Shown: piece after piece, positions 1-64,000 of the stretch
Position numbering within the stretch: the first letter of the stretch is position 1
Layout of the letters: each line of letters starts with the position of its first letter
Notes under the pieces: generated by a model
The model's input: only the letters and a program-made list of their open reading frames with translations
Databases searched by the model: none
What the model was told of the DNA's origin: nothing
Source of the DNA: a bacterium
GTDB taxonomy: Bacteria > CLD3 > SB21
DNA: 64,000 nucleotides
Direction: 5' to 3'
NCBI GenBank assembly: GCA_008933615.1
Contig: WBUR01000009.1
Location: forward strand, 1 to 64,000
Position numbers and translations under genes: made by a program

Positions 1-110
1 AAATAAATCCAGTTTTTTACACTTTTTTTTCAATATTTCATATTTTTTGCTCTTCTTTTATAGTATTTAAAAATAATAGTTTATAATAATAAATGGTCAT
101 TTTGCGCCAA

Positions 111-130
111 TTTTCACAATAATGTGAAAA
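111..130. promoter_or_regulatory. Perfect dyad TTTTCACA-N4-TGTGAAAA
   Basis: Eight-base arms around ATAA. The half-site order (TCACA..TGTGA) is the reverse of a classical CRP site. No gene starts next to it inside the window, so its role is unknown. Confidence 0.3.
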
Positions 131-180
131 AAAATACTTATGAGATTAAACTTCTCCGAGCTTTTGATTGTAGTTTTTAT

Positions 181-315
181 CGATATGGCAGCACGTGATC
201 AACCATGGTAGCCGCAAACTTTAGGATGCCTGGTATTTTCCTCAGGCTAATCCTTCGGCGGAACTCAGGACGAGCGCCTAGCCTACCAACTTAACAATTT
301 TTGTTGGCTTGATAA
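181..315. ncRNA. Candidate structured RNA, family not recognised
   Basis: A GC-richer island sits in very AT-rich DNA. On the + strand a closing stem TGGTAG (206-211) / CTACCA (283-288) encloses two hairpins. The first pairs AGGAT-GCCTG (223-232) with CAGGC-TA-ATCCT (243-254): 10 pairs, a 2-nt bulge and a 10-nt loop. The second pairs GGCG (257-260) with CGCC (275-278). A further stem CCAAC/GTTGG follows at 286-306. The complement would fold much the same, so the strand is open. I cannot match it to 6S, SRP, tmRNA, RNase P or a riboswitch class I know. Confidence 0.3.
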
Positions 316-550
316 ATAAATAAAATCTTAATGATGAAGGTCAATACAACCAATGAACGATAAAACTGATAGTTTTGGCCGCGTGGAAGATAAAAAAAGG
401 CAGAGATGGGTTCTACTTAGTTGGAAAGAATTACAAACAAGGATTAACGATCTGAGATTTTAGAAGGAGTCGTGTCAATGAATAGGTTAACAAGAACGGA
501 AGATCAGAAATCAAAAATTACCATTTCTTGTTCTTAAATCATTCTAAAAT

Positions 551-600
551 AAAAAAGGCAGAGATGGCCGGGTATAGAGGGTTCCCGTTTCTCTGCCTCT
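551..600 (-). terminator. ppdK terminator
   Basis: Read leftward, the stem AGGCAGAG (591-598 against 556-563) with inner CGGG/CCCG pairs is followed by a T-run (551-556 complemented) and more AT-rich sequence. It lies about 70 nt beyond the ppdK stop and has the form of a rho-independent terminator. Confidence 0.65.
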
Positions 601-628
601 ATCAATTATGGGGATCTTGTTGAGGTAG

Positions 629-658
629 AGAACCCGTTCTCAGTCGAGAACGGGTTCT
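629..658. other. 13-bp perfect hairpin directly behind ppdK
   Basis: AGAACCCGTTCTC (629-641), tetraloop AGTC and GAGAACGGGTTCT (646-658) lie 8 nt past the ppdK stop codon. In the ppdK direction no T-run follows, so it may be an mRNA-end stabiliser. Rightward it is followed by a T-run and could stop transcription entering ppdK from the left. Confidence 0.5.
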
Positions 659-666
659 GAAGCTTT

Positions 667-3429
667 TTATTTATTTACTTTCTCATTAATAACTGCTTGA
701 GCCGCTGCCAATCGCGCAATAGGTACCCGGAATGGCGAACAGCTTACATAATTAAGGCCGAGCGAATGGCAAAACTCCACCGAATTCGGTTCGCCTCCAT
801 GTTCACCGCATATGCCGATCTTCAGGTCTTTGCGTACTTTACGCCCTTTGTCGATCGCCATTTTCATCAGGATGCCAATGGAATTCTGATCGATGACCTG
901 GAAAGGATCCACCGGGAGGAGCTTTTTATCAAGATATTCCGGAAGAAATCCGCCGATATCGTCGCGGGAGAAGCCAAACGTCATCTGCGTGAGGTCATTG
1001 GTACCGAAAGAGAAAAACTCTGCGTCTTCGGCCACTTTATCCGCCGTCAAACAGGCGCGAGGAATCTCAATCATAGTTCCCACCAAATGCGGGATTTTCT
1101 TCATGCCAAATTTCGCCAGAACTTCTGCGTATATGTTTTCGACCAGTGTTTTTTGATTTTTTAATTCCGTATTAGCCGCAACCACAGGAATCATGATCTC
1201 TGGAAATACTTTTTTGCCTTCTTTGAGTAATTCCGCCGCCGCTTCAAATATGGCGCGAACCTGCATTTCCGTTACTTCCGGATAGGTCACGCCGAGACGA
1301 ACGCCGCGATGCCCCATCATCGGATTATTCTCATGAAGATCTTCGGCGCGTTTATTAAATTGCTCCGCCGTGATACCGAGGCTCGACGAAAGTTTATTTC
1401 GTTCTTCCTCATGCTGCGGTACAAATTCATGTAACGGCGGATCGAGCGTCCGGATCGTAACCGCATATCCGTCCATTGCCGCCAATGTGCCTTTGATGTC
1501 CGACTTGACGAACGGAAAGAGTTCGTCTAATGCGGCTCGTCGTTCCTCTTCATTCTTCGATACGATCATTTTGCGCAGCAGGAAGAGCGGTTGTTCAGAA
1601 TTTTTTCCATAGAACATGTGCTCGGTTCTGAATAAGCCGATGCCTTCGGCTCCGAATAGGCGCCCTTTAGCGGCGTCTTCCGGCGTGTCGGCATTGGTGC
1701 GAACTTTCAGTCTGCGCACCTGGTCGCACAGTTTCATAAATTCGATAAAATTTGGATTGTCTTCGGCGGCTTTGATCATCGGGAGTGAACCTTCATACAC
1801 AAATCCGGCGGTGCCGTTCAGCGTAATCCAGTCGCCCTCATTGATCTTATGTCCGTTAACTCTGAAGTATCTGTCCGAAAGATGAATTTCGAGTTCGCCG
1901 GCGCCGACGATGCAGCACTTGCCCCATCCGCGCGCAACGAGCGCCGCGTGGCTTGTCATACCGCCTCGTGCAGTGAGAATGCCTTCTGCCGCTCGCATGC
2001 CTTCCACGTCTTCCGGATTGGTTTCATCACGCACCAGAATAACTTTCTTCCCTTGTTTTCCCCATGCGACCGCGTCAGCCGCCGAGAAAACAGCCTGGCC
2101 TGCCGCACCGCCGGGGCCTGCGGGCAACCCTTTGGCGATCGGTTTAAGTTTAAGTTCCGCAGCTGGATCAATAATAGGATGCAGGAGTTCTTCTAACTGC
2201 GCAGGAGTCACGCGCATGATTGCTTCTTCCTTGTTGATCAGTTTTTCCTTATACATATCCAGCGCCATTTTTACGGCCGAAGGGCCGTTACGTTTTCCAA
2301 CGCGGCACTGCAGCATCCACAACTTGCCTTCCTGAATCGTAAATTCGATATCGAGCATGTCGTGATAATGCTTTTCCAATTTTCGTTCTATTACATGTAA
2401 TTGTTTATAGGCATTCGGCATGGCCGTTTCCAGCGACGATAGATGTTCGTTATGCGGATTCTTGCCAATCTCGTTCAGCGGATTCGGCGTACGAATTCCG
2501 GCAACCACATCTTCACCTTGGGCATTGGCAAGCCATTCACCGTAAAAATGATTGTCGCCCGTGGCGGGATTACGCGTAAAGGCTACGCCTGTTGCGGAGG
2601 AATTGCCCATATTACCATAGACCATCGCCTGAACATTCACTGCAGTTCCCCATTCATCCGGAATGCCTTCGATCCTGCGATACGCAATAGCGCGCTTGCC
2701 GACCCAGCTTGCAAATACGGCGCCGATCGCGCCCCAGATTTGTTCCATCGGATCTTCAGGAAATGGCGTACCGAGAACTTCGATAACACGTGCCTTATAC
2801 GTCGCAATCAACTGTTTAAGGTCATCTGCCGTCAGGTCGGTATCAAGCTTAATACCTCGCGCCGTTTTCAGCGCATTAAGGTCAAGTTCTAACAGGTGTC
2901 GAATGCCGTGCCCGTCCTTAGGTTCGATACCGGCGGCTTTTTCCATCACGACGTCGGAATACATCTGGATCAACCGGCGATACGCGTCATAGACAAATCG
3001 CGGATTTTGTGTTTTTTCAATGAGTCCTTTGCAGGTCGCTTCGTTTAATCCCACATTCAGAACGGTTTCCATCATACCGGGTAAGGAGCGGCGGGCGCCG
3101 GAGCGTACGGATACGAGCAACGGATTTTTCTTATCGTTAAATTGAGCGCCCATGATCTTCTCAACAAAAACCATTGCTTTTTCGACCTGGGCTTTTACTT
3201 CAGGAGGAAATTTTCTTTTATTTTTATAATAATAGGTGCAAACTTCGGTTGTGATCGTAAAGCCGGCCGGAACAGGAATCCCGATATTGGCCATTTCGGC
3301 AAGATTTGCGCCTTTACCGCCGAGCAGGTTTTTCATTTCAGCTTTACCTTCGGCTTTGCCGTTGCCGTACGTATAAACCATTTTTTTAGATTTTGTTTTA
3401 GCCGGTTTGCTTTTGGGTTTTGTTGCCAT
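667..3429 (-). CDS. ppdK: Pyruvate, phosphate dikinase
   Basis: Cytosolic enzyme that interconverts pyruvate + ATP + Pi and phosphoenolpyruvate + AMP + PPi. At 920 aa it has the usual family length. The N-terminal nucleotide-binding domain starts at VYTYGNG (about residue 18). The phosphohistidine loop GGMTSHAALVARG is at 489-501 with catalytic His494, and the C-terminal PEP/pyruvate barrel carries GICGEHGGEP with the active-site Cys. A lysine-rich stretch of about 16 residues precedes the usual start; an internal ATG at 3381 is an alternative, but GGAG lies upstream of the ATG at 3429. It is monocistronic, with a CRP/FNR-like dyad about 90 bp upstream and hairpins behind the stop. Confidence 0.96.
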   Translation of the reverse strand: MATKPKSKPAKTKSKKMVYTYGNGKAEGKAEMKNLLGGKGANLAEMANIGIPVPAGFTITTEVCTYYYKNKRKFPPEVKAQVEKAMVFVEKIMGAQFNDKKNPLLVSVRSGARRSLPGMMETVLNVGLNEATCKGLIEKTQNPRFVYDAYRRLIQMYSDVVMEKAAGIEPKDGHGIRHLLELDLNALKTARGIKLDTDLTADDLKQLIATYKARVIEVLGTPFPEDPMEQIWGAIGAVFASWVGKRAIAYRRIEGIPDEWGTAVNVQAMVYGNMGNSSATGVAFTRNPATGDNHFYGEWLANAQGEDVVAGIRTPNPLNEIGKNPHNEHLSSLETAMPNAYKQLHVIERKLEKHYHDMLDIEFTIQEGKLWMLQCRVGKRNGPSAVKMALDMYKEKLINKEEAIMRVTPAQLEELLHPIIDPAAELKLKPIAKGLPAGPGGAAGQAVFSAADAVAWGKQGKKVILVRDETNPEDVEGMRAAEGILTARGGMTSHAALVARGWGKCCIVGAGELEIHLSDRYFRVNGHKINEGDWITLNGTAGFVYEGSLPMIKAAEDNPNFIEFMKLCDQVRRLKVRTNADTPEDAAKGRLFGAEGIGLFRTEHMFYGKNSEQPLFLLRKMIVSKNEEERRAALDELFPFVKSDIKGTLAAMDGYAVTIRTLDPPLHEFVPQHEEERNKLSSSLGITAEQFNKRAEDLHENNPMMGHRGVRLGVTYPEVTEMQVRAIFEAAAELLKEGKKVFPEIMIPVVAANTELKNQKTLVENIYAEVLAKFGMKKIPHLVGTMIEIPRACLTADKVAEDAEFFSFGTNDLTQMTFGFSRDDIGGFLPEYLDKKLLPVDPFQVIDQNSIGILMKMAIDKGRKVRKDLKIGICGEHGGEPNSVEFCHSLGLNYVSCSPFRVPIARLAAAQAVINEKVNK

Positions 3430-3519
3430 AAATAAGAATATCTCCGTTGTTAATATCTTTTTGTAATAGGGAAATGTATAAAACTTTCTATCATTAATCT
3501 AAGACTTTGGTCATTTTAA

Positions 3520-3539
3520 AACATGATTTTTGTCATGAA
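3520..3539. promoter_or_regulatory. CRP/FNR-type dyad upstream of ppdK
   Basis: AACATGAT-TTTT-GTCATGAA. It has the same arms and spacing as the sites at 8287-8306 (maeB) and 22911-22930 (CoA-transferase/hydrogenase unit). It lies about 90 bp before the ppdK start. The binding protein is not identified in the window. Confidence 0.5.
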
Positions 3540-3620
3540 ATGATGAAAAAATATACAGTTTTGCATATTATTGGACCTTCAAACGGTTTTGAGATAATCG
3601 AAATCTCAAATACCAAAACC

Positions 3621-3876
3621 CAAATCACAAATAAGTTCCAATAACAAGAAACAAAACCAGCTTATCGGGTTTACTCACAATTGATAGAAACGCTGTCAGC
3701 CTGAGCCCGTCGAAGGCTGATTTTATTGATCGTTTGTCATGCTTCTCAGCCTGAGGCTGATCTGCATGACTTTGTGAGCCAACCCTATAAGCGGGGGGAT
3801 ACTAAAATGTTAATCATTAACAATGTTCGGTCATTGGCGGTTTTGAATTTATTTAAAATTTGTTATTTGTGATTTG
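3621..3876. repeat. Nested-palindrome intergenic element (MITE-like)
   Basis: The outer arms CAAATCACAAATAA (3621-3634) and TTATTTGTGATTTG (3863-3876) are perfect 14-bp inverted repeats. Inside, 3660-3680 pairs with 3772-3792 (21 bp, three mismatches). Further in are GTCATGC/GCATGAC (3736-3742/3764-3770), the 15-bp palindrome TCAGCCTGAGGCTGA (3746-3760) and TCAGCCT/AGGCTGA (3696-3702/3714-3720). A separate 8-bp hairpin lies at 3588-3610. No transposase ORF is present, so it could be a non-autonomous mobile element or a REP-type cluster. Confidence 0.5.
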
Positions 3877-3883
3877 AAACTTA

Positions 3884-4183
3884 CTATCTTGGTTTTTTCG
3901 TTTCCTTTTGCTGTTCAAAGAACCGTCTCAGCTCCTCTTTCTTCTCTTTTGAAAGTTCATGCCACCGAATTCCCTGTATCGCGCCTTCCAGTGCGCATAG
4001 TGAACTCAGGCATGCGCCTTCGTCTTCTGCTTTCAAACGCAGAAAAACTTTTTCTGCGCCTAGTTTTTTAAGTTCGTGAAATGAATAAATATCGGCTCGT
4101 TTCAATTTTTTCGCCATCACTTTGCCGATATTCGGCAGACGGTTGATCTCATGTTTTTGTCGATTTTGAATGAAGTGGGGCAT
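3884..4183 (-). CDS. TfoX C-terminal-domain protein
   Basis: A 99-aa protein consisting almost only of the TfoX_C fold. It opens with a helix-hairpin-helix-like segment LPNIGKVMAKKLKRADI (about 16-32), then ELKKLGAEKVFLRL, and then ALEGAIQGIRWHEL. TfoX/Sxy proteins are competence regulators in gammaproteobacteria, where an N-terminal domain precedes this one; that domain is absent here. Stand-alone TfoX_C proteins are common and their role is not settled. Lys/Arg-rich C-terminus. The gene stands alone, close to the residual maeB end. Confidence 0.8.
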   Translation of the reverse strand: MPHFIQNRQKHEINRLPNIGKVMAKKLKRADIYSFHELKKLGAEKVFLRLKAEDEGACLSSLCALEGAIQGIRWHELSKEKKEELRRFFEQQKETKKPR

Positions 4184-4254
4184 AGATGTTGTCCTTTAGT
4201 GTATACTATTAGTCTCTCACCCTGAAAGAATGGTGAACAATGACAAAATTTTTT

Positions 4255-4316
4255 CCGCAGATATCGGCTAATTTTCGCGGAGAGAAAATTCTGCGTGAAT
4301 CTGCGAAATCTGCGGG
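4255..4316. repeat. CTGCG-type interspersed intergenic repeat, copy 1
   Basis: CCGCAGAT (4255-4262) and ATCTGCGG (4308-4315) bound a 61-bp unit. Its right half (4289-4316) matches 24371-24398 at 24 of 28 positions. Short units rich in CTGCGAAAT occur between genes in many genomes. This copy ends about 12 bp from the residual maeB fragment. Confidence 0.5.
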
Positions 4317-4327
4317 AATATATCTAT

Positions 4328-4369
4328 TTCTTTTCCTGCGCTTCGACCACTGCGATCGCGGTCATATTG
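4328..4369 (-). pseudogene. Residual 3' end of a malic enzyme gene
   Basis: These 42 bp match the true maeB 3' end (5893-5934) at all but one base, in the same orientation and 1,565 bp away. Read leftward they encode [14 protein letters not shown] followed by TAG, where maeB has TAA. Differences inside the block and at the stop are synonymous (GCG/GCA, AAA/AAG, TAG/TAA). Weak similarity may extend a few codons further right, to about 4385. There is no start; it is a relic marking an insertion or duplication boundary. Confidence 0.85.
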
Positions 4370-4390
4370 TAAAAATAATTCAACTTTTCA

Positions 4391-5752
4391 TCAGGGTATC
4401 AAATATGACGAAATTCTTGATGAAGGTTTCGTACCTGCACTGTCAAACTGACCGCCAACATATAATTCACTCCCATTGATAGCCATGGCATTTACACCAG
4501 GTGGAAAACCAAGGGATCCATACCCGCCAACCCCACTCCCCAAACCACACCACTCATTGCCGTCCCATTGTGCAATATAATTTATGGGTTTTGTGCCTAG
4601 CATCGTAAACCAACCACCGCAATACAAAATATTATCGTAAAAAAGTAAACTCACCACATATTCGTTTGCACCATCACCTAAGCTAGACCAAGAGTTGCCA
4701 TCCCACTGAGCTAACCGATAAGCTGTATTTCCACCTGCGGTCGTAAATATCCCTCCGGCATAAATAGTGCTATTATTTACTGCCAGAGCCCTTACATAAT
4801 TATTCATGCCACTTCCAAGTGCACTCCATGCCGATCCATTCCATTTGGCGATGCGATTAGCTGATGTTCCTCCGGCGACAGTAAAGTTTCCTCCAACGAT
4901 TACGTCCGTCCCAGCAATAGCCATTGAATAAATGACGTCGTTCGTTCCCGTCCCAACCGCCGACCATTGCGATCCATTCCATTTGGCAATATTATTTGCC
5001 GGAACTCCACCGGCTTGTGTAAACGAACCACCAATATATAAATCACCGTTTAAGACAGCCATTGCATAAACATTTCCATCGGTGCCGCTCCCAAGCGCAT
5101 GCCAGCTATTCCCATCCCATCTGGCAACATGATTGACGGTGACTCCACCGGCTGTTGTAAATACTCCTCCATAATAAACGTCATTCCCAATCACAACAAT
5201 CGGGAACACAGCCTCATTCATGCCACTGCCCAAAGCAGACCAATTAGCTCCATTCCACTTAGCAGCAAAACTAACAAGTGAAGAGCCCGCATAATCAAAT
5301 CTGCCGCCGACATAAACATCCGATCCCTTACTTGCAATTCCATATACGTCACTGCTAAGTCCTTTAACACGAAATTGCTCACTCCAATTAAAATCGGCGA
5401 GTATGGGATCAAGGCAATTGCCATTATCTGCTACGATAGTACGTGTCATCAAGATGTTGGCTGATATAGTTTGCCCTCTTTTGACCAATACATCAACCGT
5501 CGTCGTAACAAAACCATTCTTAGATGCACCTACAGTATATGGTCCCTCAGAAACTTCAGGAATTAAATAATTGCCATTGCTGTCAGTAAAAACTGAACCC
5601 GTCGGAGGGTTTGTCGCTATTAATACATTAACTATAGCTGAATCCCCAACCGCCGTAATTACCTTTCCGGAAATGTTACTGATAGGTTTACTCTCTTCAT
5701 TACACGCACTCAGAACTAAAATGAAAATCAGAAAGAAATTGATGAGTTTCAT
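4391..5752 (-). CDS. Lipoprotein with carboxypeptidase-like domain and seven-blade beta-propeller
   Basis: The start at 5752 gives MKLINFF, a hydrophobic stretch and a lipobox LSAC, so a lipoprotein; an upstream in-frame start at 5812 would add 20 residues before the signal peptide. A carboxypeptidase-regulatory-like beta-sandwich follows (ISGKVITAVGDS to about residue 105). After that come seven repeats of about 45-50 aa with the pattern xxAVxxxxLYxGGxFTxAGG...AxWxGxxWxALGSG, which should close a seven-bladed propeller. The ligand is unknown. The gene lies exactly between the intact maeB 3' end and its residual copy, so it was probably acquired. Confidence 0.85.
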   Translation of the reverse strand: MKLINFFLIFILVLSACNEESKPISNISGKVITAVGDSAIVNVLIATNPPTGSVFTDSNGNYLIPEVSEGPYTVGASKNGFVTTTVDVLVKRGQTISANILMTRTIVADNGNCLDPILADFNWSEQFRVKGLSSDVYGIASKGSDVYVGGRFDYAGSSLVSFAAKWNGANWSALGSGMNEAVFPIVVIGNDVYYGGVFTTAGGVTVNHVARWDGNSWHALGSGTDGNVYAMAVLNGDLYIGGSFTQAGGVPANNIAKWNGSQWSAVGTGTNDVIYSMAIAGTDVIVGGNFTVAGGTSANRIAKWNGSAWSALGSGMNNYVRALAVNNSTIYAGGIFTTAGGNTAYRLAQWDGNSWSSLGDGANEYVVSLLFYDNILYCGGWFTMLGTKPINYIAQWDGNEWCGLGSGVGGYGSLGFPPGVNAMAINGSELYVGGQFDSAGTKPSSRISSYLIP

Positions 5753-5843
5753 ACGCCCCCTTTTTTGTTTAAAATTAGTCATTTTGATAGATAGTTTAGA
5801 AAATTCGTGCAAACTTACATTTTTTTTTTGATTTCAAATTACT

Positions 5844-5872
5844 AAAAGGGCGATGAAATCCCTCGCCCTTTT
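5844..5872. terminator. maeB terminator, probably bidirectional
   Basis: AAAAGGGCGA (5844-5853), a 9-nt loop and TCGCCCTTTT (5863-5872): a perfect 10-bp stem with A/T tails on both sides, 17 nt past the maeB stop. Confidence 0.75.
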
Positions 5873-5888
5873 ACTGATCCATTCTAAC

Positions 5889-8138
5889 TTACTTCTTTTC
5901 CTGCGCTTCGACCACTGCGATTGCGGTCATATTGACGATGTCATTCACTTCACAGCCTTTTTGGAGTAAGTGAACCGGATTACGCATGCCCATCAATATC
6001 GGACCGATCGCTTCGGCGCCGCCGAGCCGCTGGAGCAGTTTCACCGACGCATTTGCCGATTGCAGATCCGGGAATATGAGCACGTTGGCGCCGCCCTTTA
6101 AAGTGCTGAACGGATAAAATTCGTCGATGATCTCCGGCACTACCGCCGTATCGGCCTGCATTTCACCGTCAATCATAAGTTCCGGCACACGTTTTCGCGC
6201 GATCTTCAAAGCCTGCGCAATGCGGTCGGTGTCTGCATGTTTCACACTGCCGAAATTAGAAAACGAAACCATCGCTACGCGCGGTTCGATATTGAAACGT
6301 TTGGCAACTTCCGCGCTCATGATCGCAATTTCAGCCAGTTCCTCTGCCGTCGGCATGATATTGACGGTCGAATCGGCGCAGAAGTAGATTTTGTCTTTAA
6401 TGATCAGCATATACGCGCTGGATACGCTGGATATCCCTTCAGCGCGTTGAATGATCTGCAAAGCCGGTCGCAGGGTTTCCGGATAGTGCTGATCCAGGCC
6501 TGCGATCATGGCGTCGGCGTCATTCATACGAACCATCATCGCTGCATAATGCGTCCTGTCATGCATGTCCTGGCGCGCTTCATTAAGGTTTACGCCTTTG
6601 CGCTGACGTAATTCGTAATACTCTTCCGTATAGGATATGAATCGTTTGGATGTTTCCGGATTGAGAATCTGAATTCCATCAAGATCAACGTCCAATTCTT
6701 TGGCCAAAGAACGAATCTTGATTTCTTCGCCTAGCAATATCGGATGCGCGATGCCTTCATCCAGAACAATATGGCTGGCGCGCAGGACTTTTTCATTATA
6801 GCCTTCGGGAAATACGACGCGTTTCGGATCGCGTTTGGCGCGGTTCATCATCGTGCGCATCACTTCGCGGGACTTCCCGAGACGGTTTTCCAATTGTTCT
6901 TTATATTCCTCAATGTCGATTTTAATTCGCGCAACGCCGCTGTCCATAGCGGCCTTGGCAACTGCCGCAGCTTCCCAGATCAGTACGCGGTAATCGAACG
7001 GCTTCGGAATCAGGTAGTCTTTTCCAAAACGCATGCGCTGATTACCGTAGGCTTTGGATACGGAATCCGGCACATCTTCTTTGGCAAGTGCTGCCAGGGC
7101 AAAAGCGGCGGCGCGTTTCATTTCTTCGTTAATCGCTGTCGCGCGTACGTCCAAGGCGCCTCGGAAAATAAAAGGAAATCCAAGTACGTTATTGATCTGA
7201 TTGGGATAATCGGATCGCCCCGTTCCCATGATGACATCGGGCCTCGCAGCCATCGCAAGGTCGTAGGTAATTTCCGGGTCGGGATTAGCCATCGCCATAA
7301 TGAGTGGATTCTTTCCCATCGAGCGCACCATGTCCTGCGTAACGCAATCGGCCACCGATAATCCAGCAAACACGTCTGCATCAACCAAAGCATCCGCCAG
7401 CGTTCGCGCTTTGGTATCATTTGCCAAAGCTTCTTTGTAGGGATTCATTCCGGCCGTGCGTCCTTTGTAGATCGCGCCTTTGGTATCGCAGAGAATGAGG
7501 TTTTCTTTTTTAACGCCAAGGCTGATATAGAAATTGGCGCACGCAATGCCCGATGCGCCTGCGCCGTTAACGACAACTTTGATCTTATCCAGCGGCTTGC
7601 CGAGAAGTTCCATCGCATTCATCAGCGCCGCGCCGGAAATGATCGCGGTTCCGTGCTGATCATCGTGGAAAACAGGTATTTTCATCGTTTTCTTTAATTC
7701 TTCTTCAATGTAAAAACATTCCGGCGCTTTAATGTCTTCAAGATTGATCCCGCCAAAAGTGGGCTCAAGCAGTTGAACCGTTTTGATAATCTCATCGGCG
7801 TTATGCGTATCTAATTCTATATCAAACACATCGATATCTGCGAAACGTTTGAACAAAACGCCTTTGCCTTCCATCACCGGTTTACCTCCGAGCGCGCCGA
7901 TGTCACCGAGCCCAAGAACGGCGGTGCCGTTCGATACTACGGCTACGAGATTTCCCTTAGCGGTATAAAGAAATGCGTCGTCCGGATTTTTTTCGATATG
8001 CAGACAGGGTATCGCAACACCCGGACTGTATGCAAGCGAAAGATCGCGCTGGGTTGTGCATGGTTTGGTCGGTATAACTTCAATTTTTCCTTTTCGCCCC
8101 ATCTGGTGATATTCGAGGGCTTCTTGATCCTTTATCAT
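5889..8138 (-). CDS. maeB: NADP-type malic enzyme with phosphotransacetylase-like C-terminal domain
   Basis: Oxidative decarboxylation of malate to pyruvate in the cytosol. Residues about 1-400 form the malic enzyme part ([10 protein letters not shown] near the N-terminus, substrate and NAD(P) domains). Residues about 425-749 are the PTA_PTB-like domain, which in MaeB enzymes is usually catalytically silent and regulatory (acetyl-CoA sensing). The length of 749 aa is normal. Of two ATGs 6 bp apart, the one at 8138 has AGGAGG with a 6-nt spacer, while the one at 8144 abuts the SD. A CRP/FNR-like dyad lies about 150 bp upstream. Its last codons also occur at 4328-4369. Confidence 0.95.
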
Positions 8139-8527
8139 GTTCATCCTCCTGCAGTCGTAACTCTCAACGAATTACCGAGAGCATAAAAATCATTTTAGAA
8201 TAGAATTAATTGTTGAATAGTAACTAACAAATACCGTCATACTGAGGTCTTTTAGCAGATGAATTTAATGAATTGGAATTCAAAAAAACATGACCTACGT
8301 CATGTTAGCGTATCTTTTAAAATGTAGAAAAAAACAACGTAGAGGGGTTTTACAATGAAGCGATTTTGGAGAGGAAAACGATTATATAAAAAACCTTGAA
8401 GGAAAAGAGCCGATTCATAACTTATCCTACGTTAAATCAGCCAGACCCCTCAAGGTCTTAACTTAATTTTCCGGATAACCCGAAGTCTCCGCATTCGCGG
8501 CAATTTTTCCCGCTCACTGGTTTCTCG
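8139..8527. other. Intergenic region upstream of maeB
   Basis: It contains the dyad at 8287-8306 and a REP-like AGACCCCTCAAGGTCT at 8443-8458. A 13-codon ORF at 8355-8396 (+) is too short to support. Nothing else is recognised. Confidence 0.5.
8287..8306. promoter_or_regulatory. CRP/FNR-type dyad upstream of maeB
   Basis: AACATGAC-CTAC-GTCATGTT, a perfect 8-bp inverted repeat with a 4-nt spacer. It is the most symmetrical of three sites in the window sharing these arms. Confidence 0.55.
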
Positions 8528-8929
8528 CTACCTGGCCATGTGCAGGCAAATGTGCCGAACCGTTTTGTTATTATCAAAACGGGCCGCTTCTTTGACTGCA
8601 AAGACACCTACGTCGTGCCCGATATCACGTAATGCCATGGCCGCAAGAATGCGGAAATTCGAGTCCGGATGATTTCGCAATATTTTCATCAGCGGGATCA
8701 CGACCAGATTCATGTCCTTGTCCGAATATGACCTTTTGATATCCGCGACAGATGCAATGACGCTTTCGAGAAAATCACCCTCCACCTTTTTCAATGTCAG
8801 GGCGAGATTCATTTCTGCCGCATCCAATATTGCGTTTTGTCTTTCCGTCCGCGTATTGCCGCCTTCACCGGCAAATGCCGCGGTTGACCATACTAAAATG
8901 GCCGCTGCAAAGAACATTAACGACTTCAT
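8528..8929 (-). CDS. Small exported protein with HEAT-like repeat
   Basis: 133 aa from the ATG at 8929, which has AAGGAGG in good position; a longer ORF upstream is not needed. A signal peptide (MKSLMFFAAAILVWSTAAFA) is followed by a helical domain. The C-terminal LMKILRNHPDSNFRILAAMALRDIG looks like one or two HEAT/armadillo helices, so a protein-binding role in the periplasm is plausible. No catalytic motif. It is transcribed alone or with the CsgG-type gene to the right (191 bp gap). Confidence 0.65.
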   Translation of the reverse strand: MKSLMFFAAAILVWSTAAFAGEGGNTRTERQNAILDAAEMNLALTLKKVEGDFLESVIASVADIKRSYSDKDMNLVVIPLMKILRNHPDSNFRILAAMALRDIGHDVGVFAVKEAARFDNNKTVRHICLHMAR

Positions 8930-9120
8930 AAATGCCTCCTTGGTTTCTGAGTGAAAGCATTCATTAATTAAAGCCGTGCGCATCGACTGAAATGTAATAC
9001 GCGGATAAAAAAAGAAAAGTTTCACAATAAAAAGATACAACCTCCGGAATGTTCATGATGTGAACCGGGGCGGAACTTAAGAACAAAACTATGCCGGATA
9101 GTCCAAACTCCAGACCCTTT

Positions 9121-10020
9121 TTATTCGATAGACACAACCAGAAAATCTAATTTCTCTTTGTCGGCGGCAATCACTTTGCTTCCTTCAATGACCTCACAGA
9201 TACTGAAAATGCCGTCCATTTCAAGCTTAACTACTTTTAATTTCCCGACGGCTTTTTGCCGCTTAAATATTTGTCCGTCGACTATGATCTCTTCTTCCTG
9301 TATGACCTGGAATTTATCTCCTTCTTTTATTCCCAGCTCTTTGCCGCAGCTGATCAGCACCAAATCGGCTTGTTTCTTTTTGGACTTGTCTTTTTTCTTG
9401 GCCTTCTTGTCTGTTTCAGGCTCGACGAAACGGATGATCTTGCCTTCGACTGGAAATACCTGCTTAATGCTGCGGCCGATTTCCGCGTCGGCGTTGTCCA
9501 GCGCGCCATACGCAATGTTGGCTGACTTGTCTTTTTTCTTATCCGAAATACCGGTAATATCTTTGGATGCAATGATCTGACCCGTAGTTACATCAATGAT
9601 GCGTATCAACAGATCTACTTTGCATGAACTCTTCTTGTCTTTTTTAGACGTGGTCGTATGAATATTGACTATCGTGCCCTGAACAAGAAATTCAGTTCCT
9701 AACATCGCGCCCAACGAGACCGCCTTGCTCGGGTCGGTAAGATCGGAAGTCTGCAGGTTTTGTTCCTTCAGGATCTTTTCAATGGCAGACCTTTCGACCA
9801 CGATGAATCTCCGGAGACCGACGAAGGTATTCACCAGCTGTTGTGTTACTGATTCCGCAAATTTTTCAATTCCGCCCTGATCGAACATCTGCCGGTCGCT
9901 GACGGCGCCGACTTCAAACGGGAGCACGGCAACGCGGGGTTTCTTCGTAACCACACTTACCCTGTCCTGAGAGACTAGCGTTCCGCTAATCAGGATCAAT
10001 GCACATAACCATATTTTCAT
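9121..10020 (-). CDS. CsgG/HfaB-family exported protein
   Basis: The start at 10020 gives a signal peptide without a lipobox (MKIWLCALILISGTLVSQ). The mature part has the CsgG-type core PRVAVLPFEV, then FAESVTQQLVNTF, RFIVVERSAIEKILKEQ and LGAMLGTEFLVQGTIV. A Lys-rich stretch (about 205-220, KKAKKKDKSKKK) is followed by a small C-terminal beta domain (KVIQEEEI, VGKLKVVKLE). CsgG itself is the curli secretion pore of the outer membrane; relatives without curli genes nearby are widespread and of uncertain function. No other curli gene is in the window. Confidence 0.75.
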   Translation of the reverse strand: MKIWLCALILISGTLVSQDRVSVVTKKPRVAVLPFEVGAVSDRQMFDQGGIEKFAESVTQQLVNTFVGLRRFIVVERSAIEKILKEQNLQTSDLTDPSKAVSLGAMLGTEFLVQGTIVNIHTTTSKKDKKSSCKVDLLIRIIDVTTGQIIASKDITGISDKKKDKSANIAYGALDNADAEIGRSIKQVFPVEGKIIRFVEPETDKKAKKKDKSKKKQADLVLISCGKELGIKEGDKFQVIQEEEIIVDGQIFKRQKAVGKLKVVKLEMDGIFSICEVIEGSKVIAADKEKLDFLVVSIE

Positions 10021-10185
10021 ATCCGTTATCCTTAATGTATTATTTGATGACTGAAAGAATCCTATCAAGAAATAGGCAAAAATCTATTTCATCAAATAAC
10101 CAAAAGCAAACGGTTTATTTTTTTAGGCGCAAAACTCTGCCGGATAATTCACTCATTTGATCTTCATCAGGTTTTAATGCTCTGA

Positions 10186-11031
10186 CTATTCCTCAATAGC
10201 CGATGGAATGCCCAATTGTGTTAATCGCTCTCTAACGATCGCTTTGTGCTGACGAACGTAGTTCCTTCTAATGTCGGGATCAGGAGCCTGAGACGACGCT
10301 GGTAGGCCTGCAACATAGAAATAGCTTCCCCAAGAATAGTTATACGTCCAGAAAAACCCTCCGCCATCTCCTTTGATATTACCAGGAGTTCCCGGTGTCA
10401 GAGGCGGACCGTCGATCGCAATGAGACCGATAAACCCGTAGTACCAGGTACTGCCGACTGGAACGGTCGGCAGAAAACCTGCCTTGGTCAGGAACGTATC
10501 CTTGACGTCCGTTTCTATCTCATAGTCGTAGTGACATACATTCAAATTATCATGGAAGTGGTATTCAATATAGACTTCATAATGCTCGCACTTGGCGTCG
10601 GACCAGCGAACGGAAAGATCGGTACCGGAAATAGTCTCGTTATCTGCAGGATCCAAAACCTTGAAATCCCGCGGAACATAAACTGAACTTTCCACAGAGC
10701 GGCTTCCGACCTTGATCTTAAGATCGCATCTGGTTCCGGGCATAAAAATAGTATCATTGTAGTCAAAATCACTATAATATGGATTGTCAGGTGGAACACC
10801 GTTGATCGTGATGTCAGGAACCGTATCGTAAAAATTCACGATGACGTCGGCATCCCCGTAGTAAGATGAATCGTATTCCCAATATTCTGTTGCAATAAAG
10901 GCGGCCGCAAAGATCGGATTTGGATTATCGTAGATATATTCAGTCACGTATTTGTTCTCGACAACTTTGTCACAACTCATGAATAAAATCAAGAGAGTGA
11001 CGGCGGCAGTTTGCAAAGTTCTGGTCATCAT
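10186..11031 (-). CDS. Lipoprotein of unknown function
   Basis: The start is at 11031 or 11028 (ATGATG behind GGAGG). A short hydrophobic segment ends in a lipobox LFMSC, predicting lipidation. The mature 260-odd residues are rich in Asp, Tyr and Gly, with beta-strand character and a possible Ig-like portion around LDPADNETISGTDLSVRWSD, a pattern typical of FCB-group surface lipoproteins. No enzyme motif is recognised. It is separated from the DsrE-like gene upstream by two terminators. Confidence 0.7.
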   Translation of the reverse strand: MMTRTLQTAAVTLLILFMSCDKVVENKYVTEYIYDNPNPIFAAAFIATEYWEYDSSYYGDADVIVNFYDTVPDITINGVPPDNPYYSDFDYNDTIFMPGTRCDLKIKVGSRSVESSVYVPRDFKVLDPADNETISGTDLSVRWSDAKCEHYEVYIEYHFHDNLNVCHYDYEIETDVKDTFLTKAGFLPTVPVGSTWYYGFIGLIAIDGPPLTPGTPGNIKGDGGGFFWTYNYSWGSYFYVAGLPASSQAPDPDIRRNYVRQHKAIVRERLTQLGIPSAIEE

Positions 11032-11161
11032 ACAACCTCCACACGGTTTGAATTGGTTTGGCATTAATGTGAGCGCTAAGAACCCCGGTTCATTCTTACG
11101 GCACTTTTCTAAGACAGTATGACTAACCAAAAAAAAGTGGCAATTTATTTTACAAAAAAAA

Positions 11162-11180
11162 CCCTCCTTATTCAGGAGGG
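11162..11180 (-). terminator. Strong terminator behind the DsrE-like gene
   Basis: CCCTCCT-TATTC-AGGAGGG: a 7-bp GC-rich stem. Leftward it is followed by eight T's, a textbook rho-independent terminator. Confidence 0.75.
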
Positions 11181-11192
11181 GATAAAAAAGGT

Positions 11193-11215
11193 AGAGCGAA
11201 AAGCCTTTTCGCTCT
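11193..11215. terminator. Second palindromic terminator
   Basis: AGAGCGAAAAG (11193-11203), one base, CTTTTCGCTCT (11205-11215). Leftward it is followed by ACC and six T's. It lies between the residual oxidoreductase end and the terminator at 11162-11180. Confidence 0.6.
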
Positions 11216-11233
11216 AGAAGTATGGACGGTATT

Positions 11234-11285
11234 TACAACACGCTCTCGCCGGGAAATGTGTATTCGCCATTGTAAGCGCGGATGC
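11234..11285 (-). pseudogene. Residual 3' end of the 2-oxoacid oxidoreductase beta/gamma gene
   Basis: 52 bp that match 13454-13505 at 47 positions, same orientation, exactly 2,220 bp away. Leftward they encode IRAYNGEYTFPGESVL and TAA; the intact gene ends IRAYNGEYEFPGESVL and TAG. Four of the five base differences are explained by one E/T codon change and synonymous changes. Similarity stops abruptly on both sides. It marks the left boundary of the sulfide-type cassette. Confidence 0.85.
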
Positions 11286-11324
11286 AAACTGGCGCACTAT
11301 GATATCGATAATGAAATTAGACGG

Positions 11325-11678
11325 TTAAAAAGTGAGAACTTTATCTGACTCTACTGTCCATTGAGCCAATTCACTCATGGTGCTGATTTCCACACCGTCG
11401 ATCAGGGAATGATCCCGCAAACCCCGCGCATCGACGCAGCTTCCGCATAACTTTACTTTCCCTTTTTTGGAGAGTACTCCTTTTAACATACGCTCAATGT
11501 TATAGTATCCCTGCGGCGTATTTTGCGCTTTCAGCGCGGACGTCACAGCATCGGCCATTAAAAATACCAGCACTTCAACTTCGGAAGGCTCCTTTTGCAC
11601 CGCCATAGCAAGGCGCAGAGCGTTGTAAACTTTTTCCGTTCCGTAAGGCGGGTCGTTAATCAAAAACAGGATTTTCAT
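11325..11678 (-). CDS. DsrE/DsrF-like sulfur-relay family protein
   Basis: 117 aa, a single alpha/beta domain starting MKILFLINDPPYG, with VLVFLMADAV in the core and a CxxC pair Cys78-Gly-Ser-Cys81. In DsrE and TusD a Cys near position 78 carries persulfide. It is soluble, without signal peptide. GGGAG lies before the ATG. Placed 70 bp behind the SQR-like gene, it probably accepts or transfers sulfane sulfur made by that enzyme; this role is inferred from family and context. Confidence 0.82.
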   Translation of the reverse strand: MKILFLINDPPYGTEKVYNALRLAMAVQKEPSEVEVLVFLMADAVTSALKAQNTPQGYYNIERMLKGVLSKKGKVKLCGSCVDARGLRDHSLIDGVEISTMSELAQWTVESDKVLTF

Positions 11679-11748
11679 AACATAGTCTCCCGATTCTTTT
11701 TGTTTATAGAATGTTCGTGAATTCTACCTTTAGAAAGCAAAGCAGTGT

Positions 11749-12981
11749 TCATACATCAATCGGAATCCTGAAGACTTTAGCGCCGAGAGAAATCAAAAAG
11801 CGTAGTAAAGTTTTGCGAATTCCAACAGGAGCAAGCCACCACTTCTCAAACAAGATTTTACCTAGGTGCCATACTTTTCCGATGTTTCGAAGATCGAGTT
11901 GCGGATTTTTTTCTCCAAAGAAGTCGCCATAAGCAAATCCCGCAAGCCCATCGCCTGCTTCAAGCATACAATATCCGGTTCCGCAAAACTCATCTTTGGA
12001 AATTCGCCCTTCAATTTGATCTGAAATTCGTCGAGCAACAACTTCCCCCTGTGTATGAGCAAAAACCCCGGCTTTTGGAAGCATCATCGGAATATCGGGA
12101 TTCCATCGCCCGGGAATACTTATAGCCGTTATGTCGCCGATGGCATACACGTTTTCGTGTGATGTTTGTAAGGTTTTGCGATCTACAGATATCCAACCGG
12201 CTTCATTTAAAAGAGAAGCATCTTTGACAACCTTTGGCGCACGGTGAGGCGGAATCGCAACGAGTAATTGGTAGGCTACCGGTTCTTTTCCTTCAAAATG
12301 GAGTTCACGAGATTCGTCATTAACCGACATTAGCTTATGTAGCGGATGAAATAAAATACCTTTCGCCGTAATCATTTTCTTTACGGCTTCTCCGAGTTCC
12401 GGACCGCCGACAGGCATCGGTTGTGCTTCAGGAGTGTATAGATGAACAGTTTTCGCCGATCTGCGCCGGCGATAATAATCCATGATAAGCATAGCCGCTT
12501 CGTGTGGAGCTCCGGGACATTTGTATGGAACTCCCGCGACGACTAATGCTATGTGTTCTTCTCGAAAACTCGACAGCGTTTCTTCTAATTTACTCGCTTC
12601 CTGAAATGTATAGAATGAATGTGCGTTGTCGGTTAGACCCGGTATCAGCTGTGGTGCAAGTTCGGCTCCCAGTGCAATTACGAGATAATCGTAAGTTAGA
12701 GTTTGTGCGGAAATGGTAACGGAGCGTTTGGAAATATTTATATTCTTTACCTCATCACAAAATAAATCGATGCCTTTACGAATGAGCGATCGGATGGGCT
12801 TAATAATTTGCTCCGTTTTTCTGCTGCCGGTCATTACCCAAAGAAACGAGGGGGCAAATGCATGGGTTGGGTTCTTTTCAATAAGAACAATTCTATGAGT
12901 CTGCGGAAATTTTCTTCGGAGTTCATTGGCCGCTACAAGACCGCCCACGCCGCCGCCTAAAATTATGACTGTTTTGCTCAA
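11749..12981 (-). CDS. Sulfide:quinone oxidoreductase-like FAD flavoprotein
   Basis: 410 aa from a TTG at 12981 with GGGAGAG 4 nt upstream, starting 14 bp after the ArsR stop; longer in-frame starts would lie inside arsR. FAD motif VIILGGGVGGLVAANEL at residues 5-21. Cysteines in SQR-like positions are PYKCPGAP (Cys155), FCGTGYC (Cys333, Cys338) and Cys75; SQRs use two or three cysteines for the trisulfide. The second dinucleotide motif YAIGDITA follows. The C-terminal WWLAPVGIRKTLLRFLISLGAK looks like an amphipathic membrane anchor. Likely oxidises sulfide and passes electrons to quinone; an NDH-2-like or other disulfide activity cannot be excluded. Confidence 0.8.
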   Translation of the reverse strand: MSKTVIILGGGVGGLVAANELRRKFPQTHRIVLIEKNPTHAFAPSFLWVMTGSRKTEQIIKPIRSLIRKGIDLFCDEVKNINISKRSVTISAQTLTYDYLVIALGAELAPQLIPGLTDNAHSFYTFQEASKLEETLSSFREEHIALVVAGVPYKCPGAPHEAAMLIMDYYRRRRSAKTVHLYTPEAQPMPVGGPELGEAVKKMITAKGILFHPLHKLMSVNDESRELHFEGKEPVAYQLLVAIPPHRAPKVVKDASLLNEAGWISVDRKTLQTSHENVYAIGDITAISIPGRWNPDIPMMLPKAGVFAHTQGEVVARRISDQIEGRISKDEFCGTGYCMLEAGDGLAGFAYGDFFGEKNPQLDLRNIGKVWHLGKILFEKWWLAPVGIRKTLLRFLISLGAKVFRIPIDV

Positions 12982-12995
12982 GTTTCTCTCCCGGG

Positions 12996-13313
12996 TTATT
13001 GATTCAAAATCACTTGATGGCGCTGAATATTCTCCACTAGAACTTCTCTCATGAGCCGGCATGCTTTTGACACTTTAGCCGAAGAAAGTTTATAGTATAC
13101 ATTGATGCCTTTTTTCCGTTGTGCCAGCAATCCTTTATGCGCCATGATGGTAAGATGCTGCGATAAAGTGGATTTTAAACCCCCGATTTTTGATAGAATA
13201 TCCCCGAAACTCAATTCATCCTCTTGTAATACTTCAATGATTTCGATACGAATCGGATGGCCCAACGCTTTACAAACGTCGGCATGCAATACATAAATAC
13301 TTTTGTTTTTCAT
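12996..13313 (-). CDS. ArsR-family regulator, probably sulfide or persulfide responsive
   Basis: 105 aa winged helix: ALGHPIRIEIIEVLQ, recognition helix STLSQHLTIMAHKGLL, wing KKGINVYYKL. Two cysteines, Cys14 in the first helix and Cys85 in the last, could form a redox pair as in BigR/SqrR/YgaV, though the positions are not identical. No classical metal-binding ELCVCDL motif. It is the first gene of the cassette with the SQR-like and DsrE-like genes. A 34-bp palindrome lies just upstream, which points to autoregulation. Confidence 0.85.
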   Translation of the reverse strand: MKNKSIYVLHADVCKALGHPIRIEIIEVLQEDELSFGDILSKIGGLKSTLSQHLTIMAHKGLLAQRKKGINVYYKLSSAKVSKACRLMREVLVENIQRHQVILNQ

Positions 13314-13322
13314 AATTCACCT

Positions 13323-13356
13323 GTTTATTAGTTCATAAGTTTATGAACTAATAAAC
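13323..13356 (-). promoter_or_regulatory. 34-bp perfect palindrome, operator of the ArsR cassette
   Basis: Sixteen-base arms GTTTATTAGTTCATAA and TTATGAACTAATAAAC around GT, 10 bp upstream of the arsR start. The core TTAGTTCATAA..TTATGAACTAA has the size expected of ArsR-family operators. It should overlap the promoter of the cassette. Confidence 0.75.
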
Positions 13357-13404
13357 ACAAAATCAATGGTTTTTTAAAAATTTTTTCAGGTTAAAGACTA
13401 AAAA

Positions 13405-13429
13405 AGGGCGAAGATCATCTCTTCGCCCT
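13405..13429 (-). terminator. Terminator of the hydrogenase/oxidoreductase unit
   Basis: AGGGCGAAGA (13405-13414), loop TCATC, TCTTCGCCCT (13420-13429); leftward followed by TTTTT. It closes the long operon 24 nt behind its last stop. Confidence 0.8.
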
Positions 13430-13452
13430 CTTATCTTAAAACGCAGAATGGT

Positions 13453-14901
13453 CTACAATACGCTCTCGCCGGGAAACTCGTATTCGCCGTTGTAAGCGCG
13501 GATGCCCCATTCGAAGGCCTCTTCATTGATCGGAATCATCGCGCATTTATCTTTCAGCGCCTGACGGATCGCGGTAAGGAAAGTCTCTTTGGGGAAAATA
13601 TCTGTTGCCGCATGCAGGGCGCCGAGAGCAACGATATTTTTTACCATGACCTTGCCGAGATCCATCGCGATCTGCGTAAACGGAATTCCGTAGATCATAG
13701 TTCCGTGATTAAATAGCGGTGGAGCTGTGATTATTGAACTGTCATAGAAAATAGTTCCGCCGTTTCGTACGTGAGGGCCGAATTTTGCCAAACTGGGCGC
13801 ATTGAACGCGATGAGAATATTCGGATTCGGCGATGCCGGGGACAATACTTCCGTTTCCGCAACGTGCACATCCGCGTAGGATGTTCCTCCGCGCGATTCC
13901 GGGCCGTAACTCGGGATATGTGTTGCGTCGAATCCTTCATTGATTCCTGCGCGGGTGATGAGCATCGCCGCCGTCTGGGCGCCGTCGCCGCCGGAACCGG
14001 CCAACTTCAGCGAAATGTCGCTTGGCGAAATATGATGCGGGAACCCGGGACTGAATCGTTCTACTTTCTCACTCGTTCCACCGACCAGTTCCTGCAGTTT
14101 GTTGGGGTCAAAGTTCGGTTTGTTCAGTTTGAACCAAGGCTCGCGGGGCTCGTCTTTTTTAACTCCAAGAGGAAATACCGGGAGCATCTTATCGCGAACC
14201 CAAGTCTCTGCTTCCTGCGGCGTCATCTTTAAATGGGTTGGACATTCTGCCAGCACTTCTACGAATGAATATCCGCGCCCTTCAACCTGTAATTGAATGG
14301 CTTTTTTGATCGCCTTTTTTGCATGGTTGCGTTGCTTGTTGTCAAATAAAGCGACGCGTTCCACATACATCGGGCCGTCAATTTGGGCGATCATTTCCGC
14401 CATACGAAGCGGTTGTCCCATGATCCTGCTTCGGCCATGCGGCGAGGTTGCTGTTTTTTGTTCCATCAACGTAGTCGGAGCCAATTGCCCGCCGGTCATG
14501 CCATAGATCGCATTGTTAATAAAAATTACCGAGATGGGAATTCCTAACTGCGCCGACTGAATGATCTCTGCTAAACCGATCGACGCCAGATCGCCGTCGC
14601 CTTGATAGCTAATGACGATCGATTCCGGATTGGCAGTCTTATGCCCCAAAGCAACAGCCGGCGCACGTCCATGAGCGGCTTGTGTATTGCCGACGTCAAA
14701 ATAATAGTACATGAATACGCTGCAGCCGACTGGCGAGACTAGTACCGTTCGGTTTTGAATTTCCAGTTCGTCTATAGTTTCCGCCAGATATTTATGCGCA
14801 AGGCCGTGGCCGCAGCCCGGGCAGTAATGCGTGGAGTTGGCCTTCAACCCTTCGCCGTGAGCATGACGCTCGAACTTTTCATAAAATATACTCGATTTCA
14901 T
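13453..14901 (-). CDS. 2-oxoacid:ferredoxin oxidoreductase, fused beta and gamma subunits
   Basis: 482 aa. Residues about 1-265 are the TPP-binding beta subunit: YCPGCGHGLAHKYL near 27-40, GDGDLASIG and the later NNAIYGMTGGQ form the TPP/Mg motif. From about 300 the gamma subunit follows (ISLKLAGSGGDGAQTAAMLI, PSYGPESRGGTSYADV). Known relatives (Kor/Vor/Por) decarboxylate 2-oxoacids to acyl-CoA with reduction of ferredoxin, or the reverse; the substrate cannot be told from sequence alone. ATGA overlap with the alpha gene. Its last codons are repeated at 11234-11285. Confidence 0.88.
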   Translation of the reverse strand: MKSSIFYEKFERHAHGEGLKANSTHYCPGCGHGLAHKYLAETIDELEIQNRTVLVSPVGCSVFMYYYFDVGNTQAAHGRAPAVALGHKTANPESIVISYQGDGDLASIGLAEIIQSAQLGIPISVIFINNAIYGMTGGQLAPTTLMEQKTATSPHGRSRIMGQPLRMAEMIAQIDGPMYVERVALFDNKQRNHAKKAIKKAIQLQVEGRGYSFVEVLAECPTHLKMTPQEAETWVRDKMLPVFPLGVKKDEPREPWFKLNKPNFDPNKLQELVGGTSEKVERFSPGFPHHISPSDISLKLAGSGGDGAQTAAMLITRAGINEGFDATHIPSYGPESRGGTSYADVHVAETEVLSPASPNPNILIAFNAPSLAKFGPHVRNGGTIFYDSSIITAPPLFNHGTMIYGIPFTQIAMDLGKVMVKNIVALGALHAATDIFPKETFLTAIRQALKDKCAMIPINEEAFEWGIRAYNGEYEFPGESVL

Positions 14902-16286
14902 GCTAACACCTCCTCTACCGAAATAACCTTTTCGATAATTTCTTTAAGTTGTGGCAATATGCCGCCGAAATGCCTTACATGGTCGATCGTCGGGCATTCC
15001 AGGTTGTGGTGGCTCAACGACAGGCGTAGTTCGTCTTCAAGCTGGCCGTTGCCCGCCTCTACCATGACGATCTGCTTTGTATGACTCAGAACGGGTTTCA
15101 ACAGATCGATCGGGAACGGCCACAGCGTGATCGGGCGGAACAGGCCGACTTTCAATCCTTGTTTTCTTAATTCATTTACAGCGCCTTTCGCCATGCGCGC
15201 CGGTGTGTTGCAGGCCATTAAGATAATTTCTGCGTCGTCACAATGATACAGATCGGCACGCTGCTCGTTCTGTGTCATCTGACGGTATTTATTATTTATA
15301 CGAATATTATTCTTTTCAAGATCCACTTCGTTGAGTTCGATCGAACAAATGAGATTGCCCCGATGCATCTCATCACCGTAAACAGCCCACTCAGGAATGC
15401 CCGGTTTGATCATCGCCTTCGGCAGATTCACTCTGCCGGTCATTTGCCCCATATATCCGTCGCCGATCATGATAACCGGATTGCGGTACTTGAATGTGAG
15501 TTCAAATGCCAAGATGGTCAGATCCAGCATTTCCTGCGGCGTGTACGGAGCGAGAACGATCGCGTGCGTATTGCCGTGGCCTAACCCGCGGCATACGAGT
15601 TTGATATCGGCCTGTTCCGGCGCAAGATTACCCAAGCCCGGCCCGCCCCGCATGATATTGACAAATACGCCGGGCAGCTCCGCGCCAATACTGTACGAAA
15701 TGCCTTCAAGCATGAGGCTGAATCCCGGTGACGAGGTGAACGTCATACACGGAAGCCCTGCGCCGCTGCAGCCGTACATCATGTTCACCGTAGCAACCTC
15801 GCTCACCGCCTGGATAAATACGCCGTCAAGGTCGGGCAATAATTTTGCCATGAGTTCCGCGCCTTCCGTAGACGGCGTAATAGGATATCCGAAGAAATGA
15901 CGGCAGCCCGCCAGTAGCGCACCAATCGCGGACGCATACGTACCTTTGGTCACCAGCGATTCCGTTTGAGCGAACGGGATAACTTCGCCGGGAATGGCAA
16001 ATGGCTTTACCTTCGGCGTCGGCCGCGGGCCATTGAACGATTTCGGATCGGTTAATTCAAATTGGAATTCCGTTTCCTGCGGACGCAGGCCGTACGGTTC
16101 CGGGCAAGCGCTGATACACAGCCCGCATCCCGAACACTGATCAAGCTCAAGTTCGATCGGAATGAGGCCGGTCAGGGGATTCACTTCCTTGCCCATCGTG
16201 ATACATCCCTTCGGACACGAATCTATGCACCGCCCGCAGCCCTTACAGTACTCGGGAAATACATACGGTTTTGGTCTGGATTTCAT
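14898..16286 (-). CDS. 2-oxoacid:ferredoxin oxidoreductase, ferredoxin-domain/alpha fusion (VorB-like)
   Basis: 462 aa. The N-terminal 2[4Fe-4S] ferredoxin domain has CKGCGRCIDSCP (14-25) and CSGCGLCISACP (about 51-62) and corresponds to a delta subunit. The alpha subunit follows (FGYPITPSTEGAELMAKLLP, VATVNMMYGCSGAG, TSSPGFSLMLEG). This architecture is usual for VorB/KorA types in FCB bacteria. AAGGAG lies 7 nt before the ATG. With the following gene it supplies all four subunit functions in two polypeptides. 66 bp separate it from the hydrogenase protease gene, so it is probably co-transcribed. Confidence 0.9.
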   Translation of the reverse strand: MKSRPKPYVFPEYCKGCGRCIDSCPKGCITMGKEVNPLTGLIPIELELDQCSGCGLCISACPEPYGLRPQETEFQFELTDPKSFNGPRPTPKVKPFAIPGEVIPFAQTESLVTKGTYASAIGALLAGCRHFFGYPITPSTEGAELMAKLLPDLDGVFIQAVSEVATVNMMYGCSGAGLPCMTFTSSPGFSLMLEGISYSIGAELPGVFVNIMRGGPGLGNLAPEQADIKLVCRGLGHGNTHAIVLAPYTPQEMLDLTILAFELTFKYRNPVIMIGDGYMGQMTGRVNLPKAMIKPGIPEWAVYGDEMHRGNLICSIELNEVDLEKNNIRINNKYRQMTQNEQRADLYHCDDAEIILMACNTPARMAKGAVNELRKQGLKVGLFRPITLWPFPIDLLKPVLSHTKQIVMVEAGNGQLEDELRLSLSHHNLECPTIDHVRHFGGILPQLKEIIEKVISVEEVLA

Positions 16287-16352
16287 CTTGTTCTCCTTTT
16301 AGAAAGGATTACCGGTTACGAAAACAATAAATAAGTTAACAAATAAAAAATA

Positions 16353-16850
16353 TTATTTAAGATTCAGACTGTTGTTTTTTATCTGCCTGTATTTCAAAAT
16401 GTCATGAATGACCATAATTAGTACGTCTTGAACTTTCTTCTCCACTGCTTCGGATAAACCCTCGCCCGTTCCAAAATCCACACCGTCGATTCCATAGACA
16501 ATAAGATCCGGTGTTTCCGATTTCAACGCTTTTGCGAGTTCAATCGCTTCGGCAATGCTAAAAGCATGGGTGGAATAATTAAAAAAATTAGCCGGGATCG
16601 TTTCGTTCTTAGGCTCCAGGCGATGAATCGTTCCCGGGATGTTATCAGAACAGACGGCATCGATCATGATTGCCATATCTGTCTCTTTCCAAACCTCCAT
16701 CAGCGCAGCGCCCTCCCCGCTTTGTTCGATCACTCTCACATCCGGGAAATTCAATTTAGCCACTTCCCGCGCAACCATGACGCCGACGCTGTCGTCGCGG
16801 CGAAATGCATTGCCGATTCCGATGACCAAAATCTTGGAGGCTGTTTTCAT
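16353..16850 (-). CDS. [NiFe]-hydrogenase maturation endopeptidase
   Basis: Removes the C-terminal peptide of the large subunit after nickel insertion. 165 aa from the ATG at 16850, one base after the hydA stop; a TTG start inside hydA would add seven residues. HyaD/HycI-family fold: VIGIGNAFRRDDSVG with the nickel-sensing Asp, MIDAV with the second Asp, and FNYSTHAFSIAEA with the His. Its direct place behind hydA fits a dedicated protease. No hypABCDEF genes lie in the window. Confidence 0.92.
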   Translation of the reverse strand: MKTASKILVIGIGNAFRRDDSVGVMVAREVAKLNFPDVRVIEQSGEGAALMEVWKETDMAIMIDAVCSDNIPGTIHRLEPKNETIPANFFNYSTHAFSIAEAIELAKALKSETPDLIVYGIDGVDFGTGEGLSEAVEKKVQDVLIMVIHDILKYRQIKNNSLNLK

Positions 16851-16851
16851 G

Positions 16852-18141
16852 TTATGCTCTTTCAATTTCAAGTTTCAGAAAATGCGTCGCGCAGGAAATG
16901 CATGGATCATAATTACGAATCGCCTGCTCGCACTGCCATGTCAGTTTACCTTTATCCAAACCGATATTTTTTTCTACAAATTTTGTGAGATCGGCCTCAA
17001 TCTGCTTCTGATTTTGAGATGTCGGCGGCACGATCTTCGCGTCGGTAATAACGCCTTCTGCATCGGTCGAATAACGATGATAACATATTCCGCGGGGCGC
17101 TTCGGTGCATCCATAACCGGTTCCGGCTTTCGGATGTAATTCCAATCGCGAGATTTCCGGCGGTTCATAATGTTGTATGATTCGTAGCGCTTCTTCGCAG
17201 GCATACACCGTTTCAATGCTGCGCGCAATGATGCTCTTAAACGGATTTTTGCATTCCGGCATGAAATGAACTTCCTTAGCGAGCGCTTTCGCGGTCGGCG
17301 TCAGTTGTTCAAAATTGAGATTAAATCTGGCTAGGGGCCCGACGTTATACGCGCCGCGCCGAATGATAATGCTGTGCAGCGCATTACTATGCGCCTCGTG
17401 AATTTCTTCAAAATTGCGTTCATAGTCGCGAATCTCAATATTTAACCCGCGATTGGAAATAAGTTTCCCGTCCAAGATCGCGTATTCATCCTCGCGGTGC
17501 AGAGCAACAAATTCATAATCCATTTCAAAATCAGGGAAGTCGAATCCGGCAACCCACTTGACAGTTTCAATAGACGCATCGCGCGCCCATTTTAACTTTT
17601 CCTCGAGCGGTTGCAATTCTTTCTTCGACGGCGCGCGGTAAAACCCGCCGACCGCCACATTCACCGGATGAATTTCCCTCCCGCCGACTGCCGTCATGAT
17701 CTCATTGCCAATTTTTTTCAGTTCCAGACCGCGTTTAACTATATCCGGAAATTTACCGGCCATGTGGATGGCGCTCTCATACCCCAGAAAATCCGGCGCA
17801 TGAAGCATATACACGTGCAATACATGACTTTCAATCCACTCGCCGCAGTAGATCAGCCGACGCAGGTCACGCAGCGCACCTTCGACCTTGATTCCCAGAA
17901 TATTTTCCATAGCCTGCGAGGAACTCATTTGATAGGCTATCGGACAGATTCCGCAAATGCGCGCAGTAATGTCCGGCGCTTCGGTGTACTTACGTCCGCG
18001 CAGGAAGGCTTCAAAAAAACGCGGCGGCTCGAATATTTTAAATTGTACCTTCGTTATTTTTTTGTCTTTGATCTTGACGATAAGGCCGCCTTCGCCTTCG
18101 ACCCTTGCCAGATAGTCCACTTTTATCGTTTTAGTATTCAT
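16852..18141 (-). CDS. hydA: Group 3b [NiFe]-hydrogenase large (alpha) subunit
   Basis: Catalytic subunit of a cytosolic bidirectional NAD(P)-linked hydrogenase (sulfhydrogenase type). The N-terminal Ni ligands are RICGICP (61-67; Cys63, Cys66), the C-terminal ones DPCISCATH, followed by nine residues ending ERA that the protease would remove. The ATG at 18141 has GGAG upstream and overlaps hydD by 11 bp; a start further upstream is unlikely. Its order behind the small, FAD and FeS subunits is typical of hydBGDA clusters. Confidence 0.95.
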
Positions 18142-18910
18142 ACGCCTCGCTCTCCTTACGGCAGGCATCCGAGTAACAATTAAAAGCGCGGAACGATCTG
18201 ACGATATCCGGATCGCTCACGGCAAGTTGGCTCCACCACTTGCTGAGAGAAGACATATTCGGCGTCTCCTTGGGGCCAAAACATCCGTAACAACCTCTGT
18301 GGTAAGAAGGACAAATGGCGCCGCACCCGGCTTGCGTAACCGGACCCAAGCACGGTATTTCTTTGGCAACCATCACACAGGTCGTTCCGCGCTGTTTACA
18401 TTCCATACAAACGCTATGAGGAGGCGTATTAGGTTTACGCCCGTTCAAATAAGCGCTGATCACTTCAATGAGCTGCGGTTTGCTGATCGGACAACCCCGC
18501 ACCTCGAAATCAACAAATACATGTTCGGAGATCGGCGTGGATTTTGAAAGCGTCTCAATATAATCCGGCCGTGCATAGACAATGTTTGTAAAATCTTTTA
18601 CATTTTTGAAATTGCGCAGCGCTTGAATTCCACCCGCCGTCGCGCATGCACCGATGGAAATCAGCACATTCGAAATACGCCGTATGGCATGAATTCTCTC
18701 CGCGTCATGAGCTGTAGTGATGGAACCTTCGACCAAAGATACATCGTAAGGCCCTTTGACCACTTCGCGTGATGCTTCAGGAAAATTGGCAATGTCGATT
18801 CGTCCGATGAGCGTAAGTAACTCATCTTCACAATCCAAAAGACTAAGCTGACATCCGTCACACGAGGCAAATTTCCAAACCGCCAGTTTGGGTTTATTTT
18901 TTTTTGTCAT
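18131..18910 (-). CDS. hydD: Group 3b [NiFe]-hydrogenase small (delta) subunit
   Basis: 259 aa, no Tat signal, so cytosolic. [18 protein letters not shown] (16-33) carries the first proximal-cluster cysteines; [19 protein letters not shown] and a Cys-rich end ([33 protein letters not shown]) supply three FeS clusters. The start lies one base past the hydG stop, with AGGGAG upstream. Electrons pass from here to the FAD subunit. Confidence 0.94.
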
Positions 18911-18911
18911 A

Positions 18912-19748
18912 TCATATCTCCCTCTGCATCAGAAGATCATGGATCGTATCATAGCGAAATACCGGGCCGTCCTTGCAAATGAAGACAGAACCCCATTGGC
19001 AGTGTCCGCAAAAACCGACCGCGCATTTCATGTTTCGCTCCATGGACATATAAATTTTATCCTTCAGGACGCCGCGGGTAATAAATTCCTGAACCGTAAA
19101 TCGCATCATGATCTCGGGTCCGCATACCATGGCGATCGTTCGCGCCGGATCAAAATGCGCCTTCGATATTAGCGTGGTGACAACGCCGACATTGCCGCGC
19201 CAGGCGCCGCTGGCACGATCTACGGTGACCGCCACTTCCGCATCAAGCCGCGCCCGCCATTTTTCAAGTTCCTTCATGAATAGAATATCCTGAGGCGTGC
19301 GTGAACCGTACAATAAAATCACTTTTCCGTATTTTTCACGATGTGCAAGCACATGATAGATCACCGGCCTTAGCGGCGCCAATCCGATTCCGCCTGCAAC
19401 TATGGCAACGTCATGGCCTGATGCCCGTAATACCGGCCAGTCGGTTCCGTAGGGACCGCGGATCCCGAGAATATCCCCTTTTTTCAGCTTGCGCATCGCC
19501 TTCGTGACGCTTCCCACCGCGCGGATCGTATGAATGATACTTGTTTTTTTCAACGGATCGCCGCTGATCGAAACGGGTATCTCACCCACGCCGAACAAAT
19601 AGACCATATTAAATTGGCCGGGCTTGAAAGTAAACTCACCGCCGTCCAATGGTTTTAATTCAAAAGTAAAAGTATCGTGTGTTTCTTTTACTGCGCGGCT
19701 GATCTGAAACAGCCGCGGCAGCATTACATTCGGAACTTCTGCTATCAT
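18912..19748 (-). CDS. hydG: Group 3b hydrogenase FAD/NAD(P)-binding (gamma) subunit
   Basis: 278 aa of the ferredoxin-NADP reductase family. FAD-binding beta-barrel ([21 protein letters not shown]), NAD(P) domain ([34 protein letters not shown]) and a C-terminal [2Fe-2S] site [17 protein letters not shown]. It is the site of NAD(P)H formation or oxidation. It starts 3 bp after the stop of the cNMP-fold gene. Confidence 0.93.
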
Positions 19749-19751
19749 ATA

Positions 19752-20219
19752 TTACCAATCCGCTTTTGCTCCATACACATCCATTAACTGTAAACGGGTT
19801 GCCTGGAGGCGTGAAGAGAGAACCGTAAAGAAACGTTTGAGCAATTGATATCCCATTTCATGATTGTCTTCGCATTTTTTTCTCAAACATTCCCCATCCA
19901 AGGCTATCGCCCGTGTCGGTTCTACGACGCGCGCATCGAAGTGCCAGTAGTACGGCGGCACCAACCAGGACCAGCCAAGCACGTCGCCCGCTTCTAAAGT
20001 TTCGATGACCACATGACCCCGTCCGGGAACAAAAATCTCGACTGCAACTTTGCCCTGACGAATCAGATACACTTTTCTTGCTTCTTCGCTCTCGTGAAAA
20101 ATAAACTGCTCGGTGTCATACCGAACGTTCGACGCGCAGCCGACGATAACAGGCAATAATTCATCCGGAAAGTCGGACAGGAATCCATGTTCTTTCAATA
20201 CCGATTCTAGATTTTCCAT
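19752..20219 (-). CDS. Cyclic-nucleotide-binding-fold protein without DNA-binding domain
   Basis: 155 aa: one cNMP-binding beta-roll (FIFHESEEARKVYLIRQGKVAVEI, LEAGDVLGWSWLVPPYYWHFDARV) plus a short helix. The phosphate cassette lacks the Glu and Arg of cAMP receptors, and no helix-turn-helix follows, so it is neither a typical CRP nor likely to bind cAMP. GGGAG lies 7 nt before the ATG. Lying between the FeS and FAD subunit genes, it may be a structural or regulatory partner of the hydrogenase. Confidence 0.85.
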   Translation of the reverse strand: MENLESVLKEHGFLSDFPDELLPVIVGCASNVRYDTEQFIFHESEEARKVYLIRQGKVAVEIFVPGRGHVVIETLEAGDVLGWSWLVPPYYWHFDARVVEPTRAIALDGECLRKKCEDNHEMGYQLLKRFFTVLSSRLQATRLQLMDVYGAKADW

Positions 20220-20309
20220 TTTTTCTCCCGTTTAAGTAGTGCACTTACTTAAGTACGGTTAATGATTCTGTTTATTAAAAATAAATCGGAACTTCTCATG
20301 TCCGATATT
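20220..20309 (-). promoter_or_regulatory. Intra-operon gap with dyads
   Basis: 90 bp between the FeS subunit and the cNMP-fold gene. It holds AAGTAGTGCACTTACTT (imperfect palindrome) overlapping TACTTAAGTA, and a 6-bp hairpin ATCGGA/TCCGAT at 20286-20307. No T-run follows, so it is not a terminator. A secondary promoter or processing site is possible. Confidence 0.3.
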
Positions 20310-21464
20310 CTAAAGTTCATCTTCTACGGCAACGTGCTTTTCTCCCTGCCGGATCGTTGCCGCTTCTTCCGTTAAATCAATTCCCACGGGGCACCACGTA
20401 ATACAGCGGCCGCAGCCGGTGCATCCGAAGGAGCCGAACTGATCAACCCAATTAGATAACTTATGCGTCATCCATTGGCGGTAACGTGATTTAGCAGAAT
20501 TGCGGATACTGCCGCCGTGGATGTATGAAAAACGAACCGTAAAGCAGGAATCCCATTTGCGCCAGCGCTCCGCATGATCGCCGCTCAGGTCTGTTACGTC
20601 CTCAACGTTGGTGCAAAAGCAGGTCGGACAAACCATGGTGCAATTAGCGCAGCTCAGACAGCGTTTTCCGATGCTGTCCCAGATGCGATTCTCCAGATTT
20701 CGGTTCAACATATGCTTCAAATCCGTCGTATCCAAAATTTTGGTAATTTGAGATTCTGTCTTCACAACAACTTGTTCTGCCTGTTGAACCTGCTCTTCGT
20801 TCGCCGACGTATTTGACACCTCGTGTAAAATTTCTACGCCGAGATCCGAGCCCGTCTCCGCAACGAAGAAATGATGTGTGCCGTCAATAATCTCCGTCAA
20901 CGCAATGTCAAAATGATTGGCCGCTTTCGGGCCGGTATTCATCGACGCGCAGAAACAATTGTGCCCTGCCACGCTACAATTGACTGCAACAATAAAAGCG
21001 CGTTCTCTTTTTTGCACGTAAGCAGCATCCTGAAAATCTTTGCCATAAAAAACTTTGTCTTGTATCGCGATGGCATGCAGTTCACATGCTCGTACGCCGA
21101 TAAATGCAAATTTCAACGGTTCCGTCTTATCTTCCTCAACGTCAAACTCTTTGCCGTTACGTTTTGCCGACCAGAATTTAACCGCCGGACTGTGCAGATA
21201 AGTCTTCCATGACGTCGGAGTGATAACGTAACCAAACCATGCATCATCATTTCGTTTTTTCAAACGATAGGTACCAGCGCCCTGCTCATCCGTCCATCCG
21301 ACAGGCAGTTGATCGATCGATGAAATTTCATCGAGAATAATGGCTTGATCTTTTAAAGTAGGGCCGATCGTAGTGTAACCGTGTCGGAGTAAGACGTCAA
21401 AAAGTTTCTGTAGTTCTTTACTGTCAATAACGAGTTTGTCTTTACCGGGATTAAATTGCCGCAT
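20310..21464 (-). CDS. hydB: Group 3b hydrogenase FeS (beta) subunit
   Basis: 384 aa from the ATG at 21464 with GAGGAG at 7 nt; a GTG 18 bp upstream is less likely. The N-terminal region carries a Cys-rich stretch (GVRACELHAI, VNCSVAGHNCFCASM), and the C-terminal half two [4Fe-4S] ferredoxin motifs, CLSCANCTMVCP and CTGCGRCITWCP. It matches the beta subunit of Pyrococcus-type sulfhydrogenase, which transfers electrons between the hydrogenase core and external acceptors. Confidence 0.92.
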   Translation of the reverse strand: MRQFNPGKDKLVIDSKELQKLFDVLLRHGYTTIGPTLKDQAIILDEISSIDQLPVGWTDEQGAGTYRLKKRNDDAWFGYVITPTSWKTYLHSPAVKFWSAKRNGKEFDVEEDKTEPLKFAFIGVRACELHAIAIQDKVFYGKDFQDAAYVQKRERAFIVAVNCSVAGHNCFCASMNTGPKAANHFDIALTEIIDGTHHFFVAETGSDLGVEILHEVSNTSANEEQVQQAEQVVVKTESQITKILDTTDLKHMLNRNLENRIWDSIGKRCLSCANCTMVCPTCFCTNVEDVTDLSGDHAERWRKWDSCFTVRFSYIHGGSIRNSAKSRYRQWMTHKLSNWVDQFGSFGCTGCGRCITWCPVGIDLTEEAATIRQGEKHVAVEDEL

Positions 21465-21489
21465 ATCCGCTCCTCGCTGCACGAGGGCT

Positions 21490-22800
21490 TCAGTGAACGA
21501 AGAAATTGTACTTCAGCCTTTCATGCGCAGCTTTTGCTAATTCTTCTCTGAAACTGGGGTGAGCGATAGCGATCAGCGCTTCCGCTCTCTCTCTTAAATT
21601 TTTTCCATGTAAGTACGCGACGCCGAATTCCGTCACTACATAATGCACATCCGCCCGCGTGGTCACGACACCCGCGCCGGACTTTAGAATGGGGGCGATA
21701 CGTGAGGTTTTTCCGCCTTGTGCAGTTGACGGCAACGCAATGACCGGCTTTCCGCCTTTGGCGTAGGCCGCGCCGCGAATAAAATCAACCTGTCCGCCGA
21801 AACCGGAAAATATTTTTGTCCCTATAGAATCGGAACATACTTGCCCGGTCAAATCTACTTCGATGGCGGAATTCACCGCAACTATATTCTCATTACGTGA
21901 AATGATAAAAGGATCGTTAGTGTAATCCGATGGATGAAACTCGAACATCGGGTTATTGTGTATATAATCGTAAAGAGCACGGCTTCCGAGCGCAAACGTT
22001 CCAACAACTTTGCCGGGATGTAATGTCTTTTGCGAACCGTTGATAATGCCCGATTCGATAGCCTGCATCACGCCGTCAGAAACCATTTCCGTGTGAATGC
22101 CCAGATTTTTCCGGTCATACAAGAATGATAAAACGGAATCGGGAATTCCTCCGATGCCTAATTGCAGCGTGGTGCCGTCGTCAACCAACTGCGCTACATG
22201 CTGTCCGATCCTCCGTTCAATGTCGGTAGGCTGCGCTCTCTCGAGTTCCGGTATATCTTCAGAAACCTCAACGATCTTGGTTACTTTTGAAACGTGAATG
22301 AAACAATCGCCTAAAGTTCGCGGCATTTTTTCATTCGCCTGCGCCAGAATAATTTTTGCTGCTTTCAATGCCGCCATGGTCGCCAATGTTTCCACGCCTA
22401 AACTCATAAAACCATGTTCGTCCGGAAGGGTGGTTTGAATGATCGCCACATCTAAATGTTTTTGACCGGATGAAAAAAGCCATGGAATTTCATGAAGAAA
22501 GACGGGAATGTAATCTGCGCGGCCGTCATTAACCGCTTCGCGGTCTGCCGGGCCCACGAACAGCGAGTTGTGTCTGAAGTGCCCCGCCATTTCCGGTTTC
22601 GACAACGGATCATTACCGATCAGTAAAACATGCGTCACTTCGACATCGGTGAGTTCGTCCTTACGATCGGCAAGAGCGTTTAGCAAAACGTACGAAGTTG
22701 CCGCATTGCCGCTTGTAAATATCTTATCGCCGGGCTTGATAATTGAAACGGCTTCCTGCGCTGTCGTACTTTTCCTCTTAAATTCTTCAGTCCATTTCAT
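21490..22800 (-). CDS. Acetyl-CoA hydrolase/transferase family CoA-transferase
   Basis: 436 aa, first gene of the hydrogenase unit. The motif VNSAIEVDLTGQV (about 310-322) contains the catalytic Glu that forms the CoA thioester; GIGGIPDSVL and the C-terminal EFGVAYLHGKNLRERA are family hallmarks. Known members use acetate, succinate, propionate or 4-hydroxybutyrate; the substrate is not decided by sequence. 25 bp separate its stop from the hydB start. GGAG lies 9 nt before the ATG. It may release acyl-CoA produced by the oxidoreductase as an acid while conserving the thioester. Confidence 0.9.
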   Translation of the reverse strand: MKWTEEFKRKSTTAQEAVSIIKPGDKIFTSGNAATSYVLLNALADRKDELTDVEVTHVLLIGNDPLSKPEMAGHFRHNSLFVGPADREAVNDGRADYIPVFLHEIPWLFSSGQKHLDVAIIQTTLPDEHGFMSLGVETLATMAALKAAKIILAQANEKMPRTLGDCFIHVSKVTKIVEVSEDIPELERAQPTDIERRIGQHVAQLVDDGTTLQLGIGGIPDSVLSFLYDRKNLGIHTEMVSDGVMQAIESGIINGSQKTLHPGKVVGTFALGSRALYDYIHNNPMFEFHPSDYTNDPFIISRNENIVAVNSAIEVDLTGQVCSDSIGTKIFSGFGGQVDFIRGAAYAKGGKPVIALPSTAQGGKTSRIAPILKSGAGVVTTRADVHYVVTEFGVAYLHGKNLRERAEALIAIAHPSFREELAKAAHERLKYNFFVH

Positions 22801-23096
22801 TCCAATTACTCTCCGGTTATTATTTTATTTAAAATAGTTCTAAATCGTTTTCTTACCTGCCTTAATGTAATATAAATAAACGCAAAGTGTTAAGACATGG
22901 GTCAGGTTTAAACATGATTTTTATCAGGAAATGGACGTATTAAATGACAAAAAAGAGGGTTGGATGGGCATTTAGAAGAAAATAGTGTAGAAATATGCTA
23001 CAAGGCTGGAAAAAGGGGGTTTTTCTTACTCAATCTGAAAAAAAATGCAGAGCTTATACAGGAATGTTAAGAAAATAGAAATATATAGATCAAATC
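22801..23096. other. Promoter region of the CoA-transferase/hydrogenase unit
   Basis: 296 bp, AT-rich, without coding signal. It carries the dyad at 22911-22930 and is shared with the 3' side of the HtrA gene. Confidence 0.5.
22911..22930 (-). promoter_or_regulatory. CRP/FNR-type dyad upstream of the hydrogenase unit
   Basis: AACATGAT-TTTT-ATCAGGAA, about 110 bp before the CoA-transferase start. The left arm and spacer are identical to the ppdK site; the right arm has two deviations. Confidence 0.45.
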
Positions 23097-24194
23097 TTAT
23101 GCTTTTGCCAATATCAGTTTGAGTGTAAATTTCTTCTTCTCACGAACGACCTCCAAATTCACCGAATCCCCTATCCGAAGATCATCACCCAATATGATCT
23201 TACGGAAGTCATATTCATTATTCACATTTTGTCCGTTGATTCTTGTGATCACATCGCTTACACGCAACCCTGCCGACTCGGCCGGGCCTGCTTTCTCCAC
23301 TTCAGAAACAACGAGTCCTTTCACTTCATCAAGACCCAGGTATTTGGCGATCATACGATCCACGGACTGATATTTAAATCCCATAGTAAAAGATCGATCC
23401 ACCATACCCTTTTGTTTTAGTTCGGGAAGAATCTTTGCAACACGATTAATTGGAATGGCAAAACCGATCCCGATATTGGTCTTGGCGGCGCCGCTTCCGC
23501 TGTAGATGAACGTATTAATGCCAACCACTTCTCCGGCGGAATTTACCAAAGGGCCACCGCTGTTGCCGCCGTTTATCGCCGCATCGGTCTGAATCATGTT
23601 TTGATAGGAGTGGTTGCCGTCGATCAGCCCAAAATCACGTTTGGTTGCGCTGATTACTCCAACAGTCACGGTCGGTTGATTATTGATATCAAACAGCCCG
23701 AACGGATTTCCCAACGCGATCGCCCATTCGCCGATGATCAGATCTTCCGAATCGGCAAAGGTGATATATTTTAATTTGCGGTCCGGCGTGATCTTCAAAA
23801 CGGCAACGTCCACGGTTTTGTCCATACCGATGATTTTCGCGGGATATTTCGAGCCGTCAGTCAATGTTACGATTACCTCAACCGCGCCATTCACCACGTG
23901 CTCATTGGTCAAAATATACCCGTCATCCGAAATAAGAAACCCGGAACCGAGCCCTTTAACTTTGTCGTAATATTTTTGTTTTGGAAAAAACTGGCTGAAA
24001 AATTCGTCGTTAATGAATGGATTAGAATACGTGTATTCCTGAATTGAAACCACATTAATTCCAACGATGGCCGGAACAACTTTTTTAATGGCGCGCGTCA
24101 GCGCATTTTGCCGGGATGACAGGATATCATCTTGCGCTAGTAAAGATGATAGTGAGACAAAAATAATCAGGGATATTCCAAATATTCTATGCAT
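23097..24194 (-). CDS. HtrA/DegP-type serine protease with one PDZ domain
   Basis: 365 aa. A signal peptide to about residue 20 (LLAQD) places it in the periplasm. Trypsin-like domain with catalytic triad His99 (TNEHVV), Asp129 (TVDVAVL) and Ser212 (GGNSGGPL). A single PDZ domain spans about 265-360 (GLVVSEVEKAGPAESAGLRVSDVITRING), so it is DegS-like in layout but without a membrane anchor beyond the signal. It degrades or senses misfolded envelope proteins. Monocistronic; weak SD. Confidence 0.93.
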   Translation of the reverse strand: MHRIFGISLIIFVSLSSLLAQDDILSSRQNALTRAIKKVVPAIVGINVVSIQEYTYSNPFINDEFFSQFFPKQKYYDKVKGLGSGFLISDDGYILTNEHVVNGAVEVIVTLTDGSKYPAKIIGMDKTVDVAVLKITPDRKLKYITFADSEDLIIGEWAIALGNPFGLFDINNQPTVTVGVISATKRDFGLIDGNHSYQNMIQTDAAINGGNSGGPLVNSAGEVVGINTFIYSGSGAAKTNIGIGFAIPINRVAKILPELKQKGMVDRSFTMGFKYQSVDRMIAKYLGLDEVKGLVVSEVEKAGPAESAGLRVSDVITRINGQNVNNEYDFRKIILGDDLRIGDSVNLEVVREKKKFTLKLILAKA

Positions 24195-24257
24195 GTTAAT
24201 ACCGCTTTATGATATAATTTTTCATTTAATTACGCCAGGCGAAGCTAAAAGTTACAA

Positions 24258-24283
24258 ATCCCTGCACAAAATAGTGCAGGGAT
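24258..24283 (-). terminator. Hairpin between the aldolase and HtrA genes
   Basis: ATCCCTGCAC (24258-24267), loop AAAATA, GTGCAGGGAT (24274-24283); leftward followed by TTTGTAACTTTT. Probably ends transcription of the aldolase gene, about 180 bp past its stop. Confidence 0.55.
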
Positions 24284-24336
24284 CGTAATATTCCAGTTTT
24301 CTAAAATAAGGCGCTTATTGAACCCATGTAGTGGTA

Positions 24337-24400
24337 TCCCGCAAATCTCGCAAATTTACGCAAATAAAACTTCTGTGTGAGTCTGCGAAATTAGCGGAAA
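24337..24400. repeat. CTGCG-type interspersed intergenic repeat, copy 2
   Basis: TCCCGCAAATCTCGCAAATTT at its left and AGTCTGCGAAATTAGCGG at its right. 24371-24398 matches 4289-4316 at 24 of 28 positions. It lies between two genes, like copy 1. Confidence 0.5.
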
Positions 24401-24460
24401 ATGTATTCATAGTGTATTCCTTGCAATCCACCTATGATACAATTTCAAGTTACGACGAAT

Positions 24461-25114
24461 TTATTTCCCCTTATTCATTTTTTCCCAATCTTCTAAAAAT
24501 TTCTTCAGACCGAGATCCGTCAAAGGATGATGAATCAACTGTTCGATCACTTTGAGGGGCATCGTGCATACATGCGCGCCGATCTGGCAAGCTTCCACCA
24601 CGTGCATGGGATGGCGCACGCTCGCAACCAGCACTTGGGTTTTATAACCGTAGTTATCATACATATTACATATCTCATCAATCAATTGCATTCCGTTGGT
24701 GCTGATGTCGTCGAGACGGCCAACAAACGGGCTAACAAAGGTTGCGCCTGCTTTAGCGGCAAGCAACGCTTGATTTGGCGAAAAACACAATGTCACATTG
24801 GTCTTAATTCCTTCGGAAGTAAAAATCTTACAAGCCTGCAAACCGGCCTTGATCAATGGAAGTTTCACTGTGATATTCTTATGAAGCTTAGCAAGTTCAT
24901 GCCCTTCCTTTAGCATGCCGTCCAGATCCGTACTCACCACTTCCGCAGAGATCGGACCGTCAACCACTTTACATATTTCTTTGAGTAATTCGACGAAGTT
25001 GACATTTTTTTCTCTCGCAACAAGCGACGGGTTCGTAGTTACGCCGTCCAAAACGCCTAATGACGCTGCCTCCTTGATTTCATCCAAATTTGCCGTGTCG
25101 ATGAAAAATTTCAT
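24461..25114 (-). CDS. Small transaldolase / fructose-6-phosphate aldolase family enzyme
   Basis: 217 aa, the short single-barrel form (MipB/TalC/FSA). [13 protein letters not shown] at the N-terminus, [13 protein letters not shown], and Lys84 in ITVKLPL as the Schiff-base lysine. [20 protein letters not shown] and SPFVGRLDD complete the pattern. It acts in the pentose phosphate pathway as transaldolase, or cleaves fructose 6-phosphate; sequence alone does not decide. AAGGAG lies 6 nt before the ATG. Confidence 0.92.
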
Positions 25115-25246
25115 GGGTTCTCCTTTATTATAAAAGTTGAGTAAAAAATGTGGACGTTTTTGATAGTGTCAAAATTACACGAAAGTCATATGTAATGCAA
25201 GGGAATCTTTAATCTTCATAATTACATTTGATAATGAATCAAAAAA

Positions 25247-25273
25247 AATTGTATCTTATTTTTAATTACAATT
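25247..25273 (+). promoter_or_regulatory. Inverted repeat upstream of uvrB
   Basis: AATTGTA (25247-25253), 13-nt spacer, TACAATT (25267-25273), ending 38 bp before the uvrB ATG. It could be an operator of a DNA-damage regulator, but no known LexA consensus is matched. Confidence 0.25.
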
Positions 25274-25310
25274 AACCTCTGAATCTTCAAACTCTGATGT
25301 GATCTTCGCT

Positions 25311-27326
25311 ATGAAACAAAACCTGGCGCAATTTAAACTCGTATCCGATTTTGTTCTGCAGGGCGATCAAAAAGCCGCTGTCGCGCAATTGATCGATGGA
25401 ATTCATCGCGGCGCTAAGTATCAAACTCTGCTCGGCGTTACAGGTTCGGGAAAGACCTATACGATGGCTAATGTGATCGAGCAGATCGGTAAACCAACCT
25501 TGCTGTTGTCACACAATAAAACGCTGGCAGCGCAGTTATACGGCGAACTTAAACAGTTTTTCCCTGAAAATGCAGTCGAATATTTTATCAGTTACTACGA
25601 TTATTATCAGCCCGAAGCTTATGTTCCATCCAGCGATACCTTCATCGAAAAAGACATGTCGATCAATGATGAGATCGAAAAATTGCGTTTGCGCGCTACG
25701 AGTTCTCTCCTCGAACGCCGGGATGTGATCATCGTGGCATCGGTCAGTTGTATCTACGGTATCGGCTCTCCTCAGGATTATAAGGATCTATATGTGTTTG
25801 TCGAAAAAGGCCAGCAGATCGAACGTAATACGATTCTCGAACGTCTCGTGGCTATGCAGTACAACCGCAACGATATGGATTTTAAACGAAGCACATTTCG
25901 CGTGCGCGGGGATGTGATCGATGTGTATCCGGCGTATGAAGATTATTTTGTTCGTATTGAAATGTTCGGCAATGAGATCGACCAGATTACCTATCTGGAG
26001 CCGGTTTCCAATAAGGTCATTCGTAAACCGCAGACGGCGGTTATTTTTCCGGCTACGCATTTTGTTACAACCGAGGCCAAAATGCATCAAGGCATACTGC
26101 GAATTCAAAAAGAACTGGAAGAGCGTTTGGCGCTATTCCGTTCGCAGGGAAAATTGCTCGAAGCGCAGCGCATCGAACAGCGAACAAAATACGACATAGA
26201 GATGATGCTGGAATTGGGTTATTGTTCCGGCATCGAAAATTACTCACGCCACATCGACGGACGCGGCGAAGGCGAGCGGCCGCATTGCCTAATGGATTAT
26301 TTCCCGAAGGATTTTCTGATGATCATCGACGAATCGCACGTAACGCTTCCGCAGGTTCGCGCCATGTATAACGGCGACCGCGCGCGTAAAACAACGCTGG
26401 TCGATTACGGATTTCGTCTCCCGTCGGCCCTGGATAATCGTCCGTTGAAATTCGAAGAATTCGAAAAAATGTTAAGTCAGGTTGTTTTTGTCAGCGCGAC
26501 GCCTTCGGCATTTGAACTCGAAAAAAGTGAAGGCGTTATTATCGAACAAATTATTCGCCCGACCGGCCTGCTCGACCCCATTATCGAAGTGCGTCCGGTC
26601 AAAAATCAAATTGACGATCTGATCCATGAGATCCGCGAATGCGCTGCGAAATCGGAACGTGTGCTCGTGACTACTTTAACCAAACGCATGGCGGAAGACC
26701 TGACGGAATATCTTTCAAATTTGAAGATTCGCGTCCGTTATATGCACTCGGAAATCGACTCGCTGGAGCGTGTAAATATTCTGCGCGATCTCCGTCTGCA
26801 TGCGTTTGATGTGCTCGTGGGGATCAATCTTCTTCGTGAGGGTTTGGATCTGCCCGAAGTATCGCTCGTAGCCATTATCGATGCCGACAAAGAAGGTTTC
26901 CTGCGAAGCGAAAGATCGCTCATGCAAACAGCCGGGCGCGCAGCAAGGCATGTTAACGGCAAAGTTATATTCTATGCGGACAAAATTACCGATTCGATGA
27001 AAGCGGTCATCGATGAAACGAACCGACGCCGTGAACTTCAGATCGGACATAATGTCGAACATAATATTACGCCGACGAGTATTTCAAAAACCCGGGAAGA
27101 GATCATGCGGGCAACATCCGTTGCCGACTATTTCCTTTATAATGAAGAGCAGGAGCAGAACAGATTGGCGGCAGAAAAATTGCCCGATTATGACGCTATG
27201 TTGTCAGGGGAGGACAAAAAAACTCTTATTCAGAAATTAAAAGCAGAAATGCTCGACGCGGTAAAAAAGTTGGAGTTCGAACGCGCAGCTAATTTGAGAG
27301 ATCAGATCGCAAGGATAGAATCTTAG
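25311..27326 (+). CDS. uvrB: Excinuclease ABC subunit B
   Basis: 671 aa, damage-verifying helicase of nucleotide excision repair, loaded by UvrA and recruiting UvrC. Walker [15 protein letters not shown], beta-hairpin region [25 protein letters not shown] (motif II), helicase motifs SATPSAFE and QTAGRAARH, and the C-terminal UVR coiled coil that binds UvrC ([23 protein letters not shown]). Start taken at the ATG 25311; a GTG 12 bp upstream is less likely. Weak SD. Confidence 0.97.
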
Positions 27327-27387
27327 AGCTTTTGAAACCGCCATTTTTCTTGCGATTATATAATGTGTTGGCTATATTTTCAACCGT

Positions 27388-28197
27388 ATGACAATAATGA
27401 ATGTCCCGATAACTTTGTTCTTTCTCAGTTTTGTTTTGTTGTCCGGTTGCGGCGGATGCGGTAAAAACGAAAAGCTTGAAAAGGCGGCGCCATTATTCCA
27501 AAAAGGTTTGTCGCTAGAGCGCGACGGACAATATTCTTCCGCGGCGGAACAGTATCAACTAGCCATTGCAGCCTATCCGGAATATCGCGATGCCTTTTTT
27601 CAAATGGGAAATTTATACGAAAAAATGGGTTTAGCGGATAAAGCGCGCGATGAATATAGGAAGGTTATTGAACTGGATCCCGACTACCCGCAGGTTTATA
27701 ATAATCTCGGCAATGTCTCCGGGCAACTTGGCGAACTGGATGCCGCCATTACCGCCTACGAAAAGGCCGTTGAACTGGATAAATCATTGGCGAGCGCGCA
27801 TTATAATTTAGGCCAGGCGTACGTCTTGAAACGTGATTTTTCGAAAGCGGAAATGGAATTGAAATATGCCTATGAACTTGTTCCGCACGACTCGAAATAC
27901 GCTCTCGCTCTTGGAATGCTCTATGCCACGCAGCAGAAATTGAGCGATGCCATGGTCTATCTGCAACGATCCGTTACTATTGACAGCACCAATGCGCAGG
28001 CTTATTATCAACTGGCAATGGCTTATAAAAATAATAAACAATACGACGAGGCCGCTAAGTTTCTTGAAAAATATTTGACGTTGATAACTGATTTTCAGGA
28101 ACAAAACATCATACGCGGAAAAATTAGAGAAATTAATCTGCTCAAAGCGCGTGAGAAACTCGCTAATTCTCAAAAACGGGGCGTCATTATGCCGTAA
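27388..28197 (+). CDS. TPR lipoprotein
   Basis: 269 aa. The lipobox LLSGC at residues 17-21 predicts lipidation at Cys21, directly followed by a Gly/Cys-rich GGCGKNE. Six or so tetratricopeptide repeats cover 32-235, with consensus units such as DPDYPQVYNNLGNVSGQLGE. Envelope scaffold protein without enzyme motif. 61 bp behind uvrB; a TATAAT-like hexamer at 27359-27364 may be its own promoter. Confidence 0.85.
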   Translation: MTIMNVPITLFFLSFVLLSGCGGCGKNEKLEKAAPLFQKGLSLERDGQYSSAAEQYQLAIAAYPEYRDAFFQMGNLYEKMGLADKARDEYRKVIELDPDYPQVYNNLGNVSGQLGELDAAITAYEKAVELDKSLASAHYNLGQAYVLKRDFSKAEMELKYAYELVPHDSKYALALGMLYATQQKLSDAMVYLQRSVTIDSTNAQAYYQLAMAYKNNKQYDEAAKFLEKYLTLITDFQEQNIIRGKIREINLLKAREKLANSQKRGVIMP

Positions 28198-28261
28198 TAT
28201 TGATTATTTTTCATTTACTTGTTAACAAAAAAAGCATGTATAACTAATTTGATATGGATTC

Positions 28262-28846
28262 ATGAAACCTGCAACGCCTTCTTACGAAAACGCAACTGTA
28301 GAATCGGATCAAAGGATCATTGAACGCATCCGCCTGGGAGATGAAAAAGCGCTGGCCGAACTTTATCGAAACAACATCGTGATGGTTCGGAAATATGTCA
28401 TGGACAACAGCGGACGCGACGACGACGCGAAGGATATGCTTCAGGATGCTCTGGTCGTTCTTTGGGAAAATGTAATGCACGGCGACTTTGACCTGACTTC
28501 AAAGATCAGCACCTATATTTATTCCGTAGTTAGGAATAAATGGCTGCGCGAGATCAATAAGCGGAAGGTCGGCAAAATCACTTCACTCGACAATTATGAA
28601 GTGGTGGAGGAACGTATCGATGCCCTGCGAAATATAATCCATAAGGAGGAATACCGGGTTATCCTCAAATGCATAGATCAAATGGGCGCAACCTGTAAGA
28701 AAGTTCTGACGATGTTTTATCTTGAAGAAAAAGGAATGGAAGAGATTGCCCGCGTTTTACACTTCAACAATACCGACGTTGCAAAAGCAAAGAAATGGCA
28801 GTGTAAAAAAGAACTCGAAAAAATTGTAAAAAAGCAATTCAAATAA
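28262..28846 (+). CDS. ECF-type RNA polymerase sigma factor
   Basis: 194 aa. Sigma region 2 at about 20-90 (GDEKALAELYRNN, DAKDMLQDALVVLWENV, STYIYSVVRNKWLREINKRK) and region 4 at about 135-190 with EEKGMEEIARVLHFNNTDVAKAKKWQCKKEL as helix-turn-helix. No region 1.1 or 3. The protein encoded 43 bp downstream is the likely anti-sigma factor. The target promoters are unknown. Confidence 0.9.
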   Translation: MKPATPSYENATVESDQRIIERIRLGDEKALAELYRNNIVMVRKYVMDNSGRDDDAKDMLQDALVVLWENVMHGDFDLTSKISTYIYSVVRNKWLREINKRKVGKITSLDNYEVVEERIDALRNIIHKEEYRVILKCIDQMGATCKKVLTMFYLEEKGMEEIARVLHFNNTDVAKAKKWQCKKELEKIVKKQFK

Positions 28847-28889
28847 GAACCAATTACCCTAAATAAGAATTTATAACGAAAAGATTTTC

Positions 28890-29819
28890 ATGTTAACTGT
28901 AGAAGAAAGAAAATGGATTGAAGAAAATGATATCTTAGACCGATATGTTTTTGGCCGCCTCACGGAAGAGGAAGCTGCAAGATTCCAATTTCTGCTTGAT
29001 CGCGATCCGTCATTTCTGGAAGAAATGGAATTCAATACCGCGATCATTGCCGCCATTCGTCATAAAGGCCGTTTGGACTTGAAACAGCGACTGCAGGAGG
29101 CTTTGAAAGAAGAAAGCGGCATGGAACTCCATGTATCCCAACATACCCCTGAATCACGACGAACTTTGCCTCTCTTAGTGAAGATCGCGGCTGCTCTTAT
29201 TGCGCTGGTAGGCGGCTCCGTGATTACTTATCAACTTTTTTTCAATAAACCGGTCGAAGTTCCAATGGCTGAAAAAGAAATAAATGTTAAACGTGCGCCG
29301 GAGAAGATCGAAACACCGAAAGATGAACTGAAAGAACAAATCGCGCCGGACAAATCAAAAAAAGTAGCCGCCAAGAAAAGCACTTCCAAACAAAAGAGTG
29401 AAGAAAAACCGATGATCGCCGCAACTCCGCCGGAAAATCTGATGCAGAAACATAATCAAAAGTTTCGTGTGGAATCTTACATGATGCCGAAACCGAACGA
29501 GGTCAAAGCAACTTTGGTGAATACGGATCTAAAAACAGAACAGGAAACCATTATCTTGTTCAAGAATCCAACCGATCTCGTAGCTGTCAATATCAAGGAA
29601 GCTCATTCGGAAGAGAATGGCAAATTACTATGGTTCTTTGTTCTTTACGATAATCAGATTTTGAACGTGTATGTGGACAATTCCAAGTATCTGGCCTTAT
29701 TCAAGAACGCTAAGCTGACCGCATCCGCTTCATCCCTTCAAATCGAAACAAAAGATGCGTCGTATCTCGTTGATCTTAAATCGGCTGACAAATTTAGAAA
29801 AGCAGTTATCAAACCTTAA
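28890..29819 (+). CDS. Putative anti-sigma factor, single-pass membrane protein
   Basis: 309 aa. The N-terminal about 85 residues resemble the cytosolic anti-sigma domain (ILDRYVFGRLTEEEAARFQFLLDRDPSFLEEMEFN, an asymmetric zinc-less variant). One transmembrane helix lies at about 95-113 (LLVKIAAALIALVGGSVITYQLFF). A Lys/Pro-rich linker (120-160) leads to a C-terminal periplasmic domain without known fold. Directly behind an ECF sigma gene; its stop overlaps the next gene's start (TAATG). Function inferred from context and the N-terminal pattern. Confidence 0.75.
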   Translation: MLTVEERKWIEENDILDRYVFGRLTEEEAARFQFLLDRDPSFLEEMEFNTAIIAAIRHKGRLDLKQRLQEALKEESGMELHVSQHTPESRRTLPLLVKIAAALIALVGGSVITYQLFFNKPVEVPMAEKEINVKRAPEKIETPKDELKEQIAPDKSKKVAAKKSTSKQKSEEKPMIAATPPENLMQKHNQKFRVESYMMPKPNEVKATLVNTDLKTEQETIILFKNPTDLVAVNIKEAHSEENGKLLWFFVLYDNQILNVYVDNSKYLALFKNAKLTASASSLQIETKDASYLVDLKSADKFRKAVIKP

Positions 29820-30430
29820 TGAAAAACATAAAGAAGCCGGGAGGAATCATACTTCTCGGCGGCAAGTCAAAAAGAATGGGAACAGACAAGTATCTGCTCC
29901 CATTTTTTAATTTAACTTTGGTCGAAAGACTCATCGCGGAACTTGAGAAAGCAGTACAAGAAGTAATTCTCATTACCAATGAACCGGAGAAATTAAACTT
30001 TCTGCCTCATAAAAAGTATCCAGATCACTATACAATTCCATGCGCTTTAACCGGTTTGCATGCGGGACTAAAGAATTCAAAATGTGAATTAAATTTCGTT
30101 TTGGCATGCGATCTCCCTTTATTTGACTCGAGAATGATTCCTTACTTAACCGAGCAATTGAGCAATGCGACCGTTGCCGTCCCAAAAACGTCAAAGGGAT
30201 TTGAAGCGCTTTGCGCCGTGTATTCCAAAAAGAATCTGGCGGAAATTGAAAAGATGTTTTACGAAAAAAACTACGCTATTCATGATTTATTTGACAGGAT
30301 TCCCACGGCAGTAGTTGCGGCTGATAAAATCGAAGCGCTTACACACCGGCATGTGTTTTTCAACATGAATACGCCTGCAGAATATGAAGAGGCTCAAAAA
30401 ATATATGGAACCTTAAAGAAAAAGAGCTGA
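29819..30430 (+). CDS. mobA: Molybdenum cofactor guanylyltransferase
   Basis: 203 aa Rossmann-like nucleotidyltransferase. GIILLGGKSKRMGTDKYLLPF (9-29) is the MobA-type GTP loop with the RMGxDK signature; VLACDLPLFD holds the Mg-binding Asp. It attaches GMP to molybdopterin to give bis-MGD cofactors. Start overlaps the anti-sigma stop, so translation is coupled. No Mo-enzyme or other cofactor gene is in the window. Confidence 0.9.
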   Translation: MKNIKKPGGIILLGGKSKRMGTDKYLLPFFNLTLVERLIAELEKAVQEVILITNEPEKLNFLPHKKYPDHYTIPCALTGLHAGLKNSKCELNFVLACDLPLFDSRMIPYLTEQLSNATVAVPKTSKGFEALCAVYSKKNLAEIEKMFYEKNYAIHDLFDRIPTAVVAADKIEALTHRHVFFNMNTPAEYEEAQKIYGTLKKKS

Positions 30431-30476
30431 CCCTTTCAGAGTATCAACTCTTTCTGATTTCAAATAGATACAATTA

Positions 30477-31337
30477 CTACCGTATTTTGAATCCTACGCC
30501 TACATTAGCCGCCTTGTATTTTCCCAAATCAATATCCGCATTTAGATACATCAGGAGAAGGTTAATAGAAACGCCTCCATAGATTCTGGATTTATTTACG
30601 CCGTCGGCGCTGAATTTAACTTGTGCGCCGCCGTTCTGATCATATTTGATATCCATAGACGATGATTCGACAGCAAAGCCCCCGTAAAAATTGAATAAAA
30701 GCAAACTTTTGCTTGCGATGAGATGATATGAAGATGCGTTTGCGGAGAGATAACTGCCCACATCAACGCTCTGATAAGTAAAACCGGCTGCAATATCGAG
30801 AGGCAAAGGCACCGGAATCCATTGATTCAGATTATGTTTAACTCCAAATCCCAACATGCTCACTTTACCCATATCGCCTGCCTTAACCTTAGGCATAAAC
30901 CTGACGATAACATCGGTCTTAAATGGAACTCCAACGACAAGCTGCGGCGCCACAAATGGAATAGAATTTATCCCCACTCCTGGAGGTATTACCGTTCCTC
31001 CGTAATTCGCTCCACGATCCTTATCACCAATGACCGTGGGCGCTGGCACCGGAGTGTACCCGGGAACAACCGGGGTATATTCTTTATCCTTGTTTGGCGC
31101 CATTGCAACCATTGCAACCACTCCAAATTCAAAACCCAAAACACTGTGTGTCTTGGCGGAATGAAAAAAACCGCTACTCATGTTCATTCCCACGCCGTTC
31201 ACCAATGGCTGAATATACATTTTTCCATTGGTCTCATCCAATTCCTTAAGATTATCCAGTACTTTGCCTTGCGCATTTACGCTTGCAGTAAGAAATGCCA
31301 GCATCGTGACGAACTTCATCATTTTGAAAATGCTCAT
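30477..31337 (-). CDS. Exported outer-membrane-type barrel protein (DUF6588-like)
   Basis: 286 aa with a signal peptide ending SVNAQG. The mature protein has YIQPLVNGVGMNMSSGFFHSAKT, then alternating hydrophobic strands and a final strand ANVGVGFKIR ending in Arg, as in outer-membrane barrels. The fold resembles the DUF6588 family; that family name is from memory and needs a profile search. AAGGAG lies before the ATG. It faces mobA tail to tail. Confidence 0.65.
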   Translation of the reverse strand: MSIFKMMKFVTMLAFLTASVNAQGKVLDNLKELDETNGKMYIQPLVNGVGMNMSSGFFHSAKTHSVLGFEFGVVAMVAMAPNKDKEYTPVVPGYTPVPAPTVIGDKDRGANYGGTVIPPGVGINSIPFVAPQLVVGVPFKTDVIVRFMPKVKAGDMGKVSMLGFGVKHNLNQWIPVPLPLDIAAGFTYQSVDVGSYLSANASSYHLIASKSLLLFNFYGGFAVESSSMDIKYDQNGGAQVKFSADGVNKSRIYGGVSINLLLMYLNADIDLGKYKAANVGVGFKIR

Positions 31338-31490
31338 GTTCCTTCTCTCCTTAAATTTATTAGACTAGTGAAACCTGTATAAATATAATCAATAGGTGTG
31401 CTGTTTGCAATCTTCTAATCACGCTTTAGTTTAAGGTTTAATGTTAAATGTGTAATAATCGAACGCTAAAGACGAATTGAGAATACGGCA

Positions 31491-33287
31491 TCATTGGTCC
31501 AATGTCTCCATTTCTTCTTCAAGTAATTGACGCTGATACATATCGGCATATACCCCGCCAAGTGACACCAGTTCCTCATGCGTGCCTTGTTCGATAATTT
31601 CCCCATCGGATAACGTGATGATCATATCGGCATATTTTACCGTTTGTATACGGTGACTCACGATCAGACAAGTGCGATTTTGCATCAGTTGTCGGAGATG
31701 GGATAAAATTTCGTCTTCGGTTCGCGTGTCCACACTCGACAGCGAATCATCGAGAATCAGTATTTTGGGATCGCACATTACGGCACGCGCAATAGCCAAT
31801 CGCTGCTTCTGTCCGCCGGAGAGCGTTATGCCGCGCTCCCCGATGATCGTTTCGTATTTTTCGGGAAACTCCTCGATATTTGACCGTAACTGAGCAACCT
31901 CGGTCGCATGTTCAACCTGATTCATAACGGATTCATCGACGCCAAAAATCACATTATTCAGTATACTGTCTGAAAAAAGAAAATTGTCCTGTGGAACCAT
32001 GCCGATATGACCGCGTAAGGTGGCGAGGGGAATCCGGTGTATTTCAATGCCATCGATAAATAGAGAATCTTTTGGAACTTCGAAGAGCCGCGGTATAAGG
32101 TTAACCAATGTGCTTTTTCCCGAACCCGTTTGGCCGACGACACCGACTATCGTTCCAGGCTCAATACTTAGATTGATATTTTTCAAAACCGTTCGTTGAT
32201 CTTGATATGAAAAATTCATATTCCTGAATTCTATCTTACCTCTGAGTTTGGTCACGTGACTGACACCGGAATCGTCTTTGATTTTTGGCTGCGTTTCCAA
32301 AATCGCATTCATCCGAATCATCGAAGCGGACCCGCGTTGAAAAATACTCAACACCCAGCCCAGCGCAATGATCGGCCAGATCAACATCGCAAGATAAAAA
32401 TTGAATGCAGCAAAGTGCCCGATAGTTATCTCCTGCAGCGCAATGAGCCTTCCACCAAACCACAGCAGCGTGGCTACGCTGAGCCCGATGGTCAGTATGA
32501 CGCTTGACATCATGATCCCTCGCACCCTCACCATGTCCATATTCAACATTACGTATTCTTCACTCAACGAGCGAAACCGGCTGATCTCAAACATTTCCCT
32601 GACGTAAGATTTTATCACGCGAATACCGGAGAAGTTTTCCTGCGCCAACGAGCTGATATCGGATAATTTTTCCTGAACTTTCTGCGAACGAACGTGAATA
32701 AGTTTTGACAACCGGTTAATCGCAAAGGAAAGAACCAATAAAGGAATAAATACCGCTAACGTAAGCTTTGGGCTGATTTGAATCATAAGTGGAACGACAA
32801 AAACAAAAGATACGATCGTATTTGCCGTGTACATGATGCCGGGTCCGAGCACGTCGCGCACGTTGCTCAAATCGCTGATCATACGGTTCATCAAATCGCC
32901 GGTTTGAGTATTTTGGAAAAACTGAACATGAAGCTTCTGCAAATGTTTGAAAAAATCCCCGCGCAGATCGTATTCGATTTTCCGTGATGCAACGATAAGC
33001 GTTTGACGCATAGCGTATAAAAACACCGCATGCATCAATTCCATGATCACAAATAAGAAAATGTATAAAAAAAGAATTCGAACTCCCCAGTGATCAGATA
33101 AAAAAACGGCCAATTGGGCATAGACCGTTTTTTCTGCGCCCGGGATAGGCGGACGAAGCGCGTCAATAGCCTCATTCATGAAGGGCACGCTATGGGATTG
33201 GAAAAAATTCTTGAAAACGACAAAAATGAAGCCGAGAATGAAATAATATTTGTACTTTATAAAATAGGGCTTAAGCCGATTAAACAT
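31491..33287 (-). CDS. ABC exporter half-transporter (MdlA/YheI-like)
   Basis: 598 aa: six-helix exporter domain (about 1-320) fused to an ATPase (about 340-580). Walker A GVVGQTGSGKSTLVNL, signature LSGGQKQRLAIARA, Walker B ILILDDSLSSVD. The residue after Walker B is Asp instead of the catalytic Glu, as in the degenerate site of heterodimeric exporters (MdlA, YheI, TM287 type). Such halves usually sit next to their partner, but none is in the window. It starts 9 bp behind nadD, with GAGGAC as SD. Substrate unknown. Confidence 0.9.
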   Translation of the reverse strand: MFNRLKPYFIKYKYYFILGFIFVVFKNFFQSHSVPFMNEAIDALRPPIPGAEKTVYAQLAVFLSDHWGVRILFLYIFLFVIMELMHAVFLYAMRQTLIVASRKIEYDLRGDFFKHLQKLHVQFFQNTQTGDLMNRMISDLSNVRDVLGPGIMYTANTIVSFVFVVPLMIQISPKLTLAVFIPLLVLSFAINRLSKLIHVRSQKVQEKLSDISSLAQENFSGIRVIKSYVREMFEISRFRSLSEEYVMLNMDMVRVRGIMMSSVILTIGLSVATLLWFGGRLIALQEITIGHFAAFNFYLAMLIWPIIALGWVLSIFQRGSASMIRMNAILETQPKIKDDSGVSHVTKLRGKIEFRNMNFSYQDQRTVLKNINLSIEPGTIVGVVGQTGSGKSTLVNLIPRLFEVPKDSLFIDGIEIHRIPLATLRGHIGMVPQDNFLFSDSILNNVIFGVDESVMNQVEHATEVAQLRSNIEEFPEKYETIIGERGITLSGGQKQRLAIARAVMCDPKILILDDSLSSVDTRTEDEILSHLRQLMQNRTCLIVSHRIQTVKYADMIITLSDGEIIEQGTHEELVSLGGVYADMYQRQLLEEEMETLDQ

Positions 33288-33296
33288 TCCGTGTCC

Positions 33297-33884
33297 TCAG
33301 TTCAATAAATATAATCTGTTTTCCGTAATGTATTGCTCAACTTTTTCCGGAACCATGCCGCCAATAAATTCGCCATGTGCTACGCGTGACCGGATATCGG
33401 ATGAAGAGATTGAAACCAACGGCACTTCCAAAAAAACCGACCTGTCCAGAAATCGTGTTTCTGTCCGAGAAGCATCGGTATAGGATCGCGGGAACACAAT
33501 GAATTGCGTCATCCCGAGCAGTCTGTCAGGATCTTTCCACGTCTGCAATGCTGCTAGCGAATCGGATCCGATGATGAGGTATATTTCCGAATCGGCGTAT
33601 TTTTTTTTTAACTCATCCAAAGTCTTAACCGTGTAGGAAATGCCGCCCAACTTATGCTCAATATCATTGGATATAAAATGCGGATGGCCGGAAATAGCAA
33701 GATTCAGCATATTCCAACGGTGTTCGAATGAAATAATATTTTGATGAGGCTTATGCGGTGGATTTGCGGAGGGAATAAAAATAACCTGATCTATATCCGT
33801 TTTCTCCAAAACCGTTTCGGCAATGAAAAGATGCCCGTGATGAATCGGATTAAATGTTCCACCGAAAATGCCAAGTTTTGTCAT
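33297..33884 (-). CDS. nadD: Nicotinate-nucleotide adenylyltransferase
   Basis: 195 aa from the ATG at 33884. It transfers AMP to nicotinate mononucleotide in NAD synthesis. GIFGGTFNPIHHGHLFIAE contains the nucleotidyltransferase HxGH, and SISSSDIRSRVAHGE the second ATP-binding motif. LIIGSDSLAALQTWKD is typical. It follows a bamD-like gene by 31 bp and precedes the exporter gene. Confidence 0.95.
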   Translation of the reverse strand: MTKLGIFGGTFNPIHHGHLFIAETVLEKTDIDQVIFIPSANPPHKPHQNIISFEHRWNMLNLAISGHPHFISNDIEHKLGGISYTVKTLDELKKKYADSEIYLIIGSDSLAALQTWKDPDRLLGMTQFIVFPRSYTDASRTETRFLDRSVFLEVPLVSISSSDIRSRVAHGEFIGGMVPEKVEQYITENRLYLLN

Positions 33885-33915
33885 GTCATCCCATTCATCA
33901 TATGTTCTCAAAGGA

Positions 33916-34707
33916 CTACGTTTTTTTCTTATTTTTTTCTTTTTCTTCTTTCTCTTTTATCTTATTCAACAAATTTCCGGCCTCCGTTACCAACTTTTTT
34001 TCCTGAGGATAATCGCTGATAAATTTGTTTAATATCAATGTCGCTTTTTGAAATTCGCCGATCTTAAAATTGCAATATCCTTTCCAGAATCTGGCCTGGC
34101 CGGCAAACGGTGAGTCATAATAGTCAATGATAACCTGATCGTAATACACGATAGCGGCTTCAAATTCACTGATTTTCCGGTAAATATTAGCGCTCTCAAA
34201 ATGTTTTTTCGCCAGTTTCAGCTTGATCGTCGTATAGATCGAGTCGACCTCAGATTTCTTTTCACTCTTAGGATACAAATCCACAAAGTTTTGAACGGCC
34301 TCAACGGCTTCATAAGTAAATTTCTGGTCCAGAGCATACCCAGGAGACAATTCATTATAACAGATCACCAAATGATACATGGCGCGTTCAACAAATTCGC
34401 TGCGGGAGAAACTGGATACTAAACGGTCGTATTCGGAACTGGCAGATACATAATCCTTCTGGCGAAAGTAACATTCGGCCAAATAATATTGCGCATCATC
34501 GGCAATATCGGATCCGCTGAACTTATAAGTAATGAGTGAAAATTCATCCGCTGCTTTAACATAACTCTTCTTGTTAAAAAACTTCATCGCATACTCAAAA
34601 TGCTCGCGCGACGTCATGTACTGCGTCACGTTTTTCTTACTGCAGGACATAAAAAGCAAACTGCATATGATTGTCAAAATAAACGAGAAAACTATTTTCC
34701 GGTACAT
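33916..34707 (-). CDS. bamD: BamD/YfiO-type outer membrane assembly lipoprotein
   Basis: 263 aa from the ATG at 34707, which has AAAGGA upstream. Signal peptide with lipobox LFMSC. TPR units span AMKFFNKKSYVKAADEFSLITYKFSGSDIADDAQYYLAECYFRQKDY and similar. This is the YfiO/BamD pattern, an accessory of the BAM complex inserting outer-membrane barrels. The C-terminal 25 residues are an extremely Lys/Glu-rich tail (KEKEEKEKNKKKT). The stop lies 31 bp before nadD. Confidence 0.85.
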   Translation of the reverse strand: MYRKIVFSFILTIICSLLFMSCSKKNVTQYMTSREHFEYAMKFFNKKSYVKAADEFSLITYKFSGSDIADDAQYYLAECYFRQKDYVSASSEYDRLVSSFSRSEFVERAMYHLVICYNELSPGYALDQKFTYEAVEAVQNFVDLYPKSEKKSEVDSIYTTIKLKLAKKHFESANIYRKISEFEAAIVYYDQVIIDYYDSPFAGQARFWKGYCNFKIGEFQKATLILNKFISDYPQEKKLVTEAGNLLNKIKEKEEKEKNKKKT

Positions 34708-34808
34708 AGGTTCCTTTATTTTTAAATTACTTTTTACCATAACTTTCACATCAAGCCGTAACTGCATCGTTGCAGGCCAGGACTGCTACTGTTGTATGAG
34801 CGAGTATA

Positions 34809-37388
34809 TCAGTTTCCTGCTTTCGTCAACTCAAATGTATGTTTGAGAAAAATTTTGAATTTATCGGAATTAGCGAGGCGATCGTATTCTATTTTTACAA
34901 TCGTCGACGGTTTCCTGTTCGTTGTAATCTGAAATTCCAAGCGCTTTAACTGGTCGTAATAACGATTTTGAAGCGTGTCAATATACGTTCTGTACTTGGC
35001 TTCATTTTTTTTGTCGGCCTTGAGCTGCTGGACCAGGCTGTCGACCACCGTACACGTTTTATCGATGTTATTGGACAATTCGGCCTTGAGGCTGTCCAGC
35101 GCGCTCTTATAGACTGCCCATTCTTTGGATACACTCGCGTCGGCATATTTCAAGGCTTTGGAAACGTATGTCTGGAAACGTTCGTCATTCATCAGATTTA
35201 AAAACTCCGAACGTACCAAAGGCGCCGATTTTTTTCCGCCTTCCAGACTGTCTTTATTATCCGTGATAGCAAAATAATCGTCGTCGCGAAGCTTCGTAAT
35301 GACTTCCTCGTGCGTTGGATCTTTATCATCCGCCAATGCGCTTATCAACTTTCCAAAAAAACGGTGGTATTCTTCAATCAGCGGAACGACTTCCCGTTTT
35401 GCACGGATCTGCGTGTTTTCAAAATGCCGCCAGCCGATCGCATCCTGAATCAGCGCGAGGATCAGGTTGAGCGAACGCTGCAAATGACGCGGATATTCCG
35501 GACGATCCAGACGACGCGTTACGAGATAGGTTGAATAATTTTTTATATCCAACAGCGTTTCTTCAAAATTATCCTCTTCTTCCGCTTTGGTCAAGACCGA
35601 TTCCGGTATGATATTTTTTTCAACCGCATCTTTTTCTATCATTTTGATCGAATCCATCTTGAACAACGCCTTGACTTTGGACTCAACATACTGGGCATTG
35701 AAATTATCTCCATCGCCCTGGCCCCGCGTAATTGTACCGGCTTTGACATAATCGCCGATGGCTATACTCAGCTCAATTTCGTTGATCAGATCCAATATTT
35801 TGAATACACCCTGCTGATCGAGCGCAATGTTTTCAGAATCAATTACCGCTTCCACCTGATTCATTGTCATAAAAGCGCGTTCGGCCTTGTTAAAAAAACC
35901 AAGTCGTTTACGTATCTCGTTTAATTCGCCGATTTTGCGACTTAATTCATATTCATCGATGTTCATATCCTTGGTCAATTTGGTCGAGTCGAGGCTGATG
36001 TGGTCGCTGGTCATTTGCAGCAGATCTATATTAATATCAAACCGGCTCATCAGGCGTGCCGACAGGTACCGTGATGCAAGCGCCGCTTTCTTAATATCAG
36101 GATCCTCCTCTTTCATTACCGCTTTGTCAATACATGGCAGTTCTTGTTTAAAATATTCTACAACACGCTGTTTTTCGTTTTTTTGTGTATCCAATTCACC
36201 GATGAGTTCCACGAATTCGTATACCTCTTTGATCTGAAAACCCTTTACTTTAAAAATCATCGACGTAAGGTATTGCGTTTCCTGCGCGATCTCGGTCAAT
36301 TTGCCGGATTCATGCAAAGATTCATCCGGGTTATCAAGACGGCGCGCAAAAGAGATAGCGGCAATAGTTTGGTCGGCTATATTATCTGCAGCGAGAGTTT
36401 TCCGAATGGCGTCTTTGATCTCCACATCAAGCGGCGCAAAATTATCCTGAACCAATTTTTCTTCGTATTGTTCCAGCGCCACATCCACTTCCAATTCGTT
36501 GATCAACTGCAGCCATTCCAGCTTTTCAGTCTTGGAACCAAGTTCGATATTCAGCTCTCCCGACAGCGTGTCTTCAATAATATGATCGAGAATTCTGAAC
36601 TGGCGGCGAATGTTGTTGGATTGCCCCAGACGGTTGATAATTATACCTTCCAGCGTCTCGTTGGGATACCCGTATTCGGCAAGCCGCATCTGCAATTTTG
36701 ACAAAAGATATATATTGATCATATCCTTCATCGTTATCGACTCGCTCTTTCGCATCGTTTCATCGCGTTTCATGGCTTCCGCGAGCAGATTGACGATAAA
36801 AACACTTTTCATTTGTTCGTCGTTATTCAGTTCCATTTTATCAATGATCTGGATCAATTTGCATAACGTCTCCGTATCGCGAATCTTTTTTTCAAAAAGG
36901 TCTTTGAGTTCTTTAGATCGGCCGGATTTATCCGACCCGCCGCCGTCGGAAGCCGCTTTCTCAAGAATAATCGTGATGATTGCGTTTTCGACGGAACTAT
37001 GATACAGTTCATTCAATTTGCCTTCAAATATCGGCGTTCCGAAATTCGAGGACTTATTAACAAGGAGGGACAACAGCATATTGATTACCGGCTCCGGAAC
37101 GATTTTCTGTCCCAACATAACTTCCATTTTTGTAAGCGCGGCGATATCCTCGAGTTTGCTGACCAGTATGGTCTTTCCGCTCTTCGTCTTTTTGAGAATT
37201 TCTTCTTCGATCTTCTGAATGACGACGAGAAGTTCCGATTCTGAAAATGAAGCAATTTTAGACTGGAATTGCGTTACATGTTCCGGCATCAGCTTTCCCG
37301 GGAAAGCTGAGGATTGAACCAACGCCATAATTTTATCCAGGGCTATTTTCTGGTCATTATCGACTATCGGCGTACTGCGTGTGGCCAT
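34809..37388 (-). CDS. Large helical cytosolic protein of unknown function
   Basis: 859 aa, not recognised. No signal peptide or transmembrane helix; nearly all-alpha, highly charged, with coiled-coil-prone segments (for example 50-70, 480-495, 735-760). A Gly/Ser linker lies at 147-158 (ASDGGGSDKSGRS). Weak internal similarity between LEWLQLINELEVDVALEQYEE (290-310) and ILDLINEIELSIAIGDYV (531-548) suggests repeated helical units. No Walker, nuclease or protease motif. It heads a leftward group with bamD, nadD and an exporter half, 101 bp upstream of bamD. Confidence 0.85.
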   Translation of the reverse strand: MATRSTPIVDNDQKIALDKIMALVQSSAFPGKLMPEHVTQFQSKIASFSESELLVVIQKIEEEILKKTKSGKTILVSKLEDIAALTKMEVMLGQKIVPEPVINMLLSLLVNKSSNFGTPIFEGKLNELYHSSVENAIITIILEKAASDGGGSDKSGRSKELKDLFEKKIRDTETLCKLIQIIDKMELNNDEQMKSVFIVNLLAEAMKRDETMRKSESITMKDMINIYLLSKLQMRLAEYGYPNETLEGIIINRLGQSNNIRRQFRILDHIIEDTLSGELNIELGSKTEKLEWLQLINELEVDVALEQYEEKLVQDNFAPLDVEIKDAIRKTLAADNIADQTIAAISFARRLDNPDESLHESGKLTEIAQETQYLTSMIFKVKGFQIKEVYEFVELIGELDTQKNEKQRVVEYFKQELPCIDKAVMKEEDPDIKKAALASRYLSARLMSRFDINIDLLQMTSDHISLDSTKLTKDMNIDEYELSRKIGELNEIRKRLGFFNKAERAFMTMNQVEAVIDSENIALDQQGVFKILDLINEIELSIAIGDYVKAGTITRGQGDGDNFNAQYVESKVKALFKMDSIKMIEKDAVEKNIIPESVLTKAEEEDNFEETLLDIKNYSTYLVTRRLDRPEYPRHLQRSLNLILALIQDAIGWRHFENTQIRAKREVVPLIEEYHRFFGKLISALADDKDPTHEEVITKLRDDDYFAITDNKDSLEGGKKSAPLVRSEFLNLMNDERFQTYVSKALKYADASVSKEWAVYKSALDSLKAELSNNIDKTCTVVDSLVQQLKADKKNEAKYRTYIDTLQNRYYDQLKRLEFQITTNRKPSTIVKIEYDRLANSDKFKIFLKHTFELTKAGN

Positions 37389-37560
37389 ACGTTACCTGCA
37401 ACGTAATGAACGTTATAAAATAACAACTTGACGAAAAATGTAACATAATCGGACGATCATATCAAGCAAATTAAATTGATTCACACTTGACTTTTCATGG
37501 CCGTTTGAATACTTTTGCACATTGATCATGACACCATCCGACCTCACAGCGCCATAATCC

Positions 37561-38832
37561 ATGAATGCCATTTCATCTTTTGAAATAACTGTATTCTTTG
37601 CTCTTATATTTTTGTCCGGAATATTTTCCAGCATGGAAACAGCCATGCATTCACTTAGTGCCGTTTCTATAAAAGAAATACTGACCCGCGGCGGAACCCG
37701 TGCAAAACTCCTGGGTATTTGGTCGTCAAATCAGAATAAGTTTTTAACTACGATCTATGTCGGGAATAATATTTTAAATGTCGGCGCATCGGTGTTAGCC
37801 TCAAGCATAACGATTGATATCGCCAGATATCACGGATATCATGAGCCGTACGCCCTTGCCGCGGCGACCGGCGTTATCACGTTTATCCTGCTGCTTTTTG
37901 GAGAGGTAATACCCAAAGCTATCGCCCACCATCGCGCGGAAAAAGTTTTTCTCGTTCTCGCAGCGCCGGTCAATATAGCCCTGATTCTATTGCGTCCGTT
38001 AAGCGCCTTTTTTGTATGGATTTCGCGCATTATTATCAATGCATTCGGCGGAGCAGAGCAGGTGCGTAGCCTGGGCGTTACCGAAGACGAGATCAAGGCT
38101 ATCATCGAAGCCGGTGAAATGGACGGCGCCATTGCGGAAGAAGAAAAGGACATGATTCACAGCGTGATTGAATTCGGCGACACGATCGTCAAGGAAATCA
38201 TGGTACCGCGCGTTGATATGGTTTGTGTGGAAGTCGAAACTTCGATGGAGGAAATCCTGGAAATCATGGCATCCGAAAAACTCTCGCGACTGCCGGTGTA
38301 TGAAAAGACTGTCGATACCGTTGTAGGAGTTTTACATATCAAGAACATCATGAACGCCTGGCGAAAAAATATTCAGGACATGTCCGCTATTGAATTTATT
38401 TCACTCCCCTATTTCGTTCCGGAGACCAAGAAAGTTGCCGAATTATTGAAAGAGTTTAAGACCAACCGGATGCAAATGGCGATCGTAGTGGATGAATACG
38501 GCGGTACGGAAGGCCTGGTTACCATGGAAGATCTGGTTGAGGAAATAGTAGGCGAGATCAAAGATGAATACGACGACAGTTCACCCATGATCAAAAAACA
38601 GGATGACGGTTCTTTTGTAATCGACTCCAAAGTTGAAATTCGCCAGATTAACGAACAATTCAACCTGAACATCCCATCGGATGAATTCAGCACCGTCGGC
38701 GGATTTGTTTTATGGATACTCAGACGTATGCCAAAAAAGAATGAAACGATACAATACGAACGGCTAAAATTTACGATAATTGAGGCGGATAGAAAACGCA
38801 TTTACAAGGTAATGCTTCAGTTTTCAGAATGA
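37561..38832 (+). CDS. CorC/HlyC-family membrane protein with CBS domains
   Basis: 423 aa. An N-terminal DUF21 (CNNM) membrane domain with about four helices (ITVFFALIFLSGIFSSMETAM, NKFLTTIYVGNNILNVGASVLASS, AAATGVITFILLLFGEVIPKAIA), a CBS pair (about 205-325, MVPRVDMVCVEV and VVDEYGGTEGLVTMEDLVEEIVGEI) and a C-terminal CorC_HlyC domain. Relatives are linked to Mg2+ or Co2+ efflux; haemolysin labels are historical. No strong SD. Divergent from the unknown 859-aa gene, 172 bp away. Confidence 0.9.
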   Translation: MNAISSFEITVFFALIFLSGIFSSMETAMHSLSAVSIKEILTRGGTRAKLLGIWSSNQNKFLTTIYVGNNILNVGASVLASSITIDIARYHGYHEPYALAAATGVITFILLLFGEVIPKAIAHHRAEKVFLVLAAPVNIALILLRPLSAFFVWISRIIINAFGGAEQVRSLGVTEDEIKAIIEAGEMDGAIAEEEKDMIHSVIEFGDTIVKEIMVPRVDMVCVEVETSMEEILEIMASEKLSRLPVYEKTVDTVVGVLHIKNIMNAWRKNIQDMSAIEFISLPYFVPETKKVAELLKEFKTNRMQMAIVVDEYGGTEGLVTMEDLVEEIVGEIKDEYDDSSPMIKKQDDGSFVIDSKVEIRQINEQFNLNIPSDEFSTVGGFVLWILRRMPKKNETIQYERLKFTIIEADRKRIYKVMLQFSE

Positions 38833-38910
38833 TTTTCGAATAAGGCTGTGTACTAATTTCTAGAGTTCAAGAATGTTCATGATCCGCCAAATTAATTTTC
38901 AAGAGGAAAC

Positions 38911-41166
38911 ATGCACGTATCACGATTAATAGAGTTGAACGATATTCATGAGCCTGTCATCAACTTGGATCTGGCAAAAGACCACGGCATCAATGACGAG
39001 GAGTACAAGAAAATACTGGAAATCCTCGGACGAACGCCGACGTTCACCGAACTCGGCATTTTCAGTGTAATGTGGAGCGAACACTGCAGCTACAAGAATT
39101 CCATCGCCGTACTTAAAACGCTTCCAAAGCAGGGCCCGCGTGTTTTAAAAGGCGCCGGCGAGGAAAACGCAGGGCTCATAGATATTGGCGACGGATTGGC
39201 TGTTGCGTTTAAAATTGAAAGCCATAACCATCCTTCCGCCATTGAGCCTTATCAAGGTGCGGCAACCGGCGTCGGCGGAATTTTACGCGATATTTTTACC
39301 ATGGGCGCGCGACCTATTGCTGCGCTGAATTCTCTTCGGTTCGGAAGTTTGGAAAATCCCCGTGTAAAATATTTGTTTGCCAATGTTGTTAAAGGCATCG
39401 GCGATTACGGTAATTGTTTCGGCGTCCCAACCGTTGCCGGCGAAGTCTACTTTGAGGATTGTTACACGGATAACCCGTTGGTCAACGCAATGGCGGTAGG
39501 CATTGTTGAACACGGCCAAACAGCGAGCGCTATTGCTAAGGGCGAGGGTAACCCAGTCATGATCGTCGGGTCATCCACCGGCCGCGACGGGATTCACGGC
39601 GCAACCTTTGCCTCGGAAGAAATTTCCGAAGCATCTGAATCCAAAAGGCCCAACGTTCAGATCGGCGATCCATTTACTGAAAAGCTCTTGCTCGAAGCAA
39701 CTTTGGAGGCCATTCAATCCGGACATCTGGTCGGCATTCAGGATATGGGAGCGGCCGGACTTACCTGCTCCAGCGCTGAAACGAGCGCTAAAGGCGAGTG
39801 CGGAATAGAAATTGAATTGTCGCTGGTTCCATTGCGCGAAGATCACATGACGCCGTATGAAATCATGTTATCTGAAAGCCAGGAACGAATGCTTTTGATA
39901 GTAAAAAAGGGATTTGAAAAACACATTCAGGAAATTTTTGAGAAGTGGGATCTTCATGCAGTAACGATTGGCCGTGTTACGAATGACCGTATGCTGCGCG
40001 TAAAATACCGTGGAAAAATATTCGCCGAAATTCCCTCGGATTCTCTAGTGCTCGGCGGCGGAGCGCCCGTATATCAAAGAGACGCCGTTCGACCGGCCTA
40101 CTTGGACGTCGTATATGCTTTCAAACCGGAAAGCGTTCCTGAACCAAAAGACTATAACAACGTCTTAAAAAAACTTTTGAGTTCACCCAATATTGCAAGT
40201 AAAGAGTGGGTGTATGAGCAGTACGATTCGATGGTTCGCACCAATACGATGACGCTGCCCGGCAGCGATTCCGCCGTGATCCGTATCAAAGGTACGAACA
40301 AAGCGCTTGCGATGAAAACCGACTGCAACGGGCGTTACGTGTACCTGAATCCCCGCCGCGGCGGGCAGATCGCCGTTGCAGAATGCGCGCGGAATGTGGT
40401 CTGTTCAGGCGCTAAGCCCGCAGCTATTACCAATTGCCTCAATTTTGGCAACCCATACAAGCCGGAAAATTATTGGCAATTCAAAGAAGCTGTCGGCGGT
40501 ATGAGCGACGCATGCAAAGTATTCGAAACCCCGGTCACCGGAGGCAATGTTAGTTTCTACAATGAGAGTCCGACAGCGGCCGTATATCCTACCCCCACTA
40601 TCGGTATGCTTGGTATTATCGAAGATATGCATCATGTTACGACGTCGTGGTTCAAACAAGAAGGCGATTTTATTTTTCTGATTGGAAAGAACCTGGCCGA
40701 AATCGGTGGAAGCGAATATCTTAAAATTATTCATAACGCCGTAAATGGCGATGCGCCGCAGATCGATCTGGAATACGAAAAATCCGTACAGGCGTTCACC
40801 TATGATGCCATTGTTAAAGGGTTGATCCGATCTGCCCATGACGTTTCGGACGGCGGGCTGGCGGTAACGCTGGCTGAATGTTGTTTGCAAGAAAAGAAGA
40901 ATCAAATTATCGGAGCAACGATTCGGCTGAAGGATACACTGCGTCCCGATTTTCTGCTGTTCGGAGAAACCCAATCACGAATCGTTGTTTCGGCTTCACC
41001 TGCTCACTCTAAATCATTTACGGAATTGGCTCAGTCTCAAGGAATGGATATATCGGAGATTGGTACCGTTGGAGGAAAAGAACTCGTCATCAACAACTGG
41101 ATTTCTATGAAAGTTGCCGAAATAGAAAAACATTATCGCTATTCAATAAAAAACATTATGAGCTGA
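38911..41166 (+). CDS. purL: Phosphoribosylformylglycinamidine synthase subunit II
   Basis: 751 aa, the small PurL that works with PurS and PurQ. It converts FGAR, ATP and glutamine-derived ammonia into FGAM in purine synthesis. [12 protein letters not shown] near residue 55, [28 protein letters not shown] at about 100-127, two AIRS-type ATP-grasp-like halves, and [13 protein letters not shown] near the C-terminus. AGAGGAAAC directly precedes the ATG. purS and purQ are not in the window. Confidence 0.97.
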
Positions 41167-41250
41167 TTACATTTGACTTTACTAATTCCGTGAAACATCG
41201 TGTTCTGCGGTTCTATAGTAGTAAAAAATTGAAATTTTTTTTCTCTCCTA

Positions 41251-42819
41251 CTACTCTTTCTTTCCCTCGAGTTCTATCACCGGCATAATCATTTCTTCCA
41301 TGGAAATCCCGCCGTGCTGAAACGTATCCTTGTAATAGTTCAAATAATGGTGATAGTTCGTCGGGTAGACAAAGTAGTAATCCTCTTTTGCTATTATGTA
41401 ATGCGTGTTCACGCCGCGTGAGGGTAATTTATAATCGGCCGGTTCTTTTATGAACAAGGCATGTTTCGCATTCGCTTTGATATTTTTTCCGTACTTATAA
41501 CGCAAACTTGTGGAGGTCTCTTTATCGCCGATCACTTGCGTTCCGTGCAAACTCCTTATGCTGCCGTGATCCGATGTTATAATTACAGAACAGTCTAGTT
41601 TAGAAAGGATTTTCAGTATTTCAAACATTGGAGAATGAACGAACCATGAATTACTAAGCGAGCGGTACGCCGCTTCATTGGGCGCAATCTCCTTGATCAC
41701 CGTCGAGTCACTGCGGCTGTGCGCGAGTATGTCGAGAAAATTCAGTACAATGGCAGTTAACTGAGTCGACTCCACGTAACTGGCTATATTTCCTTCCAGA
41801 TTTTTTGTCGCATCAATATTCAACAGTTTAATATACTTTGCATCGGATTCCAGTGGAACCCGGTTGATCTTCAGCTGATAGTCCAGCAATTCCTTTTCAA
41901 ATCGGTTACGGCTGGAGTCATCCTCTTCGCCTTTGGACCAGATCTCCGGAAATTTCTTTTCTATATCTGCAGGAAACATGCCGCTGAATATCGCATTGCG
42001 GGAATACGGCGTAGACGTCGGAAGAATCGAATAGTAATAATGCTTTGTGATATTAAAGTATTCCTGCAGGATGGGTTCAAATCCAAGCCATTGATCCAAT
42101 CGTAAACAGTCAATAACGAGAAAGACAACGCGGCGTTTGGCGGCAATTTTAGGAAACACGTATTTGCGAATGATGTCCGTAGACAGCAACGGAGAATTTT
42201 CATTCCGCTCATGTATCCATTTATGATAATGACGTTCCACAAACTTGCCGAATTCAATATTACACGCATGCTTTTGATCGTACAGTGTCTGGCGTAGTCC
42301 AAGATCGGCATACTCGTCCATTTCTCGGTCCCACTCACTCAGCGACAGATTAATCTCATACCAGTCGTTGAACGTCAGTTCGGTCATCAATTGTTGAGAA
42401 ATTTTATTAAATTCCTGAATGTAATCTCTTGAAATTTTTTGTTCTGTGATCTTACGGGTGTCGAAGATCTGTTTACAGGCGAGTAAAATCTGGCTGGGAT
42501 TCACTGGCTTTGTCAGATACTGGTCGATTTTACGCCCGATGGCATCATCCATGAGCTTTTCTTCCTCACTTTTGGTGATCATAATCACCGGCAAAGAGGG
42601 ATACATATCTTTGATTTCCTCAAGCGTAGTCAAACCGTCTTTGCCGTCCATCATTTCGTCGAGAAGCACCAGATCATATTTTCCCTTTTCAATATAGCGG
42701 ATCGCGTCTTCGCCGTTAGTTACCGGCGTGACATCGTAACCCCTCTGCTGGAGAAAAAGTATATGCGGTTTGAGTAATTCGATCTCGTCGTCCGCCCAAA
42801 TGATATTTTTTTTCTGCAT
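41251..42819 (-). CDS. porX: PorX-like response regulator with PglZ phosphatase domain
   Basis: 522 aa from the ATG at 42819 (AGGTGAAGG upstream). The receiver domain (1-120) is intact: Asp10-Asp11, phospho-acceptor Asp54, Thr82, Lys104. A helical linker leads to an alkaline-phosphatase-superfamily PglZ domain (about 205-520) with VFLVIDCLRLDQW, PTSTPYSRNAIFSGMFP and IITSDHGS as metal-site motifs. In Bacteroidota PorX works with PorY in controlling type IX secretion and has phosphodiesterase activity. No PorY or T9SS structural gene lies in the window. Only 80 bp follow the SNF2 helicase gene. Confidence 0.9.
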   Translation of the reverse strand: MQKKNIIWADDEIELLKPHILFLQQRGYDVTPVTNGEDAIRYIEKGKYDLVLLDEMMDGKDGLTTLEEIKDMYPSLPVIMITKSEEEKLMDDAIGRKIDQYLTKPVNPSQILLACKQIFDTRKITEQKISRDYIQEFNKISQQLMTELTFNDWYEINLSLSEWDREMDEYADLGLRQTLYDQKHACNIEFGKFVERHYHKWIHERNENSPLLSTDIIRKYVFPKIAAKRRVVFLVIDCLRLDQWLGFEPILQEYFNITKHYYYSILPTSTPYSRNAIFSGMFPADIEKKFPEIWSKGEEDDSSRNRFEKELLDYQLKINRVPLESDAKYIKLLNIDATKNLEGNIASYVESTQLTAIVLNFLDILAHSRSDSTVIKEIAPNEAAYRSLSNSWFVHSPMFEILKILSKLDCSVIITSDHGSIRSLHGTQVIGDKETSTSLRYKYGKNIKANAKHALFIKEPADYKLPSRGVNTHYIIAKEDYYFVYPTNYHHYLNYYKDTFQHGGISMEEMIMPVIELEGKKE

Positions 42820-42899
42820 GCCTTCACCTCGATTTTTGTGTAATGAATCTTGATCCGCCGTATCAAAAACGATACACATCTCCTTTTCTTGCAGAAACG

Positions 42900-44912
42900 T
42901 TACACATCCACAATGTCCGATAATATCTCTGCATTTTCTCTGACCTTATCGTAGTGTTTTCGAACATGCGCCAATTCATCTCCAAAATGTTCAAACTGTT
43001 TTTTCATGTCATCATCCGTCGCACTGCGGAGAAAAATATCGATCAACTGCTGTTCAAATGTCTTATCAGTTTCTACATCGCCGAGGATCATATCCAGTTC
43101 GCCGATTACGAGTTCAAACATTCTTATTTTATTATTTAATAACTCCAGAATGCGCGCTTCAATAGTTTCCTGCACGGACAAATTAAAAACAAATACTTCC
43201 TGTTCCTGCCCCAAACGGTGAACACGTCCAATACGCTGTTCCACACGCATCGGATTCCACGGCAGGTCGTAATTGATGATCTGGCGGCAAAACTGTAAAT
43301 TGAGTCCCTCCCCGCCGGCCTGCGTACTTATCAGAATTTGTTTTTTGGTTCTGAATTGTTCAATGGCTTCCTTACGCGCCTGCGTCCCAGCCAAACCGCC
43401 GTGAAAAAGTTCGACCGAGAATCCTTCACGCTCCAATTCCATTTTCAGTTGTTTCATCGTGTCAATGAACTCTACGAATATGATCGTCTTGTCCGGAAAT
43501 TTTTTAAGTATCTCGATCGTGGCCTTGCTTTTTCGGCTCATCGGAATGGATTCACATAGCCGAACAAAATACAACAGCTTTTCTTTTGTTTTTTCAGGAT
43601 AACTTCGCTTCAAAAAATTCTGTAACGTGTGCCGCGTTGCCTGCGGGCTGCTGCAAACTTCGCGCTGAAGCGTGATGAGTGAAAGGATATGAACTTCAAA
43701 TGACGTTTCTTTACGAAATTCCTCACGGACGTAGTTGGTAACCTCGTTGTAAAGCTCCCTTTCCGTTTCGGAAAGCTCGAGGTAATACACGGCGGCGCGG
43801 CGCGGCGGGAGGCTGATACCAACCTTATCGCGCCTGTTACGAATCATCACTTCATTCAAAATATGTTTGAGTTGGTCTTCATTGTTGGGGAGACGCGGAT
43901 CTTCTTTCATCATGAATTTGCGTTTGAAGGAACGGATCGTCCCGAACAAACCGGGCTTTAGAATCGTGATCAGACTATAGAGTTCCGTCAAATCATTATG
44001 AACGGGCGTCGCCGTGAGCAGTAATACGTATTTCTTTTTGATCTTATTGACAAATTTAAAACCGATCGTGCCGCGGTGTTTCAGCCGATGGGCTTCATCT
44101 ACGATAAGCAAATCAAACTCGCGCGAAAGAACTATGTTCGCCGCTTCATTCCTTTTCGCGAGATCGATTGACGCAATAATTCTGGGTTCGCGCCAATGAT
44201 CGGGTTTTTCCGGAATGGTAAAATGTTCGCCGAATTTCACCAGCATTTCATCCTGCCATTGGCCAACCAAAGAAGCCGGCGTGAGGATCAAGATGTTCTT
44301 GGCTAAATTTCTTTCAATGAGTTCTTTAGCAATCAAACCGGCTTCTATCGTTTTACCCAATCCGACTTCATCGGCCAGCAAAACCTGTCCACGCATACGC
44401 CGCAGGGATTCTAATGCCGTATTAATCTGATAATCATAATGAGTGATATTGGCATCGTTGACCGATATAAGCCGGTCAAAACCCGAGATAAGATTTATTT
44501 TTTCGGCTTCCAGACGCAGCGTATATTCGTCAATCGTATTGTATTGTTTCTGCGAGAACAGATTTTGAAACGACATGTCTACTTTGATTTCGATCGGCGG
44601 CAGTTCGATATTTTCCTTTTTGAAGAAATCCAAATGCATTTCGTTCGTCTCAAAATCATAACCGCAGCGGAAACATTCGTTGACCGAGGCCTGATCGAGC
44701 CATCCGCAACGAGGGCAGCGCTTAGATTTGACGGCCTTCCCTTCCGTTTTGAAACGCTTCGTGAATTGTTTCGGCTGTTCGATCTCGATCCACTCAAACC
44801 GTTCGCGGCTTTTTGCCGATTTCGCCGCTTGAACAGCCTTTACTTTCACATTACCCGCGTCTTCAGAAGGAATTTCCAGCGAATCAAATATGGTTTTTTC
44901 TGTTTTTTCCAT
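42900..44912 (-). CDS. SNF2-family helicase with N-terminal zinc ribbon
   Basis: 670 aa. Four cysteines at 66, 69, 80 and 83 (CPRCGW...CFRCGY) form a zinc ribbon, then the two RecA-like lobes: motif I DEVGLGKTIEAGLIAKEL, motif II LLIVDEAHRLKH, motif III LLTATPVHN, motif V STQAGGEGLNLQ and VI QRIGRVHRLGQ. It is RapA/HepA-like rather than a chromatin remodeller; it moves along duplex DNA or recycles RNA polymerase. Probably co-transcribed with porX. Confidence 0.9.
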   Translation of the reverse strand: MEKTEKTIFDSLEIPSEDAGNVKVKAVQAAKSAKSRERFEWIEIEQPKQFTKRFKTEGKAVKSKRCPRCGWLDQASVNECFRCGYDFETNEMHLDFFKKENIELPPIEIKVDMSFQNLFSQKQYNTIDEYTLRLEAEKINLISGFDRLISVNDANITHYDYQINTALESLRRMRGQVLLADEVGLGKTIEAGLIAKELIERNLAKNILILTPASLVGQWQDEMLVKFGEHFTIPEKPDHWREPRIIASIDLAKRNEAANIVLSREFDLLIVDEAHRLKHRGTIGFKFVNKIKKKYVLLLTATPVHNDLTELYSLITILKPGLFGTIRSFKRKFMMKEDPRLPNNEDQLKHILNEVMIRNRRDKVGISLPPRRAAVYYLELSETERELYNEVTNYVREEFRKETSFEVHILSLITLQREVCSSPQATRHTLQNFLKRSYPEKTKEKLLYFVRLCESIPMSRKSKATIEILKKFPDKTIIFVEFIDTMKQLKMELEREGFSVELFHGGLAGTQARKEAIEQFRTKKQILISTQAGGEGLNLQFCRQIINYDLPWNPMRVEQRIGRVHRLGQEQEVFVFNLSVQETIEARILELLNNKIRMFELVIGELDMILGDVETDKTFEQQLIDIFLRSATDDDMKKQFEHFGDELAHVRKHYDKVRENAEILSDIVDV

Positions 44913-44931
44913 TGGTTCTAAAAAAAATTAA

Positions 44932-44969
44932 AAAACCAGCCGTTCAATACATGAATAAACGCTGGTTTT
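44932..44969 (-). terminator. Terminator between the 130-aa gene and the helicase
   Basis: AAAACCAGC (44932-44940) and GCTGGTTTT (44961-44969). Leftward the stem is followed by TTAATTTTTTTT, so it stops leftward transcription from 45065-45457. Confidence 0.65.
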
Positions 44970-45064
44970 AAATACGATACCGTTGTAACAAAGTTGTATA
45001 GCCGACATCCTCATTATTAATTGAGTAGAAGCTAAAGTAAACGTCTTTCAAAATCAAGAGCTAA

Positions 45065-45457
45065 CTACTCCCGTAACCTCACATACACGTGGGCATACCC
45101 GTCATATACATTTTCCCTAAGAAACAGCGTGTCCTGCCCACGCAAACTTATCGTCTGCGTCTTCGTCATTCCGGAAATACGTAAAACCGGCGCCGGCGAT
45201 TGTGAATAGATCGACTTTTCGTTTTGGATTTGATAATTTTGTTTTAACGTCAGGGAATCGTTGGCGTAATACATGATGACATGGTCTTTCGTCAGCACGA
45301 TTTTTTTTGATAATTTAATATTTTCCGGAGTCAATGTGTTGCCTAAAAGTCCGCCGCTGGATTGCACCCAGCTCCATGCGCCGTACATTTCTTTTTCATC
45401 TAAAACGGGTTCCTGTATACTAAATACCACGATAAAAATAGCCAGAAAACGTATCAT
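45065..45457 (-). CDS. Small exported protein of unknown function
   Basis: 130 aa. A short hydrophobic N-terminus (MIRFLAIFIVVFSI) is probably a signal peptide without lipobox. The rest, GAWSWVQSSGGLLG, IVLTKDHVIMYYAND and SLRGQDTLFLRE, alternates beta strands in the manner of lipocalin-like small exported proteins of FCB bacteria. No catalytic residues are recognised. It diverges from the membrane-protein gene at 45514 across 56 bp. Confidence 0.6.
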   Translation of the reverse strand: MIRFLAIFIVVFSIQEPVLDEKEMYGAWSWVQSSGGLLGNTLTPENIKLSKKIVLTKDHVIMYYANDSLTLKQNYQIQNEKSIYSQSPAPVLRISGMTKTQTISLRGQDTLFLRENVYDGYAHVYVRLRE

Positions 45458-45513
45458 AATGTCTAAACTTTATTATTGGTTTTTCACTAAAAAAACGACT
45501 ACTTTTTATTAAA

Positions 45514-46137
45514 ATGAAGATATTGTTGTCTAAAGTCAATACAGCTTTTCTTAAATATACGATCTTTGAAATCAATGCCATTACTTTGGTTTCCATGGTC
45601 GTTTGGACGCTTGCCCAGCACGAATCCGCCGTGGTGGGATGGTACACGCTTCTTCTGCCGTATTTTCAGCACTGGCTAAGCACAGCAACCGCTGTTTTTG
45701 TCATCGTGTCGATTATCGACCTCGCTTGGCTGTATTGTTTGTTCTATTTATTCAAGAAATCTTTTCACGGCTTGGTCAAATTATACCGTGTTCGGGTATG
45801 GCTGGACCGTATTCAGCATAAACCCTGGTTTCAAAAGATAGAAAAGTATTTTACGGAATCGCCCGGCGAGGAAGAAGTAATGAATGTGCAGCCTCATGAT
45901 TCCCGCTTCCAACGTTTTATCAAACGATCCGGGCATCTCGGCATCGTGATCATTGCGGCCATTCCAAGCCCGGGCCTTAAAGAAGTCGGCATTATCATGG
46001 CGCTGACTCCAAAATATAAACGTTACGGATTTTGGCTTATGTACATAGGAGGTATTGTCAAGACCACCGGCACTTTATTGGTCTACGGCGGGCTTTACAA
46101 GGCTTTTCATCAGTTATTTCAACAAACATTTTATTAA
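45514..46137 (+). CDS. Small multi-spanning membrane protein (Sm_multidrug_ex-like)
   Basis: 207 aa with about four hydrophobic segments (near 20-40, 57-82, 143-160, 175-195). The central IIAAIPSPGLKEVGIIMALTP and YGFWLMYIGGIVKTTGTLLVYGGLY resemble the small multidrug-export / DedA-like pattern of re-entrant loops with conserved Pro and Gly. Substrate unknown; the family assignment is tentative. It lies 33 bp before the GIDE-domain gene, possibly co-transcribed. Confidence 0.6.
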   Translation: MKILLSKVNTAFLKYTIFEINAITLVSMVVWTLAQHESAVVGWYTLLLPYFQHWLSTATAVFVIVSIIDLAWLYCLFYLFKKSFHGLVKLYRVRVWLDRIQHKPWFQKIEKYFTESPGEEEVMNVQPHDSRFQRFIKRSGHLGIVIIAAIPSPGLKEVGIIMALTPKYKRYGFWLMYIGGIVKTTGTLLVYGGLYKAFHQLFQQTFY

Positions 46138-46170
46138 TAATTAGCACAACAATCCAACCGGAGGGAAAAA

Positions 46171-46974
46171 ATGGCCGCAATAATTATCGGCATTGCTCTG
46201 ATCGGACTAAGTGTCCTGCTTATCTTTTTACGCAGAAAAAGCCAGGACAAACTCCTGGAGATCAAATCCACACAAACTTCATCGGCAAAAGACCTGACAG
46301 AACTTTGGCAGTCGGTAAAAAGTGAACTGGGAAGCGCCGGCGGATTTAAACAGCTTACAGAAGTCAAAGGCATTGTAAAATGTGCAAAGCCTCTTTTGGG
46401 TGAGTTGTCCAAACAAGCCTGCGTGTGTTATCAAATGGAAGTTCTGGAACGTTATGAAGAGACATACTATGAAAAAGACGCACAAGGCAATAACCAGCGC
46501 CGAACCCGCACCGGTAAGAGTTCCGTTGCTAACAATTCCCAATCCGTTGCTTTTGAAATCGAAGATGCGACCGGGCGCATCACCGTCAATCCAAACGGCG
46601 CGGATATCGATCCTGTTCAGGTAGTGAGCAAATATGAACCAAGTATTCAGGGACGAAATTCGATCTCATTTGGTAGCTTTTCTTTTAACGTCGGACGCGG
46701 CGATGGCGACCGAAAAATTTTGGGATATGAATTTACTGAAAAGATTATTCCGGTGGATCGCAGAATATATGCGATAGGCGAAGCATCCGATACCTCCGGT
46801 GAGCTCATGATCCAAAAGCCGTCTGAAAAAGGCAAGCCGTTTATAATAACATTAAAATCGGAAGAGGAACTCACCAAAGGCACTGAATCAAACATCAAAG
46901 CCCTGATGATAGGTGCAATGCTGAGCCTGATCGTGGGATTGGGCGCTGTAATATACGGAATAATCGAAAAATAA
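46171..46974 (+). CDS. GIDE-domain membrane protein (MUL1/MAPL-like fold)
   Basis: 267 aa. A transmembrane helix at the N-terminus (IIIGIALIGLSVLLIFL) and one at the C-terminus (ALMIGAMLSLIVGLGAVIYGII) flank a soluble domain with VKGIVKCAKPLLGELSKQACVCYQMEV, then VAFEIEDATGRITVNPNGADID and RIYAIGEA. This is the GIDE pattern first known from the mitochondrial ubiquitin ligase MUL1. No RING finger is present, so it should not be called a ubiquitin ligase. GGAGG lies 6 nt before the ATG. Function in bacteria is unknown. Confidence 0.75.
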   Translation: MAAIIIGIALIGLSVLLIFLRRKSQDKLLEIKSTQTSSAKDLTELWQSVKSELGSAGGFKQLTEVKGIVKCAKPLLGELSKQACVCYQMEVLERYEETYYEKDAQGNNQRRTRTGKSSVANNSQSVAFEIEDATGRITVNPNGADIDPVQVVSKYEPSIQGRNSISFGSFSFNVGRGDGDRKILGYEFTEKIIPVDRRIYAIGEASDTSGELMIQKPSEKGKPFIITLKSEEELTKGTESNIKALMIGAMLSLIVGLGAVIYGIIEK

Positions 46975-46999
46975 ATTGTAACCGTGAAAGGAATCTGAT

Positions 47000-47716
47000 A
47001 TGAAAACAAGTTTATTTTCCTCAATCATGTATTGCGCAATCTTTTACATTTCTTCTTTTCAAACTTCAGTTGCACAAAACTGCGACAGTTTTTATCCGAT
47101 TAAAAAGGGCAACTCATTTGAAATGCAGGAGTTCGACGGCAATAATAAACTGACGGGAACCAATACGGTCGTTGTAAAGGACCGCCGGGATATGGGCGGC
47201 ACTGTCGAGGCTACCCTGCAAGGCACGTATATGAATGCGAAAGGTAAGACAGAATCTTCGGTTGAATTCAAAGTCAAATGCGACGGATCTATTTTTTTCA
47301 TGGATCTGCAGTCCTTTTTTAGCAGCATGGAGAAGCAGAAAGATATGGAACTGAAATTAGAAGGCGGGTTTTCTGAAATGCCTATACGGAATATTAACGT
47401 GGGAGATCAGCTTAAAGATGCCGTAATGAAAATGCACATGATGCAGGAAGGAGAAAAGATGGGCACCATGGTCATGACCATTCGCAGAAAAGTAGAAGCC
47501 AAACAATCCGTCACGGTTCCGGCAGGAACGTTTGAATGTTACAAAATTGCCGTCGAATCCGAAAGTGCGATGGAAATGATGGGCATGAAAATGCCGGGCG
47601 GCAAGAGCCATAGTGTTGACTATTTTTCCCCGGGCATCGGAACGGTTAAAAATGAAGCGTACGATAAAAAAGGGAAATTAATGCACTATTCCGTTTTAAG
47701 TAAAATTACAAAATAA
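47000..47716 (+). CDS. Exported TapB/DUF3108-like protein
   Basis: 238 aa with a signal peptide ending SVAQNC. The mature domain, YPIKKGNSFEMQEFDGNNKLTGTN, VPAGTFECYKIAVES and DYFSPGIGTVKNEAYDKKG, has the all-beta pattern seen in TapB and DUF3108 proteins of FCB bacteria. The region 190-205 is unusually Met-rich (AMEMMGMKMPGG), which may hint at metal binding or only at surface packing. AAGGAA upstream. Confidence 0.7.
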   Translation: MKTSLFSSIMYCAIFYISSFQTSVAQNCDSFYPIKKGNSFEMQEFDGNNKLTGTNTVVVKDRRDMGGTVEATLQGTYMNAKGKTESSVEFKVKCDGSIFFMDLQSFFSSMEKQKDMELKLEGGFSEMPIRNINVGDQLKDAVMKMHMMQEGEKMGTMVMTIRRKVEAKQSVTVPAGTFECYKIAVESESAMEMMGMKMPGGKSHSVDYFSPGIGTVKNEAYDKKGKLMHYSVLSKITK

Positions 47717-47799
47717 AGTTTTTCAACGCTTGTGCCCTTGATAGAACATTGAGCGCACTGCGGATACATTCGTTTATTCACATCACAGGAGCTACCATA

Positions 47800-48312
47800 A
47801 TGTTATCCAAGAATCTTCAAAATGCAATTAACGAGCAGATCAATAAAGAATTTTTTTCGGAGTATCTGTATCTTTCCATGTCCGCACATTGTAATACGAT
47901 CAATATGGACGGGATTGCCAATTATTTTCTCGTACAGTCGCAGGAGGAACATTTTCATGCGATGAAATTTTTTAATTTCGTTAACGACCGTGGAGGAAAA
48001 GTCGAACTCAAAGCGCTCGCCGCGCCGAAAGTACATTTCAAATCCCTGATCGAAATTTTCGAGGAAACGCTGGACCATGAAAAACTGGTTACCGCTTCGA
48101 TCAACAAACTCATGGACATTGCCATTAAAGAAAAAGACCACGCGCTGATCAGTTTCCTGAAGTGGTTTGTGGATGAGCAGGTAGAGGAAGAATCAACCGT
48201 CGGGAAAATCCTACATAAACTTAAGCTTATTGACGGAGACGGGCACGGTTTACTTATGATCGATAACGAGTTGGCCGCTAAAGTTTTTACGCCTCCCGCG
48301 GATAACGTTTAG
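47800..48312 (+). CDS. ftnA: Bacterial non-haem ferritin
   Basis: 170 aa from the ATG at 47800 with AGGAG upstream; an in-frame start at 47749 lacks an SD. It stores iron in a 24-meric shell. All ferroxidase residues are present: Glu17, Glu50, His53, Glu94, Gln127, with Glu130 as third-site ligand. No haem-binding Met of bacterioferritin type. Transcribed on its own or with the gene before it. Confidence 0.95.
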   Translation: MLSKNLQNAINEQINKEFFSEYLYLSMSAHCNTINMDGIANYFLVQSQEEHFHAMKFFNFVNDRGGKVELKALAAPKVHFKSLIEIFEETLDHEKLVTASINKLMDIAIKEKDHALISFLKWFVDEQVEEESTVGKILHKLKLIDGDGHGLLMIDNELAAKVFTPPADNV

Positions 48313-48382
48313 TATCAGAAATCTACATAGAACGCGCAGCGAATACTTGAGTTTTACTACATTCATTTAACGGAAGAATAAT

Positions 48383-50389
48383 ATGCCGCGAGACATCCCC
48401 GTTGGCAATGGAAATCTACTGATCGGATTTGACAAGAATTATTACATTCGAGATCTGTATTTCCCGTTTGTTGGAAAAGAAAACCACGTGCAGGGCAACG
48501 AATGCAAGTTCGGCGTGTGGGCGGACGGGCATTTTGCATGGATGAACGATAGTTGGGAGATAGAACTCAATTATCTCGATGACACGATGGTCACGGAGGT
48601 CAGGTTGACCAATCGGAAACTGGGATTAGAATTGACCTGCAATGACGCCGTGGATTTTTACGAGAATATTTATCTTCGTAAAATAGCCGTTAAGAACCTC
48701 CTGAACAAACCGCGCGACGTACGTGTGTTCTTTCATCACGGATTTAATATATCAGAATCGGACGTCGGCGACACTGCATTATTTGATCCTAAGATCGGCT
48801 GTATTCTTCATTATAAAAGCGATCGGTTTTTTCTGATGAATTTTTATAATGACGATCATTTTGGAGTTGATCACTATGCTATAGGGAAAAAGGGCGGCGG
48901 AATGGAAGGTACCTGGCGCGATGCCGAAGACGGTATTCTTGAAATGCACGCGATCGCGCAAGGCTCGGTTGATTCCACGATCGGCATGTTTTTGAAACCA
49001 CTGCCGGCCGGCGGAGCGGATGATTTTTATTACTGGATCATTGCTGGAAAGACTTACGGCGAATGCGCTAATAACAACAGTTTTATCCGGCAATACAATC
49101 CCGACCGTGTATTGAAACGAATCAGGGACTATTGGAAATTCTGGATCGAAAAAGAAAAAATACATTTTGACGATCTGCCGTTGTCCATTACCCGTTTATT
49201 CAAGCGTAGCCTGATTACGATCCGTTCTCAGGTAGATAATAACGGCGCTATTATCGCGGCCAATGATTCCGACATTACATTTGAAGGGCGTGACACGTAC
49301 AGTTACATGTGGCCCCGCGACGGCGCGCTGGTGGCCTACGCGCTGGATCTCGCCGGATACGGTTCGGTCACGCGCCGGTTTTTTGAATTTTGCGCGCGCG
49401 TGATCAAAGATAACGGTTATTTACTGCATAAATATAATCCGAACGGCACACTGGCGAGTTCATGGCACCCCTGGGTCAAGGACGGCCATACGCAACTGCC
49501 CATACAAGAGGATGAAACGGCGCTCGTCGTATGGTCGCTGTGGAATCATTATCAGAAATACCGCGACGTGGAATTCATTCAGCCCCTTTACGGGCCGCTG
49601 GTTATTCGTACGGCAGATTTCATGTGCCATTTTCGAAATGAGAAAACGGGACTTCCGCATCCGTCGTATGACCTGTGGGAGGAGCGCCACGGTATTCTCA
49701 CTTTCACCACTGCCGCCGTTATTGCCGGGCTAAGGGCCGCGAGCAATTTTGCAACTCTTTTTGGTGAAACAGACAAGGCGCAAAAATATTCAGAAACGGC
49801 CGATATTATGAAAGCCGGAATGGATCGTTATTTATACAGCGCGGAACACCATCGATTCCTCCGCATGGCCAACCAGAAACCGGACGGAACATTTGAATAC
49901 GATTTGACTATCGACGCAAGCATGTACGGTATTTTTGCGTTTGGAGCCTACGATCCGATGGATGAGAAAGTGGTTAATACCATGAAGGCGATCAAAGATC
50001 GATTGTGGTGCAAGACGGCCGTAGGAGGTATCGCACGATACGAAAATGACTATTACCACCAGGTAAGTCAGGATGTAAACAACGTTCCGGGAAACCCTTG
50101 GTTTATCTGTACGATGTGGCTGGCGCAATATCAAATTGCTAAGGCGAAAACCAAAGACGAACTGAAAGAAGCGTTGCCGACATTGGAATGGGTTGCATCC
50201 CACGCGCTCAGATCGGGTATACTTGCGGAACAAGTTCACCCCTACTCCAATGCGCCGCTCTCCGTTTCGCCGCTTACCTGGAGTCACGCAACGGTCGTTA
50301 TGTGCGTCATGGAATATCTGAAGAAACTGGAAACGCTGGAATCCTGCACCACATGCGGCCAGCCGATCTTCCATGTTAACGCAAAATAA
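48383..50389 (+). CDS. Glycoside hydrolase family 15 protein (glucoamylase/dextranase type)
   Basis: 668 aa. An N-terminal beta-sandwich (about 1-270) precedes an (alpha/alpha)6 barrel. YSYMWPRDGALVAYALDLAGY is the GH15 hallmark; LPIQEDETALVVWSLW and YDLWEERHGILTFTTAAV carry the general acid Glu and acidic residues of the active site. No signal peptide, so probably intracellular glycogen or maltodextrin turnover. A trehalase or isomaltosidase role cannot be excluded. The C-terminus ends with CTTCGQ, an odd Cys pair after the barrel. Confidence 0.88.
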   Translation: MPRDIPVGNGNLLIGFDKNYYIRDLYFPFVGKENHVQGNECKFGVWADGHFAWMNDSWEIELNYLDDTMVTEVRLTNRKLGLELTCNDAVDFYENIYLRKIAVKNLLNKPRDVRVFFHHGFNISESDVGDTALFDPKIGCILHYKSDRFFLMNFYNDDHFGVDHYAIGKKGGGMEGTWRDAEDGILEMHAIAQGSVDSTIGMFLKPLPAGGADDFYYWIIAGKTYGECANNNSFIRQYNPDRVLKRIRDYWKFWIEKEKIHFDDLPLSITRLFKRSLITIRSQVDNNGAIIAANDSDITFEGRDTYSYMWPRDGALVAYALDLAGYGSVTRRFFEFCARVIKDNGYLLHKYNPNGTLASSWHPWVKDGHTQLPIQEDETALVVWSLWNHYQKYRDVEFIQPLYGPLVIRTADFMCHFRNEKTGLPHPSYDLWEERHGILTFTTAAVIAGLRAASNFATLFGETDKAQKYSETADIMKAGMDRYLYSAEHHRFLRMANQKPDGTFEYDLTIDASMYGIFAFGAYDPMDEKVVNTMKAIKDRLWCKTAVGGIARYENDYYHQVSQDVNNVPGNPWFICTMWLAQYQIAKAKTKDELKEALPTLEWVASHALRSGILAEQVHPYSNAPLSVSPLTWSHATVVMCVMEYLKKLETLESCTTCGQPIFHVNAK

Positions 50390-50390
50390 A

Positions 50391-50421
50391 AAGGCTGCCG
50401 GATATCCGATCCAGCAGCCTT
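50391..50421. terminator. Bidirectional terminator between convergent genes
   Basis: AAGGCTGC (50391-50398) and GCAGCCTT (50414-50421), with T-rich sequence on the right and A-rich (T-rich leftward) on the left. It ends both the GH15 gene and the regulator gene. Confidence 0.75.
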
Positions 50422-50445
50422 ACATTTTTCTTATTGTAAAAATTT

Positions 50446-51540
50446 CTACCCGAGCATTTTCTCCACTGTCGCCGCCATGTGATTTACATCCTGAGAGTCG
50501 ACTATCGCAGAATTAGCCACTGTTTTGAGCTGCTTCACTACATCAGAGTCAATATTGGAATCGGTAATGAATATAAACGGAATGGCATTATTCGTTGAGT
50601 TCTCACGAATCTGCTGACAGAATTCATAGCCGGAAATTTCATCGTATTTAAAATCCGAGATGATCACATCGGGTTTTAAGCTTTTCAGCGATGCAATGCC
50701 TTCGGTGATACTATCGACCGTCTTCACTGTATGACCGAGACTTGACAGATTTTTCTCGATGACTTTCCGCACGACCATGCTGTGATTGATCACCAAAATA
50801 GAGCCTATCTTTTTCGCCGGAGTTATTTCAGCCTGCTTGTCCTTTGAACCTTCAAAAGAAATGATCTTCGGCTTGATGACAAATTGGCCGTCTTCCCAAC
50901 TCATCATCTGGTCGAGCGCCTCATCGTCATTAAAATTTTTCAATTTAATATTCTGCAAAACGCCTTTATCATACGTGATGACCGCCGTGTCGCTTTCGTG
51001 AGTTACTTCCAGCGTTCCGGTGAGAGAATTGGATTCGCAAAAACCGATGACTTCCGTGATATGTTTGTCTTTTAAACTGCCGGAAGGACCTGCCGGTGCG
51101 CCTGACTTGATCTGTTTTGCTTTTTCCGAGACGACTGCATTCGTATCGCGAAGACGCTGGCTCATGATTTTGCTCATGGCTATGGAGATCGAGGGATACT
51201 TCTCGAGAATTACGTCAAAATCATCTTTTTCCAGAACAAAAGTTTCCGTGTCTTCAGCCGCATTCACAGTAGCGGATCGCGGTTCGCCCGTCAAAAGGGA
51301 CATTTCCCCGAAATAATTTCCGGCGCCGATATGAGCCAGTATTTCGCCATTGGTGGCCGTCACTGCCACTTTCCCGCTCAGCACGATGTACATCTTGTCG
51401 CCCGGATCGCCCGTTTTACAAATCGTACTATTGGACTTGAATTGTTTAAATTTCAGCTTTTCAGTAATGAAGTCAATGCTCTCGCGGCCCAGAGAGCGAA
51501 AGAAAGGAACCTGTTTGAGAATCTCGCCAATTTGAATCAT
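50446..51540 (-). CDS. Regulator with cNMP-binding, PATAN (DUF4388) and pseudo-receiver domains
   Basis: 364 aa, three modules. Residues 12-130 form a cNMP-binding domain with a well kept phosphate cassette (FGEMSLLTGEPRSATV; Glu79, Arg88). Residues about 152-230 resemble DUF4388/PATAN (GSLKDKHITEVIGFCESNSLTGTLEVTH). Residues 246-364 are a receiver fold with phospho-acceptor Asp296 and Thr326, but the acidic pair is Asn252-His253 and the usual KP lysine is replaced in AIVDSQD. GGAGG lies 6 nt before the ATG. No DNA-binding domain, so it probably acts through protein contacts. Confidence 0.87.
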   Translation of the reverse strand: MIQIGEILKQVPFFRSLGRESIDFITEKLKFKQFKSNSTICKTGDPGDKMYIVLSGKVAVTATNGEILAHIGAGNYFGEMSLLTGEPRSATVNAAEDTETFVLEKDDFDVILEKYPSISIAMSKIMSQRLRDTNAVVSEKAKQIKSGAPAGPSGSLKDKHITEVIGFCESNSLTGTLEVTHESDTAVITYDKGVLQNIKLKNFNDDEALDQMMSWEDGQFVIKPKIISFEGSKDKQAEITPAKKIGSILVINHSMVVRKVIEKNLSSLGHTVKTVDSITEGIASLKSLKPDVIISDFKYDEISGYEFCQQIRENSTNNAIPFIFITDSNIDSDVVKQLKTVANSAIVDSQDVNHMAATVEKMLG

Positions 51541-51604
51541 TCCATGCCTCCGAAGAGCTCAGTTACAACTTTGAATCGTTAGAATCATCGAGAAACTAAT
51601 AAAA

Positions 51605-51814
51605 TCAGAACAAGATAGCAAGTTTTTTTAAGAGGAACAAAACGAAGATTATGAACAAAAAAAGGAAAATGAATTTCTTTGTAAAAGGAAAAGAAGCCCT
51701 GGTGGAACGCTTGAAGTGAATTCGTTTTTTACGCTGGACTTCGGGATCTTTGTCCGGTTTATAATAAAACGGCGTATAGTTAAACGATTTATTCTTGTTC
51801 TGCTTGAATATCAT
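51605..51814 (-). CDS. Small single-pass membrane protein
   Basis: 69 aa from the ATG at 51814, one base after the stop of the epimerase gene, suggesting coupled translation; a start 33 bp upstream lies inside that gene. A basic cytosolic part (RKKRIHFKRSTR) precedes one very hydrophobic helix near the C-terminus (FIFLFLFIIFVLFLL) and a KKLAILF tail. Not recognised. Confidence 0.5.
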   Translation of the reverse strand: MIFKQNKNKSFNYTPFYYKPDKDPEVQRKKRIHFKRSTRASFPFTKKFIFLFLFIIFVLFLLKKLAILF

Positions 51815-51815
51815 A

Positions 51816-52832
51816 CTATTCCAATATACCGATTCCGTATTTATCATTCAAAATAATTTTCCCGTTTTTGATTTCCATGCCCTTAAAGGATTGGTCTGCC
51901 AATAATAGATGTCCGTCCAGGTCTGCAACATCCGCCATCGGCGATATATGCGCAGCGGCGGTCGTGCCAATGGCTGTCTGGATCATACATCCCAGCATGA
52001 TCTTCAGCTCATGTTTACGCGCAGTTTTGATCATTCTCAGGGCTTCGCGTAATCCTCCGCATTTATCGAGCTTAATGTTAATCCCGTGAAAACACTCCTG
52101 CAGCGCTGAAATGTCTTCGTTTGTCTTGACGCTTTCATCTGCAAATAACGGTAACACGGATCTTTGCTTGAGCCAGATCATATCGTCATAGTTTTCTTTC
52201 GGCAAAGGTTGTTCAATCAACTCGACTTCTTCTCGCGCTAACCGGTCGATCTTAAGCGCGGCTTCTTCCCTGTTCCATCCTTCATTTACATCCACACGAA
52301 GTGTTTTGTCGGTAACTTTTCGAATGGCTCTAATAATCTCAAAATCCTGTTCGCCCACGCCCAGTTTTATTTTGAGAATGGGATAGGATTCTGCTTCGTG
52401 AATTTTTTTTTCAATTACGCTTAGTTCGTCAATACCGATTGTAAAAGAGGTTAAGGGGGTTTTTGCTTCATTCAGTCCAAGAAATTTATACAGAGGCATT
52501 TGCAGCTTCTTTCCTACCCAGTCGTGAAGTGCGATATCAATTCCTGATCGCGCAGAAGTGTTTTCCGGAAAATACTGTCGGAGCAATTGCATGATATCAT
52601 CGATCGCAGATGGGTCTTTGAATTGGCTTAGCAGGACAGCCGCTTTGGCAAGACATTCCAACACGCTTTCCGGCGGTTCTCCGTAATATCGCGAAGGCGA
52701 AGACTCACCTATTCCGGTGATGCCTTCGTGTTCAATTCGGACTATGATAACGTCTTTAGCTTCGATGCGGGAATCGGAGAGAATGAAAGGATGAAGCAGG
52801 CGCAGGGTTTTTAGTTCATAACTCAGCTGCAT
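51816..52832 (-). CDS. Dipeptide epimerase of the enolase superfamily
   Basis: 338 aa. The catalytic pair KxK is Lys154/Lys156 (ILKIKLG), metal ligands Asp181, Glu207 and Asp232, and opposite lysine Lys254. The DxD of dipeptide epimerases is present as Asp304-Leu-Asp306, and TIGID precedes. This favours an L-Ala-D/L-Glu-type epimerase in murein peptide recycling over muconate cycloisomerase. It starts 5 bp past the M50 protease stop. Confidence 0.88.
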   Translation of the reverse strand: MQLSYELKTLRLLHPFILSDSRIEAKDVIIVRIEHEGITGIGESSPSRYYGEPPESVLECLAKAAVLLSQFKDPSAIDDIMQLLRQYFPENTSARSGIDIALHDWVGKKLQMPLYKFLGLNEAKTPLTSFTIGIDELSVIEKKIHEAESYPILKIKLGVGEQDFEIIRAIRKVTDKTLRVDVNEGWNREEAALKIDRLAREEVELIEQPLPKENYDDMIWLKQRSVLPLFADESVKTNEDISALQECFHGINIKLDKCGGLREALRMIKTARKHELKIMLGCMIQTAIGTTAAAHISPMADVADLDGHLLLADQSFKGMEIKNGKIILNDKYGIGILE

Positions 52833-52837
52833 AAATT

Positions 52838-53503
52838 TTAATTTAACAGACCGACGATCAAGCTATTTAACAAGCCGAGCAAAAAAGCAAAGATCGGGCT
52901 CATTACGCGGCCAATGATGCCCAGCGCCATCATGGCAACTAGAATAAACATACCCATGAATCCTAAGCTTCGGTACTGATCGCCGAGGTGCGGCGGCAGA
53001 AGGCTTGCCACAACGTGCGAACCGTCTAAAGGCGGAATAGGAAAAAGATTAAACAACGCAAGGATCAGATTAATCTGAATACTATACTTCATGAATTCCA
53101 AAGCAAATTCGGTCATTTGAACGCTGGTCTGCGATGTAGGAGAAATGCTCTGAAAAACAAGCGATATAATAACAATGAGGAGCGCGGAAATAAAAGCAAG
53201 AATAAAATTTGACGCCGGCCCTGCCATGGAAACATAAATATCATCGCGGCGGTAATTTTTGAAGTTGTTCGGGTTCACAGGAACAGGTTTCGCCCAGCCG
53301 AAGAGGATTCCCGCATTGGTAACCGCAAGCATAACCGGAATGATAATAGTTCCCCACAAATCAATATGCTTGATCGGATTGAGCGTGATACGCCCTTCTC
53401 GGTCGGCCGTATCGTCGCCGCACCATTTAGCAACAAGGCCGTGCGCGCATTCATGAATCACAACGGCAAATATTAACACCGGCAAAAAAACTAATTCAAT
53501 CAA
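52838..53503 (-). CDS. Site-2-type M50 metalloprotease
   Basis: 221 aa with five or six hydrophobic helices. HECAH at residues 17-21 (HExxH) and the later NLFPIPPLDGSHVVASLLP with the third metal ligand Asp form the zinc site inside the membrane. No PDZ domain; this is the small sporulation-factor/rhizome-like group rather than RseP. Substrate unknown. Directly upstream of the epimerase gene in the same direction. Confidence 0.9.
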   Translation of the reverse strand: MIELVFLPVLIFAVVIHECAHGLVAKWCGDDTADREGRITLNPIKHIDLWGTIIIPVMLAVTNAGILFGWAKPVPVNPNNFKNYRRDDIYVSMAGPASNFILAFISALLIVIISLVFQSISPTSQTSVQMTEFALEFMKYSIQINLILALFNLFPIPPLDGSHVVASLLPPHLGDQYRSLGFMGMFILVAMMALGIIGRVMSPIFAFLLGLLNSLIVGLLN

Positions 53504-53601
53504 GTCAAATTCCTTTCGTTATTTTTTTTGTAACGCCCTATGTATACTAAAATTCATTTCCAATGTCAAATGAATATTCAAACGTAAGAACCGCTCTAAG
53601 C

Positions 53602-54294
53602 CTATTCAAAATGCTTTTCGAAGTATTTCTTACCGGTAATTAAGATCACGAACTCCCCTCTTGGTTCGTGCTTTTCAAAATGGGTTTTCAATTCAGACGA
53701 ACTGCCTTGCAAGATTTCTTCGAATTTTTTTGTCAGTTCACGCGCGATGACCACATGCCTTTCACCTAAATGCTCCTGTATCTCCGTCAATGTTTTTAAA
53801 ACACGGTGCGGCGATTCATACAAGACAATCGTCCGGTCTTCTTCGGCTAATTTTTTCCAAGCAGTTTGGCGTCCTTTTTTATGCGGCAAAAATCCTTCAA
53901 AAATAAAGCTGTCCGTTGGAAGTCCTGAGACGGATATCGCTGCCATGGCCGCATTGGCGCCGGGAACAGGCACGACGGCCACTCCCTGGGCGCGCGCTTC
54001 ACGAACTAATTTAAATGCCGGATCGGAGATCGTCGGCGTTCCCGAATCGGAAACGACCGCAACGGATTTCCCCGATTGGAGCACGGCGACCACTTCGGGT
54101 ATTTTTCTGATTTCATTGTGTTCAAAAAAACTCGTAAGCTGGTTTTTGATCTGATAATGATCAAGCAACTTACGAGTTTGCCGTGTATCTTCACAGGCAA
54201 TGAGATCGACTTCCTTTAGGATACGCAGCGCACGCTGCGTCATATCTTCAAGATTGCCTATAGGCGTCGATACGATGTATAAAGTTCCGCTCAC
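53602..54294 (-). CDS. rsmI: 16S rRNA 2'-O-ribose C1402 methyltransferase
   Basis: 230 aa, SAM-dependent tetrapyrrole-methylase fold. IVSTPIGNLEDMTQRALRIL, ACEDTRQTRKLLDHY, VSDSGTPTISDPAFKLV and PGANAAMAAISVSGLPTDSFIFEGFLP are RsmI signatures. It overlaps the rnpA stop by 4 bp, so the two genes are coupled. Confidence 0.95.
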   Translation of the reverse strand: MSGTLYIVSTPIGNLEDMTQRALRILKEVDLIACEDTRQTRKLLDHYQIKNQLTSFFEHNEIRKIPEVVAVLQSGKSVAVVSDSGTPTISDPAFKLVREARAQGVAVVPVPGANAAMAAISVSGLPTDSFIFEGFLPHKKGRQTAWKKLAEEDRTIVLYESPHRVLKTLTEIQEHLGERHVVIARELTKKFEEILQGSSSELKTHFEKHEPRGEFVILITGKKYFEKHFE

Positions 54295-54671
54295 TTTATT
54301 TTTTTTGCCGTTAAAATAATATCTTCCTGTAGTGACGTAAAATCAGAACGCGGTATCGAATTCTGTGCGATGATCAATGTCTGGAATCCTTTGAAAAATG
54401 ATTTATTTTTCCGAAAAACTTCCCGTAATAGCCGTTTGTAATAATTCCGAGTGACTGCATTGCCGATCTTTTTTCCGCACATAAAACCGATCTGCATAGG
54501 CACCAATTTCGTTTCTTCGATCGGCAGATACAGAAAATAAACAAATTGGCCGGAAATTTTCCTGCCGGATTGGAATAACCGTTCAATTTCATCGCGTCGG
54601 TGAATGATTATTTTTTTGGGCAACGTCTCGGACGCCATCTGTAACTCACTTATTACGAAATAATCCGTCAA
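54291..54671 (-). CDS. rnpA: Ribonuclease P protein component
   Basis: Basic protein that assists the catalytic RNA in 5' tRNA maturation. The hallmark is NAVTRNYYKRLLREVFRKN with the RNxxKRxxRE core, preceded by a beta-sheet part. Start uncertain: TTG at 54671 has AGGTGAT upstream and follows the amidase stop closely, while an ATG at 54638 has no SD. Unusual place: the common neighbours rpmH, dnaA and yidC are not here. Confidence 0.9.
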   Translation of the reverse strand: MTDYFVISELQMASETLPKKIIIHRRDEIERLFQSGRKISGQFVYFLYLPIEETKLVPMQIGFMCGKKIGNAVTRNYYKRLLREVFRKNKSFFKGFQTLIIAQNSIPRSDFTSLQEDIILTAKKIK

Positions 54672-54682
54672 ATTATTATCAC

Positions 54683-56494
54683 CTATTTTATGAACTTCTT
54701 AATTCCATCTCTGATACCCTGTGCCGCTTTCTTCTGAAATTTTGTATCAACAATCATTTTCTCCTGATCCGGCAATATCAAAAAGGCGCACTCAACCAAC
54801 ACCGCCGGCATTTCCGCATTACGGCAAACCGCCATATTGCCTTGAAAGACCCCAAAATCATGCAGTTTGGTCCGTTTGACCAGTTTTTTTTGTATAGACT
54901 CAGCCAGTTTTTTACTTTGCGGATGATAATAGATCACGGACGGCCCCAGTGATTGACTGAAAGGGTTCACTCCATCCGGCAGTGCGTTATGATGGATACT
55001 CACAAAAAGGTCGCACTTGTTTTCATTCGCAATGGCGACCCGGTCATACAGCGACAGGTTTTGAGAAGTATCCGTGTGTGTCATGATAATCGTCGCACCG
55101 TCGGACTCCAATTCTTTTTTTAGCGCAAGAGCTGTTTCCACATTGGCTTGGCGTTCTGTCGTTCCGCGAGGGCCGGTTGCTCCGATATCTTTGGAATGTC
55201 CCGGATCAATGCAGATTTTCAAACCGCGGAGTTCTTTTGTATTCGGTTTGTGTCTAATCGTCCATATTAAATTTGTTCCGTCATACGCTGTTTCATATCC
55301 CCAATGATGCGGTTCTTTCAAATCAACGGTCAAACGGTATACATCATTTTCCGGCTGAGACCATGATATATTTTTGACCTCATCATTTTTATTGTCAAAC
55401 CGGATCCAATCCGTATCACTGATTCCGCCAAACAACGACAATTGAAGTTGCCGTTCACCGGTCTGTTCAACTCTGAATGGAATTTTTTCCGACATAACTA
55501 ATTGAACCACACTCTTCTGACCGACTTTTTTTACGCGAATCAGGGCAACCGTTGTTCTCGGAGTCGGCGTTCCCATGGGAAGATAACGCACATTTTTTTC
55601 AGGAATCCAGGCAGCATGAGACTCTGATAATCTTAGGCGAATTTGATTTCCCATCTTTCCATTCACGGCGCAGCGTATTCCCTTTTGCAGGAAATAATAA
55701 TAGGCGCGGCCGGGTTCAACAGTTGCATTGTTAACGTCGCTTACCAATTCAGCCACGCGCGCGTCTCTATCATCCCATGATGAAACTCTTCCAGGCGCAT
55801 CGGCATAAACCGTGTCGTTGCCATGTTTAACATAGAAACGAATGACGGCATTTTTAAATGAAGCATTAATACGGCAATCGGCGCTGTACACACCAGGAAT
55901 CCGTAATTGTTTTGAATGTTTCCTATTTCCAAAAACCGATTCATCCAAATCATGCTGCACCACCGACTCCAAAAGTACCTGGTCTTTTTTGATCACGGTT
56001 CCATCCGAATTGATCACGGAGTAGCTCACACTTGCCCCGGGTGTAGCACGGCATGTTATTTTAACTCTGTCTCCTGCGTGCAGCCAAATGGAATCTCTGG
56101 GAAAAAGATAATTTCGATCCATGAACGTTTTTACTGAGTCCGGCGATTTGAACGAAAGGGGAATCTTTACTTGTCGGTTGAGTGTGTAGGTTGAATCGCC
56201 GGCCGTAACTTTACACTCAAGAATAAAATTCGAATCGGCATTGATCTTTTCATGATCAATGCCAATATACCCAATGAAGGCGCCGTCATCTGTTGTGGAA
56301 ATAAGTTGGCCATTGATAAAGAGCTTTGAATGCTGAAACTGAATTTGTCCAAGGACGAGCATAGAATCGGTTGCCGTAACCAACATGTCTTGGCGCGGAT
56401 AGACAAGGCGGATAGATCCTTCCTGAGCATGTGTCGGAACCGAAGCCAAAATAAGAAATAAAACAACTGCGATCTTCCAAAAATAAAAATTCAA
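54683..56494 (-). CDS. N-acetylmuramoyl-L-alanine amidase
   Basis: 603 aa with a signal peptide to about residue 23 (ASVPTHAQE). A long beta-rich N-terminal part (about 25-420) is followed by an Amidase_3 domain from GLKICIDPGHSKDIG. Zn ligands are His in DPGHS, Glu in TERQAN and His in SIHHN; catalytic Glu in VLVECAFL. It cleaves the peptide from septal murein, as AmiABC do. The N-terminal half contains SH3-like and AMIN-like stretches that I cannot assign with certainty. Confidence 0.9.
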   Translation of the reverse strand: MNFYFWKIAVVLFLILASVPTHAQEGSIRLVYPRQDMLVTATDSMLVLGQIQFQHSKLFINGQLISTTDDGAFIGYIGIDHEKINADSNFILECKVTAGDSTYTLNRQVKIPLSFKSPDSVKTFMDRNYLFPRDSIWLHAGDRVKITCRATPGASVSYSVINSDGTVIKKDQVLLESVVQHDLDESVFGNRKHSKQLRIPGVYSADCRINASFKNAVIRFYVKHGNDTVYADAPGRVSSWDDRDARVAELVSDVNNATVEPGRAYYYFLQKGIRCAVNGKMGNQIRLRLSESHAAWIPEKNVRYLPMGTPTPRTTVALIRVKKVGQKSVVQLVMSEKIPFRVEQTGERQLQLSLFGGISDTDWIRFDNKNDEVKNISWSQPENDVYRLTVDLKEPHHWGYETAYDGTNLIWTIRHKPNTKELRGLKICIDPGHSKDIGATGPRGTTERQANVETALALKKELESDGATIIMTHTDTSQNLSLYDRVAIANENKCDLFVSIHHNALPDGVNPFSQSLGPSVIYYHPQSKKLAESIQKKLVKRTKLHDFGVFQGNMAVCRNAEMPAVLVECAFLILPDQEKMIVDTKFQKKAAQGIRDGIKKFIK

Positions 56495-56503
56495 ATAAAG
56501 CTC

Positions 56504-57019
56504 CTAATTGCGCCTCTGCAAAAGGCTTTGAACCCGATGCAGTGACTCTTTTGCCGATTCATATTCAGGATACAATTCCAGCGCTTTTCCGTACTCTTCC
56601 TCCGCGGAAAGCCAATCGCCCTGTCTTTCCTTAATTCTACCTAAATTAAAATACGGATAGTGGCGGGCGTCATACCGTTTGGCCTCTTTGGCGCGCTCAA
56701 ACCAAATAACCGCCTCGTCTAATTGCTCAAGGCTCAAAAGATACGCGCCGATATCGTTATACGGATTTCCAAAATCCGGGTCTAAAGCGATTGCTGTTTC
56801 GCATTCTGAAATCGCTGCCCGATAATCGCCTTCAAAACTAAATGCCCAGCCAAGAAAAGTGTGCGCCTCAGAGGTTGGAAAGAGGTCAATGGACTTTTTG
56901 TAATGCTCTATCGCTTCACGTATATGGCCGCTCATTTGATATTGATAGCCCTGATGAAAATGATATTCGGCCTCACGCAAAAGCGCACTGTCATTTTTTC
57001 TGAATGTTTCCTCAAACAT
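56504..57019 (-). CDS. TPR protein
   Basis: 171 aa from the ATG at 57019; a TTG 45 bp upstream is less likely. No signal peptide. Four tetratricopeptide repeats, for example HFHQGYQYQMSGHIREAIEHYKKSIDLFP and AHTFLGWAFSFEGDYRAAISECETAIALDP. The stop lies 9 bp before the amidase start, so it could act with it; scaffold role inferred. Confidence 0.82.
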   Translation of the reverse strand: MFEETFRKNDSALLREAEYHFHQGYQYQMSGHIREAIEHYKKSIDLFPTSEAHTFLGWAFSFEGDYRAAISECETAIALDPDFGNPYNDIGAYLLSLEQLDEAVIWFERAKEAKRYDARHYPYFNLGRIKERQGDWLSAEEEYGKALELYPEYESAKESLHRVQSLLQRRN

Positions 57020-57142
57020 GATATTAATTTCATGAGATATGATTTCAATGGAATGTAGAAACAACCGTACCCATTTTCAAGATTATAAATACCCTGGGCC
57101 GATTAGATAGAGAGTTCATTTCAGGAAAGAACAGACAAAAAA

Positions 57143-57162
57143 AGCGAAGGGTTTCCTTCGCT
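57143..57162 (-). terminator. Terminator of the efflux operon
   Basis: AGCGAAGG-GTTT-CCTTCGCT, leftward followed by seven T's. It lies 31 bp past the stop of the TPR gene that ends the leftward operon. Confidence 0.8.
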
Positions 57163-57193
57163 CTTTGAATATTTAACTTCATTAAATAAAAAC

Positions 57194-58162
57194 CTATTCA
57201 TCAAGTTTCGACCTCGCCTCATCGGCTTGTGAGCCGGTTGGAACCAGCGCTAAATAACGCTTGTAATTATCCTTCGCTTCCTTTTTCATGTTTTTCTTTT
57301 CATAACACTTGGCTAAATTAAACACCGAAGGACCAAACTTGGGATCAACCGAAACCGCTTTCTTATAAGCATCAATCGCATCATCCAATTTGTTATCCGC
57401 TACATACCCATCGCCTAGACTGTCATAGGAATTAGCATTGGCCGGATCGTATTCGACCATTTTTTTGAACAGCTCAACCGCTTCCTTTGTTCGTTTTTGC
57501 TTGAGATACATATACCCAAGTTGATGATAAGGTGCTGCTTTTAGCGGTTGAGCCGCGATTGCCTTCTTAAAATACACTTCTGCGGATTGCCAATCCTCCT
57601 CATGATTATAGATCGACCCATAAGCCATAAAGCCTTGATACGCATCCAATTTCACCAATGCATCCGCCTGTTCTTTCGCTTTTTCAATGCTTCCCCCCAT
57701 GATACCGGGTGCCATCACATAAAACTGCGTCAACGCCATCCTTGCTTCTGGATAATTGGGATCCAGTTCAACGGCTTTTTCCATTGCTTTCTTGATCTTG
57801 GGGGCCAGAAAGGCTTGCTTTAACATGTTGCTTTGCATGGCTTTTGCACCTAATGCGTTGGACAACATCAGGTGATATTTTGCATTGGAATTCTCAGCTT
57901 CAATGGCTCTTTCGAGATGATCGATTGCTTTGTCGGCATCACGATCAAACCTCAAATAAATAGACCCGAGATAATAATGTGCTTCGGCTTGATGGTCCGA
58001 TCCATTTAAAATTTTTTCAAAAATCGATCTTGCTTCGGCATATTTTTTATTATTAAATAATTCCCGGCCTTGTTCAATCTCAGATTGGGCCAATGCAGCT
58101 GAATTCAAAGAAAACAAGATCAACAATCCATGAACCGGAATAGCTTTTATACTGTCAGTCAT
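57194..58162 (-). CDS. Exported TPR protein, last gene of the efflux operon
   Basis: 322 aa. Signal peptide ending SAALAQSE. About seven tetratricopeptide repeats follow (EQGRELFNNKKYAEARSIFEKIL, HYYLGSIYLRFDRDADKAIDHLERAI, SYDSLGDGYVADNKLDDAIDAYKKAV). The gene lies 27 bp behind the second permease. Perhaps a periplasmic accessory, but the context does not show its partner. Confidence 0.85.
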   Translation of the reverse strand: MTDSIKAIPVHGLLILFSLNSAALAQSEIEQGRELFNNKKYAEARSIFEKILNGSDHQAEAHYYLGSIYLRFDRDADKAIDHLERAIEAENSNAKYHLMLSNALGAKAMQSNMLKQAFLAPKIKKAMEKAVELDPNYPEARMALTQFYVMAPGIMGGSIEKAKEQADALVKLDAYQGFMAYGSIYNHEEDWQSAEVYFKKAIAAQPLKAAPYHQLGYMYLKQKRTKEAVELFKKMVEYDPANANSYDSLGDGYVADNKLDDAIDAYKKAVSVDPKFGPSVFNLAKCYEKKNMKKEAKDNYKRYLALVPTGSQADEARSKLDE

Positions 58163-58189
58163 ACGCGTTCTATTTTCTGACTTATGTAG

Positions 58190-59440
58190 TTATTCAAAAC
58201 GCAGTGATTCGATAGGATCAAGTTTCGATGCCTTCGAGGCCGGCCACATACCAAAAATGATTCCGATGAAACTGCAAAAGATCAATCCGGCTATTGCCCA
58301 ATCATAGGGGATTGTCACGGGCACATTCACCAGGAAGCTGACAATATTGCCAATCGCAACGCCGACCCCAATGCCAATGAAACCGCCGATCTCGCACAAT
58401 ACCACCGCTTCGATCAGAAATTGTAACATGATGTCTTTTCGTTTCGCGCCGATCGCTTTACGAATTCCGATTTCTTTCGTTCGCTCTGTAACCGAGACTA
58501 ACATGATATTCATGATACCTATGCCTGCTACTACCAACGCAATTCCTCCCATCGCGATCGCTACCAGTTTGATCACCGCCGTCATTTCTCCAAAAGCACG
58601 CACCATGCTGTCATTTGAAAATATGTCAAAGTCATCTTCTTCGAGCGGCTTCACGCCTCGCTTAATACGAAGGACTCCTCTTACTTCTTCGATCAAATCA
58701 TCCAATTGTACTCCCTGCCGGGCTTTGACGGTGATATTGACAGACCGGTCACGGCCGTCTGAATCTTTCAGGCCAAATTGCTGCACAAACGCCGAGATGG
58801 GTATGCACGCGCTGTTGTCTCCCGATCCGGAAGGCGTATCTCCTAATTCTTCATAAACACCGATCACCGTATATTTGTAACCGCCGATTTTCACGATTTG
58901 ATCAATAGGGTCTTTGAATGGAAATATTTTATTTACTATGCGCGAACCTATAACAATTACTTTCCGGCCAACCTTTACGTCCTCGTCGGAAATGAATCTC
59001 CCGACTCCCACCATTTGGTTATTGTTGATCTGAAATTCCGGCGTTCCTCCGGCGAGGGAAACGTTCGGATTTGTTTTCAGGTCTTCATGCGCAAGTTGTG
59101 CAGGCTGTTCCCACAATTCAGCGCCGACTAATTCTGCGTCTTTAACCTTTTCACGAATAAGATCCGCCTGCTCGATCGTAAGCGGTTTGCGTCGCTGTAT
59201 CTTTCGCCAGTTTTGTCCCGGACCGCCGATCGCAGGCCATTTTTGAACTTGGAATGTATTCGAACCTAAGCGGCTGAGGTCACTGTCCAATTTAGCCTGA
59301 ATAACGGCGATGCCCGTCATGACCGCGATAATTGAAGCTACGCCCGCAACAACACCCACCAGCGTCAAGAATGAACGGAGTTTGTTTGTTATAACGGCGT
59401 TAAATGCCATTTTGATATTTTCGCCTAAATCAATTTTCAT
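58190..59440 (-). CDS. MacB/FtsX-type ABC permease, second copy
   Basis: 416 aa. One N-terminal transmembrane helix (LRSFLTLVGVVAGVASIIAVM), a large periplasmic MacB_PCD domain and three C-terminal helices. The FtsX part has VTERTKEIGIRKAIGAKRKDIMLQFLIEAVVLCEIGG. It is a mechanotransmission-type transporter subunit. With the homologous gene upstream it may form a heterodimer. No SD. Confidence 0.9.
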   Translation of the reverse strand: MKIDLGENIKMAFNAVITNKLRSFLTLVGVVAGVASIIAVMTGIAVIQAKLDSDLSRLGSNTFQVQKWPAIGGPGQNWRKIQRRKPLTIEQADLIREKVKDAELVGAELWEQPAQLAHEDLKTNPNVSLAGGTPEFQINNNQMVGVGRFISDEDVKVGRKVIVIGSRIVNKIFPFKDPIDQIVKIGGYKYTVIGVYEELGDTPSGSGDNSACIPISAFVQQFGLKDSDGRDRSVNITVKARQGVQLDDLIEEVRGVLRIKRGVKPLEEDDFDIFSNDSMVRAFGEMTAVIKLVAIAMGGIALVVAGIGIMNIMLVSVTERTKEIGIRKAIGAKRKDIMLQFLIEAVVLCEIGGFIGIGVGVAIGNIVSFLVNVPVTIPYDWAIAGLIFCSFIGIIFGMWPASKASKLDPIESLRFE

Positions 59441-59470
59441 AATTTTTTATTTTATGATCGTATATGATTA

Positions 59471-60709
59471 TTATTCATAACGCAATGCATCTATAGGATC
59501 TAACCGCGACGCTTTTAAGGCCGGTAAAAAACCGGACAGTATGCCGACAACAATTGCGATCAGAACGGCAACAAGAACCACGCCAATCGACAACTGCGCG
59601 GTAAAGAAAATATTGATTACGTAACTTATAATATAAGATAGAATCAATGCTATAACGCAGCCGATCAGACAGATCATGGCTGCTTCAAAAAGAAATTGGA
59701 CCAGAATGGTCTTTCGTTTTGCGCCGATCGCCTTTCGGATTCCGATCTCGCGAGTTCTTTCCGTCACGGATACAAACATAATATTCATAACGCCGATGCC
59801 GCCGACAAACAGGGAAATGCTCGTAATAAGGACCCCCACCAAGCCGACAACGCCCATAATTTGATCGTATACTTTTGTAAAAGTATCCTGGCGGTTTATT
59901 GAAAAATTCTCACCCGCAGTCGGCTTCAGTTTTCTTATTTTTCGCATAGCGCCCGTGATCTCATCCGATGTATCGTCCATCAAACTCATATCCTTGACCT
60001 TCACAGCAAGCTGCAATCCCCTGGAACGCCCGAACGATTTTAGAAAAGTTGAAATCGGAATGGCTACTTGCGCATCTAAATTAGGCCCTCCTAAGCCACC
60101 GAGAAATCGGCCTTGCTTCTCTATGACGCCAACTATTTTGAAATTGTAGGCCCCTATTTTTAATTTTTTTCCGATAGGATCTTTGTTTTCAAACAATTTT
60201 TCCTTGACATCAAAACCGATCACACAGATGTACTTAGAATTCTCTACATCGAGATTCGTCACAAATCTTCCCGCTTCCGGTACGGCAGAAGATGTGAATA
60301 ACTCGTTTTCCGTCGTTCCGCGAACGAAAATATCTTCCAGCGTCTTGGATTCATATTTGACGGGTCGAACAGTGCCCACGCTGGGATTAACCGCTACGAT
60401 TTTATCTCCCAATGCTTTTTTAAGTTTTTTGCTTTCGTCAAACGTAATTTGCGGCCGGTTACGATACTTCCACCAGTCGTCCATGATGAGCCACGGATGT
60501 TTAGATACATATAGAACATCCGTTCCCATCGCCGACAATTGCGACTGAAATGAATTTCTCATGCCCACCATCACCGTCATCGTTGTAGATACGGCCGTAA
60601 TTCCTATGACAATACCGAGAGTGGTAAGAAATCCTCGTGCTTTATTGGCGCGAATCGCGTTGAGCGCGATTCTGAACGCTTCTATTGTTTCGTAAAACAG
60701 TCGTTTCAT
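59471..60709 (-). CDS. MacB/FtsX-type ABC permease, first copy
   Basis: 412 aa, same layout as the next gene: N-terminal helix (GFLTTLGIVIGITAVSTTMTVMV), periplasmic domain and FtsX motif VTERTREIGIRKAIGAKRKTILVQFLFEAAMICLIG. The two are clearly diverged, so this is an old duplication. It follows the ATPase gene by 35 bp. Confidence 0.9.
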   Translation of the reverse strand: MKRLFYETIEAFRIALNAIRANKARGFLTTLGIVIGITAVSTTMTVMVGMRNSFQSQLSAMGTDVLYVSKHPWLIMDDWWKYRNRPQITFDESKKLKKALGDKIVAVNPSVGTVRPVKYESKTLEDIFVRGTTENELFTSSAVPEAGRFVTNLDVENSKYICVIGFDVKEKLFENKDPIGKKLKIGAYNFKIVGVIEKQGRFLGGLGGPNLDAQVAIPISTFLKSFGRSRGLQLAVKVKDMSLMDDTSDEITGAMRKIRKLKPTAGENFSINRQDTFTKVYDQIMGVVGLVGVLITSISLFVGGIGVMNIMFVSVTERTREIGIRKAIGAKRKTILVQFLFEAAMICLIGCVIALILSYIISYVINIFFTAQLSIGVVLVAVLIAIVVGILSGFLPALKASRLDPIDALRYE

Positions 60710-60744
60710 ATATAATCTTTTTGAACGTGATGGATTATCTGTCT

Positions 60745-61461
60745 TTAAGCGTCAACAAGAACTTTTTTAAATACTTTTCTACCGTTCATCATCTCATCGA
60801 CTTCGATGCAACCGTCTTTTAAGCGAACGACGCGGCGTGCGTGCGACGCAATATCTTCTTCGTGGGTTACCAGGATAATCGTGTTCCCGGCTTTGTAGAG
60901 ATCCTCAAATACGCCCATGATCTCTTCTCCGGTTTTTGAATCCAAGTTTCCGGTAGGTTCATCTGCCAAAATGATCGACGGGTTGTTCACCAATGCTCTC
61001 GCAATGGCAACACGCTGACGCTGGCCTCCGGAAAGTTCATTCGGTTTGTGTTTCATGCGTTCAGTCAGGCCGACTTTTTCAATCGCATCAAGTGTGGCGC
61101 TTCTGCGTTCCGATGCACCAACGCCCGCATAGATCATCGGTAATTCCACGTTATGAAACACATCTGAGCGAGGAATCAGATTAAAATTCTGAAACACAAA
61201 ACCAATCCGTTTATTTCGGATCTCAGCTAATTGATCATCCGTCAATTTTGCAACATCCTGACCTTCAAAAAGATATTCGCCGCTGGTGGGCGTATCCAAA
61301 CACCCTATCATATTCATCATCGTCGATTTACCGGAACCCGAAGGGCCCATGAGCGCGATGTATTCGTTTTTTTTGATCGTCATAGAAACCCCGCGTAGCG
61401 CATGAACCTGCTCCGTGCCGATCGTATACACTTTTGTCATATTTCTGAAATCTATTACCAT
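60745..61461 (-). CDS. MacB/LolD-type ABC ATPase
   Basis: 238 aa. Walker [14 protein letters not shown]-loop [22 protein letters not shown], signature [14 protein letters not shown], Walker [12 protein letters not shown] with catalytic Glu. Drives the two permeases behind it. GAGGAT lies 8 nt before the ATG. Confidence 0.94.
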
Positions 61462-61501
61462 TTTACGATCCTCATTTGGTCAGTGACTTTTTTGTTAAAT
61501 A

Positions 61502-62797
61502 TTAATTCCCGTCACGTTCTTCATCTTGTCCGCCTTTGGCCATCTTCTTCTCGTTATCAACTTTTACTTTGGATCCGTTCTCGAGCAATTTACTTATGGC
61601 GCGGTAATTTCCTATAACCACCTCATCACCCTCTTTAAGGCCTTCAAGGATTTCGATATGCGATTCGCTTTGAATTCCGGTCTTTACCGCTTTGGCTACT
61701 GAGGTTCCGTTTTCAATGACGAAAACAACTTCAACGACGCCGTCTTTATTTGGCTTGAATTCACTCGCCGTATCGTTGGCAATAGCTACGTCCTTTTCAA
61801 CACCTTCTTTGTGTTTTAATTTTTCAGGTAACCGTACGGTAACGCATTGGATCGGAACGCTCAGCACGTTGGTTTTCACATCCGTTGTAACGTCGGACGT
61901 CGTGGACATTCCCGGTCTTAATGTCGGTATATTGTCCGATAAAGCGATCTTCACTTCAAATTCAGTTTTTTCTTCCTGTGTGCCCGCTGAAATGACATTG
62001 GCCGTATTGGCAATTTCCGTTACACGGCCGTGCAGTTTTTGATCGTTAAGCGCATCGACTTCGATGACAGCCGAATCATTTAAACTGACGGATACCACAT
62101 CGTTTTCATCCACATTGACACGCGCTTCCATTTCTGCTAAATTGGCAACAACCATGATCACATCCTGAGAAAATTGTGACCCTAATGCAATTTCACCAAC
62201 TTCTTTATTTAATTTACTCACCGTACCGGCAATAGGAGAAAAAATCTCTGTTTTACTCAGGTTATCCAAGTTTCGATCCAGATCGGCCTGCGCAGCTTGA
62301 ACCTGGCTTTGGGCAGATTCTACAGCCGACCGGCTCGTTGAAAGTCCCGCCTCGGCCGATTGCAGTTCAGAATCGGCAGCAAGTTTCTTGTCATGTAAGC
62401 CCTTGATTCGATCATAATCCTGTTTAGCTTTAAGCAAACTTGCCTCCGCAGAAATCACCTGCGATTTGGCGCGCATGAGTTCCGCTTTGGACTGATTTAC
62501 TGAGGCTTCATATACTGTTCGATCAAGAGAAACCAATAATTGCCCGCGTTGAACACGGTCCCCTTCTTTGACGGTCATTTTCGTGATTTTTGCGCTGACA
62601 TTGGAACTGATCTTAATATCCGTCACGGGCTGAATTTTCCCGGACGCGCTGACCGTTTTGATCACGTCGCCGCGTTTTACTTTTTCCGTCTGAACCTCGA
62701 TCAAGTTTTCTTTTTTATTCGCCAGATTAAATACGACGACGGCCGTGATCACAATTGCCAATCCGGCGCCGATGAGTATTTTTTTCTTCTTGGACAT
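61502..62797 (-). CDS. Periplasmic adaptor (MacA/HlyD family)
   Basis: 431 aa. N-terminal anchor KKILIGAGLAIVITAVVVFNL, barrel-sandwich hybrid (VSASGKIQPVTDIKISSNVSAKI) split by a long coiled-coil hairpin (about 100-175), then beta-barrel and membrane-proximal domains. A highly charged tail ends the protein. It connects the ABC permease to the outer-membrane channel. AAGGAG before the ATG. Confidence 0.92.
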   Translation of the reverse strand: MSKKKKILIGAGLAIVITAVVVFNLANKKENLIEVQTEKVKRGDVIKTVSASGKIQPVTDIKISSNVSAKITKMTVKEGDRVQRGQLLVSLDRTVYEASVNQSKAELMRAKSQVISAEASLLKAKQDYDRIKGLHDKKLAADSELQSAEAGLSTSRSAVESAQSQVQAAQADLDRNLDNLSKTEIFSPIAGTVSKLNKEVGEIALGSQFSQDVIMVVANLAEMEARVNVDENDVVSVSLNDSAVIEVDALNDQKLHGRVTEIANTANVISAGTQEEKTEFEVKIALSDNIPTLRPGMSTTSDVTTDVKTNVLSVPIQCVTVRLPEKLKHKEGVEKDVAIANDTASEFKPNKDGVVEVVFVIENGTSVAKAVKTGIQSESHIEILEGLKEGDEVVIGNYRAISKLLENGSKVKVDNEKKMAKGGQDEERDGN

Positions 62798-62836
62798 AGG
62801 GTTTCTCCTTAATAAAAGTAAAATTTAGTTGTAAGC

Positions 62837-64000
62837 TTAGTTACTCAACATTCCTACTGCCAGCAAATACTGCTGACGAGCGTAAATAAAATCGTAGATC
62901 GACTGCGTATAATTTGCTTCTGCTGTCGAATATCCCGTATTTGCCGTGATCTGATCCAAAACGGTTCCTGCGCCAAGATTATAACGTTCTGTAGCCAGGC
63001 GAAGATCTTCCTTAGCCGACTTTACGTTTTCTTCCGATAACTTCACATTTTCAAACGACGTTTGCATATTTAACAACGCAATTTTAATATCGAGCGCAAC
63101 TTTACGTTTTGTGGTTTCTAAATTGCTTTTGGCAGTCTGAACGCTTTCATTGGCCCTTATGACACCAGCATTGGTTTGAAATCCTGAGAAAATAGGAATT
63201 TGTAGATTAATTCCAATACTGCTGCGGTCGTTCATCGTATAGGATTTATATGTTTTTGGTACAAAACCATCATTCCATTGATAGGTTGCAAACGCGCTTA
63301 CAACCGGGAAATAACCACTTTTAGAGGCTTTTAGAGAACCCTGGGCGCTTTCAACTTTTTTTGTGGATGCTAAATAATCTTTTCGTTGTTCGAGTGCATT
63401 CTCATATGCGTCGTCAAACTCAACCTTCAACAATTCCGCATTTGGATCAAACGGAAGTTCGACTAAGGTGATTTCAGTGCGCACGTCGATGCCAATCAAA
63501 CTATTCAAACTGGCTTTTGACGTATTTAAATTGTTCTTGGCCTTGTTGACTGATAACTTATCAGACCCAACCTGAACTCGTTGTTTGTACACATCGGATA
63601 ATATCTGAGCGCCAAGTTTATTACGTTCTTCAAGTCTCTTAAGTTGTTCTTCGCTCCTCTTAAGATTCTCTTCACTGATCTTCAAAAGCTGCTGATTTTT
63701 CAAAACATTTACATAGGATTGGTATATCTGAAGAGTTACCTCTTGTTTTGCTTGTTCAAAATCGTATCGTGCAGACTTTTCGTCCGTTTTTGCTTGCGAT
63801 ATATCTACAAATTTCTTAAAACCGTCGAACAAGACGTAATTAGCCGTTACATTATATGAATAACTCTCAGAGCTATTTTTGACTCCTGAGGTTGTAAAAA
63901 AAGGACTAGACTGGTCTGACAAGGAATATCTGCCATTCAGGTCCACCGTAGGCAATGCGTTGCCCCACGTTTTTGGTAAAACGTTTGCAACAGTAGCGTT
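62837..64000 (-). CDS. TolC-family outer membrane channel, 5' end outside the window
   Basis: The reading frame is open to the right edge, so at least 388 C-terminal residues are seen and the start is beyond 64000. Long helical repeats with the TolC pattern: RYDFEQAKQEVTLQIYQSYVNVLKNQQLL, TATERYNLGAGTVLDQITANTGY-like ends, and ANYTQSIYDFIYARQQYLLAVGML. It is the outer-membrane exit duct of the efflux system encoded downstream; 39 bp separate it from the adaptor gene. Confidence 0.92.
   Translation of the reverse strand, partial: NATVANVLPKTWGNALPTVDLNGRYSLSDQSSPFFTTSGVKNSSESYSYNVTANYVLFDGFKKFVDISQAKTDEKSARYDFEQAKQEVTLQIYQSYVNVLKNQQLLKISEENLKRSEEQLKRLEERNKLGAQILSDVYKQRVQVGSDKLSVNKAKNNLNTSKASLNSLIGIDVRTEITLVELPFDPNAELLKVEFDDAYENALEQRKDYLASTKKVESAQGSLKASKSGYFPVVSAFATYQWNDGFVPKTYKSYTMNDRSSIGINLQIPIFSGFQTNAGVIRANESVQTAKSNLETTKRKVALDIKIALLNMQTSFENVKLSEENVKSAKEDLRLATERYNLGAGTVLDQITANTGYSTAEANYTQSIYDFIYARQQYLLAVGMLSN

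Follow-up and report, generated by a model that had tools for sequence, protein, structure and literature searches.

Within a stretch of 64,000 nucleotides of bacterial DNA (the window; contig WBUR01000009.1 of assembly GCA_008933615.1), three genes lie on the minus strand 3' of kor. Reading along that strand, kor is followed by a long palindrome, an ArsR-type regulator gene (arsR), a gene for a flavoprotein resembling sulfide:quinone oxidoreductase (sqr), a gene for a DsrE-like protein (dsrE) and then two terminator-like hairpins. The original prediction had described a sulfide-response cassette made of a regulator, a flavoprotein, a DsrE-like protein, a palindrome and two terminators, and all of these elements were found in place. 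The features of the locus are as follows.

13453-14901, minus strand: kor, 2-oxoacid:ferredoxin oxidoreductase fused beta/gamma subunit (domain matches), the host gene of the proposed insertion
13454-13505, minus strand: 3' end within the intact kor, second copy of a 52-nt direct repeat
13402-13432, minus strand: terminator-like hairpin of kor, read as upstream insulation of the cassette
13322-13357: palindrome of two 17-bp arms and a 2-nt centre, predicted ArsR operator
12996-13313, minus strand: arsR, ArsR/SmtB regulator of 105 aa (open reading frame, domain models, alignments)
11749-12978, minus strand: sqr, SQR-like flavoprotein with a TTG start (open reading frame, domain models, alignments)
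11325-11678, minus strand: dsrE, DsrE/YchN-like protein with C78xxC81 (open reading frame, Pfam, alignments)
11234-11285, minus strand: 52-nt copy (90% identical) of the kor end, 16 codons plus stop, downstream boundary of the cassette
11192-11216, minus strand: terminator-like hairpin 1, after dsrE and the kor fragment, with a T-run
11162-11180, minus strand: terminator-like hairpin 2, with a T-run

Terminator-like matches in the region number six, which is not above a shuffled control (4.5, s.d. 2.3).

The palindrome and the regulator

The arms of the palindrome, TGTTTATTAGTTCATAA and TTATGAACTAATAAACA, are 17 bp each, 100% complementary and separated by 2 nt. The length of 34 bp given to it before counts the paired bases; the element itself is 36 nt long. 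In 20 Markov-randomised copies of the window perfect arms reached at most 11, against 17 here. The palindrome stops 8 nt short of arsR, and a search for its 24-nt core with up to three mismatches found it to be unique within the 3.77-Mb genome. Perfection, position and uniqueness argue for the proposed palindromic operator, and the uniqueness indicates that ArsR is probably a one-operon regulator. The congener G001 retains the site with two substitutions, each of which breaks one pair. The palindrome overlaps a predicted promoter (TTGATT-17-TAAACT) that is weak, with 8/12 consensus matches, and a bound repressor would therefore be expected to block transcription. We scored 12 arsR upstream regions for shared motifs. 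An exact TTGACA is present in six of them (L024, L031, L094, L095, L096, L116), and several have imperfect repeats with a TTTCGAAA-like core close to the -10 position. Outside the window the repeat scores were weak (net 4-9) and showed no operator sequence common to the window and the other regions.

The regulator belongs to the ArsR/SmtB family (NF033788, HTH_metalloreg, 68.7 bits against a cut-off of 55; PF01022, 31.1 against 22) and has, as predicted, exactly two cysteines in its 105 residues, C14 and C85. A structure model with a mean pLDDT of 87.1 places C14 in helix 1 (residues 4-16) and C85 in helix 5 (79-104). According to the available part of PMC10509353, a single cluster contains every known persulfide-sensing ArsR protein, and their cysteines lie in helices 2 and 5. 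With SqrR, BigR, YgaV, HlyU and SoxR the window protein shares the ArsR fold, two cysteines and linkage to sulfide oxidation genes, and the Z scores of its model are 14.1 to BigR and 13.8 to SqrR. Unlike BigR and HlyU, it has a glutamate, E27, aligned with the helix-2 cysteine, and its cysteine is in helix 1 instead. Membership of the SqrR/BigR persulfide-sensor cluster (SSN cluster 4), in so far as this source defines it, was rejected on these grounds and on the score of the NCBIfam BigR equivalog, 45.5 bits against a cut-off of 155.

The closest solved relative by sequence is Rv0081 of Mycobacterium tuberculosis (51.6 bits), which is also second by structure (Z 14.7, 31% identity), tied there with many other ArsR chains. 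The accessible text of PMC10509353 links the Rv0081 cluster to hypoxia and describes it as for the most part uncharacterised. Rv0081 is an autorepressor that acts through an inverted repeat in its own promoter (PMC6177252, in the part available), much as would be expected for the window protein. It differs, however, in having F and A at the positions of C14 and C85, and in its tie to hypoxia, as far as the material seen extends.

The ligand is the weakest point of any functional reading of ArsR. H10 and C14, four residues apart in helix 1, are invariant in 7/7 aligned regulators, and because of the invariant H10 there may be a metal site. It could then be argued that H10, C14 and C85 bind a metal or metalloid, that the operon answers arsenite or a thiophilic metal, and that SQR and DsrE handle the sulfide released. 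The family model that recognises the regulator is named 'metalloregulator', and a Synechocystis ArsR-sqr operon is co-regulated by arsenite and sulfide in the available part of PMC4918915. Nevertheless we consider this unlikely: the helix-3 CxC motif is absent from the ArsR sequence, the unit encodes neither an efflux pump nor a reductase nor a metallothionein, and some of the related regulators lack C85.

The sulfide genes and their occurrence in other bacteria

The TTG start assigned to sqr is borne out by GGGAGAG preceding the TTG at 12978 and by relatives that align from it; the earlier in-frame ATG (13062) overlaps arsR. Solved sulfide:quinone oxidoreductases match the protein at E 5e-31. 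Two of its residues, C154 and C337, have cysteine counterparts in the solved chain 3szf and are invariant in 12/12 aligned SQRs, and on this alignment they are probably the two redox-active cysteines beside FAD that mark an SQR. At a further 3szf cysteine, within ICTVDHA of that chain, the window protein has Y. The 3szf residues are, we assume, Cys160 and Cys356 for the aligned pair and Cys128 for the third, with the corresponding roles. The closest NCBIfam family is SQR_III_seleno (NF049943), the only type III SQR model to give a match, at 221.9 bits, far below the subtype cut-off of 525. In contrast to that subtype, the window gene has no in-frame TGA and both redox positions are cysteine.

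The DsrE-like protein carries the predicted CxxC as C78-G-S-C81 (CGSC) and belongs to the DsrE/DsrF-like family (PF02635, 91 bits against 22.7). Assignment to the TusD/DsrE subunit of TusBCD was rejected, with TIGR03012 at 40.5 bits against a cut-off of 89.25. The closest solved relative is E. coli YchN (PDB 1jx7), which matches over the full length at 114 bits and likewise has a CxxC; unlike the window protein, YchN had no tie to SQR in the results obtained. The CxxC is retained in 7/7 aligned sequences if one TGA at the first position is read as selenocysteine. This codon belongs to an archaeal bin (L027:3530-3850), where dsrE lies between arsR and sqr, and it likely encodes selenocysteine; PMC13188914 lists DsrE-like selenoproteins with UxxC.

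The gene set was followed in other genomes by two routes. An SQR query fetched 12 GTDB loci, from which L033, a short partial match, was excluded, and an SQR profile matched 32/290 genomes at E 1e-50, from which 20 larger stretches were taken. Scores of at least 478 define a subgroup of 19 loci (the window, L022-L032 and L094-L100), and scores below 450 the 13 more distant SQRs (L101-L113). A match to the ArsR model lies within about 5 kb of sqr in 17/19 subgroup loci, against 0/13 distant ones; the two without are L026 and L029, and the contig of L029 starts close upstream of sqr. DsrE lies within about 5 kb in 12 of the 19, against one of the 13 (a weak match of 34 bits), and both genes occur together near sqr in 11/19. 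Flank length and the route by which loci were found differ between the sets, so these counts express an association, not a rate. The same-strand order arsR-sqr-dsrE is seen in the window, L032, L094 and L095. In the SQR tree the window falls in a seven-row clade (100/100) with Acidobacteriota, Bacteroidota and Spirochaetota bins. By these comparisons the gene set recurs in many bacteria, and the cassette is one instance of it.

Twelve of the 17 regulators are of the window type (window, L024, L027, L028, L030, L031, L032, L094-L098; that of L097 is complete only in L116). All twelve have C14 and ten have C85, which is F in L030 and Y in L096. Four subgroup loci combine ArsR with a rhodanese-like part (L022, L025, L099 and L100, that of L100 being unmatched), and the L023 regulator differs from both types. 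The ArsR-rhodanese-like regulators lie at L022:1457-1969, L025:1886-2554 and L099:6192-6632, with the motif YCRGPFC in L022 and L025. No SQR was recognised in the 1.5-kb flanks of several C14/C85 regulators (L117, L118, L119, L125, L126 and others), and the cysteine pair is therefore not exclusive to SQR operons. Together with the hypoxia link of the cluster around Rv0081, as given in the accessible source, these would suit a broader redox or oxygen regulator for which the sulfide genes are one output only. The strong linkage to SQR and DsrE and the single operator in the genome argue against such a role, which we regard as improbable.

We think that the cassette is probably an autoregulated operon for sulfide/persulfide detoxification that was acquired horizontally. 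An ArsR dimer on the palindrome would shut off arsR-sqr-dsrE. When sulfide is oxidised to persulfide or polysulfide, sulfane sulfur would react at C14 and C85, and either a C14-C85 bridge or a change at C14 alone would release the DNA and open the operon. SQR would move electrons from sulfide to quinone through C154/C337 and FAD, giving quinol and sulfane sulfur, and the CxxC protein would take up and carry the latter. The genome has two haem-copper oxidase genes and a cytochrome bd match just above the cut-off; the two haem-copper oxidases could accept electrons from the reduced quinone. The sulfide response claimed before is favoured by the gene content and by the conserved ArsR/SQR/DsrE association, and is weakened by the missing helix-2 cysteine of known persulfide sensors. 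C85 missing in 2/12, the glutamate at the helix-2 position and the weak promoter (8/12) count against the detoxification operon, as do the regulators with C14/C85 but no SQR and, within the limits of the source, the hypoxia-tied Rv0081 cluster. More tentatively, Rv0081-type ArsR proteins could be a distinct and so far unrecognised class of sulfide/persulfide sensor, using the helix-1/helix-5 cysteine pair or C14 with H10, present in several bacterial phyla and an archaeal bin, attached to SQR-DsrE operons and delivered here by an insertion that left the old tail of its target gene. We put this forward as a possibility on which some doubt is in order.

Duplicated gene tails and the proposed arrival at kor

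The first reading of the locus had missed the 52-nt direct repeat (11234-11285 and 13454-13505, 90% identical), which flanks the cassette as direct repeats flank integrative and transposable elements. Three of the five differences between the tail copy and the window kor end (AAT, GTG, TAA) match kor of G001, as expected if the remnant is an older native allele. In G001 the corresponding fragment is badly decayed. Third-position GC is 38-40% in sqr and arsR, 52% in dsrE and 56-61% in kor and vorB.

The subgroup SQR occurs in 2/9 genomes of the class (G000 and G001), G002-G008 giving no match at E 1e-50. Cassette DNA is present in 3/7 family genomes: whole in G000, as arsR-dsrE only at kor in G001, and in G002 just as the kor tail. 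The kor site of G001 thus has arsR-dsrE without sqr, and that of G002 an unrelated gene for a 260-aa lipoprotein-like protein. DNA of the arsR region is 97% identical between the window and G001, while its surroundings are at 84-90%; dsrE is nearly identical over its first ~225 bases and lower beyond, with 84% over the whole dsrE stretch. As judged by these identities, the G001 arsR-dsrE copy is a recombination mosaic. A complete arsR-sqr-dsrE also exists in G001, on contig C6, with an SQR 63% identical to that of the window, against 97% for kor. This assembly has 620 contigs and a contamination estimate of 9%, and C6 could be contamination. Presence pattern, mosaic, GC content and tree fit acquisition and reshuffling by recombination.

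One might instead see an ordinary vertical operon, in which a local duplication long ago produced the kor tail copy and relatives without the cassette have lost it. G001 indeed keeps arsR-dsrE at the same place with decayed tail-like sequence, but the restriction of the SQR subgroup to two of nine class genomes, the position of the complete G001 cassette elsewhere with its divergent SQR, and the 97% identity of the arsR region amid surroundings at 84-90% make vertical descent hard to credit.

The original prediction had also held that the cassette has everything required for its transfer as a unit, which is borne out only in part. Patchy presence, the mosaic copy in a congener and the duplicated kor end favour acquisition; no mobility gene was found, all three cassette proteins falling in other families. 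A Pfam scan of 16 window proteins showed no integrase, transposase or relaxase domain. That plasmids carry a close relative was rejected, as all 36 plasmid SQR records are below 60% identity. In the reading that we prefer, incoming DNA with the 3' part of kor and the cassette would have recombined at kor, and its far end would have been joined 52 nt short of the native kor stop, so that the native tail stayed behind as the remnant. The donor DNA was not found, and we infer this route from its product; the decay of the corresponding G001 fragment also counts against it.

The window holds a second unit of this kind at a malic enzyme/phosphotransacetylase (Pta) gene.

5889-8144: malic enzyme/Pta gene
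4391-5812, minus strand: beta-propeller gene, the comparable cargo between the Pta gene and the remnant, absent at this site in G001 and G002
4325-4382, minus strand: remnant, the native malic enzyme/Pta 3' end (copy of 45-58 nt)

The remnant matches the Pta end at 5890-5947. In G001 and G002 the site is empty, and the end of the Pta gene runs straight into the sequence that follows the remnant in the window. The empty sites in both congeners show by comparison an insertion with a duplicated gene tail. Exactly such a tail copy is the product of homologous recombination on one side combined with an illegitimate joint at the far end, within the gene, an idea known as homology-facilitated illegitimate recombination.

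A genome-wide habit of such insertions was rejected: among 25 repeat rows in 914,002 of 3,770,839 bases, the two window cases were the only ones. The nearest other row (L152 649/2710) resembles a dispersed repeat, because its start is at the stop codon and a further copy is in inverted orientation. The idea that flanking repeats are conserved at other cassettes was likewise rejected, comparable ones being found only as one 63-column pair in L096 (83%) and one 40-column pair in L031 (85%). The shared architecture of the two window units (gene end, terminator, cargo, tail copy) and the clean Pta insertion relative to G001 and G002 would also suit a site-specific element, that is, 1.5-2.2-kb units entering gene 3' ends with a replacement tail through an integrase acting in trans from elsewhere. 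We give this little credence, given that the tails differ between the units, no integrase was seen, the repeat rows contain no third case and other cassettes, save the two pairs above, lack comparable flanking repeats.

Two further repeats were observed. A stretch of ~70 nt at 4249-4318 (containing CTGCGTGAATCTGCGAAATCTGCGG) has dozens of matches in G000, G001 and G002 at ~75-97% identity and is, by this recurrence, a dispersed REP-like repeat. At L058:11253-14683 (G000:C17), intergenic repeats of ~30-56 nt occur at four places in 3.5 kb and are 91-100% alike.

Known systems and the neighbourhood of the cassette

Both ArsR-SQR operons (PMC4918915) and SQRs with DsrE-type carriers (PMC10205796) are already in print, as the available parts of these papers show. 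Synechocystis and Geitlerinema likewise pair an ArsR with an SQR, in an apparent sqr-arsR operon that is described as mobile; unlike in the window, ArsR is downstream of sqr, an IS4-like transposase adjoins, arsenite co-regulates, and no DsrE is named in the portion seen (PMC4918915). The Methylacidiphilum fumariolicum operon, which is upregulated with sulfide, encodes a type III SQR, TusA and DsrE2 (PMC10205796, in part). It resembles the cassette in joining an SQR, there of type III, to a sulfur-carrier/DsrE protein, and differs in having TusA, in a DsrE2 rather than a YchN-like protein, and in that no ArsR is named in the accessible text. A literature search that covered subscription journals thinly turned up neither a helix-1/helix-5 cysteine ArsR sensor nor the three-gene set, and a narrow query on tail-duplicating insertion, a weak negative, gave no paper either. 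On the comparisons made here, the cassette is genuine and probably acquired, and it belongs to a widespread gene set for predicted sulfide detoxification; its regulator is of a novel form, but the whole is not a new kind of system.

If the helix-1/helix-5 type also senses sulfide, such sensing would have arisen more than once on one fold, and the Rv0081 cluster, largely uncharacterised in the source as far as seen, would gain a testable chemical role. Sulfide tolerance could then be predictable from sequence in many uncultured lineages. Duplicated gene tails, for their part, would be a readable scar of the entry into a genome of single operons that lack mobility genes.

Immediately upstream of vorB-kor lies a hydrogenase cluster (16353-22800) with genes for a maturation protease, the NiFe large subunit, the small subunit, an NAD-binding subunit, and cNMP-binding and Fe-S proteins. 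This is possibly a sulfhydrogenase-type group 3 enzyme. A 43-nt repeat (84%; 3500-3542 and 22891-22933) containing CATGATTTTTGTCATG or a close variant precedes a gene for a PEP-utilising enzyme in one copy and the hydrogenase cluster in the other, and resembles a common regulator site.
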